Below, in pieces: positions 1 through 64,000 of a stretch of 64,000 bases of DNA. The DNA is taken from the NCBI RefSeq assembly GCF_030160075.1, contig NZ_BSNQ01000009.1:368295-432294 (forward strand). Reading direction: 5' to 3'. Under the pieces are notes generated by a model, which was given only the letters and a program-made list of their open reading frames with translations, was not told the DNA's origin and did not search any database. The position numbers and the translations under genes are program-made. Each line of letters starts with the position of its first letter. Within the stretch, counting starts at the first letter, position 1. Origin of the DNA: Dyella lipolytica. Its GTDB lineage: Bacteria > Pseudomonadota > Gammaproteobacteria > Xanthomonadales > Rhodanobacteraceae.

Positions 1-1
1 A

Positions 2-1048
2 TACCTCGATGCCGAGGGCAAGCAGGTCCGTGACGATCTGCCTGCCTTCGCCAAGGATCTCGACCACATGGTCGAGCTGTACAAGCTGATGCTGTCCACC
101 CGCGTGTTCGACGCGAAGTCGGTGGCCTTGCAACGTACCGGCAAGCTCGGCACCTACGCAAGCTGTCTCGGTCACGAAGCCGCACACGTGGGCATCGGCA
201 GCGCCATGAAGCCCGAAGACGTGTTCGCCCCCAGCTACCGCGAATACGGCGCCCAGCTGTACCGCGGCGTGCAGCCCCGCGAGGTGTACATGTACTGGGG
301 CGGCGATGAGCGCGGCAACGATTATCAGAAAGAGCCGGCGCGCCACGACTTCGCCTGGTCGGTGCCGATCGCCACGCAGTGCCTGCACGCTGCCGGTTCC
401 GCGCTGGCGTTCAAGATCCGCAAGGAACCGCGCGTGGCCGTGTGCACCATCGGTGACGGCGGCTCGTCGAAGGGTGACTTCTACGGCGCCATCAACATCG
501 TCGGTGCGCAGAACCTGCCGATGGTGGCGGTGATCGTCAACAACCAATGGGCCATCTCGGTACCGCGCAAGATCCAGTCGGGCGCACCTACGCTGGCGCA
601 GAAGGGCATTGCTGCCGGCCTGTTCTCGATCCAGGTGGACGGCAACGACATCATCGCCGTGCGCAAGGCGATGGAAGACGCGCTGGATCGCGCCCGCACC
701 GGCAAGGGTGGCAGCGTGCTGGAACTGGTGACCTATCGCCTCAGCGATCACACCACCGCCGATGACGCCCGCCGCTATCGCGGCGAGCAAGAAGTGAAAG
801 ACGCCTGGGCCAAGGAGCCGATGAAGCGCCTGCGCAACTGGCTGGTGGCCAAGAAAGTGTGGGACGACAAGAAAGAAGAAGCCTGGAAGGCCGAGTGCGA
901 CGAGTGGATGGACAACGAGGTCAATGCTTACCTCGAAACCAAGACCCAGCCCGTCACGGCGATGTTCGACTACACCTTCGCCGAAGTCCCCGCGGATCTC
1001 GCCAAGCAGCGCGATCTCGCCATCTCGCTCGACAAGAAGGCGCACTAA
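2..1048 (+). CDS. pdhA: 2-oxoacid (pyruvate-type) dehydrogenase E1 component, alpha subunit; 5' end cut by window
   Basis: The frame is open from base 2, before the first ATG at 68, and the upstream residues (YLDAEGKQVRDDLPAF) fit the usual N-terminal part of the family, so the gene starts outside the window; 348 residues are visible. The thiamine-diphosphate motif is clear: GDGGSSKGDF, then about 25 residues on, VNNQWAIS. E1 alpha and beta form the decarboxylase of the pyruvate or branched-chain 2-oxoacid dehydrogenase complex. It is followed after 3 bases by the E1 beta gene and then by E2, a single operon. Whether pyruvate or a branched-chain keto acid is the substrate cannot be settled here; the resemblance to Xanthomonadales PdhA favours pyruvate. 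Confidence 0.9.
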   Translation, partial: YLDAEGKQVRDDLPAFAKDLDHMVELYKLMLSTRVFDAKSVALQRTGKLGTYASCLGHEAAHVGIGSAMKPEDVFAPSYREYGAQLYRGVQPREVYMYWGGDERGNDYQKEPARHDFAWSVPIATQCLHAAGSALAFKIRKEPRVAVCTIGDGGSSKGDFYGAINIVGAQNLPMVAVIVNNQWAISVPRKIQSGAPTLAQKGIAAGLFSIQVDGNDIIAVRKAMEDALDRARTGKGGSVLELVTYRLSDHTTADDARRYRGEQEVKDAWAKEPMKRLRNWLVAKKVWDDKKEEAWKAECDEWMDNEVNAYLETKTQPVTAMFDYTFAEVPADLAKQRDLAISLDKKAH

Positions 1049-1051
1049 GCC

Positions 1052-2032
1052 ATGGCACAAATCACTCTTATCGAAGCCGTTACCCAGGCGCTCGCTTATG
1101 AAATGGCGCACGACGAAAGCGTCGTGGTGCTGGGTGAAGACGTAGGCGTCAACGGCGGCGTGTTCCGCGCTACCCAGGGCCTGCAGGAAAAGTTCGGCGA
1201 ACTGCGCGTGCTCGACACGCCGCTGGACGAAACCACCATCGCCGGCGTCACCGTCGGTCTCGCCGCACAAGGCATGAAGCCGGTCGCCGAAGCGCAGTTC
1301 GAAGGCTTCATCTATCCGATGATGGAACAGATCGCCTGCCACGCCGCGCGCCTGCGCAACCGCACCCGCGGCCGCATCACCGTGCCGGCCGTGTGGCGCG
1401 CACCGTGGGGCGGCGGCATTCGCGCGCCCGAGCATCACTCCGAAGCGAACGAACATTTGTTCACCAACATTCCGGGTCTGCGCGTGGTGATGCCCTCCTC
1501 GCCCGCCCGTGCCTATGGCCTGCTGCTCGCCGCGATCCGCGATCCGGATCCGGTGATGTTCTTCGAACCCAAGCGCATCTATCGCCAATACAAAGAAGAA
1601 GTGCCGGATGACGGCGAAGCCTTGCCGCTGGACGTGTGCTTCGTGCTGCGCGACGGCACCGACGTCACCATCGTGACCTGGGGCGCACAGGTGAAGGAAG
1701 CGCTGGAAGCCGCCGATGCGCTCGCCGAGGAAGGCATCAGCACCGAAGTCATCGACGTGGCCACGCTCACCCCGCTGGATTTCGACACCATCGCCGAATC
1801 GGTGCAGAAGACCGGCCGCTGCGTGATCGTGCACGAAGCACCCAAGACCGCCGGTTTCGGCGCGGAAATCGCCGCACGCCTGGCCGAAGAATGCATGTAC
1901 GACCTGCTCGCACCGGTCGAACGCGTCACCGGTTACGACACGCATATCCCGCTGTTCCGTCTCGAGATGAAATACCTGCCGAGCACCGAACGTGTGGTAG
2001 AAGCCGCCAAGCGCACTCTCGCCGCCAGCTAA
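1052..2032 (+). CDS. pdhB: 2-oxoacid dehydrogenase E1 component, beta subunit
   Basis: A 326-residue transketolase-like protein, the normal length for E1 beta. It begins MAQITLIEAVTQALAYEM and has the family signatures GEDVGVNGGVFRAT, the pyrimidine-binding region around residues 30-180 and a C-terminal transketolase domain (TDVTIVTWGAQV, HEAPKTAGFGAEIA). With E1 alpha it binds thiamine diphosphate, decarboxylates the 2-oxoacid and passes the acyl group to lipoyl-E2. Its start lies 3 bases after the E1 alpha stop, which suggests translational coupling. Its neighbour downstream is E2, 21 bases away. Confidence 0.93.
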   Translation: MAQITLIEAVTQALAYEMAHDESVVVLGEDVGVNGGVFRATQGLQEKFGELRVLDTPLDETTIAGVTVGLAAQGMKPVAEAQFEGFIYPMMEQIACHAARLRNRTRGRITVPAVWRAPWGGGIRAPEHHSEANEHLFTNIPGLRVVMPSSPARAYGLLLAAIRDPDPVMFFEPKRIYRQYKEEVPDDGEALPLDVCFVLRDGTDVTIVTWGAQVKEALEAADALAEEGISTEVIDVATLTPLDFDTIAESVQKTGRCVIVHEAPKTAGFGAEIAARLAEECMYDLLAPVERVTGYDTHIPLFRLEMKYLPSTERVVEAAKRTLAAS

Positions 2033-2053
2033 TCATTCAACGGATCCCGACTC

Positions 2054-3424
2054 ATGGCTGATATCAAGACGTTCTACCTGCCGGACCTCGGCGAGGGCCT
2101 GCCCGACGCCACCATCGTCGAATGGCACGTGAAGGAAGGCGACAGCATCAAGCTCGACGCGCCGCTGGTGTCGATGGAAACCGCCAAGGCGGTGGTCGAT
2201 GTGCCTTCGCCGTACACCGGCAAAGTCACCAAGCTGCACGGCGCTACCGGTGACGTGATCGAGACCGGCGCTGCACTGGCCGAATTCGAGCCCGACCCGA
2301 ATGCCAAGCAGCGTGCCGAGGCCGAATCCACTGGGCATCATCATGGCCCGAAGAAAGCGGCTGCCGAGCCGAAGAAAGTCGTCGCTTCCGATGAAGGCGG
2401 CGAAATCGAAACCAACGGCAAGGCCGATCGCGAAGACGAAGGCACCGTAGTCGGTGCGATGATCAGCGGCAGTCATGTGCATGTCGAGCAAGCCGCCAGC
2501 GTGGGCGGTGTGAAAGCCGTGCCGGCTGTGCGTGCGTTGGCCAAGAAACTCAAGGTGGACATCACTCGTGTGCGTCCGAGCGGCGCCGACGGCGTGGTGA
2601 CCATGCAGGATGTGAAGAATGCCGCCGCCAACGGGTCGGCGGCACTCGGCGCCGCCCCGGCGCGTGCCGTGTCCGCTTCGGCCGGCCGTCATCTCGCCCC
2701 CGAACTGCCGCAGCCGGAACCCGCGCGCACCGCTGTCTCGCTAGCCGGCAAGCCGGTACGCACAGCACCGCCGAGCGTGCAGGCCAGCGGTCAGCCGGAA
2801 CAGTTGAAAGGCGTTCGTCGCAACATGGCTCGCGTGATGGCCGATGCCCACGCTAACGTGGTGCCCACCACGCTGGTGGACGACGCCGACCTGCACGCGT
2901 GGATCGGCAAGCAGGACATCACCGCGCGCCTGATCCGCTCTATCGTCGCTGCTTGCAAGGCGGTGCCCGCGCTCAACGCGTGGTTTGACGGCAAGAACCT
3001 CACCCGCACGTTGCATCCGCATGTGGACATCGGGATCGCGGTGGACACCGATGACGGCCTGTTCGTGCCGGCACTGCGCAACGCTGACGTGCTCGATAGC
3101 GCCGGCATCCGCGCCGGTATCAAGCGGCTGCGCACGCAGGTGGAAGACCGCACGATTCCGTCGTCGGAACTGTCCGGCTACACCATCAGCCTGTCGAACT
3201 TCGGCATGTTCGCCGGTCGCTACGCGACGCCGGTCGTGGTGCCGCCGTGCGTGGCGATCATCGGTGCCGGCAAGCTCAGCCACGATGTGGTGGCAGTGAT
3301 GGGTGGTATCGAAGTGCATCGCCGCATGCCGATCAGCATCACTTTCGATCATCGTGCGGCGACGGGCGGCGAAGCTGCGCGCTTCCTCAAGGCGTTGCTG
3401 GACGATCTGTCGTTGCCGAATTGA
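2054..3424 (+). CDS. Dihydrolipoamide acyltransferase (E2) of the 2-oxoacid dehydrogenase complex
   Basis: 456 residues in the standard E2 order. One N-terminal lipoyl domain (about 3-78) has the lipoylated lysine at K45 in SMETAKAVV. A charged, histidine-containing linker follows, then a peripheral subunit-binding domain (about 155-192, PAVRALAKKLKVDITRV) and the catalytic domain from about 225. The active-site histidine is H433 in FDHRAATGGEAARF. The usual DHRxxDG reads DHRxxTGG here, a variant seen in other E2-like proteins. Third gene of the operon. No dihydrolipoamide dehydrogenase (E3) gene is in the window, so it may lie upstream or elsewhere. A hairpin terminator follows 20 bases after the stop. 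Confidence 0.92.
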   Translation: MADIKTFYLPDLGEGLPDATIVEWHVKEGDSIKLDAPLVSMETAKAVVDVPSPYTGKVTKLHGATGDVIETGAALAEFEPDPNAKQRAEAESTGHHHGPKKAAAEPKKVVASDEGGEIETNGKADREDEGTVVGAMISGSHVHVEQAASVGGVKAVPAVRALAKKLKVDITRVRPSGADGVVTMQDVKNAAANGSAALGAAPARAVSASAGRHLAPELPQPEPARTAVSLAGKPVRTAPPSVQASGQPEQLKGVRRNMARVMADAHANVVPTTLVDDADLHAWIGKQDITARLIRSIVAACKAVPALNAWFDGKNLTRTLHPHVDIGIAVDTDDGLFVPALRNADVLDSAGIRAGIKRLRTQVEDRTIPSSELSGYTISLSNFGMFAGRYATPVVVPPCVAIIGAGKLSHDVVAVMGGIEVHRRMPISITFDHRAATGGEAARFLKALLDDLSLPN

Positions 3425-3443
3425 TCGTTGGTCGCTCGAAAAT

Positions 3444-3472
3444 AAAAAAGGCGCCTCAGGGCGCCTTTTTTT
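3444..3472. terminator. Bidirectional Rho-independent terminator
   Basis: AAAAAAGGCGCC, loop TCAG, GGCGCCTTTTTTT: a stem with A and T tracts on both sides. It lies between the convergent E2 gene and cpxA-like gene and can serve both strands; the TAA stop of the kinase sits in the T tract. Confidence 0.9.
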
Positions 3473-4847
3473 ATGATGCGTTCGGCATATCCGCCAGGCG
3501 CATGGTCACTTCCAATCCGCTGCCCTCGCGATTTTTTGCATCGACTTCACCGCCGTGCACTTGCATGACACGCTGCACGATGGCGAGACCAAGCCCGTGG
3601 CCGCCGGCATGGGCGGCGTTTGTGCCGCGATAGAAAGGCCTGAACAACAAATCCAATTCTTCTGCCGGAACGCCAGGGCCGCGATCGCGGATACGCACTT
3701 CAGCGCGATGCTGATGAGTACCGACTTCCACATCAACGCGACCGTTGGCCGGGCTGAACTTGATCGCGTTGGCAATCACGTTGTCCAGCGCGCGCTCCAG
3801 CAGGATGCCGCTGCCATATACCGTGACCGATGCGGCATGGGCCATCGTCAGCTGGATGCCGCGCGCTTCCGCTTCGACACGGGCCGCGTCGAGGCGAGCC
3901 CTGGTCAGCTCCGTGAGATCCACCGGTTCGCGCTCCATCCCCGGAAGGCCGCCTTCAAGCCGCGACAGTGCCAGCATTTCCGCCGTCATGCGATCCATGC
4001 TGCCGATTTCCCGTTCGGCATGCGAAAAATGCTTGGCCGCTTCTTTCGGATCGGTGCTGTGCTGTGCCAGATCCAGAATCAGATGCAAGCGTGCCAGCGG
4101 CGAACGCAGCTCATGCGAAAGATCCTGCAGGACGCCGCGATCATGGGCGACCAGCAGTTCGATGCGTTCGGCCATACCGTTGAAATCTCGCGCAAGCTGA
4201 CCGAGCTCATCATGGGCATCGCTCCAACGCCGGTCGACGCGCGTGGCGAATTCGCCGGCCGCCATCTTGCGCGTCGCATCGCGCATCGCTTCGACCGGGC
4301 GCGATACGCTGCGCGCCACCCACCAGCCGATGGTGCCGATCAACAGCAATGAAAGCACCAGCTGCACGCCGAGCAGGATTTTCTCGCGCGTGCGCGGCGG
4401 GACGCGTGTTCGCGAACTGCTGACCGCCACAAATTGCCGATCGTGCCCGTCGCTGCCGCTGACTTGTTGCACGGCGATATAAAAGCCCGGCCAAGGATTC
4501 AGTTCGATGTTGCGCCCTGCTGCTAGCCAGTCGGGAAGTGACTCGCGCACCGACTGCGGCAAACGTATCTGGCGCAGCGGTTGCCCATTTTCGTAAAGCG
4601 TCGCATCGACACCCTCGGCACGCTGCTGTCGCGCCCACGTATCGAGACCGTCCGCGCCACCCTTGTCATAAGCGCCCTCTGCCGCTTGCGCCAGCGCGTG
4701 CCAATCGAAATCTTGTTCGGAGGAATACACGACAAAGCTACGCGTCAGCAAACTTCCCACCACCAGCACCAGCAAGTTGGCAATGCAGAAGAAGATCAAC
4801 AAGCGCCAGAACAGCGGACTGCGGAATGGGCTTTTGAAGGTGGTCAT
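3471..4847 (-). CDS. Envelope-stress sensor histidine kinase, CpxA-like
   Basis: 458 residues. An N-terminal membrane helix (LLIFFCIANLLVLVVGSLL) is followed by a periplasmic domain of about 130 residues, a second membrane helix (IGTIGWWVARSVSRPVEAM region), a HAMP linker, a HisKA domain with phospho-acceptor histidine in LSHELRSPLARLHL (about residue 245), and an ATPase domain with RDRGPGVPAEELDLLFRPFYR and GLGLAIVQ. The FRPFYR box and the ELRSPLARL H-box resemble CpxA. Its ATG overlaps the stop of the response-regulator gene by 4 bases (ATGA), so the two are translationally coupled. It sits opposite a Spy/CpxP-like gene, which supports an envelope-stress role. The assignment to CpxA rather than a general OmpR-partner kinase rests on this context. 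Confidence 0.85.
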   Translation of the reverse strand: MTTFKSPFRSPLFWRLLIFFCIANLLVLVVGSLLTRSFVVYSSEQDFDWHALAQAAEGAYDKGGADGLDTWARQQRAEGVDATLYENGQPLRQIRLPQSVRESLPDWLAAGRNIELNPWPGFYIAVQQVSGSDGHDRQFVAVSSSRTRVPPRTREKILLGVQLVLSLLLIGTIGWWVARSVSRPVEAMRDATRKMAAGEFATRVDRRWSDAHDELGQLARDFNGMAERIELLVAHDRGVLQDLSHELRSPLARLHLILDLAQHSTDPKEAAKHFSHAEREIGSMDRMTAEMLALSRLEGGLPGMEREPVDLTELTRARLDAARVEAEARGIQLTMAHAASVTVYGSGILLERALDNVIANAIKFSPANGRVDVEVGTHQHRAEVRIRDRGPGVPAEELDLLFRPFYRGTNAAHAGGHGLGLAIVQRVMQVHGGEVDAKNREGSGLEVTMRLADMPNAS

Positions 4848-5539
4848 GCGCGCTCCCCACCGTTGGTCAACAGCACGTAGCCGGCGCCGCGTATCGAATC
4901 GATGCGCGGCGCTTGCGGCGACGCTTCGGCCAGCTTGTGGCGCAGGCGGCTCACGTGCACGTCGATGCTGCGATCGAAGCGCTCCAGCTCGCGGCCAAGC
5001 GCGACCCGGGTCAGCGAGGTTTTGTCGATAACCTCGCCGGCGCGCTGCACCAGCATCAGCAGCAAAGCGAACTCCGCGCCGGTGAGGTTGAGTTCCTGCT
5101 CGCCGGCATAGGCACGTCGTTCGCCCGGCAACAAACGCAACACGCCAGCAGTGAGTACACCGACGCTTTCCACCGTGTGACGCCGCAGTTGCGCGCGCAC
5201 GCGCGCCAGTAGTTCGCGCGGCAGGCAGGGTTTGGAAAGATAGTCGTCCGCGCCAAGTTCCAGGCCGACCACGCGATCCACCGGCTCGCCACGTCCGGAC
5301 AGCATGATGACCGGCAAACGATGTTGTGCCCGCAATTCACGCAGCGTATCCAGACCGTTACGGCCCGGAAGCATCACATCGAGAATCAGCAAATCAGGTC
5401 TCAACGCCGGATCGCGCAGCTGAGCCAGCACGGCTTCACCATCGTGCACGACATCGACATGAAGACCTTCTCGGCGCAGGTATTCGGCAAGCAGTGCGCA
5501 CAGCTCGCGATCATCGTCGCCAATCAATATGCGGGACAT
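4844..5539 (-). CDS. OmpR-family response regulator, CpxR-like
   Basis: 231 residues. The receiver domain (1-115) has the acidic pocket DDD near the N-terminus, the phospho-acceptor in LLILDVMLPGRNGLDTL, the conserved serine in IMLSGRG and the lysine in DDYLSKPCLPREL. The C-terminal winged-helix DNA-binding domain (about 130-228) ends RLRHKLAEASPQAPRIDSIRGAGYVL. It is the first gene of the two-gene operon with the kinase. A GTAAA-N5-GTAAA box 91 bases upstream of its start matches the Escherichia coli CpxR site and implies autoregulation together with control of the divergent spy-like gene. Confidence 0.88.
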   Translation of the reverse strand: MSRILIGDDDRELCALLAEYLRREGLHVDVVHDGEAVLAQLRDPALRPDLLILDVMLPGRNGLDTLRELRAQHRLPVIMLSGRGEPVDRVVGLELGADDYLSKPCLPRELLARVRAQLRRHTVESVGVLTAGVLRLLPGERRAYAGEQELNLTGAEFALLLMLVQRAGEVIDKTSLTRVALGRELERFDRSIDVHVSRLRHKLAEASPQAPRIDSIRGAGYVLLTNGGERA

Positions 5540-5629
5540 GGGTGGGTAGCGATAAAACCATCAGATAGGCCGCGCTTACTATCGCATTACCTGCTGCGAT
5601 TGGCTGCCCATAGCTTGCATCAGCCTGAC

Positions 5630-5644
5630 TTTACCCTTCTTTAC
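5630..5644 (-). promoter_or_regulatory. CpxR box between cpxR-like and spy-like genes
   Basis: TTTAC-N5-TTTAC on the plus strand, which is GTAAA-N5-GTAAA on the minus strand, an exact copy of the CpxR consensus. It lies 91 bases from the regulator start and 79 bases from the spy-like start. The second half also reads TTTACA, which could double as a -35 element for the spy-like promoter. Confidence 0.75.
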
Positions 5645-5722
5645 ACGACGGCAAAGATCTTAAACGTGCCCCTGCATTCCAATAGTCACAACACCCCCCC
5701 CCACGCAAGCAGGAGCTTGAAT

Positions 5723-6235
5723 ATGCGCAAGACAATGACCCTTTCGATCATTCTGGCTGCGGCCCTTGGCTGCTCCGCACTCGTGCTCGCCGCCCCGGGC
5801 GGACAGGGCTTCGGTGAAGATGGTGGCTGGAATGGCGGCCACGGTCACCACCACGGTCTGATGGCGCTGCGCGGTCTGAATCTGACCGACGCGCAGAAGG
5901 CTTCGATCAAGCAGATCGTCCAGCAGAACATGAGCCAGATGAAGCCGCAGTTCCAGGCCGTCCGTCAGCAGCGTCAGGCGTTTGAAGCCCTGTCGCCGAG
6001 CTCGTCGGGTTATCAGGCCGCCGCTGCCAGCCTGGCCCAGGCCGAAGCCAACCTCACCAGCGCCCGCATCACCGCCCGCGCCGCGGTTACCGCCCAGATC
6101 TACAACACCGTGCTGACCAGCGCGCAACAGACTCAGCTGACCGCTCAGAAAGCTGCGTTCCAGGCCCGCAAGGCGCAGTGGCAGCAGTTCAAGGCCGAGC
6201 ATCCGGCGCAGTCGACGTCGACCTCGGCTCAGTAA
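5723..6235 (+). CDS. Spy/CpxP-family periplasmic stress protein
   Basis: 170 residues from the ATG at 5723, preceded by AGGAG with 7 bases of spacing. The frame stays open upstream but without a ribosome site, and only this start gives a signal peptide (SIILAAALGCSALVLA, cut before APGG). The mature part is glycine/histidine rich at first (GGHGHHHG), then helical, with two LTxxQ motifs (LTDAQKASIKQ and LTSAQQTQL), the hallmark of Spy/CpxP proteins, periplasmic chaperones or kinase-inhibiting sensors. It is transcribed away from the CpxRA-like pair with a CpxR box in between. Whether it acts as CpxP (repressing the kinase) or Spy (chaperone) cannot be told from sequence. Confidence 0.85.
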   Translation: MRKTMTLSIILAAALGCSALVLAAPGGQGFGEDGGWNGGHGHHHGLMALRGLNLTDAQKASIKQIVQQNMSQMKPQFQAVRQQRQAFEALSPSSSGYQAAAASLAQAEANLTSARITARAAVTAQIYNTVLTSAQQTQLTAQKAAFQARKAQWQQFKAEHPAQSTSTSAQ

Positions 6236-6302
6236 GTCACGCATAAAAAAGAAGTATCTCGGTTAGTCGGACTTAGCGGACGTTCTAGCCAGGTATCACT
6301 TG

Positions 6303-6335
6303 AGCGATCGCCGCTGCATCGGCGATCGCTTTTTT
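6303..6335 (+). terminator. Rho-independent terminator of the spy-like gene
   Basis: AGCGATCGCCG, loop of 6, CGGCGATCGCT followed by six T: an 11-base-pair stem 67 bases after the stop codon. Confidence 0.88.
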
Positions 6336-6430
6336 GTGGTCCGATTCCGAGCCATATCCACGCGCAGCTGTCACGTCTTTGTCTTGGACGATGCTTAGTT
6401 TCCATGGGGCTGACCTCAGAGGGCACGCCC

Positions 6431-8014
6431 ATGCAGACGGAAGTCGCTGTTGCCACAACCACCTCATCGAACCAGGGTTCGGGGCGCATTTTCGGCATCG
6501 TTTTCGGCCTGATTCTGGTGGTGGGTGCCGTCTACGCCGGCATGCACCTCATCTCGGATCTTTCCATCGTCCGCTCGCATTCCGCGGCACCGTTCATCCT
6601 GCTCGGCATCGCCTTGCTGATCGCGCTGGGCTTCGAGTTCGTCAACGGTTTCCACGACACCGCCAATGCGGTGGCAACGGTGATTTACACGCATTCGCTG
6701 CCGGCGAATCTGGCCGTGATCTGGTCGGGTGCTTTCAATTTTCTCGGCGTACTGACGTCGTCGGGCGCGGTAGCCTTCACCGTGGTGTCGTTGCTGCCGG
6801 TGGAACTGATTCTGCAGGTTGGCAGCGAAGCCGGCTTCGCGATGGTGTTTGCCTTGCTGCTTGCGGCCATTATCTGGAATCTCGGCACCTGGTATTTCGG
6901 CTTGCCGAATTCGTCCTCGCACACCTTGATCGGTTCGATCATCGGCGTTGGCTTGGCCAATCAGCTCACAGCGGCGAAGAACGCCACCAGCGGCGTCGAT
7001 TGGAATGCCGCGATCGGTGTATTCAAAGGATTGGTCTTCTCGCCCATCGCCGGCTTCATCCTCGCGAGCCTGCTGATGTTGCTGCTAAAGGCAGTGGTCA
7101 AGATTCCCGCGCTCTATCGCGCGCCGGAAGGCAACAAGCCGCCGCCGTGGCCGATCCGTGCGCTGCTCGTGCTCACCTGCACCGGCGTGAGTTTCAGTCA
7201 CGGTTCCAACGACGGCCAGAAAGGCATGGGCCTGATCATGCTGATCTTGATCGGCACGGTGCCCACCGCTTATGCCTTGAACGGCGCGGTATCAGGCGGC
7301 CAGGTGAAGACCTTCCATGAGGTTTCCGTCGAAGCGCAGCAGGTACTGAGCAGCCTGGATCACTCGCAAATCGTTACCGGCGATCCGCGCAGCATCGTCA
7401 CCGCCGCCATACAGCAGCACAAACTGCTGCCGGATACGGCACCGGCGTTGTCCGCATTGCTCGCCTCGATCGATCATCAGGTCGTCAATCGCACATCGCT
7501 GAGTGCGGTACCGCAAGAGCAGATGAGCAACGTGCGCAACGACATCTATCTGGCCAACACCGCGATACCGCTTGTGCTCGCGCAGCCGGGATTGAGTGCG
7601 GATCAGACGAAAGTGCTGACCGCATGGCGCGGTCTCGGCGCAAAGGCTACGCAGTTCATTCCACCGTGGGTAAAGGTGGCGGTAGCGCTCGCGCTGGGCC
7701 TTGGAACGATGGTGGGCTGGAAGCGCATCGTGGTGACCGTCGGCGAGAAGATCGGCAAGGAACATCTGACCTATGCGCAAGGTGCATCGGCTGAATTCGT
7801 GGCGATGGGATTGATCCAGGCGGCGGATATGTACCACCTACCGGTCAGCACGACCCATGTGCTGACCTCGGGCGTTGCCGGCACGATGGCGGCAAACGGT
7901 TCGGGCCTGCAGTGGGCCACCGTGCGCAATCTGCTGATGGCCTGGGTGCTGACGCTACCTGCGTCGATCTTGCTGGCGGGTATTTTGTTTGTGGTGCTGA
8001 AGCACGTGTTCTGA
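6431..8014 (+). CDS. pit: Low-affinity inorganic phosphate transporter, Pit family
   Basis: 527 residues from the ATG at 6431, which has a GAGG-like ribosome site; an upstream ATG at 6404 lacks one. A polytopic inner-membrane protein with the two inverted PHO4 repeats: GFEFVNGFHDTANAVATVIY in the N-terminal half and EFVAMGLIQAADMYHLPVST in the C-terminal half, plus SFSHGSNDGQKGMGLI. A soluble loop of roughly 130 residues separates the halves. Pit proteins import metal-phosphate with protons. The PhoU-like DUF47 gene that often precedes pit is absent. It is the only gene in its transcription unit. Confidence 0.92.
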   Translation: MQTEVAVATTTSSNQGSGRIFGIVFGLILVVGAVYAGMHLISDLSIVRSHSAAPFILLGIALLIALGFEFVNGFHDTANAVATVIYTHSLPANLAVIWSGAFNFLGVLTSSGAVAFTVVSLLPVELILQVGSEAGFAMVFALLLAAIIWNLGTWYFGLPNSSSHTLIGSIIGVGLANQLTAAKNATSGVDWNAAIGVFKGLVFSPIAGFILASLLMLLLKAVVKIPALYRAPEGNKPPPWPIRALLVLTCTGVSFSHGSNDGQKGMGLIMLILIGTVPTAYALNGAVSGGQVKTFHEVSVEAQQVLSSLDHSQIVTGDPRSIVTAAIQQHKLLPDTAPALSALLASIDHQVVNRTSLSAVPQEQMSNVRNDIYLANTAIPLVLAQPGLSADQTKVLTAWRGLGAKATQFIPPWVKVAVALALGLGTMVGWKRIVVTVGEKIGKEHLTYAQGASAEFVAMGLIQAADMYHLPVSTTHVLTSGVAGTMAANGSGLQWATVRNLLMAWVLTLPASILLAGILFVVLKHVF

Positions 8015-8039
8015 GTGTGCCCAAGCTACCGCGCTTGGC

Positions 8040-9410
8040 TTACTCGCCGTCTTGTGCGGCGAGCAGATCCAGCGCTTCGCGTAGATAGACGAGGGCTTCG
8101 TCGCGTGCTGGCTCATCCACGTAGTCGGGTGTACTGGCGACCGGCTCGCCATCCAGTTCCAGCACCAGTGAGAGCGGCAACGTATGCAAGGTAGCGGCCG
8201 CGCCGCCAAGCGTCTTCAGTTGTTTCTGCACGGCGCCGGCGGCTTTCGGATCTTTGAAGGACTTCGATAGCAGCAGTTCATCGCCCTCGGAAGAGAACAA
8301 GCGAAAGCGAAAGCTACCGTCGGAATCGCGGAAACTGGCGAAACGCGGCGACCTACCGGACTTCGACGGCAACTTGGACGTGCCAGCGTGCATGGTCACC
8401 GACGACATCGCACGCAAGCCGATCGCATCGCGCAGTTCTGCGATTTTCGGTCCGGCGATCGCACGGGCCTTGCGTGCACCTTCTCGCAGAATTTCTTCGA
8501 TCGCGGCTGGCCGCGCGATCAGGTTCTCATAGCGTTCGCGCATTGGCGCCACATCGGCTTCGATGCGTTCGTACAGCACTTGCTTGGCCTCACCCCAGCC
8601 GATGCCCTCTTCCAGCGCACGGCGGAACGCGGCGCTTTCGGCTTCACTGGCAAAGGCTTGGAAGATAGTGAAAAGCGAAGAACTATCTGGATCTTTCGGC
8701 TCGCCCGGCATGCGCGAATCGGTGACGATGCGCATGATCGTTTCGCGCAACTGCTTGGTGCCGCCAGCGAACAACGGAATCGTGTTGTCGTAGCTCTTGG
8801 ACATCTTGCGACCATCCAGGCCCGGCAGCGTGGCCACCTGTTCCTCGATCAGCGCTTCGGGCAGCACGAAGAACTCACGCTGATAGATGTGGTTGAAACG
8901 TTGCGCGATATCGCGCGCCATCTCGATGTGTTGAATCTGATCGCGCCCCACCGGCACGTGTTGCGCGTTAAACGCAAGAATGTCGGCGGCCATCAGCACC
9001 GGATACATGTACAGGCCCGCCGTAACGCCTGCATCGGGGTCTTCACCCTTCTCGGTGTTCTGATCGACCGAGGCCTTGTAGGCATGCGCGCGGTTGAGCA
9101 GACCCTTGGCGGTGACGCAGATGAGAAACCAGGTGAGCTCGGGAATTTCCGGAATATCGGATTGCCGATAGAAGGTGACCTTGTTCGGATCGAGCCCCGC
9201 CGCCAACCAGCTGGCCGCAATTTCCAGGCGTGAGCGTTCGATGCGGGCCGGGTCGTCGCTCTTGATCAGCGCGTGATAGTCGGCCATGAAGAAGAACGCA
9301 TCGACATCCGCACGACGACTGGCAGCGATCGCAGGCCGGATGGCCCCGACGTAGTTGCCAAGATGCGGTGTACCAGTGGTGGTGATGCCTGTAAGGACGC
9401 GGGTTTGCAT
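8040..9410 (-). CDS. trpS: Tryptophanyl-tRNA synthetase with a C-terminal DUF1508-like extension
   Basis: 456 residues from ATG 9410 (MQTRVLTGITTTG). The class I signatures are present: GTPHLGNYVG (HIGH-type) and GRKMSKSYDN (KMSKS). The synthetase core ends near residue 330 (AELRDAIGL). About 125 further residues follow. Their first half (FASFRDSDGSFRFRLFSSEG) looks like the YegP/DUF1508 fold; the remainder is a helical tail rich in acidic residues. Typical bacterial enzymes stop at about 330-340 residues, so this is a longer form. It charges tRNA-Trp in the cytoplasm. The role of the extension is unknown; a tRNA- or protein-binding function is only a guess. Confidence 0.93.
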   Translation of the reverse strand: MQTRVLTGITTTGTPHLGNYVGAIRPAIAASRRADVDAFFFMADYHALIKSDDPARIERSRLEIAASWLAAGLDPNKVTFYRQSDIPEIPELTWFLICVTAKGLLNRAHAYKASVDQNTEKGEDPDAGVTAGLYMYPVLMAADILAFNAQHVPVGRDQIQHIEMARDIAQRFNHIYQREFFVLPEALIEEQVATLPGLDGRKMSKSYDNTIPLFAGGTKQLRETIMRIVTDSRMPGEPKDPDSSSLFTIFQAFASEAESAAFRRALEEGIGWGEAKQVLYERIEADVAPMRERYENLIARPAAIEEILREGARKARAIAGPKIAELRDAIGLRAMSSVTMHAGTSKLPSKSGRSPRFASFRDSDGSFRFRLFSSEGDELLLSKSFKDPKAAGAVQKQLKTLGGAAATLHTLPLSLVLELDGEPVASTPDYVDEPARDEALVYLREALDLLAAQDGE

Positions 9411-9523
9411 GCGGCGGTATCGGCTTGTGCAATGGATGGTTACGCGTCCGCGTTGAGTTGCGCGGACAGGATGCAGGCAGTGTACGGGCAAAACACACCG
9501 AACATGATCGACACGCCGTTCGC

Positions 9524-10447
9524 TCAGTCCGGTCCGCGCATCAGGGTAGATTTACCGAACAGCGATTCGACCAACTCGACCGCCAGTTTGGCGGTCTGGT
9601 TGCGCTTGTCGTAAGCCGGATTCAACTCGACGATATCCAGCGAACCCAGCCGACCGGTATCGGCGATCATCTCCATGCAAAGCTGGGATTCGCGATACGT
9701 CGGACCGCCGCGCACCGTGGTGCCGACGCCGGGCGCGATGGAAGGATCGAGGAAATCGACATCGAAACTGACGTGCAGATGGGTGTCCGCATCGACACCG
9801 TCGAGCGCTTCTTCCATCGTACGTTTCATGCCCACCTCGTCGATGTGGCGCATGTCGTAGATGTCCATCTTCGCTTCACGCACCAGACGCTTTTCGCCTT
9901 CGTCGACCGAACGGATGCCGATCTGGCGAAACACATCCGGTGACGTGGCAGGCACGCGGTCACCGATCTCGACCAATTCGCGCGGCCCATTGCCACACAG
10001 GCAAGCCACCGGCATGCCGTGGATGTTGCCCGACGGCGTGACCTGCGAGGTGTTGAAATCGGCATGCGCATCGAGCCATAGCACGCGCAACTTGCGCCCT
10101 TGCTCGCGACAATGCCGCGCTACGGCGCTGATCGAACCGATTGCCAGGCAGTGATCGCCGCCCAGCATGATCGGCAGTCGACCGGCCTGCAGTTCGTGGT
10201 GGATGGCGCCATGCACCGCGGTGTTCCAGGCGATGACTTCGGGGAGATGACGATAGCCATTCTCCGGCGGCTGCCAGGGATTCATCGGCCCATGCAGATT
10301 GCCGCGGTCGATGACCTCCAGCCCGCGACGCCGGAGCTTCTCCGCCAGCTGCGCCACGCGCAGGGCTTCCGGCCCCATCGAGGCGCCACGATGTCCCGCG
10401 CCGATATCGGTCGGCGCGCCGACCAGGGCAATCACCTGCTTGTTCAT
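9524..10447 (-). CDS. rocF: Arginase
   Basis: 307 residues from ATG 10447. A TTG 36 bases upstream in frame is a less likely start. The ureohydrolase metal ligands are visible: histidine in LGGDHCLAIGS, DAHADFNT, and SFDVDFLDPS near residue 225. The loop SQVTPSGNIHGMP and the start ALVGAPTDIGAGHRGASMGP are those of arginase rather than agmatinase. It hydrolyses arginine to ornithine and urea with a dinuclear manganese centre. It stands alone between trpS and the tRNA-Thr gene; no urease or other arginine-catabolic gene is adjacent. Confidence 0.9.
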   Translation of the reverse strand: MNKQVIALVGAPTDIGAGHRGASMGPEALRVAQLAEKLRRRGLEVIDRGNLHGPMNPWQPPENGYRHLPEVIAWNTAVHGAIHHELQAGRLPIMLGGDHCLAIGSISAVARHCREQGRKLRVLWLDAHADFNTSQVTPSGNIHGMPVACLCGNGPRELVEIGDRVPATSPDVFRQIGIRSVDEGEKRLVREAKMDIYDMRHIDEVGMKRTMEEALDGVDADTHLHVSFDVDFLDPSIAPGVGTTVRGGPTYRESQLCMEMIADTGRLGSLDIVELNPAYDKRNQTAKLAVELVESLFGKSTLMRGPD

Positions 10448-10517
10448 ACCGCTTTTCTCGCGTCTTTCTGCGTTGATACGCAAGTGTAGCGGGTCGAAAG
10501 CAGCTCAGGCGCGCAGC

Positions 10518-10540
10518 AAAAAGCCCGCATCGCTGCAGGC
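10518..10540 (-). terminator. Rho-independent terminator of the tRNA-Thr gene
   Basis: On the minus strand GCCTGC, loop AGCGAT, GCGGGC, then five T. It begins 12 bases after the CCA end of the tRNA. Confidence 0.7.
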
Positions 10541-10551
10541 CTGGATAAAAC

Positions 10552-10627
10552 TGGTGCCGACACCCGGATTCGAACTGGGGACCTACCGCTTACAAGGCGG
10601 TTGCTCTACCAACTGAGCTATGCCGGC
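10552..10627 (-). tRNA. tRNA-Thr (anticodon TGT)
   Basis: A 76-base cloverleaf on the minus strand. The acceptor stem GCCGGCA pairs with TGTCGGC (one G-T), followed by A and an encoded CCA. The D arm is AGCTCAGTTGGTAGAGC, the anticodon stem-loop is CCGCCTTGTAAGCGG with TGT in the loop, and the T arm contains GTTCGAATC. It reads ACA codons. A single gene, not part of a tRNA cluster in this window. Confidence 0.96.
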
Positions 10628-10657
10628 ACTGGGCCGCCTATTCTAACAGGGCTTCGC

Positions 10658-11380
10658 CTAAAAGCAGCCTGCGCTGTGGGATCCGATGGACGAATCGTGG
10701 ATCCGGCTACGCCAGTCGAAGTGCTCGCTGTCGACAGGGATCAGGTCGAGCCAGTACTCCGGCACGGTTTCGGTGCGCTCGCTCATCTGGGCCTGAAAGC
10801 CGGCGGCGACGATTTGATCGCGGCGTTTGCGCGCATTGGCCGGGTCCTTGAACAGGCCCAGCGAAACGGTGTTCTGGTCGTCGCCGGAACCGACCACGAA
10901 GTAATCCTGGATGTTGCGCGCACCCAGCTGACGGGCCTGGGCCAGCGCTGCCGCATGGCTCGAGCTGGGTGGCAAATGCACCCACCAGCCCCGCGTTTGC
11001 GTGATCTGTTCCTGCCGCGCGCGCATGCGTTGTACTTGCGGACCCAGGGCATTGCGCGCGATGCGCAAGTCTTCCTGTGTCGCAAAGGGCCCCAGCGCCA
11101 TGCAGGCGTAGCTGAGTGCACTCGTCGTGGCGGGAGTCAGTGCCGTTCCCGCCGTGGTCGCCGATGCCGGAGTCGATGCGGACGACGTCGCTGTCGGCGG
11201 GATGGCGGCCGTATGAGCTACCGTCGTGGTGGGTGGCGGCAGCTCCGACAGCAGGTGCAGTTTCGGTACGCCGGGATCGGTGGCGAGGTAGCCATGCGTA
11301 TCGTTCTGGCCCAATAGCAGCCATGCGCCGACGGCGATATTGAAGGCGATGAGCAGAACGAATAGCAAGCGCAGGAACAT
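10658..11380 (-). CDS. SPOR-domain membrane protein
   Basis: 240 residues from ATG 11380 (MFLRLLFVLLIAFNIAVGAW). One N-terminal membrane helix is followed by a proline/threonine/alanine-rich linker (about 50-100), then a conserved region (CMALGPFATQEDLRIARNAL) and a C-terminal SPOR-like repeat (YFVVGSGDDQNTVSLGLFKD ending near QAQMSERTE). SPOR domains bind denuded peptidoglycan at division sites. It lies 32 bases after coaX, itself coupled to birA, the order seen in Xanthomonadales. An in-frame extension reaching into coaX has no visible ribosome site and was not used. Confidence 0.8.
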   Translation of the reverse strand: MFLRLLFVLLIAFNIAVGAWLLLGQNDTHGYLATDPGVPKLHLLSELPPPTTTVAHTAAIPPTATSSASTPASATTAGTALTPATTSALSYACMALGPFATQEDLRIARNALGPQVQRMRARQEQITQTRGWWVHLPPSSSHAAALAQARQLGARNIQDYFVVGSGDDQNTVSLGLFKDPANARKRRDQIVAAGFQAQMSERTETVPEYWLDLIPVDSEHFDWRSRIHDSSIGSHSAGCF

Positions 11381-11412
11381 CGGCCATTCACCATTATGGG
11401 TCGCGGATGATT

Positions 11413-12171
11413 CTAGGGTGATGCGGGGACCGGATGTGAGTCTGCCCACACAAGGAGTCCACGCAGCACGCTATCGGCGGCTATGTCGGCAGGGACCCGC
11501 AGCAACGGCAGCAAGGCGGCCGCATCGCCCCCGTCCAGCAGCAAGCGTGGCGTTCGTTCGGCGTGTTGATCCGCCATATGCGCGGCGAAACGCTCGATCA
11601 AGGCCGCAACGGCCTGCCAGCAACCTGAGACTACGGCATCGGCGGTGTTATCCGCGATATCGCGTATCGCACCGGCTTGCTCGGGCCGGACGCGCGCGGT
11701 GGCGCCGAGCAAGGACTGCTGCATCAGCCATGGACCGGGTGCGATCAGGCCGCCCAAATGCTGTCCTTCCTCGGTGAGCGCATCGAGCGTGAGCGCCGTG
11801 CCGATGCCGGCCAATACGCAGGGCGCGTGACCAGCGGCATGAGCGGCGACCATCGCCAGGAAGCGATCCACGCCCAGCCGCTGCGGTTCGGCGTAAGCGT
11901 TGCGCACACCGCAGGCCTCGGCCGGGGTTCGCACCCACACGACGCCTCGCGCGAAGACATCCGCGGCTAGTGCTTCAATCTGTTTCTCGCGTGATGTATC
12001 GACGACTGAAGCGCCCAGCACACGGTCAGGACGCCCTAGTCCTTGCCACGCTTGAACAAGTGCGGTGGAAACATCTTCTTCCCACGCCACGGCGCCGCGT
12101 GCGGACCAGCCATCCGCTGCCGCGATAGCCCACTTCAGTCGCGTATTGCCGAGATCGAGCAGGAGTTTCAT
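11413..12171 (-). CDS. coaX: Type III pantothenate kinase
   Basis: 252 residues. The N-terminal phosphate-binding motif LLLDLGNTRLKWA, the GVDRFLAMVAAH motif near residue 105 and GIGTALTLDALTEEGQHLGG mark the CoaX branch of the ASKHA kinases. It phosphorylates pantothenate in the first step of coenzyme A synthesis and, unlike type I CoaA, is not inhibited by coenzyme A. Its ATG overlaps the birA stop by 4 bases. Confidence 0.93.
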   Translation of the reverse strand: MKLLLDLGNTRLKWAIAAADGWSARGAVAWEEDVSTALVQAWQGLGRPDRVLGASVVDTSREKQIEALAADVFARGVVWVRTPAEACGVRNAYAEPQRLGVDRFLAMVAAHAAGHAPCVLAGIGTALTLDALTEEGQHLGGLIAPGPWLMQQSLLGATARVRPEQAGAIRDIADNTADAVVSGCWQAVAALIERFAAHMADQHAERTPRLLLDGGDAAALLPLLRVPADIAADSVLRGLLVWADSHPVPASP

Positions 12172-13139
12172 GCGCGGCGCACCGTCACGTCGGCGCTATC
12201 GATGCCATGCAAACCTGTCGCTGTCTGCAATTGCAACGCACCGCGCGCATCGATGCCGGCGCCCACACCATCGAGCTCGCCGGAGGCACCGCTTACGCGG
12301 AGCGGGACGTCGCGCAAGGCATCGTGTTCGGTGTATTCGTCGACGAATGCCGCAAAGCCATCACGCTCGAACTGGTCCAGACCTTCTACCAAGTTGGCGA
12401 TTAGCGCGGCCACCATGCGATTGCGATCGGGTGGCGTGCCCCGTGCGACGTCAGCCAGATCGGATACCGGTTGACCGGCCTGCTCGCGCAGTGCCGTCGT
12501 CAGCCGCAGATTGAGGCCGATACCGATCACCGCCGCGCAAGGCCCCTGATATTCCCCGCTCAGCTCGACCAGGATGCCCGCCAATTTACCGCCCTCGGCC
12601 AACACATCATTGGGCCATTTCAGGGAGGGACCCGCCATGCCGAGCGTGTGCAACGCCCGCAGCACGATGACGCCGGTCGCCAGCGACAAACCCGACAGGG
12701 ACGCAAAACCGGCGTCGAATCGCTTCAGGCATGACAGATAGATATTCAAACCAGGCGGCGATAGCCAACTGCGTCCCCGTCTGCCCCGCCCCGCCGTCTG
12801 CGTCTCTGCCGCCACGATGCTGAAGTCCGGCGCCGCAGCACCGCGGCGCTGCAATTCGCTAGAGGTGGAATCGAGTTCCCAATAAAGATCCAGCGCACCG
12901 AGCCGGCGGCTCATCGGCGCCGGCAGGGCCTCCCGGATGCGAGACTCGTCCAGCATCTGAATGGGCCACGGCAAGCGGTAGCCGGCGGCGCCCGCCGACT
13001 CGATCGGCACGCCCCGATGACGTAGCGCTTCGATCTGCTTCCAGATGGCGGCACGGGTCACGCCGGTCTCGGCGGCCAGACGGGACCCAGAAAGGGTCTC
13101 CCCGGAAGCCAGAGCGGCCAGAAGTTGTTGCGGCTGCAT
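12168..13139 (-). CDS. birA: Biotin-protein ligase / biotin operon repressor
   Basis: 323 residues. An N-terminal winged helix (GETLSGSRLAAETGVTRAAI, 15-60) is joined to a ligase domain with the biotinyl-AMP loop AETQTAGRGRRGRSWLSPPG, KWPNDVLAEGGKLAGILVE, and a C-terminal SH3-like domain. The two-domain form means it can both biotinylate acetyl-CoA carboxylase and act as a DNA-binding repressor. No biotin synthesis gene lies nearby. First gene of birA-coaX-SPOR. Confidence 0.93.
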   Translation of the reverse strand: MQPQQLLAALASGETLSGSRLAAETGVTRAAIWKQIEALRHRGVPIESAGAAGYRLPWPIQMLDESRIREALPAPMSRRLGALDLYWELDSTSSELQRRGAAAPDFSIVAAETQTAGRGRRGRSWLSPPGLNIYLSCLKRFDAGFASLSGLSLATGVIVLRALHTLGMAGPSLKWPNDVLAEGGKLAGILVELSGEYQGPCAAVIGIGLNLRLTTALREQAGQPVSDLADVARGTPPDRNRMVAALIANLVEGLDQFERDGFAAFVDEYTEHDALRDVPLRVSGASGELDGVGAGIDARGALQLQTATGLHGIDSADVTVRRA

Positions 13140-13325
13140 GGTCTCAGTATTCCGAGAGACATTCGACCGGGCACGGCCGCAATAAGGGATGAGAACAAGA
13201 ACGTGTCATCACGCGATTCTAATGGCTGTCAGCAGTCTTCGAGATGCGGGTGCAGGGCACTGGTATCCACCCTGGGTTTCTGGGACTATCCGGTCGATAG
13301 GCTTACGCCTTGGGGGCTGATCGCC

Positions 13326-13682
13326 ATGCGTGCCATACCATTGCTGCTCGGATGCTTGCTAAGTGTTGGCGCTATCGCCAACGCGACGGCGACTGGCACC
13401 AAGGCTGCTGGCGGCATCAGTGCAACGTCCGCCTACAACTGCACCGACCAATCCGCTGGTCATGCCACCAGCCACGACACGACCTCGGCCAACGGCGACG
13501 CGCTCAATATTCCTCGCGCCGGCAGCACGGCTGGATCGTCGGGCAGCATTCACGCCAGCAGCCCAAGAAGCAGCACCGAAGATAGCCCGGCCCATGCCGC
13601 CGCCGACGCTTTGCCTGGCAACACCTCCCATGGCTCCTCGGGCCTTGGATGGCAGTCGCTGCTGCCCGGCTCGATTCAGTAA
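13326..13682 (+). CDS. Small secreted serine/threonine/alanine-rich protein, unknown function
   Basis: 118 residues from ATG 13326, with a G-rich ribosome site (TTGGGGG) about 10 bases upstream. A signal peptide (MRAIPLLLGCLLSVGAIANA) is evident. The rest is low-complexity and hydrophilic, with many Ser, Thr, Ala and His, a single cysteine after the signal (YNCTDQS) and no recognisable domain. It lies alone between birA (divergent) and the phoQ-like gene (convergent). I do not recognise the family; that it is translated is inferred from its start signals and export sequence. Confidence 0.55.
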   Translation: MRAIPLLLGCLLSVGAIANATATGTKAAGGISATSAYNCTDQSAGHATSHDTTSANGDALNIPRAGSTAGSSGSIHASSPRSSTEDSPAHAAADALPGNTSHGSSGLGWQSLLPGSIQ

Positions 13683-13738
13683 GGCTGTTTTCTCTCCGCC
13701 CTTAAAGCTTTGCGGACAAGATCCGCAGCTCCCGCTTT

Positions 13739-15163
13739 TCAATTCGGCGGCAACTGCACGCTAAAACGCGCGCCGCCAAACTCGGCCGAGCGGTCGACCG
13801 TCAGCTCGCCGTTATAAGCACGCACGATGTCCTGCACGATGGCCAAGCCGATGCCGTGTCCCTTGACGCGCTCGTCCCCGCGCACGCCACGCTGCAGCAG
13901 CTTCTCGATCTTGTCCTCGGCGATCCCTGGGCCATCGTCTTCGACACTGAGCAACAGACCCGGTCGCTGACGTCCCGGCTGTGGCCGGGTCTTTACTACC
14001 AGCAGCACGTGGTGGCCTGCCCATTTGAAAGCGTTTTCCAGCAGGTTGCCCATCAGTTCCAGCAGATCGCCCTGCTCGCCGTAGAACGCGGCGCCGTCCT
14101 CGATATCGAATTCGCACAACACGTTTTTCGCGGCGTAGACCTTTTCCAGGCTTTGCACGAGATCCTCGGCATGCCCGGCGATCGGCACTGCGCTGGCAAA
14201 GGTTTGCCGGCCGGTGGTGGCACGCGAAAGTTGGTAAGCCACCAATTCATCCATCCTGCGCACCTGATCGAGCAGCGGAATGCGCGCCTCATCGGAAAGA
14301 TCACCGGTCGATTCCATCTGCGAGCGGATCACCGCCAAGGGTGTCTTCAGGCTGTGCGCAAGATCGGCCAGCGTGTTGCGATAACGCGTGCGCTGCTCGC
14401 GCTCGCTGTCGATGAAAACATTGATGCGATCGGTAAGACCGGTGAGTTCGAGTGGGTACTGGCTATCCAGATGATCGCTGTCGCCGCGTTCGACCCGGCT
14501 CATGTCGCTGGCGACTTTGCGCAGCGGCGTCAGGCTCCAGCGCAACAGTGCCATTTGCAGCACGATCAGCACCACACCCAAGACCGCAAGCCATCCCACC
14601 AGGCTACGCCGGTAGACAGCGGTGTTGCCTTCCAGCTCCTCCTCGGTCTCCGCCGCCGTGAAAGTGAGACGCACCGGCGCGCGCTCGGGCATATCCAGCG
14701 CCACGCCGAAGCTGTAGTAGTAAAGCCTGCCCAATTCGGTATCGACCGGACCGATGAATTGCGACTGCCCGGGCTCCAGCGGATGCAGGAAACTGAAATC
14801 CCGGCCCAGGGCGGAAGTCGATTCCCAGCGAAATCCATTTTCGCCCAGCACCACGGCATACAGGCCGGAACCGGGGCGCGAAAACATCGGATCAGGCGGT
14901 GTATCCGGCAACAGCGGCGTACCGTCGCGTCGCGGGTCGGTGCCGGCAATGTAGGTGATGACGTAATCGTGCAGGCGATCCTGCAGTTTGTTGACCTCGC
15001 TGGTGGCATAGGTGCGCGACAGCGTCCACCCGATTGCACCAAGGAAGGCAGCCAGCACGAGGCCGGTCGTTAGGGCCGCGCGCGCCGCCAGCGAAAACGG
15101 GCGGCGCTCGGCGGCATCATTCGTCTTCGCTGCGAGGAATAGCAAAGCGATACCCACGCCCAC
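13739..15163 (-). CDS. PhoQ-like sensor histidine kinase
   Basis: Up to 474 residues from a GTG at 15163, which overlaps the phoP-like gene by 47 bases. No ATG is available nearby, so a shorter product starting at another GTG or TTG is possible. A first membrane helix (ALTTGLVLAAFLGAIGWTL), a periplasmic domain of about 140 residues, a second helix (LVGWLAVLGVVLIVLQMALL), a HAMP region, then the H-box LAHSLKTPLAVIRSQ. The HSLKTPLA form is that of PhoQ. The ATPase domain has VEDDGPGIAEDKIEKLLQRG and GHGIGLAIVQDIV. It acts with the regulator upstream and the PepSY protein at the operon head. Confidence 0.85.
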   Translation of the reverse strand: MGVGIALLFLAAKTNDAAERRPFSLAARAALTTGLVLAAFLGAIGWTLSRTYATSEVNKLQDRLHDYVITYIAGTDPRRDGTPLLPDTPPDPMFSRPGSGLYAVVLGENGFRWESTSALGRDFSFLHPLEPGQSQFIGPVDTELGRLYYYSFGVALDMPERAPVRLTFTAAETEEELEGNTAVYRRSLVGWLAVLGVVLIVLQMALLRWSLTPLRKVASDMSRVERGDSDHLDSQYPLELTGLTDRINVFIDSEREQRTRYRNTLADLAHSLKTPLAVIRSQMESTGDLSDEARIPLLDQVRRMDELVAYQLSRATTGRQTFASAVPIAGHAEDLVQSLEKVYAAKNVLCEFDIEDGAAFYGEQGDLLELMGNLLENAFKWAGHHVLLVVKTRPQPGRQRPGLLLSVEDDGPGIAEDKIEKLLQRGVRGDERVKGHGIGLAIVQDIVRAYNGELTVDRSAEFGGARFSVQLPPN

Positions 15164-15803
15164 GCACCGTTTCGATCGGCTTCATGCTGCTTTCCGGATC
15201 CAGCTTCCTGCGCAAGCGGCCGATGAAGACCTCTAGCACGTTCGAATCGCGATCGAAATCCTGCTGGTAGATGTGTTCGGTGAGGTCCGCCTTCGATACC
15301 AGTTCGCCGGCGTGCAGCATCAGGTATTCGAGCACTTTGTATTCGTAGCTGGTGAGGTCCACCGCCTTGCCTTCCACCGTCACGGTTTGCGCGGTGGTGT
15401 CGAGCTTGATCGGACCACAGGCCAGCACCGGCTTGGACCAGCCGCTCGCGCGGCGCACCAGCGCGTTGATGCGCGCCAGCAGTTCTTCGACATGGAACGG
15501 CTTGACCAGGTAATCGTCGGCACCGTGCTTGAGGCCTTCGACCTTGTCCTGCCAGCTGCCGCGCGCGGTAAGGATCAGGATGGGATAACGCTGACCGGCC
15601 TCACGCAAGGCCTTGACCAAATCCATGCCCGACATCTTGGGCAGGCCCAAGTCGATGATGGCCAGATCGAACGGCACTTCGCGTCCGAGGTAAATGCCCT
15701 CTTCGCCATCCTGGGCGGCGTCCACGGCAAACCCATCGCGCTTGAGGCGGGCTGCCAAGGTTTCGCGCAGCGGCGCTTCGTCTTCGACCAGGAGGATGCG
15801 CAT
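15117..15803 (-). CDS. PhoP-like response regulator
   Basis: 228 residues of OmpR type. The receiver has VEDEAPLRE, the phospho-acceptor in DLAIIDLGLPKMSGMDLV, ILTARG and DDYLVKPFHVEELLARI. The winged helix contains LTSYEYKVLEYLMLHAGELV and ends RGRGYRFAIPRSEDE. The sequence is strongly PhoP-like. Its start overlaps the PepSY gene by one base (TGATG) and its end overlaps the phoQ-like gene, giving a coupled three-gene operon. Confidence 0.9.
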   Translation of the reverse strand: MRILLVEDEAPLRETLAARLKRDGFAVDAAQDGEEGIYLGREVPFDLAIIDLGLPKMSGMDLVKALREAGQRYPILILTARGSWQDKVEGLKHGADDYLVKPFHVEELLARINALVRRASGWSKPVLACGPIKLDTTAQTVTVEGKAVDLTSYEYKVLEYLMLHAGELVSKADLTEHIYQQDFDRDSNVLEVFIGRLRRKLDPESSMKPIETVRGRGYRFAIPRSEDE

Positions 15804-16123
15804 CAGTGTTTCTCCTTTTTGTAGCTTCCGCCGATAGGGGATTTCTTGGGGGATTGTGCCGCAGCCGGCGGACGCATGGCATCCGACGGTACGGCGAGGA
15901 CCTTCACATGCCCGTCCGGCGTGAGCACCTTAATGCGGTACTCCACCTTGCGCCCGATATGGCGCGGCTCTGCCGACAGCACCTTGCCACCGACCCGCTG
16001 CTGTACCTGCTGCACGGCCTCATCCAGGCTCAAACCGCCCTGCGGCGACGACTGAGCGACCACCGTACCGGCCGCCAGCAGCAGCCCGGCAGCCATCCAT
16101 GCTAGATCGTGCTTTGAACGCAT
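15803..16123 (-). CDS. PepSY-domain periplasmic protein, head of the phoPQ-like operon
   Basis: 106 residues with a signal peptide (MAAGLLLAAGTVVAQ) and one PepSY domain (LSLDEAVQQVQQRVGGKVLSA to KVLAVPSD, about 31-82), followed by a basic tail. PepSY proteins are thought to modulate envelope peptidases or sensor kinases. Its stop shares a base with the start of the phoP-like gene, so it is probably a functional partner of that system. Confidence 0.82.
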   Translation of the reverse strand: MRSKHDLAWMAAGLLLAAGTVVAQSSPQGGLSLDEAVQQVQQRVGGKVLSAEPRHIGRKVEYRIKVLTPDGHVKVLAVPSDAMRPPAAAQSPKKSPIGGSYKKEKH

Positions 16124-16213
16124 AGTCCCGTGATCGATGCCAGAGAGGGAGAACCGGCTAAAGCGCCATACTGCGAAACCGGGGCTGAATACTGACCGGA
16201 CGGCCGGCCGGTG

Positions 16214-17215
16214 TCACGCCGCTACCCGCGCCGGAGCCATGGCTTGCTCGATAAGCGGCCATCCGGCGCCCGCCTGATGCGCACCCTCGCTGAGCGTGCG
16301 ACGAAAGCCGCGCGCACCCGGCTCGCCTTGGTACAAGCCCAGCAGATGCCGGCAGATATGCTTGAGCGCAGTACCGCGCGCCAGCTCGGCTTCGATATAG
16401 GGCCGCATGTGCTGCAGGACGCTTTCGCGCGACGGCAGCGGCACGCCATACAACGCGGCCTCGACCTGCGCGAGTACGTAGGGATCGTGATACGCGGCGC
16501 GACCCAGCATCACCCCGTCGACATGCGCGAGATGTCCCTGCACCGCTTCCACCGTCGTGATGCCACCGTTGACGATCACCACCAGCTGCGAAAATTCGCG
16601 CTTTAGGCGATAGACGCGCTCGTAGTTGAGCGGCGGTACCTCGCGGTTTTCCTTAGGCGACAATCCTTGCAGCCACGCCTTGCGCGCGTGCACGACGAGT
16701 ATGTCGACGCCAGCCTGCAGCATGGTTTCAGTGAAATGCTGCAAATCGGCGTAATCGTCTTGATCGTCCACACCGATGCGGCACTTCACCGTGACCGGCA
16801 CGGACACCGCATCGCGCATCGCTTTCACGCAATCGCCGACCAAGGCGGGCTCGCGCATCAGGCAGGCGCCGAAGCGGCCCGATTGCACACGGTCCGATGG
16901 ACAGCCCACATTGAGGTTGATCTCGTCGTAACCCGCCTGCGCACCATGCCGCGCCGCTTCGGCCAACTCCTGCGGATCGCTGCCGCCCAATTGCAGCGCG
17001 ACAGGATGCTCTTGCTGGCTGTGCTCAAGCAGACGCAGCTGCTTGCCGCGCACCAGCGCAGCGCTGGTCACCATCTCCGTATAAAGCCGTGCATGCGGCG
17101 ACAGCAGGCGGTGGAAATAGCGGCAATGGCGATCGGTCCAGTCCATCATCGGGGCGACGGACAGGCGCCAATCTTCTTTTCTCAAGCTTGCGGGCGAAAA
17201 AACGTTGGACATCAT
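16214..17215 (-). CDS. dusA: tRNA-dihydrouridine(20/20a) synthase
   Basis: 333 residues of the DUS flavoprotein family. Visible are the FMN-site start SVAPMMDWTDRHCRYFHRLL, the active-site cysteine in NLNVGCPSDRVQSGRFGACL, VTVKCRIGVDD and VNGGI. The start and the C-terminal helical domain match DusA rather than DusB or DusC. It reduces uridine 20 and 20a in the D loop of tRNA. Two ATGs stand in tandem at the start; either may be used. Single gene. Confidence 0.93.
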   Translation of the reverse strand: MMSNVFSPASLRKEDWRLSVAPMMDWTDRHCRYFHRLLSPHARLYTEMVTSAALVRGKQLRLLEHSQQEHPVALQLGGSDPQELAEAARHGAQAGYDEINLNVGCPSDRVQSGRFGACLMREPALVGDCVKAMRDAVSVPVTVKCRIGVDDQDDYADLQHFTETMLQAGVDILVVHARKAWLQGLSPKENREVPPLNYERVYRLKREFSQLVVIVNGGITTVEAVQGHLAHVDGVMLGRAAYHDPYVLAQVEAALYGVPLPSRESVLQHMRPYIEAELARGTALKHICRHLLGLYQGEPGARGFRRTLSEGAHQAGAGWPLIEQAMAPARVAA

Positions 17216-17441
17216 GCGCCTATTCTACGTGGTGACTGCTTAGGCGTGATGGTTATAACCCGCCGAAAACGGCTTCCACTACACGGAAACGGCCCGAATC
17301 GCGTAATCTATAGCTGTAACGCCGCGGCACGCCCGGCGCTCGTAAGGCACAGCGGCACCCCAGCCCTTCCCGCGAGTTACCCCGCCGCGTCGCGCGGCAC
17401 GCACCCCCCGTACCCCGCAACAACCCGAGAAGACAACAACC

Positions 17442-18218
17442 ATGGTGGCTTTGGCGACCGAGCAAGTAATCGACGTCCAACACTGGAACGACAGCCTTTT
17501 CAGCTTTCGCACCACGCGCGATCCCGGCTTCCGCTTCGACAGCGGCCAGTTCGTGATGATCGGCATGGAAGTGGATGGCCGTCCGCTGATGCGCGCCTAT
17601 TCGATCGCCAGTGCCAGCTGGGAAGAACACCTGGAGTTTTTCTCCATCAAGGTACAGAACGGCCCGCTTACCTCGCGCCTGCAGCACCTGAAGCCCGGCG
17701 ACAGCATCACGGTGAGCCGCAAACCGACCGGCACACTGGTGCTTACGGATCTCAAGCCCGGCAAGCATCTTTACCTGCTCGGCACCGGCACCGGCCTTGC
17801 GCCCTTCATGAGCATCATCCGCGACCCGGAAACCTATGAGCGTTACGAGAAGATCGTGCTTGCGCACGGCGTGCGCAACATCAACGATCTCGCCTACGCC
17901 GATTATTTGCAGAACGAGCTGCCGCAGCACGATTATCTGGGCGAGCTGGTGCGCGAAAAGCTGATCTATTACCCCACCGTCACACGCGAACCGTTCCGCA
18001 ACCGCGGCCGCATCACCGACAACATCGTCGATGGTGCGATGAGCCAGACTATCGGACTGCCGCCGCTCAGTCCCGACACCGATCGTCTCATGCTATGTGG
18101 TAGCCCCGCGATGCTTGACGATCTGTGCGCATTGCTTGATGCACGCGGCTTTCATGCCTCGCCGCGCACGCGCGAGCCGGGCGATTACGTGATCGAACGG
18201 GCCTTCGTCGAGAAGTAG
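17442..18218 (+). CDS. fpr: Ferredoxin/flavodoxin-NADP reductase
   Basis: 258 residues. An FAD-binding barrel with RAYSIASASW (the RxYS motif near residue 51), an NADP domain with GTGTGLAPFMSIIRDPETYE and LMLCGSPAMLDDL, and the C-terminus YVIERAFVEK of the Fpr subfamily, whose last residues cover the flavin. It exchanges electrons between NADPH and ferredoxin or flavodoxin, often in oxidative-stress defence and Fe-S cluster repair. It is preceded by 226 bases without a gene, in which I could not identify an operator. Confidence 0.92.
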   Translation: MVALATEQVIDVQHWNDSLFSFRTTRDPGFRFDSGQFVMIGMEVDGRPLMRAYSIASASWEEHLEFFSIKVQNGPLTSRLQHLKPGDSITVSRKPTGTLVLTDLKPGKHLYLLGTGTGLAPFMSIIRDPETYERYEKIVLAHGVRNINDLAYADYLQNELPQHDYLGELVREKLIYYPTVTREPFRNRGRITDNIVDGAMSQTIGLPPLSPDTDRLMLCGSPAMLDDLCALLDARGFHASPRTREPGDYVIERAFVEK

Positions 18219-18225
18219 TGCGCGC

Positions 18226-18879
18226 TCAGTCGCGCACGCGCCCTTTGCCTTCGTTGTCCCAGTAACCGAACACGCGACGCGCAATAAGTTTGTACAACCG
18301 CTTGCCGGTCGCACGCCACAAGCGCGAATGCCAGGCCGGTGTTTTCAGCATCGCTTGTTGACGCGCACTGAGCGCATGCACGCAATACGTGCGTTTGTGC
18401 TTAAGCAGATGGCGCAAATCTTCGCGCGCTAGCAGACGAAACAAACGGCCGCGCCGGCCGCGCGTCCAGGCGATCTGGAAATCGACAAGAGCCGGACGCC
18501 CATCCGTGCGCACCAGCCAGTTCGGTTCTTTGGCGAGATCGTTGTGCACGATGCCGTGCCGGTGCAATTGTGCGAGCAGGCGCAACGCATCGCGGTAATA
18601 AGCGGGTTCGCGCGGCTGCGCTTGTTGCATCGGCTGGCCGGCGATGTAGCCGCGCAGAAGTTCGCGACCGTTCCATCCCAGCAATGACGGCACGCCGTCC
18701 ACGCCGTTCAATCTTGCGAGCGCACGTGCTTCGCGCGCAGCGGCGCGGCGTGCAAAAGCGCGCGCCCACCAACGCGCCGCACGGATATCGCGACGGATCA
18801 TCCGTACGCCATCGCGTTCGACGATCTCGATGCGACCGAGCTCGTCGGCCTTGAGCAGGATGGAATCGACGTTTGACAC
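18226..18879 (-). CDS. Small RIO-like protein kinase/phosphotransferase
   Basis: 217 residues from a GTG start. The kinase signatures are short but clear: catalytic loop GIVHNDLAKEPNWLV (HxDxxxxN) near residue 120 and the metal-binding motif LVDFQIAW, in which DFG is replaced by DFQ. The glycine-rich loop is not obvious. The C-terminal third is basic. Such minimal kinases occur in many proteobacteria and resemble RIO1 or lipopolysaccharide kinases; the substrate is unknown. It converges with fpr, 7 bases apart. Confidence 0.7.
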   Translation of the reverse strand: MSNVDSILLKADELGRIEIVERDGVRMIRRDIRAARWWARAFARRAAAREARALARLNGVDGVPSLLGWNGRELLRGYIAGQPMQQAQPREPAYYRDALRLLAQLHRHGIVHNDLAKEPNWLVRTDGRPALVDFQIAWTRGRRGRLFRLLAREDLRHLLKHKRTYCVHALSARQQAMLKTPAWHSRLWRATGKRLYKLIARRVFGYWDNEGKGRVRD

Positions 18880-18986
18880 AAACCTACCGATGAAAGAATG
18901 GCAGACGGCTTGCCGTCCGCACCGCGGCGACAGACTATTGTGGCCGATCCGCGGCTACGTCGCCGCCCCGAGGACGACCGACTGCC

Positions 18987-19469
18987 ATGCTGGATATCGC
19001 ACTTTACGTATTGGCGGGCCTGTTGATCGTCGGTGGACTGATCGGCGCCGTGCTCCCCACCTTGCCCGGCATCCCGATGATCTTCGGCGGCATTTGGCTC
19101 GCTGCGGCCGTCGATGGTTACCGGCACTTGGGCACGGGTTGGCTGATCGGGCTCGGCATACTGGCCGCTTTCGGCGTACTGGTGGATTTCATCGCCGCGT
19201 CGATCGGCGCGAAGCGCGTAGGCGCCAGTCAGCGGGCCATGTGGGGTGCCACATTGGGAACCCTGGTCGGCCTGTTCTTCGGCTTGCCCGGTCTGATCCT
19301 CGGGCCGTTCGTGGGTGCGCTTCTTGGGGAGTTCACGTCGAGCAAGAGCGTATTGCGCTCTGCTCACGTGGGCCTCGGCACCTGGCTGGGTCTGCTGTTC
19401 GGCGCCCTGGTGAAGCTGGTGATTTCGCTCATGATGGTCGGTCTTTTCGGCTTTGCCATGCTTCTGTGA
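18987..19469 (+). CDS. DUF456 membrane protein
   Basis: 160 residues, almost all hydrophobic. The family pattern of glycine-rich helices is evident: VLAGLLIVGGLIGAVLPTLP at the start, then GVLVDFIAASIGAKRVGASQ, and FGLPGLILGPFVGALLGEF. DUF456 proteins are integral membrane proteins of unknown function. It is divergent from the kinase-like gene and followed after 80 bases by the DUF885 gene, which has its own ribosome site. Confidence 0.82.
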   Translation: MLDIALYVLAGLLIVGGLIGAVLPTLPGIPMIFGGIWLAAAVDGYRHLGTGWLIGLGILAAFGVLVDFIAASIGAKRVGASQRAMWGATLGTLVGLFFGLPGLILGPFVGALLGEFTSSKSVLRSAHVGLGTWLGLLFGALVKLVISLMMVGLFGFAMLL

Positions 19470-19549
19470 CAACGACCCAACCTTAGGTACATGACGCCTA
19501 GCACGACGCACGCATAAGCTCGTCCCACCAAACTCTGGGGATATCCACC

Positions 19550-21325
19550 ATGACCAAACGTCTCGCCTTTGCCGTGGCGATCGCACTGGCTGCTGCCGGA
19601 TCGGTTCACGCCCAAGCGACCCACGCCCCATCCTGGGTCGAACGCAGCAACGCCGACGCCAAGGTGCTGCTCGACGAGCAAGCTCGCTTCAGCCCTGAAT
19701 TCGCCACGCAGGTGGGTCTGCCGGGCTACGACGACAAGGTGGCCGACCTCAAGCCCAATGTCGACGCGCGCGCCCGCGCTGCGCTGGTGGACGCCAAAGC
19801 CAAGCTCGGGAAGATGCTGGCCGGCGAGAAGGACGCCAACGTACGGCAAGATTTGCAGATCATGATCAAAGCCGCCGATCTGCAGATCGAAGGTATCGAT
19901 CTCAACGACAAATACATGCTGCCGTACCAGGACGTCGCGCAGCTGATTTTCAACGGCGAGTTCTACCTGCTGAAAGACGATGTGGACGCCAAGCGCCGTC
20001 CGCTCGCGCTCAAACGTCTCGAGTGCTACGTAGGTAAAGCGCCGGGTTGTACGCCGATTACCCAGTTGGCCGAAGCGCAAACCACCGAACGTCTCGCCGA
20101 CAAGAAGCTGCTTGGTCCCTACAAGGGCGATGTCGATCAAAGGCTTGCCAATACCCAGCGCTATACGCAAGGCATTCGGCAGTTATTCGCCAAATACAAA
20201 CTCGATGATGCCGAAGGCAAGGCCGCGCTCGATGCGATGGACAGCCAGCTGAAGGAATACGACGCATGGGTGCACAGCACCATCGTGCCGCGCCAACGCG
20301 ACGACTTCCGTTTGCCCGAGCCGCTGTATGCCTACAACCTCAAGCAGGTAGGCATCGACATTCCGCCGGAGCAGCTCATCAAGCAAGCGCAGCTGGAATT
20401 CGTGGAACTGCGCTCCACCATGCAGATGATCGCGCCGACGGTCGCCAAGGCCGAAGGTATTCAGTCCACCGATTATCGCGATGTGTTCAAGGCGCTCAAG
20501 CAACAGCAATTGGGCAAGGATGACGTCGTGCCGTGGTATCACGAAGTCATCGGCAAGATCGAAGACATCATCCGCCGCGAGCACATCATCACGCTGCCCC
20601 AGCGTGACATGCAGATGCGCATGGCCTCCGACGCGGAAGCCGCCTCCGTCCCCGCACCGCATATGGATCCGCCGCCTCTCGTCAACAATCACGGCGAGCA
20701 AGGCACGTTTGTGCTGACCATGGGCAACCCCTCGACAAACAAAGACACGTCCGATGCGTACGACGATTTCACTTACAAGGCCGCCGCGTGGACACTGACC
20801 TCTCACGAAGGGCGCCCTGGCCATGAGCTGCAGTTCGCCGCGATGGTAGAACGCGGCGTATCGCTGGCGCGCAGCCTGTTCGCGTTCAACAGCGTCAACG
20901 TGGAAGGCTGGGCGTTGTATTCGGAAGCGGAAATGCTGCCCTACGAACCGCCGGCCGGCCAGTTCAGCGCGTTGCAGGCCCGCTTGATGCGTGCTGCCCG
21001 CGCTTTCCTCGATCCGATGTTGAATCTCGGCATGATCAGCAAGGAGCGCGCGCACGACGTGCTGCGCAATGACGTCGGTCTATCCGAAGCGCTGACGCGC
21101 GAAGAACTGGATCGCTACACCTTCAATAGCCCCGGTCAAGCGACCTCGTATTTCTACGGGTACATGCGCTTGCAGCAGCTGCGTCTGCAAACCGAACTGG
21201 CGCTAGGGAAAAACTTCAATCGTCAGGCCTTCAACGATTTCGTCGTCGGCCAGGGCCTATTGCCGCCCGATCAATTGGCGGAAGCGGTTCGCACGCAATT
21301 CATTCCTTCGCAACAGAAACATTGA
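19550..21325 (+). CDS. Exported DUF885 metallopeptidase-like protein
   Basis: 591 residues with a signal peptide (LAFAVAIALAAAGSVHAQ). The body is a long alpha-helical DUF885 domain. Near residue 420 it has SHEGRPGHELQF, the HExxxGH-type metal-site motif of the family, and the conserved FNSVNVEGWALYSEAEML follows. DUF885 proteins resemble M32-type carboxypeptidases, but few have been characterised. It is probably periplasmic. A strong hairpin follows the stop. Confidence 0.85.
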   Translation: MTKRLAFAVAIALAAAGSVHAQATHAPSWVERSNADAKVLLDEQARFSPEFATQVGLPGYDDKVADLKPNVDARARAALVDAKAKLGKMLAGEKDANVRQDLQIMIKAADLQIEGIDLNDKYMLPYQDVAQLIFNGEFYLLKDDVDAKRRPLALKRLECYVGKAPGCTPITQLAEAQTTERLADKKLLGPYKGDVDQRLANTQRYTQGIRQLFAKYKLDDAEGKAALDAMDSQLKEYDAWVHSTIVPRQRDDFRLPEPLYAYNLKQVGIDIPPEQLIKQAQLEFVELRSTMQMIAPTVAKAEGIQSTDYRDVFKALKQQQLGKDDVVPWYHEVIGKIEDIIRREHIITLPQRDMQMRMASDAEAASVPAPHMDPPPLVNNHGEQGTFVLTMGNPSTNKDTSDAYDDFTYKAAAWTLTSHEGRPGHELQFAAMVERGVSLARSLFAFNSVNVEGWALYSEAEMLPYEPPAGQFSALQARLMRAARAFLDPMLNLGMISKERAHDVLRNDVGLSEALTREELDRYTFNSPGQATSYFYGYMRLQQLRLQTELALGKNFNRQAFNDFVVGQGLLPPDQLAEAVRTQFIPSQQKH

Positions 21326-21333
21326 TGGTTGTC

Positions 21334-21369
21334 GACGGGCGGATCGCGCAGCGCTCCGCCCGTCCTTTC
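21334..21369 (+). terminator. Terminator of the DUF885 gene
   Basis: GACGGGCGGA, 11-base loop, TCCGCCCGTC then CTTTCC. A perfect 10-base-pair stem 8 bases after the stop, with only a short T run. Confidence 0.6.
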
Positions 21370-21394
21370 CTGCTGCACTAGGCAGAAAGTCCGC

Positions 21395-22063
21395 TCATAA
21401 CGGCGCAGTAGGAATCACATAGAAAAGCACGGCAAGAAATTGCAGCACACTTCCGGTCAACACAAAGAAATGCCACACCGAATGGTGATACGGCAACCGG
21501 CGCCAAAGATAGAACGGCACGCCTAACGTGTAAGCTGCACCGCCCGCGAGCAGCAGCACCATACCGCCCGTCTGCAAATGAGCGAGCAGCGGCCGGAATG
21601 CAATCATGCCGACCCAACCCATCGCGATATACAACAGCACGGCAAAGCGGCGGTAGCGCTTGAGCATGCCCAGCTCCAGCGCACTACCAAGCAGCGCCAG
21701 ACTCCAGACCATGCCGAACAGACTCCAACCCCAGGCGCCGCGCAACGCGATCAGGGTAAACGGGGTATAGGTGCCAGCGATCAGCAGAAAAATCGCAATG
21801 TGATCGAGCGTACGCAGCAAACGCCTAGCCGACTCAGTGCGGATCGTGTGATAGAGCGTCGATGCGGTGTAGAGCAGAACGAGCGACATGCCATAGACAG
21901 CACTCGCCAATACGTCACTGGCGGTGCCGGTGTCAGCGGCGCGTACGACAAGAACGACCAAGCCTAGGATGCTCAGCAGAATACCGATGCCATGAATCAC
22001 GCTGCTGGCCAGCTCGTCGCCGAACCCGTAACGAGGCAGCACCGCTTCGCTTGTTGCCGACAT
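21395..22063 (-). CDS. Hemolysin III / PAQR-family membrane protein
   Basis: 222 residues from ATG 22063, preceded by AGGAG at 8 bases. Seven predicted helices. Family residues include SSVIHGIGILLSILGLVVLV, the TLYHTI motif, LRTLDHIAIFLLIAGTYTPF and a C-terminal PYHHSVWHFFVLTGSVLQF; the histidines, serine and aspartate form the presumed zinc site. The function in bacteria is uncertain and the hemolysin name is historical. Single gene. Confidence 0.9.
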   Translation of the reverse strand: MSATSEAVLPRYGFGDELASSVIHGIGILLSILGLVVLVVRAADTGTASDVLASAVYGMSLVLLYTASTLYHTIRTESARRLLRTLDHIAIFLLIAGTYTPFTLIALRGAWGWSLFGMVWSLALLGSALELGMLKRYRRFAVLLYIAMGWVGMIAFRPLLAHLQTGGMVLLLAGGAAYTLGVPFYLWRRLPYHHSVWHFFVLTGSVLQFLAVLFYVIPTAPL

Positions 22064-22157
22064 GCAAACAACTCCTGAGCCGCTCGACAAATCACCGGGC
22101 CAAGCCGGCACATTAACCGGCTGGCCACGATTTACCTAATGGAATACAGCTAAAAAA

Positions 22158-22607
22158 TCAGGGTTCGATGATGAACGCGCCGAAGGCGATACCAAGATTC
22201 CATCCGTGCCCCTTGCCGCTCAGCGCGAGGGAAACATTGCCCTTCGTCAGCACCTGGCTATCGGCACTGGCCTGCGCACCGGCATGCGCTTCGGCCGTTG
22301 CGTAGTGACCCAATGTTTCGTGGATGTTGTAGACGCCGGTGAAGACACCTTTGCCGTCATCGATCTCGGTCGTGCCGAAGGTCAGGCCGCCGCCTTTCGC
22401 CCGGATATGCACATGCATGCTTTGGCCGTTGTTGCAGCTGATCGTGCCGCTGCCGGTCGCTGTCTTGTAGAACACCGACCACCCGGACAACTGGAAATGC
22501 ATCCCGCAATCGACGCTATGACTGGCATGCACGGGCGCCGATGCACCTAGCCAGCCGAGGCACAGCACCGCTGCTCCCACCCATTTCATGATGCCCATCG
22601 TTTTCAT
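22158..22607 (-). CDS. Secreted protein of unknown function, possibly DUF992-like
   Basis: 149 residues from ATG 22607 with a GAGAGAA ribosome site. The signal peptide is MKWVGAAVLCLGWLGASAPVHA. The mature protein is a small, probably all-beta domain with two cysteines (VDCGMHF, TISCNNG) and alternating glycines (HIRAKGGGLTFGTTEIDDG) that recall DUF992, a weak resemblance. It ends in the hydrophobic FGAFIIEP. It stands alone; no partner can be inferred. Confidence 0.65.
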   Translation of the reverse strand: MKTMGIMKWVGAAVLCLGWLGASAPVHASHSVDCGMHFQLSGWSVFYKTATGSGTISCNNGQSMHVHIRAKGGGLTFGTTEIDDGKGVFTGVYNIHETLGHYATAEAHAGAQASADSQVLTKGNVSLALSGKGHGWNLGIAFGAFIIEP

Positions 22608-22945
22608 TGGCCTATTCTCTCGTTTGCTAATGCCAGTCGATTGTCGCAAGGGCCGCCGCCCCGCTTTCGTGAAGGTGGTCATCACAAGGCGTGCACGCCC
22701 AACCAAGCTCCATCCAGGCATGATGCGCGTCAAGGGTATCGCCTCCCCGATACCCGTATCCTGCAACCCCGCACCCTTGCGGGGTTCTTTTTTTGTCCCG
22801 GCACCGCCGTAGCCCGTCTGGGCGGCTATTGCGCAAGCCAAGGCGACAGGCATAGGCTGAAGCCGCGCGTACCACGATCCCCCTGCGTCCCCACGCAGCG
22901 TGGCCAAAGCGCATCACAACCCACATCGCCGTCAGGAGGTCGCTT
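22608..22945 (+). other. Gene-free region with an orphan plus-strand terminator; candidate small RNA
   Basis: No convincing reading frame. It holds two consecutive hairpins. The first is GGGTATCG-CCTCCC-CGATACCC (22734-22755). The second is the terminator at 22765-22794. No annotated plus-strand gene ends upstream, so a short transcript from this region is plausible. A weak promoter-like pair (TTGGCC near 22607, TAATGC 15 bases on) precedes it. Confidence 0.3.
22765..22794 (+). terminator. Rho-independent terminator without an upstream plus-strand gene
   Basis: AACCCCGC, short loop, GCGGGGTT, C and seven T. Strong on the plus strand only. The nearest plus-strand gene upstream ends at 21325, beyond two minus-strand genes. 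Confidence 0.8.
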
Positions 22946-23605
22946 ATGCCGTCCGCAAGCCTGGCTGTTGTTCGTCGTGCGCACCCGGATATGGTGCGCG
23001 TTACCGCGCTCAGCGCGGCCATCGCTCTCAACCTCGCTGCACTCCTGTTCGCCATGCGGCCCTTGGCGCCGCAGTTCGCGAACGCGTTGGAAACGGTCAA
23101 GACTGAAACCGTGCGCATCATCGAACCGCCGCCAAAAGCACCGCCGCCGCCCGACATCGTTGTCAAAGCGCTACCCAAGCCCACGCCAGTCGTGCACGCT
23201 CCCGTTGTGCAGGTCAAACATGTCGACAACCCGGTAGCGACCGCCCCTCCGACGACCGAGCCGTCGCCGAACAGCAAACCCGTGACAACGACACCGCCGA
23301 CGACTACGCCGCCAACGATGGCGCCAGGCGTGGTATCGCTGGCCTACCGATCGTCGCCCTTGCGCTTTCCGGTACAGGCGATACGGCAGCACATGTCAGG
23401 CACGGTGCTGTTGCGCGTGCTGGTCGATGAGAACGGCAAGCCACTCGAAGTGCAGATCGAGCGCAGCAGCGGCCATACCTTGCTCGATCAAAGCGCCAGG
23501 GAACAGGTCTTGGCGGGCTGGCTATTTCAGCCGACGGAGATCGACGGGCACGCGGTACGCGCATGGGCGCGCGTACCGGTAAATTTTGCGTTACAGGAAC
23601 TTTGA
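22946..23605 (+). CDS. TonB-like energy-transducing protein
   Basis: 219 residues with a full AGGAGGT ribosome site 5 bases before the ATG. A single N-terminal anchor (VTALSAAIALNLAALLFAM), then a proline-rich periplasmic spacer (about 55-125, with EPPPKAPPPPDI and repeated TTPPTT), and a C-terminal TonB domain (PVQAIRQHMSGTVLLRVLVD to ARVPVNFAL). It would link the ExbBD motor to outer-membrane receptors. No exbB, exbD or receptor gene is adjacent, so it is an accessory TonB. Confidence 0.85.
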   Translation: MPSASLAVVRRAHPDMVRVTALSAAIALNLAALLFAMRPLAPQFANALETVKTETVRIIEPPPKAPPPPDIVVKALPKPTPVVHAPVVQVKHVDNPVATAPPTTEPSPNSKPVTTTPPTTTPPTMAPGVVSLAYRSSPLRFPVQAIRQHMSGTVLLRVLVDENGKPLEVQIERSSGHTLLDQSAREQVLAGWLFQPTEIDGHAVRAWARVPVNFALQEL

Positions 23606-23631
23606 AACGCCGTCTGCCGTAAAGGGATCGG

Positions 23632-23664
23632 GACCCGGCCAGCGTCCAGCGACTGGACCGGGTC
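23632..23664. terminator. Stem-loop between convergent genes
   Basis: GACCCGGCCAG and CTGGACCGGGTC pair with one bulged base. It lies 26 bases after the TonB-like stop. There is no T run, so its action as a terminator is uncertain. Confidence 0.4.
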
Positions 23665-23693
23665 TCGCTCCACGGCTACCGCAAGAAAATGTT

Positions 23694-23981
23694 TCAGTGC
23701 GACACGGACGGCGCCACGGCCGGCCGGCGCGCAATATGCACAATCGTCCAAATCAACCCAAACAGCAGCAGCGCCGGCAGGCACAAGGGCAACAGCGATA
23801 AAGCGATCACCGGCAGAACAAGCAACATGACCAGGCCGCCGATAAACAACCCGAGGGCGCCCGCAATCAAACCGAACAGCCCGCCGATCAATCCAAACGT
23901 CAGCTTGAACACCAGGCCGATCAGCGACCCGACGATCCAAAGCCCGCCCACCAACATAGCTATCAGCATCAATTCGATCAT
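23694..23981 (-). CDS. Small hydrophobic membrane protein, unknown function
   Basis: 95 residues, nearly all hydrophobic, with three probable helices (LMLIAMLVGGLWIVGSLIGL; FGLIGGLFGLIAGALGLFIG; ALSLLPLCLPALLLFGLIW) and a short basic C-terminus. GGAGA stands 9 bases before the ATG. I do not recognise a family. It converges with the TonB-like gene and is preceded upstream by the composite inverted repeat. Confidence 0.6.
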   Translation of the reverse strand: MIELMLIAMLVGGLWIVGSLIGLVFKLTFGLIGGLFGLIAGALGLFIGGLVMLLVLPVIALSLLPLCLPALLLFGLIWTIVHIARRPAVAPSVSH

Positions 23982-24440
23982 GTCCGTTTCTCCGACGTCA
24001 GCCGTACGGTCAGATGCGCCTTACCCGATGAAGGTTTAAGGCCTGTCATAAGCATAGGCCGATGTGCGCTGTGGTCCATGCTGCAAAAGTCATGCTTGTA
24101 ATTTAGAGCCTGCCCTCATGGTCCGCGTGGCCCGCGCCGGGATCTGTTTGCGCGCACGACAAGGAGGAGCGAGGGAGTGTATGTCGATACACGGCTGAGC
24201 GAGGACGCAGGCGTGTGGGCAAACAGACCCGGCCCGAAGGGTTGTCGCTGAGTGGCCGCCAGGCGGCAGTGCGTGGCGCGGCGCCTGACTGGCCGTCAGG
24301 TCAAGCCGCGCGCTGCCGCCTGGCGGCCACTCAGCGACAACGCGGGCTACGCGGACCATGAGGGCAGGCTCTTCGCCTTACGCCTACTTAACGATAGGCA
24401 TGTTCCACTGCCGATCGTCCCCAGTCTGCCCACGAAACCT
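23982..24440. repeat. Intergenic region with a composite nested inverted repeat (24106-24371)
   Basis: An outer pair of 31-base arms (24106-24136 and 24341-24371) differs at one position. Inside lie two further hairpins side by side. One runs from about 24138 to 24232, with TGTTTGCGCGCAC against GTGTGGGCAAACA and a central GTGTAT-GTCG-ATACAC. The other has perfect 27-base arms at 24242-24268 and 24314-24340, enclosing CCTGAC/GTCAGG. As RNA it would fold into a three-way junction. Short open frames inside it are by-products. The remainder of the gap shows nothing. Confidence 0.8.
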
Positions 24441-25019
24441 ATGCGTACGTACAGACATAGCCTTAAAACATTACGTGACGTTGCGCTGGCGCATACGCTC
24501 GAAAAAAATCCGGATCTCGCTTCGCTTGCCCGCGAACTCGGCGGCATCATCCATCGCGATATGCGTGCGCTTGCTGATGGCTTGTCCGATCTGCGCAACC
24601 ACAATCGCGGTTTCGAGCGTTGGCTGGTAGGACGTCGCGGCCGCCCTGGTGTAAGCGTACTGGTGATGGCATGGCCTCCCGGATACACCACGCCTTCGCA
24701 CGATCACTCAGGTCTGTGGGGCATCGAATTGAGTTTGTACGGTGCACTGGAAGTGGAATCGTGGTCGCGCGCTTCCACCGCACAGCCGTGGCAGCTGCGC
24801 GGGCGCGATTGGCTGGGGCCGGGCGACGCCACGTGGTTCGACGCCGATATGCCCTACATGCATCGCTGTCGCAATCTTTCGCGACAAGAAACGGCATTGA
24901 CGCTGCATGTCTATGGCGGCGATCTCGACGATTACACCACGTACGAACAAATCGAGGCCGAACCGTTCTGGCAAAGCCAGCCTCAGCGCGCGAGGATTGC
25001 CGGTCCGCTTCGCGTCTGA
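24441..25019 (+). CDS. Cysteine dioxygenase-type cupin protein
   Basis: 192 residues from ATG 24441. A type I cysteine-dioxygenase-like cupin: PSHDHSGLWGIELSLYGALE carries the HxH iron ligands (near residue 90), and a third histidine lies in YMHRCRNLS. These enzymes add dioxygen to thiols such as cysteine or 3-mercaptopropionate using Fe(II). Substrate residues cannot be confirmed by eye. It is followed after 48 bases by an FAD-dependent protein, an apparent operon. The only visible upstream DNA is the composite inverted repeat. Confidence 0.75.
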   Translation: MRTYRHSLKTLRDVALAHTLEKNPDLASLARELGGIIHRDMRALADGLSDLRNHNRGFERWLVGRRGRPGVSVLVMAWPPGYTTPSHDHSGLWGIELSLYGALEVESWSRASTAQPWQLRGRDWLGPGDATWFDADMPYMHRCRNLSRQETALTLHVYGGDLDDYTTYEQIEAEPFWQSQPQRARIAGPLRV

Positions 25020-25067
25020 TATCAAGACAGATCAGCCTTCAACCACGTTGCAACAACAAGGAGTGAC

Positions 25068-26435
25068 ATGTTTCGACGGGTCGCCATCATTGGCGGCGGC
25101 GCCGCAGGGGCTACGCTGCTCAGCGAATTGCTGGAGCGCCCTGTCGCGCAGCCGTTGCACCTGGACTGGTACACCGGCGGTGGCACGCCCGGTCGCGGCG
25201 TGGCGTATGGCACACGATCGGAACGACATATCCTGAATGTACGCGCGGCATCGATGGGGATGTTCGCCAGCCGACCCGGCGGCTTTCTGGAATACATGCA
25301 GCAGCGCGACCCCAGTATTTCCGGCACGGATTTTTTGCCGCGCTGCTGGTACGGCGATTACCTCGAAGCTGAAACGGCCAGTGCGCTGGCACGCGCCAAG
25401 TCGCGCGGTCACGACGTGCGCATCGTGCCGCATGAAGTCGACGCCATGGTGCCTGAGAACGATGGTGTGACCTTGTTCCAGGGCGAAAGCACCACGCGTG
25501 TCGAAGCCGCCGTACTCGCGCTCGGCGCATTGTCGCCGCGCCCGCTTCCGGGCGTCGACGAAGCCGCACTTGCCAGCGGGCGCTATGTAACCCTTCCGTG
25601 GCCTCTGCTCGATGACGCAAAGCCCGACACGCAAGCGCATAACGTGCTGCTCATCGGCCTTGGCCTAACGGCGGTCGATGTCGTGCTCGAACTCGCTGCA
25701 AAATGGCCGAACGCACACTTCACTGCGCTCTCGCGCCATGGCTTGCTGCCGGAAGTGCATCACTCCAGCGCATCGTTGCCGTACGAAGACAGCGCCGAGC
25801 TGGTGGAGACGATGCGCGACGCGCCGGATATTCGTACCTGGATCCACGTGCTGCGGGAATCGATAGCGCATAGCGACGACTGGCGCAGCGTGATCGACAG
25901 CCTGCGTCCCCACACCTCCTCTCTGTGGCAGTTGCTGCCGCACGCCGACCGTGCGCGCTTCTTGCGTCATGCACGCTGGGCGTGGGAACGCGCACGCCAC
26001 CGCATGGCGCCGCAGGTTGCCGCATCCATCAAGGCGCTCGAAAAAGAAGGACGATTGCAGCGCCTGCGCGGACACATGCATGGCGTCGCGCTCACGGACC
26101 GTGGCGTGCAAATGACGTTCGTCCCTGCCGGTGAAGCAACGGAACACACCTTCGACGCTGACCTGATCATCCAGAGCACCGGCCTGGAAACCGACGTACG
26201 CCGCACCAAGCACACCTTGCTGCAGCAATTGATGACCAACGGACATATCCGTTCCGATCCTTTCGGTCTCGGCATCGACGCCACCCCGGAGGGACGTCTG
26301 CTGCACAACGGCCGTGCCTGGCCGCGACTATTCGCCATCGGCAGCATGCTACGCGGCACGCTGTGGGAATCCACCGCCATGCCGGAAATCCGGCAACAGG
26401 CGCGACAACTTGCCGATCAGTTGCTGGCCGACTAG
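25068..26435 (+). CDS. FAD/NAD(P)-binding protein (NAD_binding_9 type)
   Basis: 455 residues, with AAGGAG 5 bases before the ATG. The Rossmann motif VAIIGGGAAGATLLSELLE starts the protein. Family signatures are GRGVAYGTRSERHILNVRAA, a central second dinucleotide fold (NVLLIGLGLTAVDVVLELA) and a C-terminal LIIQSTGLETDVRRT. The family is widespread but poorly characterised. Pairing with a thiol-dioxygenase-like cupin suggests sulfur or thiol chemistry, which is inference. Confidence 0.82.
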   Translation: MFRRVAIIGGGAAGATLLSELLERPVAQPLHLDWYTGGGTPGRGVAYGTRSERHILNVRAASMGMFASRPGGFLEYMQQRDPSISGTDFLPRCWYGDYLEAETASALARAKSRGHDVRIVPHEVDAMVPENDGVTLFQGESTTRVEAAVLALGALSPRPLPGVDEAALASGRYVTLPWPLLDDAKPDTQAHNVLLIGLGLTAVDVVLELAAKWPNAHFTALSRHGLLPEVHHSSASLPYEDSAELVETMRDAPDIRTWIHVLRESIAHSDDWRSVIDSLRPHTSSLWQLLPHADRARFLRHARWAWERARHRMAPQVAASIKALEKEGRLQRLRGHMHGVALTDRGVQMTFVPAGEATEHTFDADLIIQSTGLETDVRRTKHTLLQQLMTNGHIRSDPFGLGIDATPEGRLLHNGRAWPRLFAIGSMLRGTLWESTAMPEIRQQARQLADQLLAD

Positions 26436-26676
26436 GGCCATAGGTACGGCTCTTTGCGCTGGCCCCTTCTCCCCTCCGGGGTACGCGGGGAGAGCACATG
26501 GATGTGCTCGGCTTTGAGGAGCGAGGAGAAGGTTGGGATGAGGGGACAATCTTGCGTAAGTGGTAATTGGAAGCTGGCTCCGATACAACACCATCACAAG
26601 ATTGACCCCTCACCTCAATCCTCTCCCCGAAGGGGAGAGGAAGCGAACGTAAAAAGCCATACTCATCGCACCCACC
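26436..26676. repeat. Intergenic inverted repeats ahead of cls
   Basis: Imperfect 30-base arms at 26525-26554 and 26597-26626 (about 24 of 30 pair), the second overlapping a hairpin CTCTCCCC-GA-GGGGAGAG at its end. A small hairpin GAGCACA-TGGA-TGTGCTC lies just before. The pattern is that of a degenerate dispersed intergenic repeat. No gene is seen. Confidence 0.6.
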
Positions 26677-28077
26677 ATGAGCCTCCCGCAGCTTCTCACC
26701 CTGCTCGCCATGTTGTTGCACGTGGCGGGTATCCTCGCCGCGATGCATGCGGTCATGAATACGCGCACCCCGCAAGGCGCATTTGCCTGGGCGCTCGGAT
26801 TGACGCTGCTGCCCTACGTCACCCTCGTGCCTTATCTCTATCTCGGACGCAGTCATTTTTACGGCTACGTCACCTTGCATCGTGCACGTCGCCAGCGGCT
26901 TTCGCAGGTATCGCGGCGCGGCAGGCATGCCGGCGTACCGGCATCTTGCGCACCATATGCGGCACTGGCTGAAATGCTCGGCAATAGTTTCCATGCCGGT
27001 CAGCAATTGCAATTGCTGATTGATGGCGATGCAACGTTCGAGGCGATTTTCAGCGCCATCGCCAAAGCCGAGCGCTGCGTGCTGATGCAGTTTTTCATCT
27101 TTCACGACGATAACCTCGGCCGGCGCATGCAAGAAGCGTTGCTGGAGCGCGCCGCCGCTGGCGTGGAGGTGTTCGTGTTGTTCGACGGCATCGGCAGCCA
27201 TGCCCTGCCTGGGCAGTACGTGGAAACGCTGCGTCGCGGCGGCGTAGCCATCCATCCGTTCGCTACCGAGCGCCACAGCAACCGCTTCCAGCTCAATTTC
27301 CGCAACCATCGCAAGATCGTGGTGGTAGATGGCTGGCTGGGCTTTCTCGGCGGTCTCAACGTTGGCGACGAATACCTTGGATTGAAACCACCGCTCGCGC
27401 CCTGGCGCGATACGCATCTGCAAATGAGCGGCCCCGCCGTGGTCGATCTGCAGCGCAGCTTCGCCGTGGACTGGCATTGGGTGACCGGCGAACTGTCGCC
27501 GATGCTGCCGCCGCGCTCTGCACAGGGCAATACCCATACGCTGATTGCCGCCACCGGGCCGGCCGATCCGCAGGAAACCTGCTCGCTGTTCTTCACCGTC
27601 GCGATCAATGCCGCGCGGCAAAGGCTATGGCTCACCACGCCCTATTTCGTACCCGACCAGGCGGTGATGTCCGCACTGCGCCTAGCGGTGATGCGCGGCG
27701 TAGACGTACGCGTACTGATTCCATCGCGTCCGGATCATCACACCGTGTTCCTCGCGTCCACGCTGCACGCTTATGACGCCATCAAGGCCGGCATTCGCAT
27801 TTACCGTTATCAACCGGGCTTCGTGCATCAGAAGGTGATACTGATCGACGACGACACCGCCAGCGTCGGCAGCATGAATCTGGACAACCGCTCATTCCGC
27901 CTCAACTTCGAGATCGGCGCCTTGAACGTGGATCGCGTCTTTGCCGCCGACGTCGAGCGCATGCTGATCGACGACTTCGACCGCGCCGTGGAAGTGACTC
28001 GCGACGAATACCGCAAAGCGCCCTACCTGCGCCGCCTTGCGATGCACGTGGCACGACTGTTCGACCCTATTCTTTGA
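26677..28077 (+). CDS. cls: Cardiolipin synthase
   Basis: 466 residues. Two N-terminal membrane helices (LLTLLAMLLHVAGILAAMHA; FAWALGLTLLPYVTLVPYL) precede two phospholipase D domains, each with an HKD motif: HRKIVVVDGWLGFLGGLNVG near residue 210 and HQKVILIDDDTASVGSMNLD near 390. It joins two phosphatidylglycerols to cardiolipin at the inner membrane. It is preceded by dispersed-repeat DNA and convergent with a small membrane-protein gene. Confidence 0.93.
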   Translation: MSLPQLLTLLAMLLHVAGILAAMHAVMNTRTPQGAFAWALGLTLLPYVTLVPYLYLGRSHFYGYVTLHRARRQRLSQVSRRGRHAGVPASCAPYAALAEMLGNSFHAGQQLQLLIDGDATFEAIFSAIAKAERCVLMQFFIFHDDNLGRRMQEALLERAAAGVEVFVLFDGIGSHALPGQYVETLRRGGVAIHPFATERHSNRFQLNFRNHRKIVVVDGWLGFLGGLNVGDEYLGLKPPLAPWRDTHLQMSGPAVVDLQRSFAVDWHWVTGELSPMLPPRSAQGNTHTLIAATGPADPQETCSLFFTVAINAARQRLWLTTPYFVPDQAVMSALRLAVMRGVDVRVLIPSRPDHHTVFLASTLHAYDAIKAGIRIYRYQPGFVHQKVILIDDDTASVGSMNLDNRSFRLNFEIGALNVDRVFAADVERMLIDDFDRAVEVTRDEYRKAPYLRRLAMHVARLFDPIL

Positions 28078-28080
28078 ACC

Positions 28081-28464
28081 TTAGTCGCCGCGCAAAGCGC
28101 CTCGCCAGTCGCCGCCAGTGACGATCCAGCCCACGCTCGCCCCCACCAAGGCACCCACCATCTCCCAGAACACCCGCAGGCCGATGTTGTCCGGATCGTG
28201 CACCTGAGCCAGTTTGGCCTTGAGCAGCTGGATCGAGTCCAGCCCCGCGTAATTGAAATAGAACAGATCCCACATGTCGCCGCTGGCCGTCAGCAACAAG
28301 GCCAACAGGAAGGCGATAGCGATTTGCTTGAGCGGACTCCAGCCCTGCCGGCGACCGATCGCGTGCAGAATCAGGTAGAGCAGAAAAGCCACGACCGCGC
28401 TGATGGCGCCCGCTTCCAGGCCACCCGTCAGCCCATAGCCCATCCACGACTGGTCGTAATGCAT
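28081..28464 (-). CDS. Small inner-membrane protein, unknown function
   Basis: 127 residues from ATG 28464 (AAGGA upstream at 10 bases). Three helices are likely: GAISAVVAFLLYLILHAIG, LKQIAIAFLLALLLTASGDM, and FWEMVGALVGASVGWIVTGG. Between the last two is a polar loop. No family is recognised. Its stop is 3 bases from that of cls. Confidence 0.6.
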   Translation of the reverse strand: MHYDQSWMGYGLTGGLEAGAISAVVAFLLYLILHAIGRRQGWSPLKQIAIAFLLALLLTASGDMWDLFYFNYAGLDSIQLLKAKLAQVHDPDNIGLRVFWEMVGALVGASVGWIVTGGDWRGALRGD

Positions 28465-28551
28465 CGGTGTTGTTTCCTTGAATCGATCGCTTGCATTATG
28501 CCGGTCATTGGCGGTGGAATCTTGCGATACGCCTAGTCGCGAGCGATCTAC

Positions 28552-29190
28552 ATGCAGAACCACACCGCCTTGATCCTGGTCGATGTGCAGCCGGATTTTA
28601 TGCCTGGCGGCGCTTTAGCCTGCCACCAAGGCGACGCCATCGTGCCTGGCATCGATCACCTGCTGCGCCGGCGTTTGTTCAAGCAGAACGTAGCCACGCA
28701 GGATTGGCATCCGCGCGGGCATATCTCCTTCGCCAGTATGCATGCCGGCATGGCGCCGTTTCAGCAGATATCGCTGCACGGTTACCCGCAGACGCTCTGG
28801 CCCAACCATTGCGTGCAGGGTACGCCGGGAGCGGCCCTGCATCCGGACATCGATTGGTCGCTGGTGGATCTGATCCTGCGCAAAGGCAACGATCCGGATG
28901 TGGATTCCTATAGCGGTTTTCGCGAGAACCATGGTCCGGAGGGCGCACGCCCCAGTACCGGGCTGGCGGGGTGGTTGCGCGAGCGCGGCGTGAGCGAGGT
29001 CTATATCGCCGGCTTGGCCAGGGATGTCTGTGTGTTATGGACGGCGCAGGATGCGCTGGCGCTGGGTTTTCGCACGCACGTGTTGTGGGATCTTACCCGC
29101 CCGGTAACGCCGGACAGCGATGCGAACACGCGTGCGGCGTTGGAGGCGGCAGGTATCGGTATCGTGGAAGCCGCCTCGCAGCTCGCTTAG
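28552..29190 (+). CDS. pncA: Nicotinamidase/pyrazinamidase
   Basis: 212 residues of the isochorismatase-like fold. The catalytic triad is D11 (ILVDVQPDFMPGG), K111 (LRKGND) and C160 (GLARDVCVLWTA). Metal ligands D51 and H53 (TQDWHPRGH) and the histidine in WPNHCVQG are present. It converts nicotinamide to nicotinate in NAD salvage. Its stop overlaps the stop of the convergent zinc-ribbon gene. Confidence 0.94.
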   Translation: MQNHTALILVDVQPDFMPGGALACHQGDAIVPGIDHLLRRRLFKQNVATQDWHPRGHISFASMHAGMAPFQQISLHGYPQTLWPNHCVQGTPGAALHPDIDWSLVDLILRKGNDPDVDSYSGFRENHGPEGARPSTGLAGWLRERGVSEVYIAGLARDVCVLWTAQDALALGFRTHVLWDLTRPVTPDSDANTRAALEAAGIGIVEAASQLA

Positions 29191-29375
29191 GCGTCATCCT
29201 CGCCAGACGCCGATACATGGGCGTAGTCGTCCGCGTCGATCCATACGTCGATACTGATGGGTCGGCAGCACACCTGGCAGTCTTCGATATAGCGCTGATC
29301 GCCCGCCGACGCATCGACCAGAATCTCGATGCGTTCGCCGCAATAGGGGCACTGAATGTGGCGCGGGGCGAGCAT
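29187..29375 (-). CDS. CPXCG-type cysteine-rich zinc-ribbon protein
   Basis: 62 residues from ATG 29375. IQCPYCGERIEILVD and DCQVCCRPISIDVWID provide two CxxC pairs, matching the small CPXCG-motif proteins common in gammaproteobacteria. Probably zinc-binding and cytoplasmic; function unknown. Its TAA stop overlaps the TAG stop of pncA on the other strand. Confidence 0.82.
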   Translation of the reverse strand: MLAPRHIQCPYCGERIEILVDASAGDQRYIEDCQVCCRPISIDVWIDADDYAHVSASGEDDA

Positions 29376-29448
29376 GGCGCTAGTGTAGATCGAACGATCG
29401 GGCGACGGCGCTACAATCCCGCCGTGGCGCTGAATGGAGCAAACGCAC

Positions 29449-30360
29449 ATGACCGGGAAGCGAATTTCTTTGCTGGGGCGACGGCCGCGCATCGTACAAA
29501 TCGGCGGGCGATCCTTCGTGTCTGAAGGGTTGCGGGAACGCGTCTGGGATGACTTCTACCATCGCGCCCTCACCATAACCTGGCCCGCCTTTTTCGGCAT
29601 TGCCAGCAGCGTGTTCCTGATGTTCAACGCCGTGTTCGCGATGATCTACCAGATCGATCCGCACGGCATTGCCAATCAGTATCCGAAGGGGTTCGCTGGA
29701 GCGTTTTTCTTCAGCGTGGAAACGCTCGCCACCGTGGGTTACGGGGACATGCATCCGCAGTCCATTTACACCCATATCGTGGCGACGGCGGAAATCATCA
29801 TCGGCATGGGCAACATCGCCGTGATCACCGGACTGATCTTTGCGCGTTTCTCACGTCCGCGCGCCAAGATCATTTTCGGCAAGCACCCCGTCGTGCGCAT
29901 GCTCGACGGCAAGCAGACGCTGATGATTCGTGCCGCCAATATGCGCCTGAACCTGATCGCGCAAGCGTCGGCGCAACTTCACCTGCTACGCATCCACTCC
30001 ACGCCAGAGGGGTTCCAGCTGCGCCGTATCGAAGATATGAAGCTGGTGCGCGACCAACATCCCATATTCATGCTGAGCTGGGCCCTGATGCACGTGATCG
30101 ACGAGCAAAGCCCGCTCTGGGGCGCCACACCCGAGAGCCTGGAGGCCAGTGAATCAGCCCTGCTGATAACCATCGAAGGTACCGACGAAACCACGTCGCA
30201 ATCGATGCTGGCCCGTCATCAATGGGGCATCAAGGACGTGCGATGGAATCATCGCTACATCGACCTGGTGCGGCGGGATGAAAACGGCGTCAACGTCATC
30301 GACTACAGCATCTTCGACGAAGTGCTGCCGCTGGACGAAGAGGAGAAGCAGTCTACGTGA
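29449..30360 (+). CDS. Inward-rectifier potassium channel, KirBac type
   Basis: 303 residues from ATG 29449 (GGAG 9 bases upstream); an in-frame ATG at 29434 would add 5 residues. Slide helix (WDDFYHRALTITWPAFFGI), outer helix, pore loop with selectivity filter FSVETLATVGYGDMHPQ, inner helix (AEIIIGMGNIAVITGLIFAR), then the cytoplasmic immunoglobulin-like Kir domain (PRAKIIFGKHPVVR, MIRAANMRLN, HPIFMLSWALMHVIDEQSPL, IEGTDETTSQSM, RWNHRYIDL). The resemblance to KirBac1.1 of Burkholderia is strong along the whole length. It forms tetrameric potassium channels. Confidence 0.93.
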   Translation: MTGKRISLLGRRPRIVQIGGRSFVSEGLRERVWDDFYHRALTITWPAFFGIASSVFLMFNAVFAMIYQIDPHGIANQYPKGFAGAFFFSVETLATVGYGDMHPQSIYTHIVATAEIIIGMGNIAVITGLIFARFSRPRAKIIFGKHPVVRMLDGKQTLMIRAANMRLNLIAQASAQLHLLRIHSTPEGFQLRRIEDMKLVRDQHPIFMLSWALMHVIDEQSPLWGATPESLEASESALLITIEGTDETTSQSMLARHQWGIKDVRWNHRYIDLVRRDENGVNVIDYSIFDEVLPLDEEEKQST

Positions 30361-30373
30361 CTCGTCCGGCCAC

Positions 30374-30400
30374 GTTGGGGTTCGCCGTGCTCACCCCAAC
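30374..30400. terminator. Stem-loop between convergent kirBac and YciI genes
   Basis: GTTGGGGT, 11-base loop, ACCCCAAC: perfect 8-base-pair stem filling the gap between the two stops. No T run. Confidence 0.4.
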
Positions 30401-30775
30401 CTACGCCCCGACGCGCTGCCGCTCCGCATTGATATCGTGCACCGGCCGCACTTCGATGCAGCCGGTCGCCGCCCACGGAAATGTCTGGGCAATGCGCAGC
30501 GCCTCATCCATATCCGCTGCCTCGATCAGATTGAAGCCGCCGAGGTACTCGCGCGTTTCCGCAAACGGGCCATCGATGATGGTCGTGCGTTGATTGCGCA
30601 CCCGTACCGTTTTGGTCTGAGAAGGTGGTTCCAGCTGCATGTAATCGAGCAGATGCCCATCCGCACGCAGCTCATCGGCATGCTTGAAGCAGCCACTCAT
30701 CATCGCGTCGTACTGACCGGGCGGCAACGCATCGAGCAGCGTGTCGTCGTTATAGATCATGACCAGAAATTTCAT
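30401..30775 (-). CDS. YCII-domain (YciI family) protein
   Basis: 124 residues of one ferredoxin-like YCII domain. It starts MKFLVMIYNDD, contains the family motif TTIIDGPFAETREYLGGFNL and the C-terminal IEVRPVHDIN. The DGPF form is common as a stand-alone protein near ECF sigma factors, but none is adjacent here. The role is unknown. Confidence 0.85.
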   Translation of the reverse strand: MKFLVMIYNDDTLLDALPPGQYDAMMSGCFKHADELRADGHLLDYMQLEPPSQTKTVRVRNQRTTIIDGPFAETREYLGGFNLIEAADMDEALRIAQTFPWAATGCIEVRPVHDINAERQRVGA

Positions 30776-30972
30776 GACGTACTCGCTCAGGTTGTTGGAC
30801 GAAGCGGCAACCGGCGCAGATTAGGCCAATCGTTGGCAAAGAATCCACTGCCCATGGTCACGGTGACCGGGGATACCGCCGTTATTCTGTAGCAGGCCAT
30901 GCGATGATCGGCCAGATCGGGCATGAACGACCGGTGGTGGTCGAGTCGCCTGGCGTCCGAGGATGATATCGC

Positions 30973-33171
30973 ATGCGTCCGTATGTCCTGCTCCTGCTGT
31001 TTGCTGGCATCGGAGGGTTTCTGCCAGGTGGCGCGACGTTTGGCGCGACTTCGCCGCCCTTCGATGTCCGTCCCGAACGCGATGTCCTCCAACGGCTCAT
31101 GCCACGGCAGGCTTCACAGTTCGAACTTGCCGCCTTCGACAGCGCGGATGGTCATGAGCGCTTTCGCATTTCAAACGATAGTGGCCATATCAAGGTCGAG
31201 GGCAGTACACCCAGCGCCCTGCTCTTCGGGGTGAACTGGTATCTGAAGTACGTGGCACACGTGCAAATCTCGCCCAACGGCGACCGTCTGGGCACACGCA
31301 CTTTTCCTCTGCCCACCGCCGTTATCGAGAAGGAAACTCCGTACGCCTATCGCTATGCCTTGAACCAGAACGTCGACGGCTACACCGCGGCTTATTGGGA
31401 TTGGCCACGCTGGCAGCGAGAGATCGACGTACTGGCGCTGTCGGGCATCAACGCCATGATCGTCGAACGCGGCATGGATACCGTGCTGTACCGAACCTTC
31501 CGCGATGTCGGTTATTCGGATGGCGAGATTCGTCGCTGGATCACTCAGCCCGCGCACCAGAACTGGCAACTGATGGGCAATATGTGCTGCTTCAACGGAC
31601 CGATCAGCACCACGTTGATGCAAAAGCGTGTCGCCTCGGCGCAACAGATCGTTGCGCGCCTGCGCGAACTCGGCATCACGCCCGTGCTGCCCGGCTTCTA
31701 TGGCATCGTACCGGCCGATTTCCAGAACAAGTTCCCGCATGCCCATGTCGTGCCGCAGGGCGAATGGGCAGGCTTCACCCGCCCCGGCTGGCTCGATCCG
31801 CGCGACCCGATGTTCGCGAAGCTGGCGGCGGCCTTTTACAGGCATCAACACGAACTGTTCGGCGACAGCAGCATCTACGATATGGAAGTGTTTCAGGAAG
31901 GCGGCGATTCCGGCGACGTACCCGTTCCCGAAGCCGCTCGCGATGTGCAGAACGCATTGCTGACCGCGCATCACGACGCGCGTTGGATGATGCTCGCCTG
32001 GCAAGGCAATCCGCGGCAAGACCTGCTTAGCGGCGTCGATCGCCAGCATCTGTTGATCATCGATATCGACCACGATCGCGTGCCGCGCGACGATCGCCAG
32101 AAAGATTTCCAGCACGCACCTTTCTTGTTCGGCGGCATCTGGGAATTCGGTGGCCGCACGACACTGGGTGCCAATATCGGCAACGTCACGGAGCGGCTGC
32201 AGCGACTGGGACGCACCAACGACAATATGTCCGGCACCGCATTGTTTACCGAGGGGATGGATACCAATCCCTATGCCTTCGATCTGTTCACGGAAATGGC
32301 CTGGCGCCACGAGCCCGTCGATATCGCACAGTGGACCGCCGACTATGTGAAGCGCCGTTACGGCGCGGCCGACCCGCGCGCACTGGCAGCCTGGAACGTA
32401 TTGCTGAATACGGCATACGACATTCGTGTCGACAGTGTGGTTTTCAACAGCGAACGCGATGCGGCGCAGGAATCCCTGTTCGATGCGCAGCCCAGCCTCG
32501 CCGTAAACCGCGCATCGAACTGGTCGCCCGAGGCCATGCGCTACAGCGCCGAAGCTTTCAAGCAAGCCCTGCCAGACCTGCTGCAAGTAGCACCTGCACT
32601 ACGCAGCAGCGCGACCTATCAGTACGACCTGGCGGACATCGCGCGCCAGACGCTGGCCAACGAAAGCCGGCTGTTGCTGCCGCAAATCAAGACCGCCTAC
32701 GACAACAAGGATCGTCAACGCTTCGAAACGTTGACTCGGCGCTGGCTACAGCTGATGGACTTGCAAGACCAGTTGCTCAACAGCAACCGCGACTTCCTCC
32801 TTGGCGCATGGCTTGCGCAGGTCCAGCCCTGGGCGTCGATACCCGAGGAACGCGCACGACTCGACTATGACGCCCGCTCCATCCTCACCACCTGGGGCGA
32901 CCGCAAAGCCAGCGAAAGTGCCGACCTGCACGATTACGGCAACAAGGATTGGGCCGGCCTGACTCACGATTATTACCGCTTGCGATGGCAGACCTACTTC
33001 CGTGCGCTCGGCGATGAACTGCGTACGGGCCTCCCCGCCAAGCCCATCGATTGGTTCGCCCTCGGCGACGCGTGGAACCGTGGCACACAGCACTACTCCG
33101 ATCGTCCGGTTGGCGATACGTATGCGATAGCCACGCGCGTTGCCGAAGCGCTGCACCTCGGCAGGCATTAG
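30973..33171 (+). CDS. Secreted alpha-N-acetylglucosaminidase, GH89 family
   Basis: 732 residues with a signal peptide (YVLLLLFAGIGGFLPGGATFGA). The domains follow the human NAGLU order: an N-terminal alpha/beta domain (to about 115), a catalytic barrel (YRYALNQNVDGYTAAYWDWP, RWQREIDVLALSGINAMI, ITPVLPGFYGIVPADF) and a C-terminal helical domain. GH89 removes terminal alpha-N-acetylglucosamine from glycans such as mucin or heparan sulfate fragments. The candidate acidic catalytic residues are the glutamates in YDMEVFQEGG and LFTEGMDTNP, by position only. It stands alone, with no transporter or other glycosidase in the window. Confidence 0.9.
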   Translation: MRPYVLLLLFAGIGGFLPGGATFGATSPPFDVRPERDVLQRLMPRQASQFELAAFDSADGHERFRISNDSGHIKVEGSTPSALLFGVNWYLKYVAHVQISPNGDRLGTRTFPLPTAVIEKETPYAYRYALNQNVDGYTAAYWDWPRWQREIDVLALSGINAMIVERGMDTVLYRTFRDVGYSDGEIRRWITQPAHQNWQLMGNMCCFNGPISTTLMQKRVASAQQIVARLRELGITPVLPGFYGIVPADFQNKFPHAHVVPQGEWAGFTRPGWLDPRDPMFAKLAAAFYRHQHELFGDSSIYDMEVFQEGGDSGDVPVPEAARDVQNALLTAHHDARWMMLAWQGNPRQDLLSGVDRQHLLIIDIDHDRVPRDDRQKDFQHAPFLFGGIWEFGGRTTLGANIGNVTERLQRLGRTNDNMSGTALFTEGMDTNPYAFDLFTEMAWRHEPVDIAQWTADYVKRRYGAADPRALAAWNVLLNTAYDIRVDSVVFNSERDAAQESLFDAQPSLAVNRASNWSPEAMRYSAEAFKQALPDLLQVAPALRSSATYQYDLADIARQTLANESRLLLPQIKTAYDNKDRQRFETLTRRWLQLMDLQDQLLNSNRDFLLGAWLAQVQPWASIPEERARLDYDARSILTTWGDRKASESADLHDYGNKDWAGLTHDYYRLRWQTYFRALGDELRTGLPAKPIDWFALGDAWNRGTQHYSDRPVGDTYAIATRVAEALHLGRH

Positions 33172-33183
33172 CTCAACGTGTCG

Positions 33184-34407
33184 TTACACCGAGCGGGTCA
33201 CCTCCGCCGGCGACAAACGGGACGCACGCAGCGCCGGCACAAACACCGCTGATTGGCCAAGTAACAACAAAGCCACTGTACCCACCACCACGTACGCCAG
33301 CGACAATCTTTCCATTTCGAATCGATCGACCAGCAGCAGGTTCAGCCCCACTGCCAGCACGGCGCCAACCATAACGCCACCGAAACTGATCAGCAGATTC
33401 TCCGTACAAAAGTAGCCGAGAATATCGCCACGCGTCGCGCCCAATGCGCGGCGTACACCGATATGCTTTCTACGCTGGCTGACCCAGAAACTGGTCAATC
33501 CCACGATGCCGGCCGCCGTGGTCGCCAGCAGCACCAAGCAAATCACGCCCATGAGAATCGCCATGCCGCGGTCGCTACGGTAAGCGGCAGCGCGTATCTG
33601 GCTGAAGGTCTGCACATCCTTAGGTCCGATCACACGTAGCGGATTGGCGGCAAACAACGCTTTCGGTGCGGCTTGCGCCACCTCGGTCAGCTCGCCTGGC
33701 CGCGCACGCACCAGATAAGTCGTACCACTCATAAGTAATCGAAAAGGCACCAGGGTGGAACGTTCGACCCACGCATCGGAAAAACTACCGATCCATGTTT
33801 GCAGGCGGTCGACCACACCGATAATCGTGCTCGGCGGTGCGTTGCCGATGCATATCGTTTTTCCCACGGCCGAATCGCCAGGAAAAAGTTTGTCAGCCAA
33901 CGCCTTGGTGATGATGATCACCTTCGGCATCAAGCTGTCGCGTGCAGCCATCTGCCCGACTTCTTCGCTGCGAAAATTGCGCCCAGCGACAAGTGTGAGG
34001 CCGAGAGTAGATAGGGCGTGCTCATCGGCGAAATAAATCGCGGTCGGAGACGTCGCGCTTTTCTGATCCATCGTATAGCGCACACCCTTCGACCAACCGC
34101 CGCTGCCCAGCGGGTACGCATTGCTGGCAAATACGTCCGCCACACCTGGCGTACGCCGCAACGTTTCCAGATCGGAAGACATCAATGCCCGCGCCTGCTG
34201 CGGCGTCGGACTACCGATCCATTGATTCTGGATCATCAGTACATGGTCTTCATCTACGCCGCTCGGTCGCGACAACCGCACCACGCGCTGATGGATGATG
34301 AACAGTGAGTTGCATACGATCGCCAACGTCAGTGCGATCTGCAGCACGATCAACACCGTCCCGGCCTTGTGATGCCAGAGTGCGCGCAGGATAGGCTTTA
34401 TCTGCAT
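33184..34407 (-). CDS. FtsX/MacB-type ABC transporter permease (second of pair)
   Basis: 407 residues. An N-terminal helix (GTVLIVLQIALTLAIVCNSL), a large periplasmic MacB-like domain (about 45-280), then three C-terminal helices of the FtsX domain with SQRRKHIGVRRALGATRGDI and FVPALRASRLSPAEVTRSV. It is encoded 10 bases after its paralogue, which makes a probable heterodimer. Neither gene encodes an ATPase domain and no ATPase gene is in the window. Confidence 0.85.
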   Translation of the reverse strand: MQIKPILRALWHHKAGTVLIVLQIALTLAIVCNSLFIIHQRVVRLSRPSGVDEDHVLMIQNQWIGSPTPQQARALMSSDLETLRRTPGVADVFASNAYPLGSGGWSKGVRYTMDQKSATSPTAIYFADEHALSTLGLTLVAGRNFRSEEVGQMAARDSLMPKVIIITKALADKLFPGDSAVGKTICIGNAPPSTIIGVVDRLQTWIGSFSDAWVERSTLVPFRLLMSGTTYLVRARPGELTEVAQAAPKALFAANPLRVIGPKDVQTFSQIRAAAYRSDRGMAILMGVICLVLLATTAAGIVGLTSFWVSQRRKHIGVRRALGATRGDILGYFCTENLLISFGGVMVGAVLAVGLNLLLVDRFEMERLSLAYVVVGTVALLLLGQSAVFVPALRASRLSPAEVTRSV

Positions 34408-34417
34408 GAACTTCGCC

Positions 34418-35737
34418 TCACTGTGATTTCAGCTGCCACGAAGGCTGCACGCGCGCGGCGCGCCACGCTGGATAAATCGCGGCAACGACCGTCGCAAAAA
34501 TCGATACCAGCAATGTCAACCCGATCAGACTGACATTGGTATGGGCGAGCCTTGCTATCTCCGGCTCGAACAGGAGATCCGTGCTGAGCACGCCCGCCGC
34601 CGTGAGCGCCAAGCCGAGCACGCCGCCAGCCACACCCACCATCACCGCCTCGGCGATGAACTGCCGATAGATCGCGCCGCGCGATGCCCCCAGCGCACGA
34701 CGTACGCCAATCTCTCCCGCACGACGCATGATCTTGGCCAGCAACAAGCCGATCGTATTGACCAGACACACCAGCAAGAAGCCTGCCGCCACCAGTAAGG
34801 AGACTTTGGCTTCCGGGGGCACCACGCCTTCGTGATCCAGCCAATCCGTCAAATCGAACAACCCCACATGGCTAACCCAATGAAACCTGCCACTGCTCTG
34901 TTGTTGTGCCGCGTAACCACTGAGGAACTCGCTATAACGCTGCACCGCCGCCGCGTCCGGCAACTCGACCCATAGCGACACCCACACGCACTCCGATTGC
35001 AGCCACCCGTCCCAACCGGGCGCCATCGGTTTGGACGAACCGGAACAGCTGTTATTGCCATTGGTATCCATGTGCAGGTCCACCGCACGCGTAAAAGGCA
35101 AGTAGAAATCGGGCGTGTCGGCAAAACCAGAACCATTGTTGACGTCATAGAACCGCGGCTGTGGGTTCCAGTCATCGATGACACCGACGATGCGATAGTC
35201 ATGACCATTTAGATCGAGCATGCGACCGACACTGTTCGCACCGCTAAACAGTTTCTGATTGAGTTGGCTGCCGATGATGATCACATTGGCGCGTTGCTGA
35301 TCGTCGCTATCGTTCCAGCTACCGCCGTATGCAAAGCGCGCCTCGAACATCGGAAAGAAATCCGCGTAGGCGGCGTAACCATTCGCCGTGAAAGCCCGAT
35401 GCGCACCATCCTGCGGCACCACATTGTCGACCACCGGATAGATGGCTGTCTGGCGTTTCCCTACACGGGCGCGCATCAAGGCCATGGCATCCCTATAGGT
35501 CAGGGCGTCGGGCAGATGGTTGCGGGTCGAACCATTCTGCGGGCCCAGATTGTCGATTTGCGGAACGAACAGTTGCGCCGACTTATCCGGCAGCGGATCG
35601 CCCGATACGGCGCGGAACACCGCGTACGTCGTCATCGACGCAGCCACGCCCACCCCCATGATCAGCACCATCAGCGCAGTCAGTCCCGGACTTCGCCTGA
35701 AGCTGTGCAGAGCAAGCTGGAAGTAATAACCGAGCAT
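34418..35737 (-). CDS. FtsX/MacB-type ABC transporter permease (first of pair)
   Basis: 439 residues from ATG 35737 (AGGAG upstream); ATGs further upstream lack ribosome sites. An N-terminal helix (LTALMVLIMGVGVAASMTTY), a periplasmic domain with YPVVDNVVPQDGAHRAFTAN and VIIIGSQLNQKLFSGANSVG, and an FtsX domain with AKIMRRAGEIGVRRALGASR. It matches MacB-like permeases that span envelope processes rather than import. A LytTR-type direct repeat lies 117 bases upstream, oriented toward it. Confidence 0.85.
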   Translation of the reverse strand: MLGYYFQLALHSFRRSPGLTALMVLIMGVGVAASMTTYAVFRAVSGDPLPDKSAQLFVPQIDNLGPQNGSTRNHLPDALTYRDAMALMRARVGKRQTAIYPVVDNVVPQDGAHRAFTANGYAAYADFFPMFEARFAYGGSWNDSDDQQRANVIIIGSQLNQKLFSGANSVGRMLDLNGHDYRIVGVIDDWNPQPRFYDVNNGSGFADTPDFYLPFTRAVDLHMDTNGNNSCSGSSKPMAPGWDGWLQSECVWVSLWVELPDAAAVQRYSEFLSGYAAQQQSSGRFHWVSHVGLFDLTDWLDHEGVVPPEAKVSLLVAAGFLLVCLVNTIGLLLAKIMRRAGEIGVRRALGASRGAIYRQFIAEAVMVGVAGGVLGLALTAAGVLSTDLLFEPEIARLAHTNVSLIGLTLLVSIFATVVAAIYPAWRAARVQPSWQLKSQ

Positions 35738-35854
35738 GGGCTGGTCGCTCCTGGGTGACCCATCCGCCATCGGGAACGTGACGGCGCCACTCATACCCTG
35801 CCGTGGCGGCAGCAAAGCCGCATCGCTTTTGTGATGGCCGGCCGATGACGGGGG

Positions 35855-35883
35855 TTAGCGGTCTAGGGAGCGAGGCGAGCGGT
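35855..35883 (-). promoter_or_regulatory. LytTR (BtsR/YehT-like) direct-repeat operator ahead of the permease genes
   Basis: On the minus strand ACCGCTCG, 13 bases, ACCGCTAA. The half-site and 13-base spacer match the ACC(G/A)CT(C/T)A repeat known for BtsR/YehT. The first repeat begins on the last base of the regulator stop codon. The operator ends 117 bases before the permease ATG. Confidence 0.65.
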
Positions 35884-36638
35884 CAACGAAGCCCGAGGGC
35901 GACACGCGCAGCATTCCGGAATCGGCGACTCAGATCGAGGCGCGTACCGTCATGGAGAACGACCTCCGCGTGACCGTGGAACATCGTATGAACTTCGCGA
36001 ATACGATCCATGTTCACCACGATGCTTCGATGAATACGCAAAAAATGATTCGGATCCAGCGACTCGTACAGATGCCGCAGGGTCTCGCGATGCAGATACG
36101 TGTTGCTGCCGACATGGATGCGCACATAGTTGTCATCGGCGCGAATCCAATCGATATCCGCCACGGGTATCACCATGCTCCGTTCGGCCGCCTGTACGCT
36201 GATACGCTTCGCGTAGCTTCCATGACCATCGGCCGACGCATGCCGGCGATCGATCTGCAGCCCATACCAATGCTTCCGGACCCGGTCCATAGCCTGATCG
36301 AAACGCACCTGGTCGATCGGTTTCAGCACGTAGTCGATGGCGTTGGCGTCGAAAGCCTCCAGGGCGTGCTCCGCGAATGCGGTGGTGAACACCACCATCG
36401 GCAAAGGTTCGGGCGCGTGGCCATCGCGTAGCAAAGTGAAACCGTCGCCTCCTGGCATCTGGATATCGAGAAACAACAAATCGGGCGCCAACGCGGCCAT
36501 CGCCTGCATCACTTCCTGGACGTTTCCGCACTCGCCGACCACATCGATATCCGTGTGCGACGCCAGCGCCTGCCGCACCGCTACACGCGCCAGAATCTCG
36601 TCGTCGACCAGCAACGCGCGGATCTTTGGCGTCGTCAT
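35883..36638 (-). CDS. LytTR-family response regulator
   Basis: 251 residues from ATG 36638, whose ATGA overlaps the kinase stop. The receiver has LLVDDEILARVAV, the phospho-acceptor in DLLFLDIQMPGGDGF, FTTAFAEHAL and DYVLKPID. The C-terminal LytTR domain (about 150-250) has RSMVIPVADIDWIRADDNYV, HLYESLDPNHFLRIHRSIVV and LDLSRRFRN. LytTR domains bind direct repeats. Two such repeats flank this gene pair, so the permease genes and the NTF2-like gene are likely targets. Confidence 0.9.
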   Translation of the reverse strand: MTTPKIRALLVDDEILARVAVRQALASHTDIDVVGECGNVQEVMQAMAALAPDLLFLDIQMPGGDGFTLLRDGHAPEPLPMVVFTTAFAEHALEAFDANAIDYVLKPIDQVRFDQAMDRVRKHWYGLQIDRRHASADGHGSYAKRISVQAAERSMVIPVADIDWIRADDNYVRIHVGSNTYLHRETLRHLYESLDPNHFLRIHRSIVVNMDRIREVHTMFHGHAEVVLHDGTRLDLSRRFRNAARVALGLR

Positions 36639-37720
36639 GGGCTGCACTCGACATATGGAAAGCGCAACTCCACGCGCGTGCCACCATTGGATCTGCGCGA
36701 AAGATCCATCGTTGCGGCATCGCCGAACATAGCCCGCAACCGGGCTCGGGTATTGCTCAGGCCGACACCCTCGATAGGCCCGTTTTCCGGCAAGCCGAGT
36801 CCGTCGTCCTCCACGCTCAGATGCAGATCCCCGTCGATATGTCGCGCAAAAATATGCAACTCACCGCCATCGGTCTTGGTCAGCAAGCCGTGGCGCAATG
36901 CGTTTTCCACCAGCGGCTGCAAAATTAGACTGGGCACCATGGCGTTGCCAGTGTTACCCATATCCACATGGGTCACGAGGCGATCCTGAAACCGCACCTT
37001 CTGGATACCCAGATAGGATTCGAGGAATTGCATCTCTCGCGACAAAGGCACTTGCTGAGCATGGCGTTCTTCGAGGGTCAGCCGGAGAAAGTCGCTCAGC
37101 CGCGCAATCATCAGCTTCGCCTGCGGCGGATCGGCCAGCACCAGCGCCGAAATGGCATTGAGCGTATTGAATAGAAAATGGGGCTGCAATTGCATGCGCA
37201 GCACCTGCAGTTGCGACAGCGCGAGCTTGGTCTCGAGCTGAGAATTGCGGAGGCGTTCGTCCTTCAGCGAGTTGCGCGAGGCCATACCGCGCAACACCAC
37301 TAGCATGAGCCAGTAGGTAAGTAACGCCAAATGAAATTTGTAGATCGCTTCTGTGTGAAGCAGATCGGTGAAAGAGTAGACATGACCTTTCGGATTAGGG
37401 CCGCACCACCAGAAAAAAAACTGCAGCATGACCAGGCTCTGCAGAGTAGCGACCCCGATGCTGCACGGAACATGCAGCATCCAGAACCGCCGCCAATCCT
37501 GCGAACCCATGCGCCCCAGCCAAGCGACCAGCGGCGTCAAGAGCATCCAGAGATAGAAATCGATCAGGTTCCAAGACAGCGCGCGGTACCACGAAACCGG
37601 ATGCCCTTCGCTGATCGACCCCAGTACCGTACTTGCCGCGTACGAGAACGCGAGCATCGTCCAGAAGCCAAACGCAAGACTGACTACTTTCAGGTTGTGT
37701 GTGCGAGCAAGTTCGGTCAT
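36635..37720 (-). CDS. LytS/BtsS-like sensor histidine kinase (His_kinase family)
   Basis: 361 residues from ATG 37720. About four membrane helices occupy the first 150 residues, with no sizeable extracytoplasmic domain. The phospho-acceptor motif RMQLQPHFLFNTLNAISAL is that of the LytS class. The ATPase domain contains PSLILQPLVENALRHG and SVEDDGLGLPENGPIEGVGL. It is coupled to the LytTR regulator. The membrane-embedded sensor suggests detection of a change in the membrane or of a small hydrophobic ligand. Confidence 0.88.
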   Translation of the reverse strand: MTELARTHNLKVVSLAFGFWTMLAFSYAASTVLGSISEGHPVSWYRALSWNLIDFYLWMLLTPLVAWLGRMGSQDWRRFWMLHVPCSIGVATLQSLVMLQFFFWWCGPNPKGHVYSFTDLLHTEAIYKFHLALLTYWLMLVVLRGMASRNSLKDERLRNSQLETKLALSQLQVLRMQLQPHFLFNTLNAISALVLADPPQAKLMIARLSDFLRLTLEERHAQQVPLSREMQFLESYLGIQKVRFQDRLVTHVDMGNTGNAMVPSLILQPLVENALRHGLLTKTDGGELHIFARHIDGDLHLSVEDDGLGLPENGPIEGVGLSNTRARLRAMFGDAATMDLSRRSNGGTRVELRFPYVECSP

Positions 37721-37742
37721 TCCTCTCTCGCCTCGTCGTTGT

Positions 37743-37772
37743 CCGTCATGCTGGCGAAAGCTGGCATGACGG
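37743..37772. repeat. Small palindromic repeat in the kinase leader
   Basis: CCGTCATGC, 12 bases, GCATGACGG. The pattern with CGAAAG in the loop resembles common dispersed intergenic palindromes. It lies 22 bases upstream of the kinase ATG. Confidence 0.5.
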
Positions 37773-37883
37773 CATGTGCGTAGTGGCCGTAGTGTGCGGA
37801 CTCTACCTCCCATTGGGAAGTGTCAATTCCCACCACTACGTCTTGTCGAAACTCGCGATCGTTTCGCGGCTCTAGATGGGGTT

Positions 37884-37912
37884 ACCGCTAACCCTCCCGA
37901 TCCTACCGCTTA
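37884..37912 (+). promoter_or_regulatory. LytTR (BtsR/YehT-like) direct-repeat operator ahead of the NTF2-like gene
   Basis: ACCGCTAA, 13 bases, ACCGCTTA on the plus strand. The second copy matches ACC(G/A)CT(C/T)A exactly and the first differs at one base. It ends 94 bases before the NTF2-like ATG and is oriented toward it. GGGTTA/TAACCC flank the first copy. Confidence 0.65.
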
Positions 37913-38006
37913 CCCCAGGCCGCAGACGTTCATCACAAAGTACATGTCTCCTCCGTGTGTGTAGCCCACCATGGGCATACATCATCTTTTCCAACAGGAA
38001 TGCGCC

Positions 38007-38528
38007 ATGGCCGCTCTCGATTATCGCCGTTCGTTGTTCGGTGCCACCGTAGCCGCTGCGCTACTGGCTTATGCTGTTTTCCTTCCGCAATCCATTGACC
38101 TGCATGCGCAAGAATCGATGTCCGCATCGGCCGACGAAACTCAATTGTCCGAAGCGGGTGTGATGGCCGTCGACAATCACTGGAGCATCGCCGAATTGAC
38201 CGGCGACATGGACTATCTGAACAAGATGCTGCTTCCCGAATACCGCTCAGTGAACACTGACGGCACGGCGCACTCGAAGGCGGCCATCGTCGCGGGCGCG
38301 GCAAAGCGCAAGGGCACCGATATCGCCAAAGCGAAGCTCGAGTTTGCCACCTACCAAAAAGAACACCCGTTTGGCAGCGCCGTGGTCATTCATGGCAACA
38401 CGGCGATTGTGTCTTTCTACGATCCGGCACTTGGTCCGCAAAACGGCGTCAAGTCATCGGATGTCTTCGTCTACATTGATGGTCAGTGGCATGCGATATA
38501 CTCGCAGCACACCGGCGTTCATGGTTGA
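38007..38528 (+). CDS. Exported NTF2/SnoaL-like protein
   Basis: 173 residues from ATG 38007 (AGGA 8 bases upstream). A signal or anchor helix (SLFGATVAAALLAYAVFLPQ) is followed by an NTF2-like (DUF4440/SnoaL) domain: VMAVDNHWSIAELTGDMDYL, LPEYRSVNTDGTAHSKAAIV, FYDPALGPQNG, VFVYIDGQWHAIYSQHT. Such cone-shaped domains bind small ligands or catalyse simple reactions. It is divergent from the LytS/LytTR pair and has a LytTR operator in its promoter, so it is probably part of that regulon. Confidence 0.75.
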   Translation: MAALDYRRSLFGATVAAALLAYAVFLPQSIDLHAQESMSASADETQLSEAGVMAVDNHWSIAELTGDMDYLNKMLLPEYRSVNTDGTAHSKAAIVAGAAKRKGTDIAKAKLEFATYQKEHPFGSAVVIHGNTAIVSFYDPALGPQNGVKSSDVFVYIDGQWHAIYSQHTGVHG

Positions 38529-38540
38529 TCGAAGGCATCT

Positions 38541-38571
38541 CCCGTCGTCCCGACCAGCGCGGGACGACGGG
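38541..38571. terminator. Strong stem-loop between convergent genes
   Basis: CCCGTCGTCCCG, 7-base loop, CGGGACGACGGG: a perfect 12-base-pair stem 12 bases after the NTF2-like stop. No T run; it may be a dispersed palindrome serving as a terminator. Confidence 0.45.
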
Positions 38572-38604
38572 CCCTAGATAGCTGCAGCAAGCCAGGGCAA
38601 CGCG

Positions 38605-40209
38605 TTAGCGGGCCTGCAACGCCTCCACCACACCGAGACGCTGCATGTCCTGCAGCAACAACTGCACATCGCCCATCTGTTTCGGCGTCAGCTGCCGCGA
38701 AACCTGGGCGATCAATTTGTTCCGGTTAGCGACAGTCGCGTCGCTTAGCGCAGACGAGAGGCTCACGACGTTCGTCGAATGCACGCATAACGCGTAGGTA
38801 ACGACGAGGTCTTTAGTCACACCCAGCCCGTTTGCATACATCAGGCCGAGATTGAATTGCGCCGTTGGATTTTCCTGCTCGGCACCTAAGCGAAACAACG
38901 CGATGGCGCGCGCGTAATCCCGCGGCACGCTCAGGCCTTTGACATACATCATCCCAAGATTGGTCTGCGCGGTGGCGTTACCTTGATCGGCGCTTTTTTG
39001 GAACCACTCGATGGCTTGGGCATAGTCTTTGGATCTGCCTTCGCCATTGAGGTACATGGTGCCAAGATTGGCCTGCGCCTGAGCATTCCCCTGCGCCGCG
39101 GATTTGTTGTACCACGCAAAGGCATCGGCATAGCTCTGCGGCACACCGCGGCCCTTGCTATACATCGTGCCCAAGTTGACCTGAGCGCCGGAGTCATTCT
39201 GGTCCGCGGCCTTTTGGAACCACGAGAGAGCTTGAGCGTAGTCTTGTGGTACGCCGTAGCCCATGTCGTACATCTCGCCCAGATTAGATTCTGCGCTGGC
39301 ATTACCCTGGTCGGCGGCCTTGCGATACCACTGCACTGACTCGCCGAAGTCCTGTGCCACACCATGGCCATGGTTGTACATGGCACCTAAGTTGTTTTGC
39401 GCGTTGGCGTTCCCTTGATTGGCGGATTCGCGATACAAGGTCACCGCTTCCGCGTAATTCTGCTGTACTCCGATGCCTTGGTCGTAGGCCCTCCCAAGGT
39501 TGTACTGCGCCCATGCGTCGCCTTGCGCGGCCGCTTCGCGATACAAGTCGGCCGCTTTCACCGGATCCTTTGGCACGCCATTGCCGTTGGCATACATCAC
39601 GCCAAGATTGGTTTGTGCTTTAGTGCTGCCCTTCGCCACCGCCTGGTTGTACCAGCGCAGGGCCTGGCCATAATCCTGCGGCACGCCCAAACCGTTTTGA
39701 TACATCTGCCCGAGGTTGGCTTGCGCCGTCGAGTCGCCCTTCTCCGCTGCGTTGCCAAACAGGCTGAGAGCCTGGTTATAGTCCTTCGGCACGCCCTGGC
39801 CGGTTTCATACATCAAGCCCAGGTTGTTCTGCGCAACGGTATTGCCCTGCGCAGCAGCCTTGCCGTACCAAAGGGCGGCCTGAGCAAAGTCGCGGGGCAC
39901 GCCTTCACCATGCGCGTAGATAAAGCCGAGTCGGGTCTGCGCGTTGGCATCCCCTTGCGCTGCCGCAAGACCGAACCAATGCGCAGCCTGTGCTGCGTCC
40001 TGTGGCACGCCGTGACCTTGGGCGTACATCAAACCGAGGTCATATTGCGCAACTTTGTTTCCGCGCTCGGCCAGCGGCGTGAATTCCGCCACGGCAACGG
40101 CGTAATTACCCTCTTTGGCCGCAAGAACACCTTTTTGAACATCCGCAGCAATGACGACGTTGCACGCCAACAGCAACACGCCGCCAAGGCATGTACTCCA
40201 TCCTTTCAT
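38605..40209 (-). CDS. Exported Sel1-like repeat protein
   Basis: 534 residues with a signal peptide (CLGGVLLLACNVVIAA); LLAC could also be a lipobox. The body is about twelve consecutive 36-residue Sel1 repeats, each with the pattern AQxNLGxMYxxGxGVPxDYxxA. A short helical tail follows (SDATVANRNKLIAQVSRQLT). Sel1 repeats form a solenoid for protein contacts and in bacteria often assist envelope or signalling complexes. It stands alone, so no partner can be inferred. Confidence 0.9.
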   Translation of the reverse strand: MKGWSTCLGGVLLLACNVVIAADVQKGVLAAKEGNYAVAVAEFTPLAERGNKVAQYDLGLMYAQGHGVPQDAAQAAHWFGLAAAQGDANAQTRLGFIYAHGEGVPRDFAQAALWYGKAAAQGNTVAQNNLGLMYETGQGVPKDYNQALSLFGNAAEKGDSTAQANLGQMYQNGLGVPQDYGQALRWYNQAVAKGSTKAQTNLGVMYANGNGVPKDPVKAADLYREAAAQGDAWAQYNLGRAYDQGIGVQQNYAEAVTLYRESANQGNANAQNNLGAMYNHGHGVAQDFGESVQWYRKAADQGNASAESNLGEMYDMGYGVPQDYAQALSWFQKAADQNDSGAQVNLGTMYSKGRGVPQSYADAFAWYNKSAAQGNAQAQANLGTMYLNGEGRSKDYAQAIEWFQKSADQGNATAQTNLGMMYVKGLSVPRDYARAIALFRLGAEQENPTAQFNLGLMYANGLGVTKDLVVTYALCVHSTNVVSLSSALSDATVANRNKLIAQVSRQLTPKQMGDVQLLLQDMQRLGVVEALQAR

Positions 40210-40328
40210 GATTGTCCCCTGTTTACTGAACCACCCTGACGTCAGCGATGCGGGCTATGCAATCGCGTCACCCGCTAACCTTAGCGTATGACCGTCCCTT
40301 GATTTATGCCACAGGAAACGCTCTGCCG

Positions 40329-41030
40329 CTAAGTATCCGCGGTGAGCAGCGCTATTTCCGCCGCTTTACGGGCATGAATGCTGGTGGTGTCGAAAAGCGG
40401 AACCGCCGAATCGCGTTGATCGACCAACAACGCGATTTCGGTACAACCCAGAATGATGGCCTGTGCGCCGCGAGCGATGAGATCGGCCATCACGCGTCGG
40501 TACGCCTCACGCGAGTCGTCAAGGATTTTCCCCAGGCACAATTCCTCATAGATCACGCGATGGACGGTTTCGCGGGCGTGCGGTTCCGGCGTCAGCACCG
40601 TCAACCCATGCTGTCGCAGGCGATCGGCATAGAACGCCTGCTCCATGGTGAACCGGGTTCCCAGCAGGCCGACGGTGTCGAATCCTGCGGACGCAATTTC
40701 CGCAGCGGTGGCATCCACGACGTGCAGCAACGGAATGTGCACGGCAGCTTCGATCGCCGGAGCCACTTTGTGCATCGTGTTGGTGCACAAAACCAATAAA
40801 TCGGCACCGGCCGATTCAAGCTTGCGCGCGGCCTCCGCCAATATATGGCCGGACGTTTCCCAGTCGCCGATGCGTTGCAGTTGCTCGATCTCATGGAAAT
40901 CGACGCTGTACAGAACGATCTTTGCCGAATGCAGACCACCCAGGCGCGCCTTGACCGCCTCGTTGATAAGACGGTAGTAGGGAACGGTGGATTCCCAGCT
41001 CATGCCGCCGATAAGGCCAATTGTTTTCAT
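40329..41030 (-). CDS. Aspartate/glutamate racemase family protein
   Basis: 233 residues. MKTIGLIGGMSWESTVPYYR opens the protein. The two catalytic cysteines are in LVLCTNTMHKVAP (near 82) and ILGCTEIALLVDQ (near 197), the normal pair for the cofactor-independent racemase family. This EC 5.1.1.13-like branch (YgeA/RacD) acts on aspartate or has broader specificity. Single gene. Confidence 0.87.
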   Translation of the reverse strand: MKTIGLIGGMSWESTVPYYRLINEAVKARLGGLHSAKIVLYSVDFHEIEQLQRIGDWETSGHILAEAARKLESAGADLLVLCTNTMHKVAPAIEAAVHIPLLHVVDATAAEIASAGFDTVGLLGTRFTMEQAFYADRLRQHGLTVLTPEPHARETVHRVIYEELCLGKILDDSREAYRRVMADLIARGAQAIILGCTEIALLVDQRDSAVPLFDTTSIHARKAAEIALLTADT

Positions 41031-41256
41031 CGTTCATCCTTGAAGGGTACGGGCCGTTATGGACGGCCAAGGGGCGTACATCATGCATCGCTTCACAGAC
41101 CAAAAGCGACAGGAATCGTACCAAAACTGGCACAAATTGCCGTATGACTTAAGTTTTTCCGATACCTGCCGATAACCCTGTTGGACCTTGCCATCCCGAG
41201 GCCCAACGGTGAATTCAGGATCGCCTAGCCATGGCGGCCACTGCCCGGGGACCTGC

Positions 41257-41862
41257 ATGATCAGCACTCGGCCAAACCTCGCTTATCTCAAAGCTGCCTG
41301 GGCGGCGCACGCCAGCATCAGTGCCGAGAACTGTAAGCAGAGCTACGAGGAAGCAGGCATCAGCTTCGAGCGCGTCAACCATTCCTGGATCGTCCGCAAG
41401 GACGACACCCAAGTCTCTACCATGCCACTGCGCTATACCCGGCAGGACCTGCGTATGGGCTTTCTGGGCAGGATTGAAATGGAGGCGCGCAAGGCCGCCG
41501 CCGATATCGAGGCGGTTTTGTTGCGCGATCTGGATTTGCCTGACGATCACACGATCAGCGTGGAACTTGAGCAATCCATGCGCCAACTGCGCCGCAATGG
41601 CAGTCGCGCCCTGATCATCCTGATTGGGCCGGCGATGCTCACCGACACCCCCGAACAGATCTACGTAGAAATGCATGCGTTTCTCGATGCACCCAGGGCG
41701 TGTCTCTACGCACGCCGGGGCACGGAGGACCTTCTCGCGAATGCTTCCAAACGCGAGCGCCATCCGCGAGCAACCACCTATATCGAACTTGCCCAGATGG
41801 TGGCGGCGACCCTCAATACCGCCATGAACGCGGCAGTTTCAGCAGGGCTCGCTACGTATTAA
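41257..41862 (+). CDS. Protein of unknown function
   Basis: 201 residues from ATG 41257 (GGGGA upstream); an earlier in-frame ATG at 41188 has no ribosome site. It appears soluble and mixed alpha/beta, with VELEQSMRQLRRNGSRALII near the middle and a helical end (AQMVAATLNTAMNAAVSA). There is no signal peptide, and I recognise no domain. It lies between the racemase (divergent) and a porin gene. Confidence 0.55.
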   Translation: MISTRPNLAYLKAAWAAHASISAENCKQSYEEAGISFERVNHSWIVRKDDTQVSTMPLRYTRQDLRMGFLGRIEMEARKAAADIEAVLLRDLDLPDDHTISVELEQSMRQLRRNGSRALIILIGPAMLTDTPEQIYVEMHAFLDAPRACLYARRGTEDLLANASKRERHPRATTYIELAQMVAATLNTAMNAAVSAGLATY

Positions 41863-41940
41863 AAAATCAAACTGACACTCTTATCGCGGTAGCATCGTCG
41901 CCGTGAACGTCAACAGCGTATGCGGCGGACGGAGGCGACG

Positions 41941-43389
41941 ATGCGTTGCGCGATGCTAATCGTGTCACTGATGGGCTTGACCGGGATATCCGGATTCGTT
42001 CCGGCCGCTGCCGATGCTGCGCAGGGAACGCCCGCGCCTTTGCAAAGCGCCCATTGTGCGCAAAGCATCTTCAAGCGCCTCGGTGCCGCGTATCGTGAAG
42101 ATGCACAACCACCTGATCCGAATAGCCCCGCCCCAGCGCGAAGAGGCATGAGTGCACCCTTGGATTCGCCCGCCTTCCCATCGGCCGAGTGGCAACTGGG
42201 CGGAGCCAGCTTTCCCATTGGCGCACCGGATGAGAATTCGCAGTATCCCTTGGAAAAAGCCGTGGGATGCACGGCGCTTGGGCAATGGATGCAGAAACAT
42301 CGCATCGAGGCTTTCGGATGGGTGAACGTGGCGGGAAATATCAGCAGCTCCAATTTCACCAACTTTCCGCTTTCGTACCAGGTGCGTCCGAACCGCGTCG
42401 AGTTCAATCAAGTGGTCTTCAATATTCAGCGGATCGTGGACACCGTACAAACCGATCATGTCGATTGGGGCTTCAACGTTTCCACGCTATACGGTTACGA
42501 CTATCACTTCACCACGATGAAGGGAGTGTTCAGCAACCAACTACTGAACAACTCGGTGCCGAATACGCAACTTCCGGGCCACATCTATGGCATCGATCCC
42601 ATGTTGTTCTACGCGGACCTTTACGTACCTTGGGTTGCCGAGGGCATGGTGATCCGGTTCGGCCGTTGGCTATCGTTGCCGGATATCGAGGCGCAGTTTT
42701 CTCCGAACAACTACCTGGTAACGCATTCCATCCTTTACACCGCCGATCCATATACCCAAATGGGTGTGTTGACGACCACACGCCTCAACGCGCAATGGAC
42801 CGTGCAAGTCGGACTGCACGGTAGCGACGACACTGCGGTCTGGAATCGCAGCGCGCGACCCACGTTTCAGGCTTGCGTTCGCTGGGTGTCGTCCAGCAAC
42901 AACGACATGCTGTACCCATGCATCAACAGCGTGAATGGCGACAACTACAACTACGACAACCTGCAAATGTATGTGGCGACATGGGGCCATCGTTTCAGCC
43001 AGCGCTTCCACATGCTTACCGAAGCGTATGAGATGTACGCTCGCGGCATCCCCGGCTATGGTCCGGGTGGCGCGCCGGGGATGGCCGGATCTTCACCTTT
43101 TCCGGGCACGGCTGGCGAGTTTGGCATCGTCAATTATCTGAACTTCGAGCTGGACACGAACAACATGCTGTCCTTCCGCAATGAGTTCTACAACGACGAG
43201 AAAGGGCAGCGCACGGGCTACGCCACGCGCTACAGCGAGCACACGCTTGGACTCACGCACTGGGTATCCCAAGATCTCGAGATTCGCCCCGAACTGCGCT
43301 ATGACCACTCGTATGACGAAGCCGCTTTTGACAGGGGCAAACGCGACTACCAGGTTGTCGCTTTGATCGATGCCATCCTGCATTACTGA
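41941..43389 (+). CDS. Outer-membrane porin-like beta-barrel protein (BBP2/OmpL-like)
   Basis: 482 residues from ATG 41941 (GGAGG 5 bases upstream). A signal peptide (MLIVSLMGLTGISGFVPAAADA) is followed by a proline-rich N-terminal segment of about 80 residues. Then comes a barrel with alternating aromatic strands (RIEAFGWVNVAGNISSSNFT, MVIRFGRWLSLPDIEAQFSP, LEIRPELRYDHSYDE) and the terminal aromatic residue of outer-membrane proteins (ILHY). It resembles the putative beta-barrel porin-2 family, and the likely role is diffusion of small solutes. It converges with the ClpP-fold gene. Confidence 0.78.
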   Translation: MRCAMLIVSLMGLTGISGFVPAAADAAQGTPAPLQSAHCAQSIFKRLGAAYREDAQPPDPNSPAPARRGMSAPLDSPAFPSAEWQLGGASFPIGAPDENSQYPLEKAVGCTALGQWMQKHRIEAFGWVNVAGNISSSNFTNFPLSYQVRPNRVEFNQVVFNIQRIVDTVQTDHVDWGFNVSTLYGYDYHFTTMKGVFSNQLLNNSVPNTQLPGHIYGIDPMLFYADLYVPWVAEGMVIRFGRWLSLPDIEAQFSPNNYLVTHSILYTADPYTQMGVLTTTRLNAQWTVQVGLHGSDDTAVWNRSARPTFQACVRWVSSSNNDMLYPCINSVNGDNYNYDNLQMYVATWGHRFSQRFHMLTEAYEMYARGIPGYGPGGAPGMAGSSPFPGTAGEFGIVNYLNFELDTNNMLSFRNEFYNDEKGQRTGYATRYSEHTLGLTHWVSQDLEIRPELRYDHSYDEAAFDRGKRDYQVVALIDAILHY

Positions 43390-43425
43390 TACGCAGGTCG
43401 CTGTCGTAAACGCTACCCGTGCGTG

Positions 43426-44613
43426 TTAGCGCTGTTGAGCATTCAGCGACTGCGATGTCTGCGCACATTGCGTGTAGTAGGTTCTGATGGTGCCTTTGAT
43501 GACTGACCCGAATCCAACGACAAAGCCGTAGCGCAGGGCGTTTCTTGTATCGCTAACCCATGCCCCCAGGGTATGCGCAGCGAGCAGCTGCTCAAGTTGC
43601 GCCAGGGTGTAAGGGCGACTGATAACCAGGGCGTCGTCGACGGCATCGATCGTTTCGAGTTGTCGCGGCAGAACTTCCTGTTGATCGACCTCGAAATGCG
43701 GATAGGTTCCGTGCGCCACGATCTGTCTCGCGCGACTGGCACCGATCGTGTAGTACGCCGTGAGCGTCTGACCATTGGGACGGCATTGCAGTGTGATCTT
43801 GTTGACGCCACCGCGAACGATTTGGCTGAGAACCAGGCTAGGCACTCCGGACGACGACTCGTAGGTCGCTCTGAGCATGAGATAACCGTTGTTCGCCAGT
43901 CCCGTGGCAAGCAGCTGGTCTGAGCTCAGCCATACGATGTCGTCATGCGATGTTGCGGGCGATGTCGTAGGTGCTGGCGTGAATGGAGCAGGATTGATGC
44001 CCATGTCCTTCAAGTAGGAAAGGATGTCACCCGATGCCGGCTGCGTCTTGCCGGTCTCATTCGCGGGCGGATCTGTGACGACAAACGCGTTCAGCCCGAT
44101 GCGATCGTTACCGGATGGCGCCCAGCGATAGAGTCCGCCGAGATACGCATAGGCACAGGCGCCCACGCACACGGCCGCCTTGGGTGTAGTCGGCGAACGA
44201 TGCTTGAGCCTCGGCACACCCAGATGCGTCGTCATCGAGCCCGCACGAAACAGCCGGCCCAGGGCAATGCCGGCAGCAAGGTCGCCGCCCTGCGAGTTCA
44301 GATAGATGTCCGAGCCAGGCGGAATCTTCCGCGAGTCGATCAGTGCCCCAACGCGGTGGGGAGCGTCCGCATCGATAACACCGTAGAGATAAACCTGCGG
44401 CGCCTTGGCGACGGTGAGCGTCAAGCGATCATCGTTGACCTGGATGGACAGCTGGCCGTCGAGCGGCGCCTGCGAGGTTCTTCCCGCGACACCTTGGCCG
44501 TAGGCCGCGAGCATCGGACCGATGCAAGCCGCCAGCAATAACGCGAACTGTACGAAGCGCCGGCGTCCAATGACCCGGCGAAGCCTATTTTCATCAACGT
44601 TAACGGGTTGCAC
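43426..44613 (-). CDS. Exported ClpP/crotonase-fold protein (COG3904-like)
   Basis: 395 residues. A twin-arginine-like signal (GRRRFVQFALLLAACIG). The central part (about 75-180) has the ClpP-like layout: IYLNSQGGDLAAGIALGRLF, then AVCVGACAYAYLGGLYRW. Relatives usually carry a serine in the CxSAC nucleophile turn, but here it reads CVGAC, so the expected serine is replaced by glycine. The C-terminal half (about 230-395) is unfamiliar. It is probably a periplasmic protein, perhaps not proteolytically active. Confidence 0.6.
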   Translation of the reverse strand: MQPVNVDENRLRRVIGRRRFVQFALLLAACIGPMLAAYGQGVAGRTSQAPLDGQLSIQVNDDRLTLTVAKAPQVYLYGVIDADAPHRVGALIDSRKIPPGSDIYLNSQGGDLAAGIALGRLFRAGSMTTHLGVPRLKHRSPTTPKAAVCVGACAYAYLGGLYRWAPSGNDRIGLNAFVVTDPPANETGKTQPASGDILSYLKDMGINPAPFTPAPTTSPATSHDDIVWLSSDQLLATGLANNGYLMLRATYESSSGVPSLVLSQIVRGGVNKITLQCRPNGQTLTAYYTIGASRARQIVAHGTYPHFEVDQQEVLPRQLETIDAVDDALVISRPYTLAQLEQLLAAHTLGAWVSDTRNALRYGFVVGFGSVIKGTIRTYYTQCAQTSQSLNAQQR

Positions 44614-44816
44614 CGCGATGTCCGTCGTTCAAAGCGCTGAGTGTCGCTCGGATCGGATGTCCCACAGGTGAACTAGGTGAATGACTAGGCGCCGATGCTC
44701 GGGGTGCGAGGCGTCGGTCGGCTCTAGACAGGGTCATCTGAAGGCCTAAGTGTCTGTCGCGCATTTGCAATCCGTTGCCGTTTAACTAACCCGTTCCGAC
44801 TAAAGCAGCGGCTGTC

Positions 44817-45383
44817 ATGACATCCACGAAGAACGTTCAGGAACTCCTGGATCTGCTATCCGCGAAGGGCAACGATGCCTACTTCGGCGAAGAAGTCTCG
44901 GTTCTCGAACACAGCCTGCAATGCGCCCATTTTGCCGAACAATCGCACGCCAGTCCGGCCACCATAACGGCCGCCCTGCTCCACGATATCGGACACATCT
45001 TGCATGGCTTGCCGGAGGATATTGCTCGGTACGGAAAAGATGGACGGCACGAAGAGATTGGAGCGACCTATCTTTCGCATTGGTTTGACGAAGCAGTCAC
45101 GGAAACGGTCCGCTTGCATGTGGCCGCCAAACGCTACCTTTGCGCAACCGATCCCAGCTACATCTCTCAGCTTTCGCCATCTTCCATCGAAAGCCTGCAA
45201 ATCCAGGGCGGCTTTATGAGCCGCGAAGAAGCGAACGCCTTTGACGCATTGCCGAATGCAAAGCTTGCCGTTCAAGTACGTCGCTGGGATGACGACGCCA
45301 AGATCCCGGCATTGAAGGTGCCTGGGCTGCAGCACTATCTACCCATCTTGCGCGCCGTTTTGCGAACCCCTGTTACGCCGTAG
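44817..45383 (+). CDS. PhnZ-like HD-domain oxygenase
   Basis: 188 residues of the HD-domain mixed-valent diiron oxygenase group. The N-terminal NDAYFGEEVSVLEHSLQCA gives Y22 and E25, spaced like the substrate residues Y24 and E27 of PhnZ, and H32. ALLHDIGHIL gives H56 and D57. Relatives split 2-amino-1-hydroxyethylphosphonate or make glycine betaine aldehyde-type products. No phnY, phnW or other phosphonate gene is near, so the substrate is unknown. The 3' end overlaps the convergent LysR gene by 45 bases. Confidence 0.75.
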   Translation: MTSTKNVQELLDLLSAKGNDAYFGEEVSVLEHSLQCAHFAEQSHASPATITAALLHDIGHILHGLPEDIARYGKDGRHEEIGATYLSHWFDEAVTETVRLHVAAKRYLCATDPSYISQLSPSSIESLQIQGGFMSREEANAFDALPNAKLAVQVRRWDDDAKIPALKVPGLQHYLPILRAVLRTPVTP

Positions 45384-46310
45384 CTGGCTTCGACGCCGAT
45401 CTTCGGCAGCGAGCGACAGCTCTTGCAATCGCGTCCTGAGAAAATCGATAAACAATCGCGTTCTCGCCGGCAATAAGCGTGTTTCGGTGATGGCGTGCAC
45501 TTGGACCGGCGAGAGGCTCCAATCGGGAAGCACACGGCGCAATCGACCCATCGCAACATCATCGCGGGTGAGTTCGCTATCCAGCGCAGCGATACCCACG
45601 CCTGTGACGGCAAGGGAGCGACTCAGACCGACACTGTTCATGACGAAGCGCGACTCGACCGTAACGTCGACCCTTTCATCGCCGCGATGAAATGTCCTCA
45701 GTGCGCCACGCTGTTTCGATGCGCCCTGCCCAACACACAACACATGGCGCACTAGATCATTGGGATGTTCGAGTGGCGGCGCCTGTTTGATATAGCTGGG
45801 CGCTGCGTACAGATAACGCGGTATCAACGCGATCTGCCGGGCGACCAGCGTCGACGGTGCGGTCGGTGGCGGTCCGATGCGAATGGCGAGATCGAAGGGC
45901 TCGGTTTGCAGATCGACACGTCGCGGCGTCAGATCGAATTCGAAGCCGATCAAGGGATAGGTGATGGCGAAGTCCCTAAGGATCGGAGCGAGATAGCCGG
46001 TGGCGAAGTCGACTGGCATCGAAACACGCAAGGTGCCGCTGGGTCGCTCAACCACATCGAGCAACGATTCATGCGCGACACGCGCCTCCTCGACGATGCT
46101 TTGGCAACGTTTGAAGTACACCTCGCCGGCCTCGGTGAGTTCCACCTTGCGCGTGGAGCGATGCAGCAGTCGCAGGCCGATCACTTTCTCCAGCTCCGCG
46201 ATGTGCCGCGACAGCGTCGAGTTCGGCATATCCAACGCCTCCGCCGCCTTGCGGAAGCTCTTGGCCCGGGCGACCTCCACGAACAGCCGCATATAGCTCA
46301 GTAGCTCCAT
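45339..46310 (-). CDS. LysR-family transcriptional regulator
   Basis: 323 residues from ATG 46310 (GGAG 8 bases upstream; an ATG two codons earlier is possible). The N-terminal helix-turn-helix SFRKAAEALDMPNSTLSRHI is followed by the LysR substrate domain (GTLRVSMPVDFATGYLAPIL, LAIRIGPPPTAPSTLVARQI). It is divergent from the Old Yellow Enzyme gene, the usual arrangement for control of that gene in response to electrophiles. Its 3' end runs into the phnZ-like gene on the other strand. Confidence 0.92.
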   Translation of the reverse strand: MELLSYMRLFVEVARAKSFRKAAEALDMPNSTLSRHIAELEKVIGLRLLHRSTRKVELTEAGEVYFKRCQSIVEEARVAHESLLDVVERPSGTLRVSMPVDFATGYLAPILRDFAITYPLIGFEFDLTPRRVDLQTEPFDLAIRIGPPPTAPSTLVARQIALIPRYLYAAPSYIKQAPPLEHPNDLVRHVLCVGQGASKQRGALRTFHRGDERVDVTVESRFVMNSVGLSRSLAVTGVGIAALDSELTRDDVAMGRLRRVLPDWSLSPVQVHAITETRLLPARTRLFIDFLRTRLQELSLAAEDRRRSQLRRNRGSQNGAQDG

Positions 46311-46336
46311 GGCCATTGCTCCATGAATGGATCAGT

Positions 46337-46350
46337 GTATTCAAATATAC
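46337..46350. promoter_or_regulatory. Possible LysR operator
   Basis: GTAT-N6-ATAC in an AT-rich stretch of the 102-base LysR/OYE intergenic region. Position fits a LysR site controlling both genes; the motif is short and the call weak. Confidence 0.3.
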
Positions 46351-46412
46351 CTGTTTATCCTCTTGATGGAACAATGCAGTATGGCGCCACGCTTTCCCAT
46401 CAGGAGTTCAAC

Positions 46413-47477
46413 GTGAACACCCTCTTCAGCACCCTTCAAATCGGCCGCCACACCCTGCGCAACCGCCTGGTGATGGCGCCGATGACCCGCTCACGCGCCG
46501 ACGACACCACCGGCGTGCCCTCCGAGCTGGCGATCGCTTATTACAGCCAGCGCGCCAACGCCGGCCTGATCATTACCGAAGGCACCTACCCCTCGCCCAC
46601 CGGCAAAGGTTATGTGCGCACGCCGGGCATCCATTCCGCGGCACAGATCGAAGCCTGGAAATCCATCACCAGTGCGGTGCATGCCGAAGGCGGCCGCATC
46701 TTTCTGCAACTGATGCACACGGGCCGAATCTCACATCCCAGCATGCAACCGAATGGCGCCACGCCTGTTGCACCCTCTGCCATCCAACCGGCGGGCAAGG
46801 TGTTCACGGCGACCGGCCCGCAGGACTTCGTGATGCCGCGCGCGCTTAGGACCGATGAAGTAAGCGGTGTCGTGAATGAGTACCGCCTTGCGACGCGCAA
46901 CGCACTGGAAGCGGGTTTCGACGGTGTCGAACTGCATGCCGCTTCGGGCTATTTGCCGGAGCAGTTCCTCTCCTCCAGCACCAATCAGCGCACCGACCGT
47001 TACGGCGGCTCGCTCGCCAATCGCGCGCGCTTCATTCTGGAAGTGCTCGCGGCGATGACGGAAGAAGCCGGCAGTGATCGCGTCGGCATCAAGATGTCGC
47101 CGGAAATGGGTTTCAACGACATCAGCGACGCGCACCCTCAGGAAACGTACCGTTACCTCGTGGAGCAGCTCGCCCCGCTCAAATTGGCTTACCTGCATGT
47201 GGCTCGCAATAAGAGCGAGTTCGACTATCGCGCATTGCTACGGCCGCTTTTCAAAGGCACTTACTTGCACGGCGGCGGACTGACCAAGGAAACGGCGTCC
47301 ACACTGATCGCGCAGGGCGATGCGGATGCCGCAGTGTTCGGCAGCCAGTATCTGGCCAATCCTGATTTAGTGCAGCGATTCCATGCCGATGCGTCACTCA
47401 ATACGCCGGACCGCGACACGTTCTACTCCCCCGGTCCGCGCGGCTACATCGACTATCCCGCATTGGCTGCGGCATAA
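46413..47477 (+). CDS. Old Yellow Enzyme family NADH:flavin oxidoreductase, NemA-like
   Basis: 354 residues from a GTG at 46413, chosen because AGGAG stands 6 bases before it; upstream ATGs lack one. An FMN barrel: NRLVMAPMTRSRA, LQLMHTGRISHPSMQP, GVELHAASGYLPEQFLSS, NQRTDRYGGSLANRARFI and AAVFGSQYLANPDLV. It reduces activated alkenes such as N-ethylmaleimide, and often nitro compounds. It is divergent from its likely LysR regulator. Confidence 0.92.
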   Translation: MNTLFSTLQIGRHTLRNRLVMAPMTRSRADDTTGVPSELAIAYYSQRANAGLIITEGTYPSPTGKGYVRTPGIHSAAQIEAWKSITSAVHAEGGRIFLQLMHTGRISHPSMQPNGATPVAPSAIQPAGKVFTATGPQDFVMPRALRTDEVSGVVNEYRLATRNALEAGFDGVELHAASGYLPEQFLSSSTNQRTDRYGGSLANRARFILEVLAAMTEEAGSDRVGIKMSPEMGFNDISDAHPQETYRYLVEQLAPLKLAYLHVARNKSEFDYRALLRPLFKGTYLHGGGLTKETASTLIAQGDADAAVFGSQYLANPDLVQRFHADASLNTPDRDTFYSPGPRGYIDYPALAAA

Positions 47478-47510
47478 ATCGCGCCGTTCGCTTCAAGCTC
47501 GCCTACCAAG

Positions 47511-47539
47511 AAGGTCCGTTTCGCATCGAAGCGGACCTT
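47511..47539. terminator. Long stem-loop after the OYE gene
   Basis: AAGGTCCGTTTCG, loop CAT, CGAAGCGGACCTT: 13 pairs including one G-T, between convergent genes. No T run. Confidence 0.5.
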
Positions 47540-47551
47540 GGTCCTACGAAC

Positions 47552-48085
47552 TCAGGTGACTTCACTGCCCAGTCGCAGGTTGATGCCCAGGGCTGTCGCC
47601 AATTCGCGTAAAGGCTCGTTGTCGCGCGTCAGCGTGACCCAACCGGCGTAGCTATCGTCGTCGGTTTCACAGGCCCACAAGGTGTAACCGTGCTCATTGA
47701 GGCGGTCGTACGCGATGCCAAAGAGCGACGCCGCGTCGATATCGGCGTGGAAATCGTCGTCATCCGGATCGCCGCCCCAGTCGATCGATATATTCCAGCG
47801 CGAGGACAGTTCGTCGATGGCTTGCACTAGCGCATGCGTGTCCTGGGCGTCGATACGGAAGCCCGATCGCCAGTCGATGATTCGTCGAATCACCCCGATG
47901 GGTTCAACGTCATGCTCATCGGCATGGACCACCGCATCTCGGTATTCCGCAAACTGCTGCAATGCCATCTCTTGGTCGCCGGGATTGATCAGTAGCAACA
48001 GCTGCCAGACCCGAGCTTCCACGGAGTCGTCGTCGCTCTCGTCGAAGCCGTCGTCGGCATCGAAGTCGTCATCGGTTGGGTTCAC
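47552..48085 (-). CDS. Acidic protein of unknown function (DUF6630-like)
   Basis: 177 residues, strongly acidic at the N-terminus (PTDDDFDADDGFDESDDD). The rest contains VWQLLLLINPGDQEMALQQF, VIRRIIDWRSGFRIDAQDTH and WACETDDDSYAGWVTLTRDN. These recall the DUF6630 family, from memory and not secure. It appears to be a soluble cytoplasmic protein. It converges with the OYE gene. Confidence 0.6.
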   Translation of the reverse strand: MNPTDDDFDADDGFDESDDDSVEARVWQLLLLINPGDQEMALQQFAEYRDAVVHADEHDVEPIGVIRRIIDWRSGFRIDAQDTHALVQAIDELSSRWNISIDWGGDPDDDDFHADIDAASLFGIAYDRLNEHGYTLWACETDDDSYAGWVTLTRDNEPLRELATALGINLRLGSEVT

Positions 48086-48246
48086 GGCAGGCTCTCAGTA
48101 TCGATGGAACGCATCTTAGTCAATCCATCCAAGGCACCGACTCCAGCGCGTGGCTGCCGACCGTCCTCTTTGCGAGGTGTTGGCATGCTTGCTCGACGCG
48201 GTGGGTGATCTAGCATAATTTTCATGCACGAATCATGCCCCAATAA

Positions 48247-48270
48247 CGACAAAATAGTTACATATTGTCG
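48247..48270. promoter_or_regulatory. Inverted repeat in the AT-rich promoter region of the V4R gene
   Basis: CGACAA-N12-TTGTCG within an AT-rich stretch, 92 bases before the ATG of the next gene. A possible operator for a dimeric regulator; the binding protein is unknown. Confidence 0.3.
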
Positions 48271-48361
48271 AAGTTTTGAACTGCAGCACACTTCGCGAAC
48301 ATAAAAACGATCATCGTATGCGCCACAACTTATTTCACCAGCATCGACACAGGGGGGCCTC

Positions 48362-49378
48362 ATGATCGAGCTGGAAATTCAGGCCCTTGCGGTGAGTCGC
48401 GAGGGTCTTCTGATTGACATCGGTCGATGCGTCGTCGCGAGCGGATATACCCTGCAGCGTCAACGTCTGACGCAGGACGACCATGGTGTGCTGATGACGA
48501 TGGTCGTGCGCGGCCCCTCGCGCAAACAGCGCACGCTCGAAGACGCGCTGGAAGCGCATGAACGCATCGTCAGTTTCGACGTCTCGCCGTTTGTGGAAGG
48601 CGCGCCGAAACCGCATTTCGCAGCATCGCCCCCCGCCCCGGTGATTCGACAACCTATCGCCCAGGCGCCGAAGACGGCTATCGCCGCCGCGCCGGTTGTC
48701 GCGCCTGCGCCGGTTGTCGCGCCTGCGCCGGCAGTCGATAAGCCAGCAGTCGACAAGCCCGTAGTCGATAAACCGAAAGCACCCGAGCTCGCCGCGGCAC
48801 CGGCGATTAACGCCGTACCCGAACGGCAACCGGAGCCCGAGCCTGAATTCGAATTCTTCATCGCACCCCGGCCGGCGCCCGCACCCGCACCTGCGCCAGT
48901 TGTGCTCGAACCGTTTGTCGAAGTGATCCCGCTGGGCCCGGACGTAGCAGCCGTCGAAAAAGTAGTGCCGAAGTTGACCAACAGCTATCCGGAAGTTTTT
49001 CCGCGACTGCTAACGCTGGAAAACGAGGTGGTCGATGCCGCGCGAGAATCGTCGCTGATGCTGGCGGGACAGCGCACCGGCACCTGGGTATTCGAACGCG
49101 ATTACGCCAACAGCGCCAAACTCGATTTGCGCGATGCGATCGAACGCATCGGCATCCCCGCGCTGCGTGCGCTGGTCGACGTCGAAAACAAAGGCGAGCA
49201 GGTACATATCCACAACAGCCCGCTATGCACGAAGGATGGTCACTCCGGCTGCACATTTTTCGCGGGCTATCTGGAGGGGCTACTCAGCCCCGCCGTTGTA
49301 TCGAACGAACTATCGATTTTCGCCGTGTGTTGCCGCAGCTGGGGCGCGGGTGAATGCATATTGGCACTCTCGGGTTGA
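48362..49378 (+). CDS. Two-domain protein: ACT-like N-terminus, Pro/Ala linker, C-terminal V4R-like domain
   Basis: 338 residues, G-rich ribosome site (GGGGGG) just before the ATG. The first 80 residues (IELEIQALAVSREGLLIDIG) have the secondary-structure pattern of an ACT-like domain. The next 120 or so are a Pro/Ala/Val linker with short repeats (PAPVVAPAP, DKPAVDKPVVDKP). The last 120 (CTKDGHSGCTFFAGYLEGLL, ELSIFAVCCRSWGAGECILA) match the V4R ligand-binding fold with its conserved cysteines. V4R domains sense hydrophobic ligands or bind metal/haem. There is no DNA-binding domain, so a sensory adaptor role is a guess. Confidence 0.6.
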   Translation: MIELEIQALAVSREGLLIDIGRCVVASGYTLQRQRLTQDDHGVLMTMVVRGPSRKQRTLEDALEAHERIVSFDVSPFVEGAPKPHFAASPPAPVIRQPIAQAPKTAIAAAPVVAPAPVVAPAPAVDKPAVDKPVVDKPKAPELAAAPAINAVPERQPEPEPEFEFFIAPRPAPAPAPAPVVLEPFVEVIPLGPDVAAVEKVVPKLTNSYPEVFPRLLTLENEVVDAARESSLMLAGQRTGTWVFERDYANSAKLDLRDAIERIGIPALRALVDVENKGEQVHIHNSPLCTKDGHSGCTFFAGYLEGLLSPAVVSNELSIFAVCCRSWGAGECILALSG

Positions 49379-49422
49379 GCGAGTCGCCGGCAGTGCAAAC
49401 GGCATCGGGTAGCGTTTTCGAA

Positions 49423-50082
49423 TCAGTCGCGATCAGGGGCTCCTAGCGGGAACAAGGGGCGATAGGGCCTCGCCTCGTCCACCGCACGGGCAAACGACGG
49501 TCGCGCCAGCAGCCGTTGTCGATACGCGATCACGTTGGCGAAGGACGGATCGATGCGATGCGTCCAGTCCGCATAAAACAGGAACGGCGCAGCGCCGCAA
49601 TCAGCCAGACTGAAGCTGTCGCCCGCCGCCCATTCGCGATGGGCCATGGTCTTGTCGAGCCATGCGTAGGCCGTATCGAGCATGGCGCGTGCATCTGCGA
49701 CACCACGTGCGTCGCGCTCCGTTTCGGGCCGCAATGCGTCGAACACGATCTTTTGTTGTGGCGTAGAGATGTAGTTGTCGAAAAAGCGATCCATGAATCG
49801 CACCCGGAGCGCCACACTGGCATCCGCGGGAAGCAGCGACACTGGCCCCGGATGATGCAGACCCAGATGCTCGATGATGATGCTGGCCTCCATGATCGTG
49901 CGATCGGCATCGACCAGGACGGGCATGCGTTTCACCGGCCATAGTGCGGCGAACTCCGTCATGATCTCTGCGTCGTCGTAGGCCAGCTTGCGCCACTCGA
50001 ACGGCGTGCCGTTTTCATAGAGCGCCACCAGCACCTTCTGGCAGTACGAGGAAAACGGGTGTGCGTAGAGCTTCAGCGTCAT
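49423..50082 (-). CDS. Glutathione S-transferase
   Basis: 219 residues from ATG 50082 (AAGGA 7 bases upstream); an ATG two codons earlier is poorly spaced. The thioredoxin-like domain starts TLKLYAHPFSSYCQKVLVAL, contains KRMPVLVDADRTIMEASIII (the cis-proline and acidic glutathione-binding turn), and the helical domain carries WAAGDSFSLADCGAAPFLFY. A cytosolic detoxification enzyme; class uncertain. It stands alone. Confidence 0.88.
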   Translation of the reverse strand: MTLKLYAHPFSSYCQKVLVALYENGTPFEWRKLAYDDAEIMTEFAALWPVKRMPVLVDADRTIMEASIIIEHLGLHHPGPVSLLPADASVALRVRFMDRFFDNYISTPQQKIVFDALRPETERDARGVADARAMLDTAYAWLDKTMAHREWAAGDSFSLADCGAAPFLFYADWTHRIDPSFANVIAYRQRLLARPSFARAVDEARPYRPLFPLGAPDRD

Positions 50083-50251
50083 TGTCATGTCCTTCCAGTT
50101 AGCGTCAGGGAGGGGCAACCAGCTGCCCACTCTCTGACGACGAACCGAACCAAGAGAAATCGACCCGCCCGACTATGTTCATGCAGCCGGCTGGCGCGCC
50201 TTTTGCTTCTGTCGCTTGTTGCGGTGGCGGGGACCCCTTCCCCGAGTCCTC

Positions 50252-50298
50252 CCGGCTGGGAGCATCATTAAACGCTCCAGCCGGGCGCGGTGCCCGGC
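50252..50298 (+). promoter_or_regulatory. Overlapping alternative hairpins upstream of the AhpD-like gene
   Basis: CCGGCTGGGAGC (50252-50263) pairs with GCTCCAGCCGG (50274-50284). GCCGGGC (50280-50286) pairs with GCCCGGC (50292-50298). The two stems share GCCGG and cannot form together. They end 30 bases before the start codon, the layout expected of an RNA switch or attenuator. Confidence 0.35.
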
Positions 50299-50327
50299 TG
50301 CAGCCCCAAACGGTCAGGAGACATCCC

Positions 50328-50678
50328 ATGATGGATTGGCTGGATTACCGCAAGCAGTTGATGGGTCGCATCGGCGAGATCGGCAAGCTCAGTCCGGATA
50401 CGGTCGCCGGATACCAGACTTTATCCAAGGCAGGACAGAAGACAGGGCATCTGGATGCCAAGACGCGTGAGCTGATCGCATTGGCCATCGCGGTCACCAC
50501 ACGTTGCGATGGTTGCATCACCGTACACACCGGCGAAGCGTTGAAGCACGGCGCCAGCCACGAAGAAATCGCCGAGGCGCTGGGTGTTGCCATTGCGCTC
50601 AACGCAGGCGCAGCGCTGGTGTACTCGGCCCGTGTCATGGACGCAGTCAGTGCTCACGAAGCAGGCCAAGCGGCGTGA
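50328..50678 (+). CDS. AhpD-like carboxymuconolactone decarboxylase family protein
   Basis: 116 residues from ATG 50328 (AGGAG 7 bases upstream; a second ATG follows directly). The redox motif CDGCITVHTG (CxxCxxxH) near residue 64 is that of AhpD-type peroxidases and thiol oxidoreductases. The remaining helices (LDAKTRELIALAIAVTTR, EEIAEALGVAIALNAGAAL) fit the family. It probably forms a helical oligomer with peroxidase or disulfide-exchange activity. No ahpC is adjacent. Confidence 0.88.
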   Translation: MMDWLDYRKQLMGRIGEIGKLSPDTVAGYQTLSKAGQKTGHLDAKTRELIALAIAVTTRCDGCITVHTGEALKHGASHEEIAEALGVAIALNAGAALVYSARVMDAVSAHEAGQAA

Positions 50679-50687
50679 ATACCACGT

Positions 50688-50720
50688 ATACGGTGCCGCA
50701 CCGTTGTTGCGGCACCGTAT
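50688..50720 (+). terminator. Long stem-loop after the AhpD-like gene
   Basis: ATACGGTGCCGCA, 7-base loop, TGCGGCACCGTAT: a perfect 13-base-pair stem starting 9 bases after the stop codon. There is no T run. Confidence 0.5.
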
Positions 50721-50889
50721 GCGGGATGGCCACTTAAAAAATGAGGAAAGATGACTCTGCCCCCCGTTTCTAGACCCCCATTTCTCCCCTTTGCCGTCAT
50801 GCCCATTTCAAAATCGGGCCCGTCATACGTCGTAGCCAATACCACGGGGCTTATCCCGCGACCTGGCCACCACCGAAGGGAGTGACGAC

Positions 50890-51138
50890 GTGCTTCTGAC
50901 CCCCGAAGAAATCGAGCTGCGGCTAGCGGAACTGAGTCGCTCGATGCCGCGCCTGCTTAAGGACAATCACGGCACCGAATTCTGGATCGAATTTATGGAA
51001 CGCGCCGACGCGATCAAAGACCGCGTATCGCTCGATCATTTTGATTGGGTGACGGAAAGGATCTACGAAGTACTCGTGAATTACGGCATATCGCCGCCGT
51101 CGCGTTGGATACTCGGCCCTTTGTCCAACATCCGTTGA
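50890..51138 (+). CDS. Small hypothetical protein
   Basis: 82 residues from a GTG start (GAAGGGAG upstream). A soluble, mostly helical protein: LTPEEIELRLAELSRSMPRL, FWIEFMERADAIKDRVSLD, FDWVTERIYEVLVNYGISPP. There is no recognisable domain. It may be a stand-alone protein; the ribosome site and codon use support translation. Confidence 0.55.
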   Translation: MLLTPEEIELRLAELSRSMPRLLKDNHGTEFWIEFMERADAIKDRVSLDHFDWVTERIYEVLVNYGISPPSRWILGPLSNIR

Positions 51139-51277
51139 GGTGTGCTGCGTCGTGAGCTGACGCGTACAGTGGCTGGATAGCGTCAAGAAGAAATCAAACG
51201 AATAAGGGTGGCTGAATGCCGTCCTTTTTTGTGGCGTAAGCTATGGCCCACTCCAATGGGGAGTAAAGGGGCAACTT

Positions 51278-51466
51278 ATGCATATGCATCCATTCTTTGG
51301 GTTGATCGCAGGCATCCTGGCAGTGATTCCGGCCTGGAAGATTGTTTCCAAGGCTGGCTACAACGGCGCATGGGCACTTTTACTGTTCATCCCGCTCGTC
51401 AACATCATCATGATGTACGTCTTCGCGTTCAATGTCTGGCCGATCGAGCGGGCACGTACGCCGTAA
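51278..51466 (+). CDS. Small two-helix membrane protein
   Basis: 62 residues with a good ribosome site (AAGGGG 6 bases upstream). Two membrane helices: FFGLIAGILAVIPAWKIV and WALLLFIPLVNIIMMYVFAF. The pattern (AxxPAWKIxxKAGxxGxWALL) is that of small uncharacterised membrane proteins found in many proteobacteria. Function unknown. Confidence 0.65.
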   Translation: MHMHPFFGLIAGILAVIPAWKIVSKAGYNGAWALLLFIPLVNIIMMYVFAFNVWPIERARTP

Positions 51467-51556
51467 TCGCCAGTAACAGTAACAAGCCAGGTCACATACC
51501 GGGCTGCATTTTCAACGCATGCCGGCAAACAGGCGAGCGTAGATAATCAACAGATA

Positions 51557-51602
51557 AACGGGGTCAGATGGTGCTTTTAAAAGCCCACCTGACCCCGTTT
51601 TT
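51557..51602. terminator. Long palindrome with GGGGTCAG arms, acting as terminator
   Basis: AACGGGGTCAG...CTGACCCCGTT followed by T. The inner part (GCTTTTAAAAGC) also pairs, making an almost continuous hairpin of about 20 pairs between converging genes. GGGGTCAG palindromes recur in Xanthomonadaceae genomes, so this is probably a dispersed element used as a terminator. Confidence 0.6.
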
Positions 51603-51625
51603 CGTAACGCTCATCAAAGAGTTCG

Positions 51626-52051
51626 TCAGGGAAGCTCCTGATGCTGTGGAAGGTCGTCGTTGATCGTGTACCACGGCGCCTTTGAGCCGACAAAAATGTG
51701 TGCGGTCGGCTGTATCGATGGCGCATCGACCAGCGTGCCCAAGGTGACGTGCACGTATTGCCCATCGCGAACCACCGAATAAAGATAAGCTCCGCACCGT
51801 TTACAGCGCGCGTCATGCCCATTTTCATCGCCAAAAATCAAAAGCGCCTCGTCGCCCTCGATGACTCTGAATTTGCTTCGTTCGATACCTGCAAAAGGCT
51901 TGAAGGCGGAACCGGTCGCTTTTCGACATTGAGAGCAGTAACAGTTCAGCGCATAGAGGAAGCTATCCTCCACGCGGTAACGGACGTCGCCACATAAACA
52001 CTCGCCCGAAAGCATCCGGCTCGAACTCGTTTCATGAAGGCTCATGTTCAT
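51626..52051 (-). CDS. GFA-family (glutathione-dependent formaldehyde-activating type) zinc protein
   Basis: 141 residues from ATG 52051 (GAGGG 8 bases upstream), overlapping the preceding GST gene by 20 bases. Zinc ligands are in GECLCGDVRYRV, CYCSQCRKATGSAF and RCKRCGAYLYS. Gfa binds glutathione and zinc and was proposed to speed S-hydroxymethylglutathione formation; many relatives have other roles. Overlap with a GST suggests a joint function in glutathione chemistry. Confidence 0.85.
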   Translation of the reverse strand: MNMSLHETSSSRMLSGECLCGDVRYRVEDSFLYALNCYCSQCRKATGSAFKPFAGIERSKFRVIEGDEALLIFGDENGHDARCKRCGAYLYSVVRDGQYVHVTLGTLVDAPSIQPTAHIFVGSKAPWYTINDDLPQHQELP

Positions 52052-52688
52052 ACTTTTTTCCCTCGAGCCATGCCTTCCTGGAGTGACATGTTTCCATAGC
52101 GCGCTTGTAGCCTTCGCGTGCGCGGACGCGAGCCATATAAGACTGCTCTACCTCGCCAAAGGTGATGCCTCCACTTGTTTTGGCCAACTCCAGGGCGTAG
52201 GTCACCGAAATGTCGGCGGCGGTGAACGTCTCGCCGGCAAGATAGGGCGTGCGTGCAAGCTGCCGCGTCACCAGCGTTAGCCGGCTCTCGAAAACGCTTA
52301 GCGCTTGGGCAGCGCTCCAGTTTTGCCGCTCGGACTCCGGCGCAAAATTGCGGGCACCAACGACGAAGTAGATGGAAGCCGCGAGGCCGGCTTCACCGAG
52401 GTGGAGGAACTGCTGGTAAGCGGGGAAAGCAGGATCGTGTGGGTCGGGCGCGAGCGATGTCGGTCCGTAGCGAGCCATCAGGTATTCCATGATCGCAATG
52501 GACTCGACCATCGTGACGTCGCCGTCCTGAATCGCCGGAATGAAACCGGCAGGGTTGATGGCCAGGAACTCCGCATCTTTCTCGACGCCGGCCAGAAGGT
52601 CCACCGGCCTCAGCCGGTACGCGAGCCCCATCTCCTCCAGCAGCCATACGACCCGGAAACCTCTTCCTTCACCAAATACAGTGATCAT
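52032..52688 (-). CDS. Glutathione S-transferase (second)
   Basis: 218 residues, AAGGA 9 bases upstream of the ATG. The N-terminal domain is MITVFGEGRGFRVVWLLEEM, with INPAGFIPAIQDGDVTMVES forming the glutathione site. The C-terminal helical domain has YLAGETFTAADISVTYALEL. It is coupled to the GFA gene. A perfect palindrome, a candidate operator, lies 59 bases upstream of the start. It differs clearly from the GST at 49.4-50.1 kb. Confidence 0.88.
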   Translation of the reverse strand: MITVFGEGRGFRVVWLLEEMGLAYRLRPVDLLAGVEKDAEFLAINPAGFIPAIQDGDVTMVESIAIMEYLMARYGPTSLAPDPHDPAFPAYQQFLHLGEAGLAASIYFVVGARNFAPESERQNWSAAQALSVFESRLTLVTRQLARTPYLAGETFTAADISVTYALELAKTSGGITFGEVEQSYMARVRAREGYKRAMETCHSRKAWLEGKKYEHEPS

Positions 52689-52746
52689 CTTTCGACATCC
52701 TTCTTTGATTCGGCCTTATCGACCCCCATCGAAAAGACGAACGGGA

Positions 52747-52763
52747 ATGTCGAAAATCGACAT
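52747..52763. promoter_or_regulatory. Palindromic operator candidate upstream of the GST-GFA genes
   Basis: ATGTCGA-AAA-TCGACAT, a perfect 7-base inverted repeat. A further half-site TCGACAT lies at 52692-52698, next to the GST start codon. Symmetry and location suggest a repressor site; the regulator is unknown. Confidence 0.4.
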
Positions 52764-52926
52764 CGTCGGCAGGATCTGCATTAGAGCTGGCACAAACGTT
52801 TGCTCCATGAGTTTCTGACTCGTTGCCAGAACGATAGCCATGGAGCAGATCAATGCGATCGGCGGTCTATTCCCAAGTCCTCCCAGTGACTTGGGCCATT
52901 AAACCCTCATTGTTACGAGCCTCTCA

Positions 52927-52954
52927 ATGTCCGCTTCGGGTCGAAAGCGAACAC
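52927..52954. repeat. Short palindromic repeat, copy 1 of 4
   Basis: ATGTCCGCTTCGGGTCGAAA then GCGAACAC; the left arm is complete and the right arm slightly degenerate. It shares the TCGGGTCGAAAGC core with the other copies. Confidence 0.7.
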
Positions 52955-53019
52955 GACGACAACTGCAAGAACTGATGCAACAGGGAATTATTCGCCAGCA
53001 GCAATTCTTTTCAGATACA

Positions 53020-55269
53020 TCAATTTTTCGCTACTCCATTACGGTCTTCTCTAGGCACCGGCAGTTGTGCATCAAGGAAGGCGAAAATATCGGCGAATTC
53101 CGCTGCCTCGGCCCCGAGCGAAACCTGGATGCCATGCCCTCCATGCGCATCGGTACGAATCCAGACCGGGCGCCCGCTGGTATCGGCAGTACGCAAGCGC
53201 GCAGCGAACTTGCCTGTCTCCCAGGTAGCGACGCGGCTGTCGTTGAGACCCACGCTCAGCATCACCGCCGGGTAGGCAGTATGTGGACGAATCTGTTGGT
53301 ACGGGTCTGTCGCCAGGATCCAGGGAAAGTCAGCCGCGTTACGCGGGTCGCCCATTTCACCGAGCTGGTTGGCGCCGTTGGGAGCCTGCATCAGACGCAC
53401 CGGATTGAGCATGCTGACCAGAAACACGGCGGCACCGAAACGGTCGGGATAACCCACCACCGCGTTGCCAATTAGCAGACCACCGGCGCTCCCGGATATC
53501 AGCGCGGTGCGCTCCGGTTTGCTGTAGCCCAGTTCGCTCAGTCGCGCCACGCCGGCGACAAAATCTTCCACGCCTTTGTGCTTGTTCGCCCCCCTGCCGG
53601 CCTGATGCCACGCTTCGCCCTTCTCGCCGCCGCCGCGAACGTGCGCATACGCGAAAATGTTGCCGTGCTTGACCCATTCCAGGCGGTTGGGCCTGAACGA
53701 CGGCACGATAGACATTCCGTAGCCACCATAGGCGAACAGGATGGCGCGATGACTACCATCCAGTGCGACATCTTTGCGGTGCAGGATGGTCAGTGGCACG
53801 TGCGTACCATCCTTGCTGACCAGCTCGGTTTCGGTCGCCTCGATCATGCTGTAATCGGCCGGGCTCGCTTCATCCTGGCCGAGGCTGTGCATGGCGCGAC
53901 TTGCAGGATCGTAGCGCCAGGACTTCGGTGGCGTGGTCCACCCTCGCAGCTCCAGCAGGAATCCGTCCTGGTTGTCGTCGGCATGGAACAGCGAGGCTGC
54001 ACCCATCAGCGGCATCGGCACCGTTTCGACCTTGCCGGTGGCGTAGTCGATGCGACGGATGCCGTCGATGCCGTTCCTCGATACTTTCACGTATAAAGCA
54101 TCGCGCGCCGGCGCGACCATCTGCGTATCGTTAATACTGACTCCGACAATCATGTCGTCGCCCTGTAGCGGCAGGATGGAGCGTGCATCCTTGATCGATG
54201 CATTCGGGCGCGACAGATCCAACGCCAGTAATTCGCCGTTCGAGCGCCCGTGGCTGGAGACGAGATAGAGCGTGTCGCCGTGAATGGCGGCATTCTGTAC
54301 CTCATCACTGAGGTCGGCAATGCAGCGCCAGGTTGCGCCGGGCTTTACCGCATCGGACTGCGCTGTCACGCAGAAGCGCTGTTCGGCTTGCGCTCCCAGT
54401 GCCTCGCCCAATGCCCAGCGCGAGTCGGTGGGAAATTCGATGACCGGGAAACGATTGGCAGTAATCGCAAACGAAGAATTGGCGCCCTCTCCGTTGCCCG
54501 CCCTCAGCAATATTGTGTCCTGTGTCGCCGGTGTGCCAAGCCGGTGCAACCGCAAGCGCATATCCTGCAGCGGATCGCCGCCAGTGCGCTGGTCGGGCGG
54601 CGCCATCTGGGTGTAGTCGAAACCGCTGCCATCAGGTAGCCACTCAGCGCCGAACTCGCCCCACACCGGTTCAACCGCGTCGCCGGTGGGTTTGCCACTT
54701 TTCACGTCGAGCACTTCCAAGCGGGTGACCTCATTGCCGCCGTGATCGATGTTCACTGCCACCTTGCTGCCGTCGGGCGAAGGCGTGAAAAAGGTGATCG
54801 AGGCGTGGCCGCCATCGTCCTTCAATGTTGCCGGATCGAGTAACTCACGCTCGGAGCCGTCCGCCTCGCGCACCATCAGGACGCCATTGCCCTCCGCCGT
54901 CTCGCGGATGAAGAACAATCTCCCATCGACATAACGCTGGGCGCGGTGGACCACGGCAGTGTTACTGACTTTTTGCAGGGTTTGCTGCCAAGCCTTCAGT
55001 GTCGGCAACGCATCGAGTTTGGCTCGCGTGTGGTCGCCCTGTGCGACTAGCCATTGCTGGAATTCTGCATTGTGCTCACCCTCCATCCAGCGGTAAGGAT
55101 CGTGCAATGTGGTGCCGAAGATGTGGTCGACGACATCGACCGTGCGCGCGGTCGGCGGGTCGTCCGTCTGCGCGGCAATGGCGGGCAGTATGCCGAGCGT
55201 TAGGCTGCAAACTGCGGCGACGACGCATGATGCAAGGCGCCGATGGCGCGAGCGGGAAGTGCACAGCAT
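53020..55269 (-). CDS. Exported prolyl oligopeptidase family (S9) serine peptidase
   Basis: 749 residues from ATG 55269 (AGGA 8 bases upstream). A signal peptide (LASCVVAAVCSLTLGILPAIAA) is followed by the S9A layout: DPYRWMEGEHNAEFQQWLVA near the start, a beta-propeller (about 90-460), and an alpha/beta-hydrolase domain. The nucleophile is in LISGSAGGLLIGNAVVGYPD, the acid in VGLNDSRVATWE, the histidine in DAHGGHG. It cleaves proline-containing oligopeptides, here in the periplasm or outside. Single gene. Confidence 0.9.
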   Translation of the reverse strand: MLCTSRSRHRRLASCVVAAVCSLTLGILPAIAAQTDDPPTARTVDVVDHIFGTTLHDPYRWMEGEHNAEFQQWLVAQGDHTRAKLDALPTLKAWQQTLQKVSNTAVVHRAQRYVDGRLFFIRETAEGNGVLMVREADGSERELLDPATLKDDGGHASITFFTPSPDGSKVAVNIDHGGNEVTRLEVLDVKSGKPTGDAVEPVWGEFGAEWLPDGSGFDYTQMAPPDQRTGGDPLQDMRLRLHRLGTPATQDTILLRAGNGEGANSSFAITANRFPVIEFPTDSRWALGEALGAQAEQRFCVTAQSDAVKPGATWRCIADLSDEVQNAAIHGDTLYLVSSHGRSNGELLALDLSRPNASIKDARSILPLQGDDMIVGVSINDTQMVAPARDALYVKVSRNGIDGIRRIDYATGKVETVPMPLMGAASLFHADDNQDGFLLELRGWTTPPKSWRYDPASRAMHSLGQDEASPADYSMIEATETELVSKDGTHVPLTILHRKDVALDGSHRAILFAYGGYGMSIVPSFRPNRLEWVKHGNIFAYAHVRGGGEKGEAWHQAGRGANKHKGVEDFVAGVARLSELGYSKPERTALISGSAGGLLIGNAVVGYPDRFGAAVFLVSMLNPVRLMQAPNGANQLGEMGDPRNAADFPWILATDPYQQIRPHTAYPAVMLSVGLNDSRVATWETGKFAARLRTADTSGRPVWIRTDAHGGHGIQVSLGAEAAEFADIFAFLDAQLPVPREDRNGVAKN

Positions 55270-55465
55270 GACGATGTCCTTGGTATGCGTGAGGAAACCC
55301 TGAGGCGTGTCCTTGCTTGCCTTACCCACCATGCGGAGCACTCCTTTGCGTCAATGGAGACAATACCGTCTCATGATCGGACATGACCAAACATGTGCTA
55401 GAAGCTCATCCAAAACCTTCACGCAGTCATCACAACCGACGCATGTGAGTCTGGTCGTAGAACAG

Positions 55466-55491
55466 GTCTGCTTTGGGTCGAAAGCAGACAT
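55466..55491. repeat. Short palindromic repeat, copy 2 of 4
   Basis: GTCTGCTTT, loop GGGTCG, AAAGCAGAC, then AT: a perfect 9-base-pair hairpin upstream of the methyltransferase 3' end and the S9 gene. Confidence 0.8.
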
Positions 55492-55509
55492 CTAGTCTTA
55501 GTGTGGTGA

Positions 55510-56265
55510 CTAGGATGAAAGTGGTCGATATCCCATGATAACAGGCTGAAAAAGCACGTTATCGCGCCTTTGTATCTGTACAAAGCCAGCGCGCACCATC
55601 AGCTCCCGGAGCTTTTCTATGGTGACGGCGTAGTAGCGGCTGCGTATCAATTTGGTTTCGCAGATACCCGAGGGAAGTTCGGTCGTCAGGTACAGCCTCA
55701 AATCATATTGATCGGCGTCCCACTCCCATACCTGCACAGCAAGAAAGCGGTTCCCATCCACCAGCCGCAACCCATAAGGACGGACATCTGGATTTTTGCG
55801 TTCAATGGCCGCGTAGTCGCGGACAGACAAGATCGCAATACCCCCAGGCAGAAGGCAACGCCAGCAGCTTTGGAGAGCTTGAAGAATGTCCGAATCTGAA
55901 AGGAGGTGGGGAATGCTGTTATCGCATGCGAGCACAGCTGCCACGGATTCCGACAGCGTCCCATCTAGCGTTCGCAGGTCATCAACGAATGCAGTAGCAC
56001 ACAAATCTCGACTTAAAAGCTCGTTACGCAATCGGTTAATTGCGCCGGAAGAAATATCGGACGCAGTTACCTGATATCCGCGCTGAAGAAGCCCAATAGT
56101 CTGCGTACCTATGCCACTAGCTGCATCGAGCACCGACGCACCCGGCAATACCCCGCTCTCGCAGAGCAAGTCGGCAAGAGCATCCCCTTGCTTGGCAATG
56201 GATGCATCCCAATCACCGTAAAGCAAGTGATAGTAAGGTGCGAGTTCGTCATAGAAAGAATTCAA
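55510..56265 (-). CDS. Class I SAM-dependent methyltransferase
   Basis: 251 residues. The SAM-binding motif SVLDAASGIGTQTIGLLQRG is followed by QVTASDISSGAINRLR and LACDNSIPHLLSD, then LPGGIAILSVRDY. The substrate cannot be inferred. Its codon use looks less GC-rich than its neighbours (TTTGCG, AGAAGC, ATATTG are frequent), and it is flanked on both sides by copies of the short palindrome, so it may have been acquired by transfer. Confidence 0.8.
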   Translation of the reverse strand: MNSFYDELAPYYHLLYGDWDASIAKQGDALADLLCESGVLPGASVLDAASGIGTQTIGLLQRGYQVTASDISSGAINRLRNELLSRDLCATAFVDDLRTLDGTLSESVAAVLACDNSIPHLLSDSDILQALQSCWRCLLPGGIAILSVRDYAAIERKNPDVRPYGLRLVDGNRFLAVQVWEWDADQYDLRLYLTTELPSGICETKLIRSRYYAVTIEKLRELMVRAGFVQIQRRDNVLFQPVIMGYRPLSS

Positions 56266-56292
56266 AGCTCCCCCTTAAACCTTTGCACTCTT

Positions 56293-56321
56293 GATGTCCG
56301 CCTTGGTCGAAAGCGGACATC
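56293..56321. repeat. Short palindromic repeat, copy 3 of 4
   Basis: GATGTCCGC, CTTGGTCGAAA, GCGGACATC: perfect 9-base-pair arms, one G missing in the loop. Located between the methyltransferase start and the membrane-protein stop. Confidence 0.8.
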
Positions 56322-56333
56322 ATGCAACCCCCT

Positions 56334-57002
56334 TCATTCGTGCTCGAACCGGGCAATGTCTTCCAGCATAGCTTCGACTCGCTTTACCGCATTACCTGCG
56401 AAGCTATCCTCCAGCCGGCGGCGATAACCCAGCCGACTTAGTAACGCATAAGCGAGGGCGACGACGACTAGCGAGGCCGCACCACACAGAGACAACCACA
56501 GCCATGAACCTGACATATGGCTCCACAAATCGACACCGGCGCCGTCCGCGCCGTACTGAATCAGCATCAGCATGGCTGGAATCCAAATAACACTGCCCAG
56601 CACGGCGAATACCGGTGCCTCCACTCTTACCCGCCATGCGCGCAACTGCGCGACACGCCGCTGAATGTCCAGCACGGGGGCGGCGTAGTCGATGACGTGC
56701 ACCAAAGACAGTACACGTGCCGGAAAAATGATCGCCAGCGTGCCGAAGGCTTGCATGGCAATGCCGCAGGCCATCGCCTGCCAGATGTGGAGGTGCGTAG
56801 ACCAGAAACTGATGCCCCACAGCGCGAGCGCGATACCAAGGACGATCTGCATCGACTGTCCCCACACCAACGGCCGCACTCTGCGGCGTAGCCGGTCCGC
56901 TTGGTCGCTGCGGAAGATCTGCCAATTCAATGCCTGCTGCCGCTCCAACTGCTGGTTAAGCGTCAGCCATGCTTGCTTCATGTCATCGAGTTCCATAGTC
57001 AT
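56334..57002 (-). CDS. Membrane protein encoded with an ECF sigma factor
   Basis: 222 residues with a short cytoplasmic N-terminus (MELDDMKQAWLTLNQQLERQ) and four probable helices (MQIVLGIALALWGISFWSTH; MACGIAMQAFGTLAIIFPAR; APVFAVLGSVIWIPAMLMLI; GSWLWLSLCGAASLVVVALA). No zinc anti-sigma (HxxxCxxC) motif is present. Its ATG overlaps the sigma-factor stop by 4 bases, so it may be an anti-sigma factor or sensor of an uncommon type. Confidence 0.7.
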   Translation of the reverse strand: MTMELDDMKQAWLTLNQQLERQQALNWQIFRSDQADRLRRRVRPLVWGQSMQIVLGIALALWGISFWSTHLHIWQAMACGIAMQAFGTLAIIFPARVLSLVHVIDYAAPVLDIQRRVAQLRAWRVRVEAPVFAVLGSVIWIPAMLMLIQYGADGAGVDLWSHMSGSWLWLSLCGAASLVVVALAYALLSRLGYRRRLEDSFAGNAVKRVEAMLEDIARFEHE

Positions 57003-57523
57003 GCTCCTGCCATGGCCGCGCCGGTCATCTGCCCGCGCAGCGTTTGCTTGATGCGACTGATCTTGGTCGCCACGTTGGTTTCGGTGATGCCAAGGATCTC
57101 GGCAATCTCCGCATACGGCTTGTCTTCCAGATAAAGCAGGATCAGCGCCCGATTAAGCGGATCGAGCTGCCCGATAAAGGCGTAGAGGGTGGCAATACGT
57201 TCATCGGGTTCAGGCGCCTGCTCGGCACCAATACTTTCCAGGTGATGCTGCTCCAGCGGCTCCAACTGTGCGCCTCGAACCCCGTTCGTTTTGCGCAACT
57301 GCGAAATCGCTACATTCAGCGCCACGCGGTATAGCCAAGTGGAAAACTTCGCCTTCAGCGAATCGAAGTGCGCGAACGAACGCCATGCCTGAAGGCCAAT
57401 TTCCTGAGCCAGATCGCGCCGGTCTTCGGCGTGATGGGCGTACAGATTGACCACCTTGAACACAATGCCTTCGTGTTCGCGCAAGAGTGCCTGGAAATGG
57501 CGTGGGTCCGGCCGGTGGCTCAT
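56999..57523 (-). CDS. ECF-type RNA polymerase sigma factor
   Basis: 174 residues from ATG 57523; a start 81 bases upstream is possible but less likely. Sigma region 2 (EDRRDLAQEIGLQAWRSFAH, FSTWLYRVALNVAISQLRK) and region 4 (LDPLNRALILLYLEDKPYAE, LGITETNVATKISRIKQTL) are clear. It presumably directs a small regulon under control of the overlapping membrane-protein gene. No partner target can be read from the window. Confidence 0.88.
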   Translation of the reverse strand: MSHRPDPRHFQALLREHEGIVFKVVNLYAHHAEDRRDLAQEIGLQAWRSFAHFDSLKAKFSTWLYRVALNVAISQLRKTNGVRGAQLEPLEQHHLESIGAEQAPEPDERIATLYAFIGQLDPLNRALILLYLEDKPYAEIAEILGITETNVATKISRIKQTLRGQMTGAAMAGA

Positions 57524-57689
57524 GGGTCGCTCGGGAGTCCTTCGATTCACTCCATGATTCGCTGCCCGCCAAAAAAAATCACACCGCCCGCGATGGCCAG
57601 GCAAAGGGTATGCCCGGAGGGGCCCACAGGGGTTCTAGCGCCATCCGGGAGTGCCAGGCCCATAGGGCAGGCACTAGTGGCAACAACAT

Positions 57690-57717
57690 TGTCTGCTTTG
57701 GGTCGAAAGTGGACATC
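57690..57717. repeat. Short palindromic repeat, copy 4 of 4
   Basis: TGTCTGCTTTGGGTCGAAAG then TGGACATC. The stem keeps pairing by two G-T wobbles. Located between the sigma-factor start and the autotransporter stop. Confidence 0.75.
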
Positions 57718-57769
57718 CGAGTAACACTTTGTCCAACGCTGAGATCCATAATCACGTTTGCCAATCGCT

Positions 57770-60700
57770 TCAGAAGTGCTTGGTGAATCCAACGCTCAGC
57801 GCGTTGTCGTGCAAACGGCTGCCGAAGAATCCTTGATAGTCCGCGTATAGACTCCACGATGCGCCAGCTTCCGCCGTAATACGTGCGCTGGCCGTGCCCA
57901 TGCCGCGCCCTTGTGTTGCGCCCGGCAGGTCAAACACGGTGCCGTCCTGTGCGGTGACCTGCACGATCGGCGTGGCGTTGTTGTGGGTGTCGTAGCGGTA
58001 ACCCAGGCTTACCTGCGGCACGTACGTCACACCCTGGGCGACGAAGCTGTGTTCGATGGCCATGTCTGCATAAGGCTGCAACGTGGTGTAGCGGCTGCGT
58101 GCACCGTCCACCGGAAAGCTCGATGCATTCGGATTGGTGCTGTAGAGCGTTTCGCTGAAGCCATCGAGAGTTTGACGCTGATAAATGGCACCGACTTTCG
58201 GCGTGAGCTGCCACTGCGACAACTGGAATGGCCACGCAGCCTGTACGGCAGCCGATTGCATGGTGCCATCGGGAGTGGAGGTAGCCGTGCCGATGCCGGT
58301 CGCACGATTGAAGTGATACTCGCTGTGCATGTCATCGATCGTGGCCGAGAGCACCACGGGACCGGCATTGGCATAGGCGTACAAACCGCCGTGCACACTG
58401 TCAACGCGACCATTACCGCCGATCGTGTCGTTGCCATTTACCTGTCCAACGCCTGCTTCTACACCAGCGTGTAGTACATCACCGAGCGCGTAATCGGCGC
58501 CGCCCAATAGGCCGAATGTTGTGCTGTTCGAACCACTGGTGCCATTCAATGAAATATTCGAGCCGGTGTATTGCGCCCAGGCGCCTGTACCGCATGACGC
58601 AGTAACGTTTTGCATCGACGATGCATGATCGGCGTTGCACTGCGTGCCACTTGGCGTCAAAGCCACGTCGAGCACGGAGCCCAGATCCTGTTGACCCGCC
58701 ACATTCGTGCTGCGCATCAGGTTGCCGTACAGGTTACCGTCAAGCGGCATTACCAACCGTTGTCCCAATAACAGTGCGACCTCGGCCGAGCTGTAACTGA
58801 TCCGCGATGGAACTGCTCCCGGCACAGTGCCGTTGATGGTGCCGAAGGCGCCAGTGATCGAACCGCCCTGCACCAGATCGAACTTGCTATCGCCGTAGGT
58901 GCCCGGTGCGAAGATTAGATCGAGCTTACCTGCGAGACTCGCATTACCGTTGACTTTCAGCATCGAAGATTGCGTCGGCGTTACATCGAGCTGCAACGTA
59001 CCGTCCGCGTTCTGCGTGTAATTACCGTTGATGGTAAGCGTACCCATCGAGCCACCGGGCCACACCTTGCCGTCGCTGGTGACGTTACCATTGATGGTAC
59101 CGTGGCCACGCAGCGTGCCACCATCTTGCACACGCACGGGTCCTGCAATGGACGCCGCAGCGGAATTGCTGTCACCTACTTCCAGCGTGCCCGCGCTGAT
59201 CGTCGTGCCGCCGATGTAGGTATTGTTTCCGGTCAGGATCGTCGTTCCCGTTCCTATCTGCGAAAGCGAACCGGTTCCGCTGATGGCGCCCGGCAAGGTG
59301 ACTGTTCCCGATTCATCGATGGACAGCATTGAGTTTTGATCTAGGTAGATGGCACTTACGAGCCCTCCTGATGTGCCGCCGTCGCCCAACTGCAACCTGC
59401 CGCCGACTACTGTCGTTCCAGTGAACGTGTTGTTGCCAGTGAGCGTTAGGATGCCCGCATCGTCGTCGTACAGGCGGCCGCTGCCTGAGATAACACCAGC
59501 AAAGGTTTCGCTACCCGAATGGAAGAAATCCAGGATTCCCTGAAAGCCACTCTCGCTGCCAAGCACGACATTGCCGACAATCGAGCCGGTCGTGCCGAAT
59601 TTTCCGAGCACCAGCCAGTTGCCGAGGACGGTCGTGCCGCCGGTATAGGTATCGGTGCCGGTCAAATACACCGGAGAAGCCTCGCCGTTAGCGTTAAACA
59701 CTGACAATGCACCCGGCCCGCTGATCACACCAGACATCGTAATCGGAGGATTCAATCCCCCTGTGGCAAAGAGGTTTCCCGCTCCAATGTAAACGTTTTC
59801 CGGTACGAACCCGAACCGATCAAGGTTGCCCAACTGCAAGCTCGATCCCGGCGCGCCAACGATATAGATCGTTCCGAGGAAACCCAGTGCGCCGCCAAAG
59901 GTGGCTCCGCTTAGCGTGAGATTGGCGTCTCGATCGATCACCGAACCGTTACCGGAAATGTTGCCGCTATAGACGTCGTTACCAGAATGATCGAAGACCA
60001 GCGTTCCGCCATTGAGTATGATGTTGCTGACCATCGAACCTGTTGTACCGCCGTTGCCAAGCTGCAGAATGCCCGCATCGATCATCGTATCGCCGAGATA
60101 CGTGTTGGAACCCGTGAGCACCAAGGTACCCGCACCGCTCTTCAACAAGCCGCCATGGCCACTTAGCGCTTGCGATACGGTGAACGTGTTGCTTGCATCG
60201 TCGATATTGAAGCCGCCGCCAGCGCTGCCCCAGATGATGTTGCGTGCCGTCTGATTAAAGCTGGTGCCGGTGATCTCCAATGTACCGCCTTCGAAATCCA
60301 GCGGATTGGTGCTGGCACCCAAATTGGCATCCGACGAGACCGACAAATAGCCGCCACTCAATGTGGTCTTGCCGGTATAGAGATTATTGCCGGTAAGAAC
60401 TAAGGTACCGCCGTCGGTCTTGTTCAAACCATCGGTGCCTTGCAACACGTTGTCGATGATCGCCGTATCGCCGCTGCTGACGCGCATAACCGGCGCGACA
60501 CCATTCTGCCCGACCAGATCGATGGCACCGCCGGTGAGGTGATAGCCATCGCTGACGAATTGCATGCCGGTGACGCCGACCGTACCGCTGGTGTCATCCA
60601 CGGTGACCGTACCTGGCGTGCCGCCAAAAATAGCAAAGCCCGGTTGTGGCGACATCGGCCCGACAAACTGGCCGGTGATGTCGGACCAGGTGTTCGACGA

Positions 60701-63700
60701 AATACTCCAGGTACCGCTGCCGCCACCCATCTGGCCCGGGCTGGCGAGACCGTTCGCATCCCATTCGTCGAGCGTGAGACTCAGCGTGTCGACGAGGTTG
60801 ATCTGTTTATCGACGGTGAGAATCTGCAGGCTCATGCCGCTGGGCGGCGCAAAGCCCCCGCCGGTGATGCTCAGCGAGTTGCCCCAGTCGAATAGGTTGT
60901 ACAAGCCCGGACCCATGCTGCCGAGATTGTTGACGTTGAGCGTGGAAGTGTCGATCGACAGATTGCCGTTCACCACCACGTGATCGCTCTGACCCGGCGT
61001 GCTGAAGTTCGGTCCAGGCGATCCAAAATCGAAATTCAGTCGTGAGCCGCTGCCGACGGTGAGATCGCCACCGATCGTCAAGGAGCCGATGGCGCCCGCT
61101 TCGCCTGGTGTAAGCGCGGCGCTATTGGAAAGCGTCACGCTGCCCGACACCGTGCCGTAACCGCCGAGCGTGCCGCCGTTGACGCTAACGTCGCCGCCCA
61201 CCGTCGCCGTGGCATGAGAACTGTCGCCGACGATCAGCGTGGCGCCGGACGCCACGGTCGTCAGGCCGGTTGCCGTGTTGACGCCATCGAGAATCAGCGT
61301 ACCGGTGCCGTTCGCCGTCAGCGTGCCCCCGCCCGAGATCACGCCGCTGTAAGTGCCGTTGGTGGTTTGATTGAACACCAACGCAGCGTTGTTGAGGATG
61401 TTGCCTTGCAGACTGGCGGTGTCGCCTTGCAGCGTGCCTGCGGTGATCGTCGTGCCACCGGTATAGTTGTTGACGCCGCTGAGCGTCAGCGTACCCGTAC
61501 CTGTTTTGGTCAGTGTGCCCGCGCCCGAGATCACGCCGCTGTAAGTGCCGTTGGTGATTTGATTGAATACCAGCGCAGCGTTGTCGAGGATATTGCCTTG
61601 CAGACTGATGGTGTCGCCTTGCAGCGTGCCTGCGGTGATCGTCGTGCCACCGGTATAGTTGTTGACGCCGTTGAGTGTCAGCGTACCCGTACCTGTTTTG
61701 GTCAGCATGCCGTTGCCGATTATGTTGCCTGATATCGTCAGGTCGGCATTCGTTTGCAACGTGCCGCCGGTGCTGTTGGCCAGGGTGAAGCTGCGCACAG
61801 TGGCGAATGTGCCGGTGGTTTCCAGCGTGCCGCCACTGAGTACGACCACGCCGCTACTGTCGCCGAGGTTCGCGTCGGACGAAACGGCGAGCGTGCCGCC
61901 GTTGATAGTGGTGCCGCCAAGATAGGTATTGCTGCCGGAGAATGTCTGCGCGCCGCCATTGAGCGTGACGCCGCCGAGACCGGTGCCGGTTCCGCCGGGG
62001 ACGATCGAACCGCTGAAATTGTCGTTGGTGGCGTTGTCGATCACCAACGTATGCGAGCCCAGTGTGACCACGCCGCTACCGGAAATGCCGGCGATGGTTG
62101 CTGTACTACCGCTGGTGCCGCTGATATCGAAGGTGCCGCCATCGGACATTTCGGCACCTTGCAGATTGCCGTTGTTGCTCAGCGCCACTGTGCCCTGGTT
62201 GATGGTGAATAGCCCACTGAATGTGGATAGATCACCGGCAAGTGTCAGTGAGCCCGTACCATCCTTGATCAATTGGCCCGTTCCGCTGATTGAGCCTGCA
62301 AAGCTGCCTGCGGCGGTCTGATTGAAATCCGCCGACGGCGTTCCAATGCCATTGCTAACGAACGCCAGATTGCCACCGAAAGCGCTGCTGTTGCCGGTGA
62401 GCTCGCCTTGCTGGATGGTCCAGTCGATGCCTGCGTTGCCAGTGCCCGTCAGCGTCCAATTGCTATTGCCAGTCTTCGTATTGCTGGCGAAGCCAACGAT
62501 CAATCCCGCATTGATGGAGCCGTTGACGTCGCCGGCCAGCGTCAGTATGTCGCCGCCGTTGGTACTGCCGCTGATACTTTGGATGGCGCCGGTGAAGATA
62601 GCGCCCGACAGGATCACCAACTGATTGCCGCCGCCAGAAAACAGCACTGAGTCTGCCTGCACGGTCCCGTTGCTGCCGCCGGCAATCGTGCCGTCGGTGA
62701 CGACGGTAACGCCACCCCATCCGCGCACGCCGACACCCGGCGTGCCATCCTGCGCACTGGGGATGGGAGAAACGGTGCTGGCGTTGCCGCCAATGATCGT
62801 GCCTGCGTTCTCAAGCGATGACCCCGCGCCTACGAGGTTGACGCCCGCGCCACCGCCGCCATAGCCGCCAGGCAGGTTCCCGCCATCCTGGTAAATCCCG
62901 GGATTGCCGCCCAGGCCGCCGATGATCGAGCCAGTCGAATTGTTGGTGACAGCAGCACCGGCGCCGAGCACCAACAGACCATCGCCACCGCCGCCACCGC
63001 TGCCGGCATAGCCGCCATTGCCGCCTGCGCCGCCGGCACCACCCAGCAGTCTGCCGTTATTGATAAGGGAGACGCCGCCTGCACCCGACGCGATGATCAC
63101 ACCCGCGCCACCGCCGCCGCCGCCGCCTGGATCGCCGTTCGTGGCATTGCCATTGGACGCCGTGGCTGTTGCATCGCCGCCTCTGCCGCCAGCACCGCCA
63201 GCAAGCGTGGTCGTACTCCCCACGATCGGCGACGAATTGCCATCGTTGATATAAACGCCTGCACCGCCGCCGCCACCGCCGCCGCCAACAACACTTGATC
63301 CGGACTCTGCTTGGCCCGCGCCGCCGGTGCTCCCGGTAACGGAGCTAACGACACCCTGCGATCCGGTCGCACCCACGACGCCACCCGCGCCGCCGCTGGA
63401 AGTGATGTTGACCGAGCCGACGTTGAAGATCCCGTTCGCGCCATTGCCGCCCGTGCCGTTGGTGGCGGTGGTGCCCGCGCTTTCGCTGGTGTTGGGGTTC
63501 CAGACGATCGCATCGCCGCCTGTGCCGTTGCCTGCGCCGCCGGTCGGGCTGCGACCGGGACGCCCGCCAACGCCGCCCGCCGCGCCACATCCCGACGGAT
63601 CGGCAGGCGTGCAGGTCTGGCTCCATGCGGGCGCGCTTGCACATGCCAATGCCAAGGCGGCGATCGCCAAAGCGAGCGGATGGCGTCGCGGAGTGCGTGT

Positions 63701-63802
63701 GGCAGACGTACCGGAAGAAGAGCCTTGCGCATCTGCAAGTTCGGAAGCGACTTGCACTGCAGCCAACGACCGATTCCACACGAGTCGATAGACACGGTTC
63801 AT
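57770..63802 (-). CDS. Giant type Va autotransporter with glycine-rich N-terminal region and beta-strand repeats
   Basis: 2010 residues. An extended signal region (MNRVYRLVWNRSLAAVQVAS, the ESPR type) precedes a hydrophobic core and a cut near residue 61 (SAPAWSQ). Residues about 70-335 are very rich in Gly, Ala, Ser and Asn (GGAGGVVGATGSQGVVSS). Residues about 400-1700 hold many PATR-type beta-helix repeats of the GTLTLSGVNNYTGGTTI type. The last 270 residues form the autotransporter barrel (GAWAQYTGSNISLNGTSGSN, terminal GFTKHF). It would display the passenger on the cell surface, as an adhesin or aggregation factor; no catalytic motif is seen. Confidence 0.92.
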   Translation of the reverse strand: MNRVYRLVWNRSLAAVQVASELADAQGSSSGTSATRTPRRHPLALAIAALALACASAPAWSQTCTPADPSGCGAAGGVGGRPGRSPTGGAGNGTGGDAIVWNPNTSESAGTTATNGTGGNGANGIFNVGSVNITSSGGAGGVVGATGSQGVVSSVTGSTGGAGQAESGSSVVGGGGGGGGAGVYINDGNSSPIVGSTTTLAGGAGGRGGDATATASNGNATNGDPGGGGGGGAGVIIASGAGGVSLINNGRLLGGAGGAGGNGGYAGSGGGGGDGLLVLGAGAAVTNNSTGSIIGGLGGNPGIYQDGGNLPGGYGGGGAGVNLVGAGSSLENAGTIIGGNASTVSPIPSAQDGTPGVGVRGWGGVTVVTDGTIAGGSNGTVQADSVLFSGGGNQLVILSGAIFTGAIQSISGSTNGGDILTLAGDVNGSINAGLIVGFASNTKTGNSNWTLTGTGNAGIDWTIQQGELTGNSSAFGGNLAFVSNGIGTPSADFNQTAAGSFAGSISGTGQLIKDGTGSLTLAGDLSTFSGLFTINQGTVALSNNGNLQGAEMSDGGTFDISGTSGSTATIAGISGSGVVTLGSHTLVIDNATNDNFSGSIVPGGTGTGLGGVTLNGGAQTFSGSNTYLGGTTINGGTLAVSSDANLGDSSGVVVLSGGTLETTGTFATVRSFTLANSTGGTLQTNADLTISGNIIGNGMLTKTGTGTLTLNGVNNYTGGTTITAGTLQGDTISLQGNILDNAALVFNQITNGTYSGVISGAGTLTKTGTGTLTLSGVNNYTGGTTITAGTLQGDTASLQGNILNNAALVFNQTTNGTYSGVISGGGTLTANGTGTLILDGVNTATGLTTVASGATLIVGDSSHATATVGGDVSVNGGTLGGYGTVSGSVTLSNSAALTPGEAGAIGSLTIGGDLTVGSGSRLNFDFGSPGPNFSTPGQSDHVVVNGNLSIDTSTLNVNNLGSMGPGLYNLFDWGNSLSITGGGFAPPSGMSLQILTVDKQINLVDTLSLTLDEWDANGLASPGQMGGGSGTWSISSNTWSDITGQFVGPMSPQPGFAIFGGTPGTVTVDDTSGTVGVTGMQFVSDGYHLTGGAIDLVGQNGVAPVMRVSSGDTAIIDNVLQGTDGLNKTDGGTLVLTGNNLYTGKTTLSGGYLSVSSDANLGASTNPLDFEGGTLEITGTSFNQTARNIIWGSAGGGFNIDDASNTFTVSQALSGHGGLLKSGAGTLVLTGSNTYLGDTMIDAGILQLGNGGTTGSMVSNIILNGGTLVFDHSGNDVYSGNISGNGSVIDRDANLTLSGATFGGALGFLGTIYIVGAPGSSLQLGNLDRFGFVPENVYIGAGNLFATGGLNPPITMSGVISGPGALSVFNANGEASPVYLTGTDTYTGGTTVLGNWLVLGKFGTTGSIVGNVVLGSESGFQGILDFFHSGSETFAGVISGSGRLYDDDAGILTLTGNNTFTGTTVVGGRLQLGDGGTSGGLVSAIYLDQNSMLSIDESGTVTLPGAISGTGSLSQIGTGTTILTGNNTYIGGTTISAGTLEVGDSNSAAASIAGPVRVQDGGTLRGHGTINGNVTSDGKVWPGGSMGTLTINGNYTQNADGTLQLDVTPTQSSMLKVNGNASLAGKLDLIFAPGTYGDSKFDLVQGGSITGAFGTINGTVPGAVPSRISYSSAEVALLLGQRLVMPLDGNLYGNLMRSTNVAGQQDLGSVLDVALTPSGTQCNADHASSMQNVTASCGTGAWAQYTGSNISLNGTSGSNSTTFGLLGGADYALGDVLHAGVEAGVGQVNGNDTIGGNGRVDSVHGGLYAYANAGPVVLSATIDDMHSEYHFNRATGIGTATSTPDGTMQSAAVQAAWPFQLSQWQLTPKVGAIYQRQTLDGFSETLYSTNPNASSFPVDGARSRYTTLQPYADMAIEHSFVAQGVTYVPQVSLGYRYDTHNNATPIVQVTAQDGTVFDLPGATQGRGMGTASARITAEAGASWSLYADYQGFFGSRLHDNALSVGFTKHF
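61322..61714 (-). repeat. Tandem duplication of a 192-base unit within the autotransporter
   Basis: Two near-identical 192-base units in tandem (offset 192, for example 61331 versus 61523). Each encodes 64 residues beginning GTLTKTGTGTLTL and ending YSGVISG. The few differences are mostly synonymous or conservative. A recent duplication of a beta-helix repeat block. Confidence 0.85.
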
Positions 63803-64000
63803 GCGATTTTTCCCCTGTCGTGCACCGTGTCGCAGGAGCGGGATGCGATCGCGGCGTCAATCGGGCGGCTAAATACCGCCGGTGAAAGCCCCTATGCGCG
63901 GTGTCCTTGCGCGTAAACCGCCACCAGCGCATGCGCACGACTTGTCATATTGGGCCATGCGCTGACGCTATCCTGACGGATGTCGCACAGCGCATCAATA
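63803..64000. other. Upstream region of the autotransporter
   Basis: 198 bases to the window end. No gene is supported on either strand. It should contain the autotransporter promoter, which I could not assign. Confidence 0.4.

Follow-up and report, generated by a model that had tools for sequence, protein, structure and literature searches.

The kinase-regulator locus

The window, the whole stretch of 64,000 nucleotides that was analysed, comes from a Dyella-group genome of 4.05 Mb (Rhodanobacteraceae), in which it spans 368295-432294 of contig C9. It contains adjoining genes for a histidine kinase and a LytTR response regulator, a pair of permease genes on the 3' side of the regulator gene, and a divergently oriented gene for an NTF2-like protein:

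33184-34407, minus strand: permB, a permease of 407 amino acids with MacB_PCD and FtsX domains (Pfam PF12704, PF02687)
34418-35737, minus strand: permA, a permease of 439 amino acids with MacB_PCD and FtsX domains (Pfam), ATG at 35737-35735
35883-36638, minus strand: LytTR response regulator of 251 amino acids, receiver and LytTR domains (Pfam PF00072, PF04397)
36635-37720, minus strand: histidine kinase with His_kinase and HATPase_c domains (Pfam PF06580, PF02518) and hydrophobic N-terminal segments (hydropathy windows)
38007-38528, plus strand: NTF2-like (DUF4440) protein, 173 amino acids from the corrected start (Pfam PF14534)

The regulator matches both of its domain models above the curated cut-offs (PF00072 with 70.9 bits, PF04397 with 83.9 bits), and its phospho-acceptor residue D58 is invariant in an alignment of 21 orthologs. 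The stop codon of the kinase gene and the start codon of the LytTR gene overlap as ATGA. His_kinase and HATPase_c are the only domains matched in the kinase by Pfam models.

The NTF2-like protein scores 31.6 bits against PF14534 (cut-off 25.2). Its start was moved to 38007 because the start at 37971 falls inside the predicted -10 element described below. The predicted structure (pLDDT 83.8) leads in Foldseek to the NTF2-like entries 3fka (E 3e-6) and 2r4i, and the protein is accordingly modelled with an NTF2-like fold; structure prediction and Foldseek gave a fold and no function. The N-terminus, judged by eye, is hydrophobic and signal-like, and the protein is putatively exported.

The permeases had been described from the sequence alone as a MacB-type pair. 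They have MacB_PCD and FtsX domains, but neither an ABC ATPase nor a MacA-like adaptor was found with Pfam among the neighbouring genes scanned, and the next gene downstream of permA-permB is a convergent gene of the NAGLU family. In NCBIfam, the ADOP duplicated-permease model is matched in its N-terminal half by PermA and in its C-terminal half by PermB; the ADOP and MacB scores both stay under the respective cut-offs. A separate cluster about 240 kb away in the same genome (L049) encodes an ABC ATPase (ABC_tran), an HlyD-type protein and several related permeases; the permease pair may therefore borrow an ATPase from this distant cluster, or act as an orphan. The permA query used in the searches, 34418-35740, is one codon longer than the ATG-based reading frame.

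Operator repeats in the window

The motif ACCGCT-N15-ACCGCT has exactly two matches in the window, at 35857-35883 on the minus strand and at 37884-37910 on the plus strand, and the 8-mer versions of the repeats extend to 35855 and 37912, respectively. Dinucleotide shuffles of the window give a mean of 0.02 matches, and none of 100 contains two:

35876-35883, minus strand: permA promoter, first (distal) half-site ACCGCTCG
35855-35862, minus strand: permA promoter, second half-site ACCGCTAA
37884-37891, plus strand: NTF2 promoter, first (distal) half-site ACCGCTAA
37905-37912, plus strand: NTF2 promoter, second half-site ACCGCTTA

Both repeats had been reported by the sequence-only reading, and their positions are confirmed exactly. 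The operators face permA and the NTF2-like gene and lie on either side of the genes for the kinase and the LytTR regulator; this orientation, also given by that reading, follows from the reading frames and the Pfam assignments. The distal permA half-site and the LytTR stop codon share one base, the first of the half-site and the last of the codon.

Across the genome, the bare motif shows no enrichment (4 matches versus 13 for the reversed pattern), and its significance therefore rests on position and conservation. The extended half-sites have exactly two perfect matches in this genome, both within the window, and at up to two mismatches there are 4 matches versus 8 for the reversed pattern. 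At the other bare-motif matches of the genome (L001, L002) and at the two-mismatch matches (L127, L128), no gene of the regulon families was found among the open reading frames.

Conservation at ortholog loci

Of the 233 genomes of the family, 71 have an ortholog of the regulator at E <= 1e-75. All 71 loci were taken, the window included, and since related genomes are not independent, the counts below are not counts of independent events. Within the 200 bp after the LytTR stop codon, a pair of half-sites at spacing 15 is found with at most one mismatch in 31/71 loci and with at most two in 47/71, as compared with 5/71 and 16/71 for the next best of the spacings from 4 to 40. The opposite strand of the same 200 bp shows no pair at spacing 15 in any of the 71 loci. 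One hundred shuffles of these stretches give means of 0.08 (at most one mismatch) and 1.21 (at most two), with maxima of 1 and 8.

The pair is linked to the gene that follows. A recognised target gene lies within 500 bp after the LytTR gene at 52/71 loci, where it is PD40a (39 loci), PD40b (3), permA (7), NTF2 (2) or a family labelled C31 (1), which has no Pfam match and which we take to resemble DUF1579. At these 52 loci, the pair is present in 31 at one mismatch or fewer and in 43 at two or fewer; the corresponding numbers for the 19 loci without a target gene in this position are 0 and 4. By target class, pairs with at most two mismatches are found for 32/39 PD40a, 3/3 PD40b, 7/7 permA, 1/1 C31 and 0/2 NTF2 genes. 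No such pair follows the LytTR gene in 24/71 loci, of which 9 have a recognised target gene.

Regions upstream of the targets themselves, 32 promoters in all (19 NTF2, 7 permA and 6 PD40a), carry the pair at spacing 15 in 21 cases with one mismatch or fewer and in 29 with two or fewer, and no other spacing from 4 to 33 exceeds 3/32 and 14/32. Six NAGLU promoters used as controls have no same-strand site at up to two mismatches; one has a perfect match on the opposite strand. Some NTF2 promoters outside the genus are without a good site, with 4 mismatches at L120 and L113 and 3 at L117. Conservation of the repeat and its spacing ahead of orthologous genes, the absence of which the sequence-only reading had named as grounds for giving up its proposal, is thus observed both after the regulator gene and upstream of the targets.

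Third half-site and predicted core promoter

Downstream of the two strong half-sites, both promoters of the window contain a degenerate third half-site, followed by a predicted core promoter:

35828-35842, minus strand: permA promoter, proximal degenerate third half-site GCCGGCCATCACAAA, with the TCACAAA block in fixed register
35818-35823, minus strand: permA promoter, predicted -35 element ATGCGG, in fixed register after TCACAAA
35795-35800, minus strand: permA promoter, predicted -10 element CAGGGT, 17 bp from the -35 element
37925-37939, plus strand: NTF2 promoter, proximal degenerate third half-site GACGTTCATCACAAA
37944-37949, plus strand: NTF2 promoter, predicted -35 element ATGTCT
37967-37972, plus strand: NTF2 promoter, predicted -10 element CACCAT, 17 bp from the -35 element

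Within the array, the step from the first to the second half-site is 21 bp and that from the second to the third 20 or 21 bp; with these periods, the array would lie on one face of the DNA. Only the 3' part of the third half-site is well kept in the focal genus. There, the 5' part of the proximal unit is degenerate and two strong half-sites lie further upstream; the relatives often have a complete half-site, ACCGCTCRTCACAAA, in the proximal position.

Nineteen focal-genus promoters were chosen by their two upstream half-sites and searched over 48 positions for the sequence closest to TCACAAA. Sixteen contain the exact block and three a version with one mismatch, and the offset of the block from the start of the second half-site is 28 bp in 16 promoters and 29 bp in 3. 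The -35 G is present in 19/19 of them, and the A and the T of the -10 element each in 18/19. A scan for a half-site followed by TCACAAA over 74 loci, that is, the 71 ortholog loci and three further stretches, finds 62 sites in 46 loci at offsets 28 and 29, and 7 sites at the remaining offsets between 18 and 44 combined. Among the 62 sites, at positions that lie outside the selection, G at +13 (position 3 of the -35 element) is present in 62 and C at +14 in 49, and A at +35 and T at +39, both of the -10 element, are present in 54 each (background 0.15 for A and 0.18 for T). The 17 positions between the two elements hold little information. The kept positions are read as a candidate -35 element (nTGCnn) and -10 element (nAnnnT) with a 17-bp spacer. 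Counted from the end of the proximal 9-bp repeat at position 0, the predicted -35 element starts at position 11, that is, after a gap of 10 bp.

In the genome of the window, the composite of half-site and TCACAAA, searched in register 28, has exactly two perfect matches, which are the two promoters of the window; there is one match at two mismatches and 30 at three. The total of 33 at up to three mismatches compares with 25 for the reversed-pattern control. Searched in register 29, the form of the relatives, the composite missed most of the focal promoters, and its two-mismatch matches look mostly like coding noise. Composite matches at G001:C12 and G012:C28 are half-site arrays that precede the apparent end of a PD40 gene, as judged by eye.

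Sigma-54 promoters have a -24/-12 consensus. A sigma-54 reading of the TCACAAA...TGC block was considered and dropped, as its spacing is unlike this consensus.

Co-occurrence in the genus and targets in trans

The genus was surveyed in 16 genomes with the extended pattern at one mismatch or fewer, which gave 20 matches in 13 genomes. All 12 genomes with an ortholog of the regulator contain such an operator, as compared with 1 of the 4 genomes without one (G002, G006, G008 and G009). Nineteen of the 20 sites are at NTF2, permA, PD40a or a PD40b-kinase-regulator operon. The exceptional site belongs to G008, a genome without the regulator, and adjoins a permease-like reading frame of another kind. 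The reversed pattern matches 22 times versus 20 for the forward one, and therefore the raw counts are no evidence, which comes instead from the positions and the perfect matches.

Operator and kinase-regulator pair may also lie apart. They occupy separate contigs in G003 (NTF2 gene and operator on C46, kinase and regulator genes on C8) and in G001 (PD40a gene and operator on C11, kinase and regulator genes on C68). The G003 NTF2 gene and the G001 PD40a gene are predicted to be targets in trans.

Possible target exchange among relatives

The gene that follows the regulator encodes a PD40 propeller in 42/71 ortholog loci and a permease in 7/71. Other PD40, NTF2-like or DUF1579-looking genes are often found nearby in the relatives.

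In a tree of 21 regulators, the regulator of the window belongs to a clade of 11 members with support 100/100. The permease pair is present in 7 of them, all of which keep the operator at up to two mismatches, and absent from 4. Two of the latter show remains of the operator in the same place, decayed in G013 and reduced to a single half-site in G007; in G012 and G001, no operator is recognisable at that place. Decay of the operator after loss of the permeases fits relaxed constraint. Gains and losses of the permeases require 3 changes on the 21-regulator tree, which is no better than chance, as 222 of 500 shuffled labellings give a number as low.

The regulator-operator pair looks older than the permease target, because the same slot in the relatives mostly holds a PD40 gene under the same form of promoter. 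A so far undescribed LytTR regulon of the Rhodanobacteraceae may be envisaged, in which an ATPase-less MacB-type permease pair took over the PD40 slot at the base of the Dyella clade; the kinase, the regulator and the promoter code would have stayed fixed, and the operator would have been kept at the stop codon and have decayed where the permeases were lost. We regard this history as evenly balanced between true and false. If true, the sensor and the targets of this exchanged-target regulon would form a single envelope-sensing module. Neither the exchange of targets nor the third half-site and the core promoter had been part of the sequence-only reading.

Proposed mechanism and rival explanations

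The arrangement described above very probably represents a two-component LytTR regulon, in which the regulator directly activates the permease pair and the NTF2-like protein from two promoters; a small regulon with these two promoters had been proposed before, and the present analysis supports it at the level of sequence. The kinase, a membrane protein by hydropathy, would sense a signal and phosphorylate the LytTR regulator at D58. The regulator would then bind the array of three half-sites cooperatively, its proximal repeat being placed 10 bp upstream of the -35 element of a poor sigma-70-type promoter, and would contact and recruit RNA polymerase. A half-site array at a weak promoter, with contact to RNA polymerase, hence suggests activation, and the genes activated would be the MacB/FtsX-type pair 3' of the regulator's own gene and the divergent NTF2-like gene. 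Directly visible in the aligned sequences are the operator and its spacing, the conservation of this operator alongside the regulator, and the register of the core promoter. That the adjoining regulator is the protein bound, that it undergoes phosphorylation and that the sign is positive is what we infer from them.

The repeats might be true LytTR operators bound mainly by a different LytTR protein encoded in this genome, with the adjacent kinase and regulator as bystanders or sharers. The genome encodes four further proteins that match the regulator at E <= 1e-20 and could recognise these operators, and the paralog at G000:C3:912 kb has direct repeats of the ACCGCT type in its own neighbourhood (L123). 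The 3' extension of these paralog repeats is, however, CTGC and not CCCC, the operator in the window abuts the stop codon of the neighbouring regulator, and in the genus survey the operator tracks the ortholog (found in 12/12 genomes that have the ortholog and in 1/4 that lack it), which together make this explanation unlikely. We consider it rather less probable still that the regulator represses both promoters. Some ground for this comes from the annotation of E. coli BtsR as a dual regulator, but the repeats end 10 bp short of a weak -35 element, the position that excerpts of PMC6193735 describe for LytTR activation, and no half-site overlaps the predicted -10 element or the start.

A true BtsSR ortholog with swapped targets would account for the resemblance of the half-sites to the btsT promoter and for BtsR being the best NCBIfam model of the regulator. 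Such an origin is very improbable, as the kinase is without 5TMR_LYT and GAF domains, the BtsR model stays below its cut-off and the best match of BtsR in this genome is another protein. Chance repeats in GC-rich DNA, which the unenriched bare motif and the equal forward and reversed counts in the genus would allow, have next to no likelihood in view of the specificity seen in spacing, strand, register, gene context and co-occurrence with the regulator.

Direct activation by the adjoining LytTR regulator, the reading preferred here, makes a testable regulon out of two anonymous repeats, with half-sites and candidate -35 and -10 elements placed to the base. The predicted targets (the NTF2-like protein, the PD40 propeller and the permease pair) would be tied together by a shared and defined promoter code, which offers a route to the signal. 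Among the listed titles and abstract openings from a subset of the open-access literature, neither a characterised LytTR system of the Rhodanobacteraceae nor a paper on this regulon was found.

Comparison with known systems

The system is most readily compared with BtsS/BtsR (YehU/YehT) of E. coli, which likewise has a LytTR response regulator and ACCGCT-type half-sites about 21 bp apart. The btsT promoter of MG1655, a stretch that corresponds to the SPR oligonucleotide in excerpts of PMC4847170, contains GCCGCTCA, then ACCGCTTA 20 bp on and ACCACTCA another 21 bp on. Like the promoters described here, it has three half-sites, 20 and 21 bp apart, and the ACC[G/A]CT-type operator with its period of about 21 bp agrees with it, which bears out the likeness to BtsR in half-site and spacing that was first proposed from the sequence.

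The further suggestion of a BtsSR-like system holds for the operator grammar and fails for membership in the family, which was rejected on the architecture of the kinase, the model cut-off and the best-match test. BtsS and PyrS, used as controls, carry 5TM-5TMR_LYT plus GAF, whereas the kinase of the window has neither, and none of the 16 genus genomes contains a match to PF07694. The regulator is 37% identical to BtsR and reaches 172.7 bits with the NCBIfam BtsR model, its best model, against a cut-off of 246 bits. Within this genome, E. coli BtsR matches G000:C3:912336 best, with 144.7 bits versus 129.4 for the regulator of the window. The targets also differ: BtsR controls a pyruvate symporter, and the regulator of the window is predicted to control the permease pair and the NTF2-like gene. 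The regulator is predicted to work like BtsR at the DNA level, and the pair is judged not to be a BtsSR system.

The 21-bp period belongs, according to excerpts of PMC4847170, to the general grammar of LytTR operators and is not specific for BtsR; the same excerpts define these operators as direct repeats with units of 9–11 nt and spacers of 11–13 bp. The operator described here, with its 21-bp period as the sole spacing to stand out, fits this definition. The AlgZ/AlgR system of Pseudomonas also has a LytTR regulator, and the AlgR core CCGTTCGTC, as given in excerpts of PMC4064291, is similar to the half-site CCGCTCGTC of the relatives. AlgR sites are, according to the same excerpts, not necessarily direct repeats, and the comparison with AlgZR draws on this published description. 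The permease pair shares the MacB_PCD and FtsX domains with MacAB and ADOP proteins, but differs from the tripartite MacAB exporter in having no ABC ATPase or MacA adaptor beside it.

The LRS systems HdrRM and BrsRM resemble the promoters described here in their 9-bp repeats, 12-bp spacers and repeats placed 10 bp before the -35 element, a geometry that is the commonest one and towards which a strong bias is reported in excerpts of PMC6193735. LRS regulators are described there as being without the phospho-acceptor aspartate and as pairing with a non-kinase membrane inhibitor, while the regulator of the window has a receiver domain with D58 and a histidine kinase as its partner. The predicted promoter geometry is common to both, and the proteins are different. 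The geometry obtained here from conservation alone agrees with LytTR activation as published in those excerpts, which supports a general rule for the family.

The listed start of the NTF2-like open-reading frame lies inside the inferred -10 element; window positions 37971-38006 run from it up to the start at 38007, which is preceded by AGGA, a sequence resembling a ribosome-binding site. The regulon is flanked in the window by two genes:

30973-33171, NAGLU-family alpha-N-acetylglucosaminidase, convergent with the permease pair
38605-40209, protein with 11 Sel1 repeats (PF08238), adjoining the NTF2-like gene

The NAGLU-family gene also adjoins the locus in five other sequence stretches (L035, L037, L039, L105 and L106), and no perfect regulon operator was found near the Sel1-repeat gene.

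Elsewhere in the D. lipolytica genome, a cluster holds permeases related to the permA-permB pair, the best with 58% identity to PermA:

G000:C9:152000-170000 (L049), several MacB/FtsX permeases in tandem, together with an HlyD-type protein and an ABC ATPase

In two other genomes of the genus, several half-sites are arrayed together with CCACAAA ahead of what appears, by eye, to be the 3' end of a PD40 propeller gene, the kind that most often follows lytTR in relatives. These arrays are perhaps an operator that survived the loss of its gene:

L305 and L307 (G001:C12 and G012:C28), half-site arrays with CCACAAA

Near a second kinase/LytTR pair, paralogous to that of the window, a direct repeat of the ACCGCTTGCTGCA type is conserved:

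L122:8049-8075
L123:7567-7593 (D. lipolytica, G000:C3)
L124:8413-8439

This repeat is located near the start of a ~660-amino-acid gene, on the strand opposite to it; the gene product shows a weak, below cut-off match to a beta-barrel. Unlike that of the regulon operator, its 3' extension is CTGC, which may be the mark of a separate specificity.
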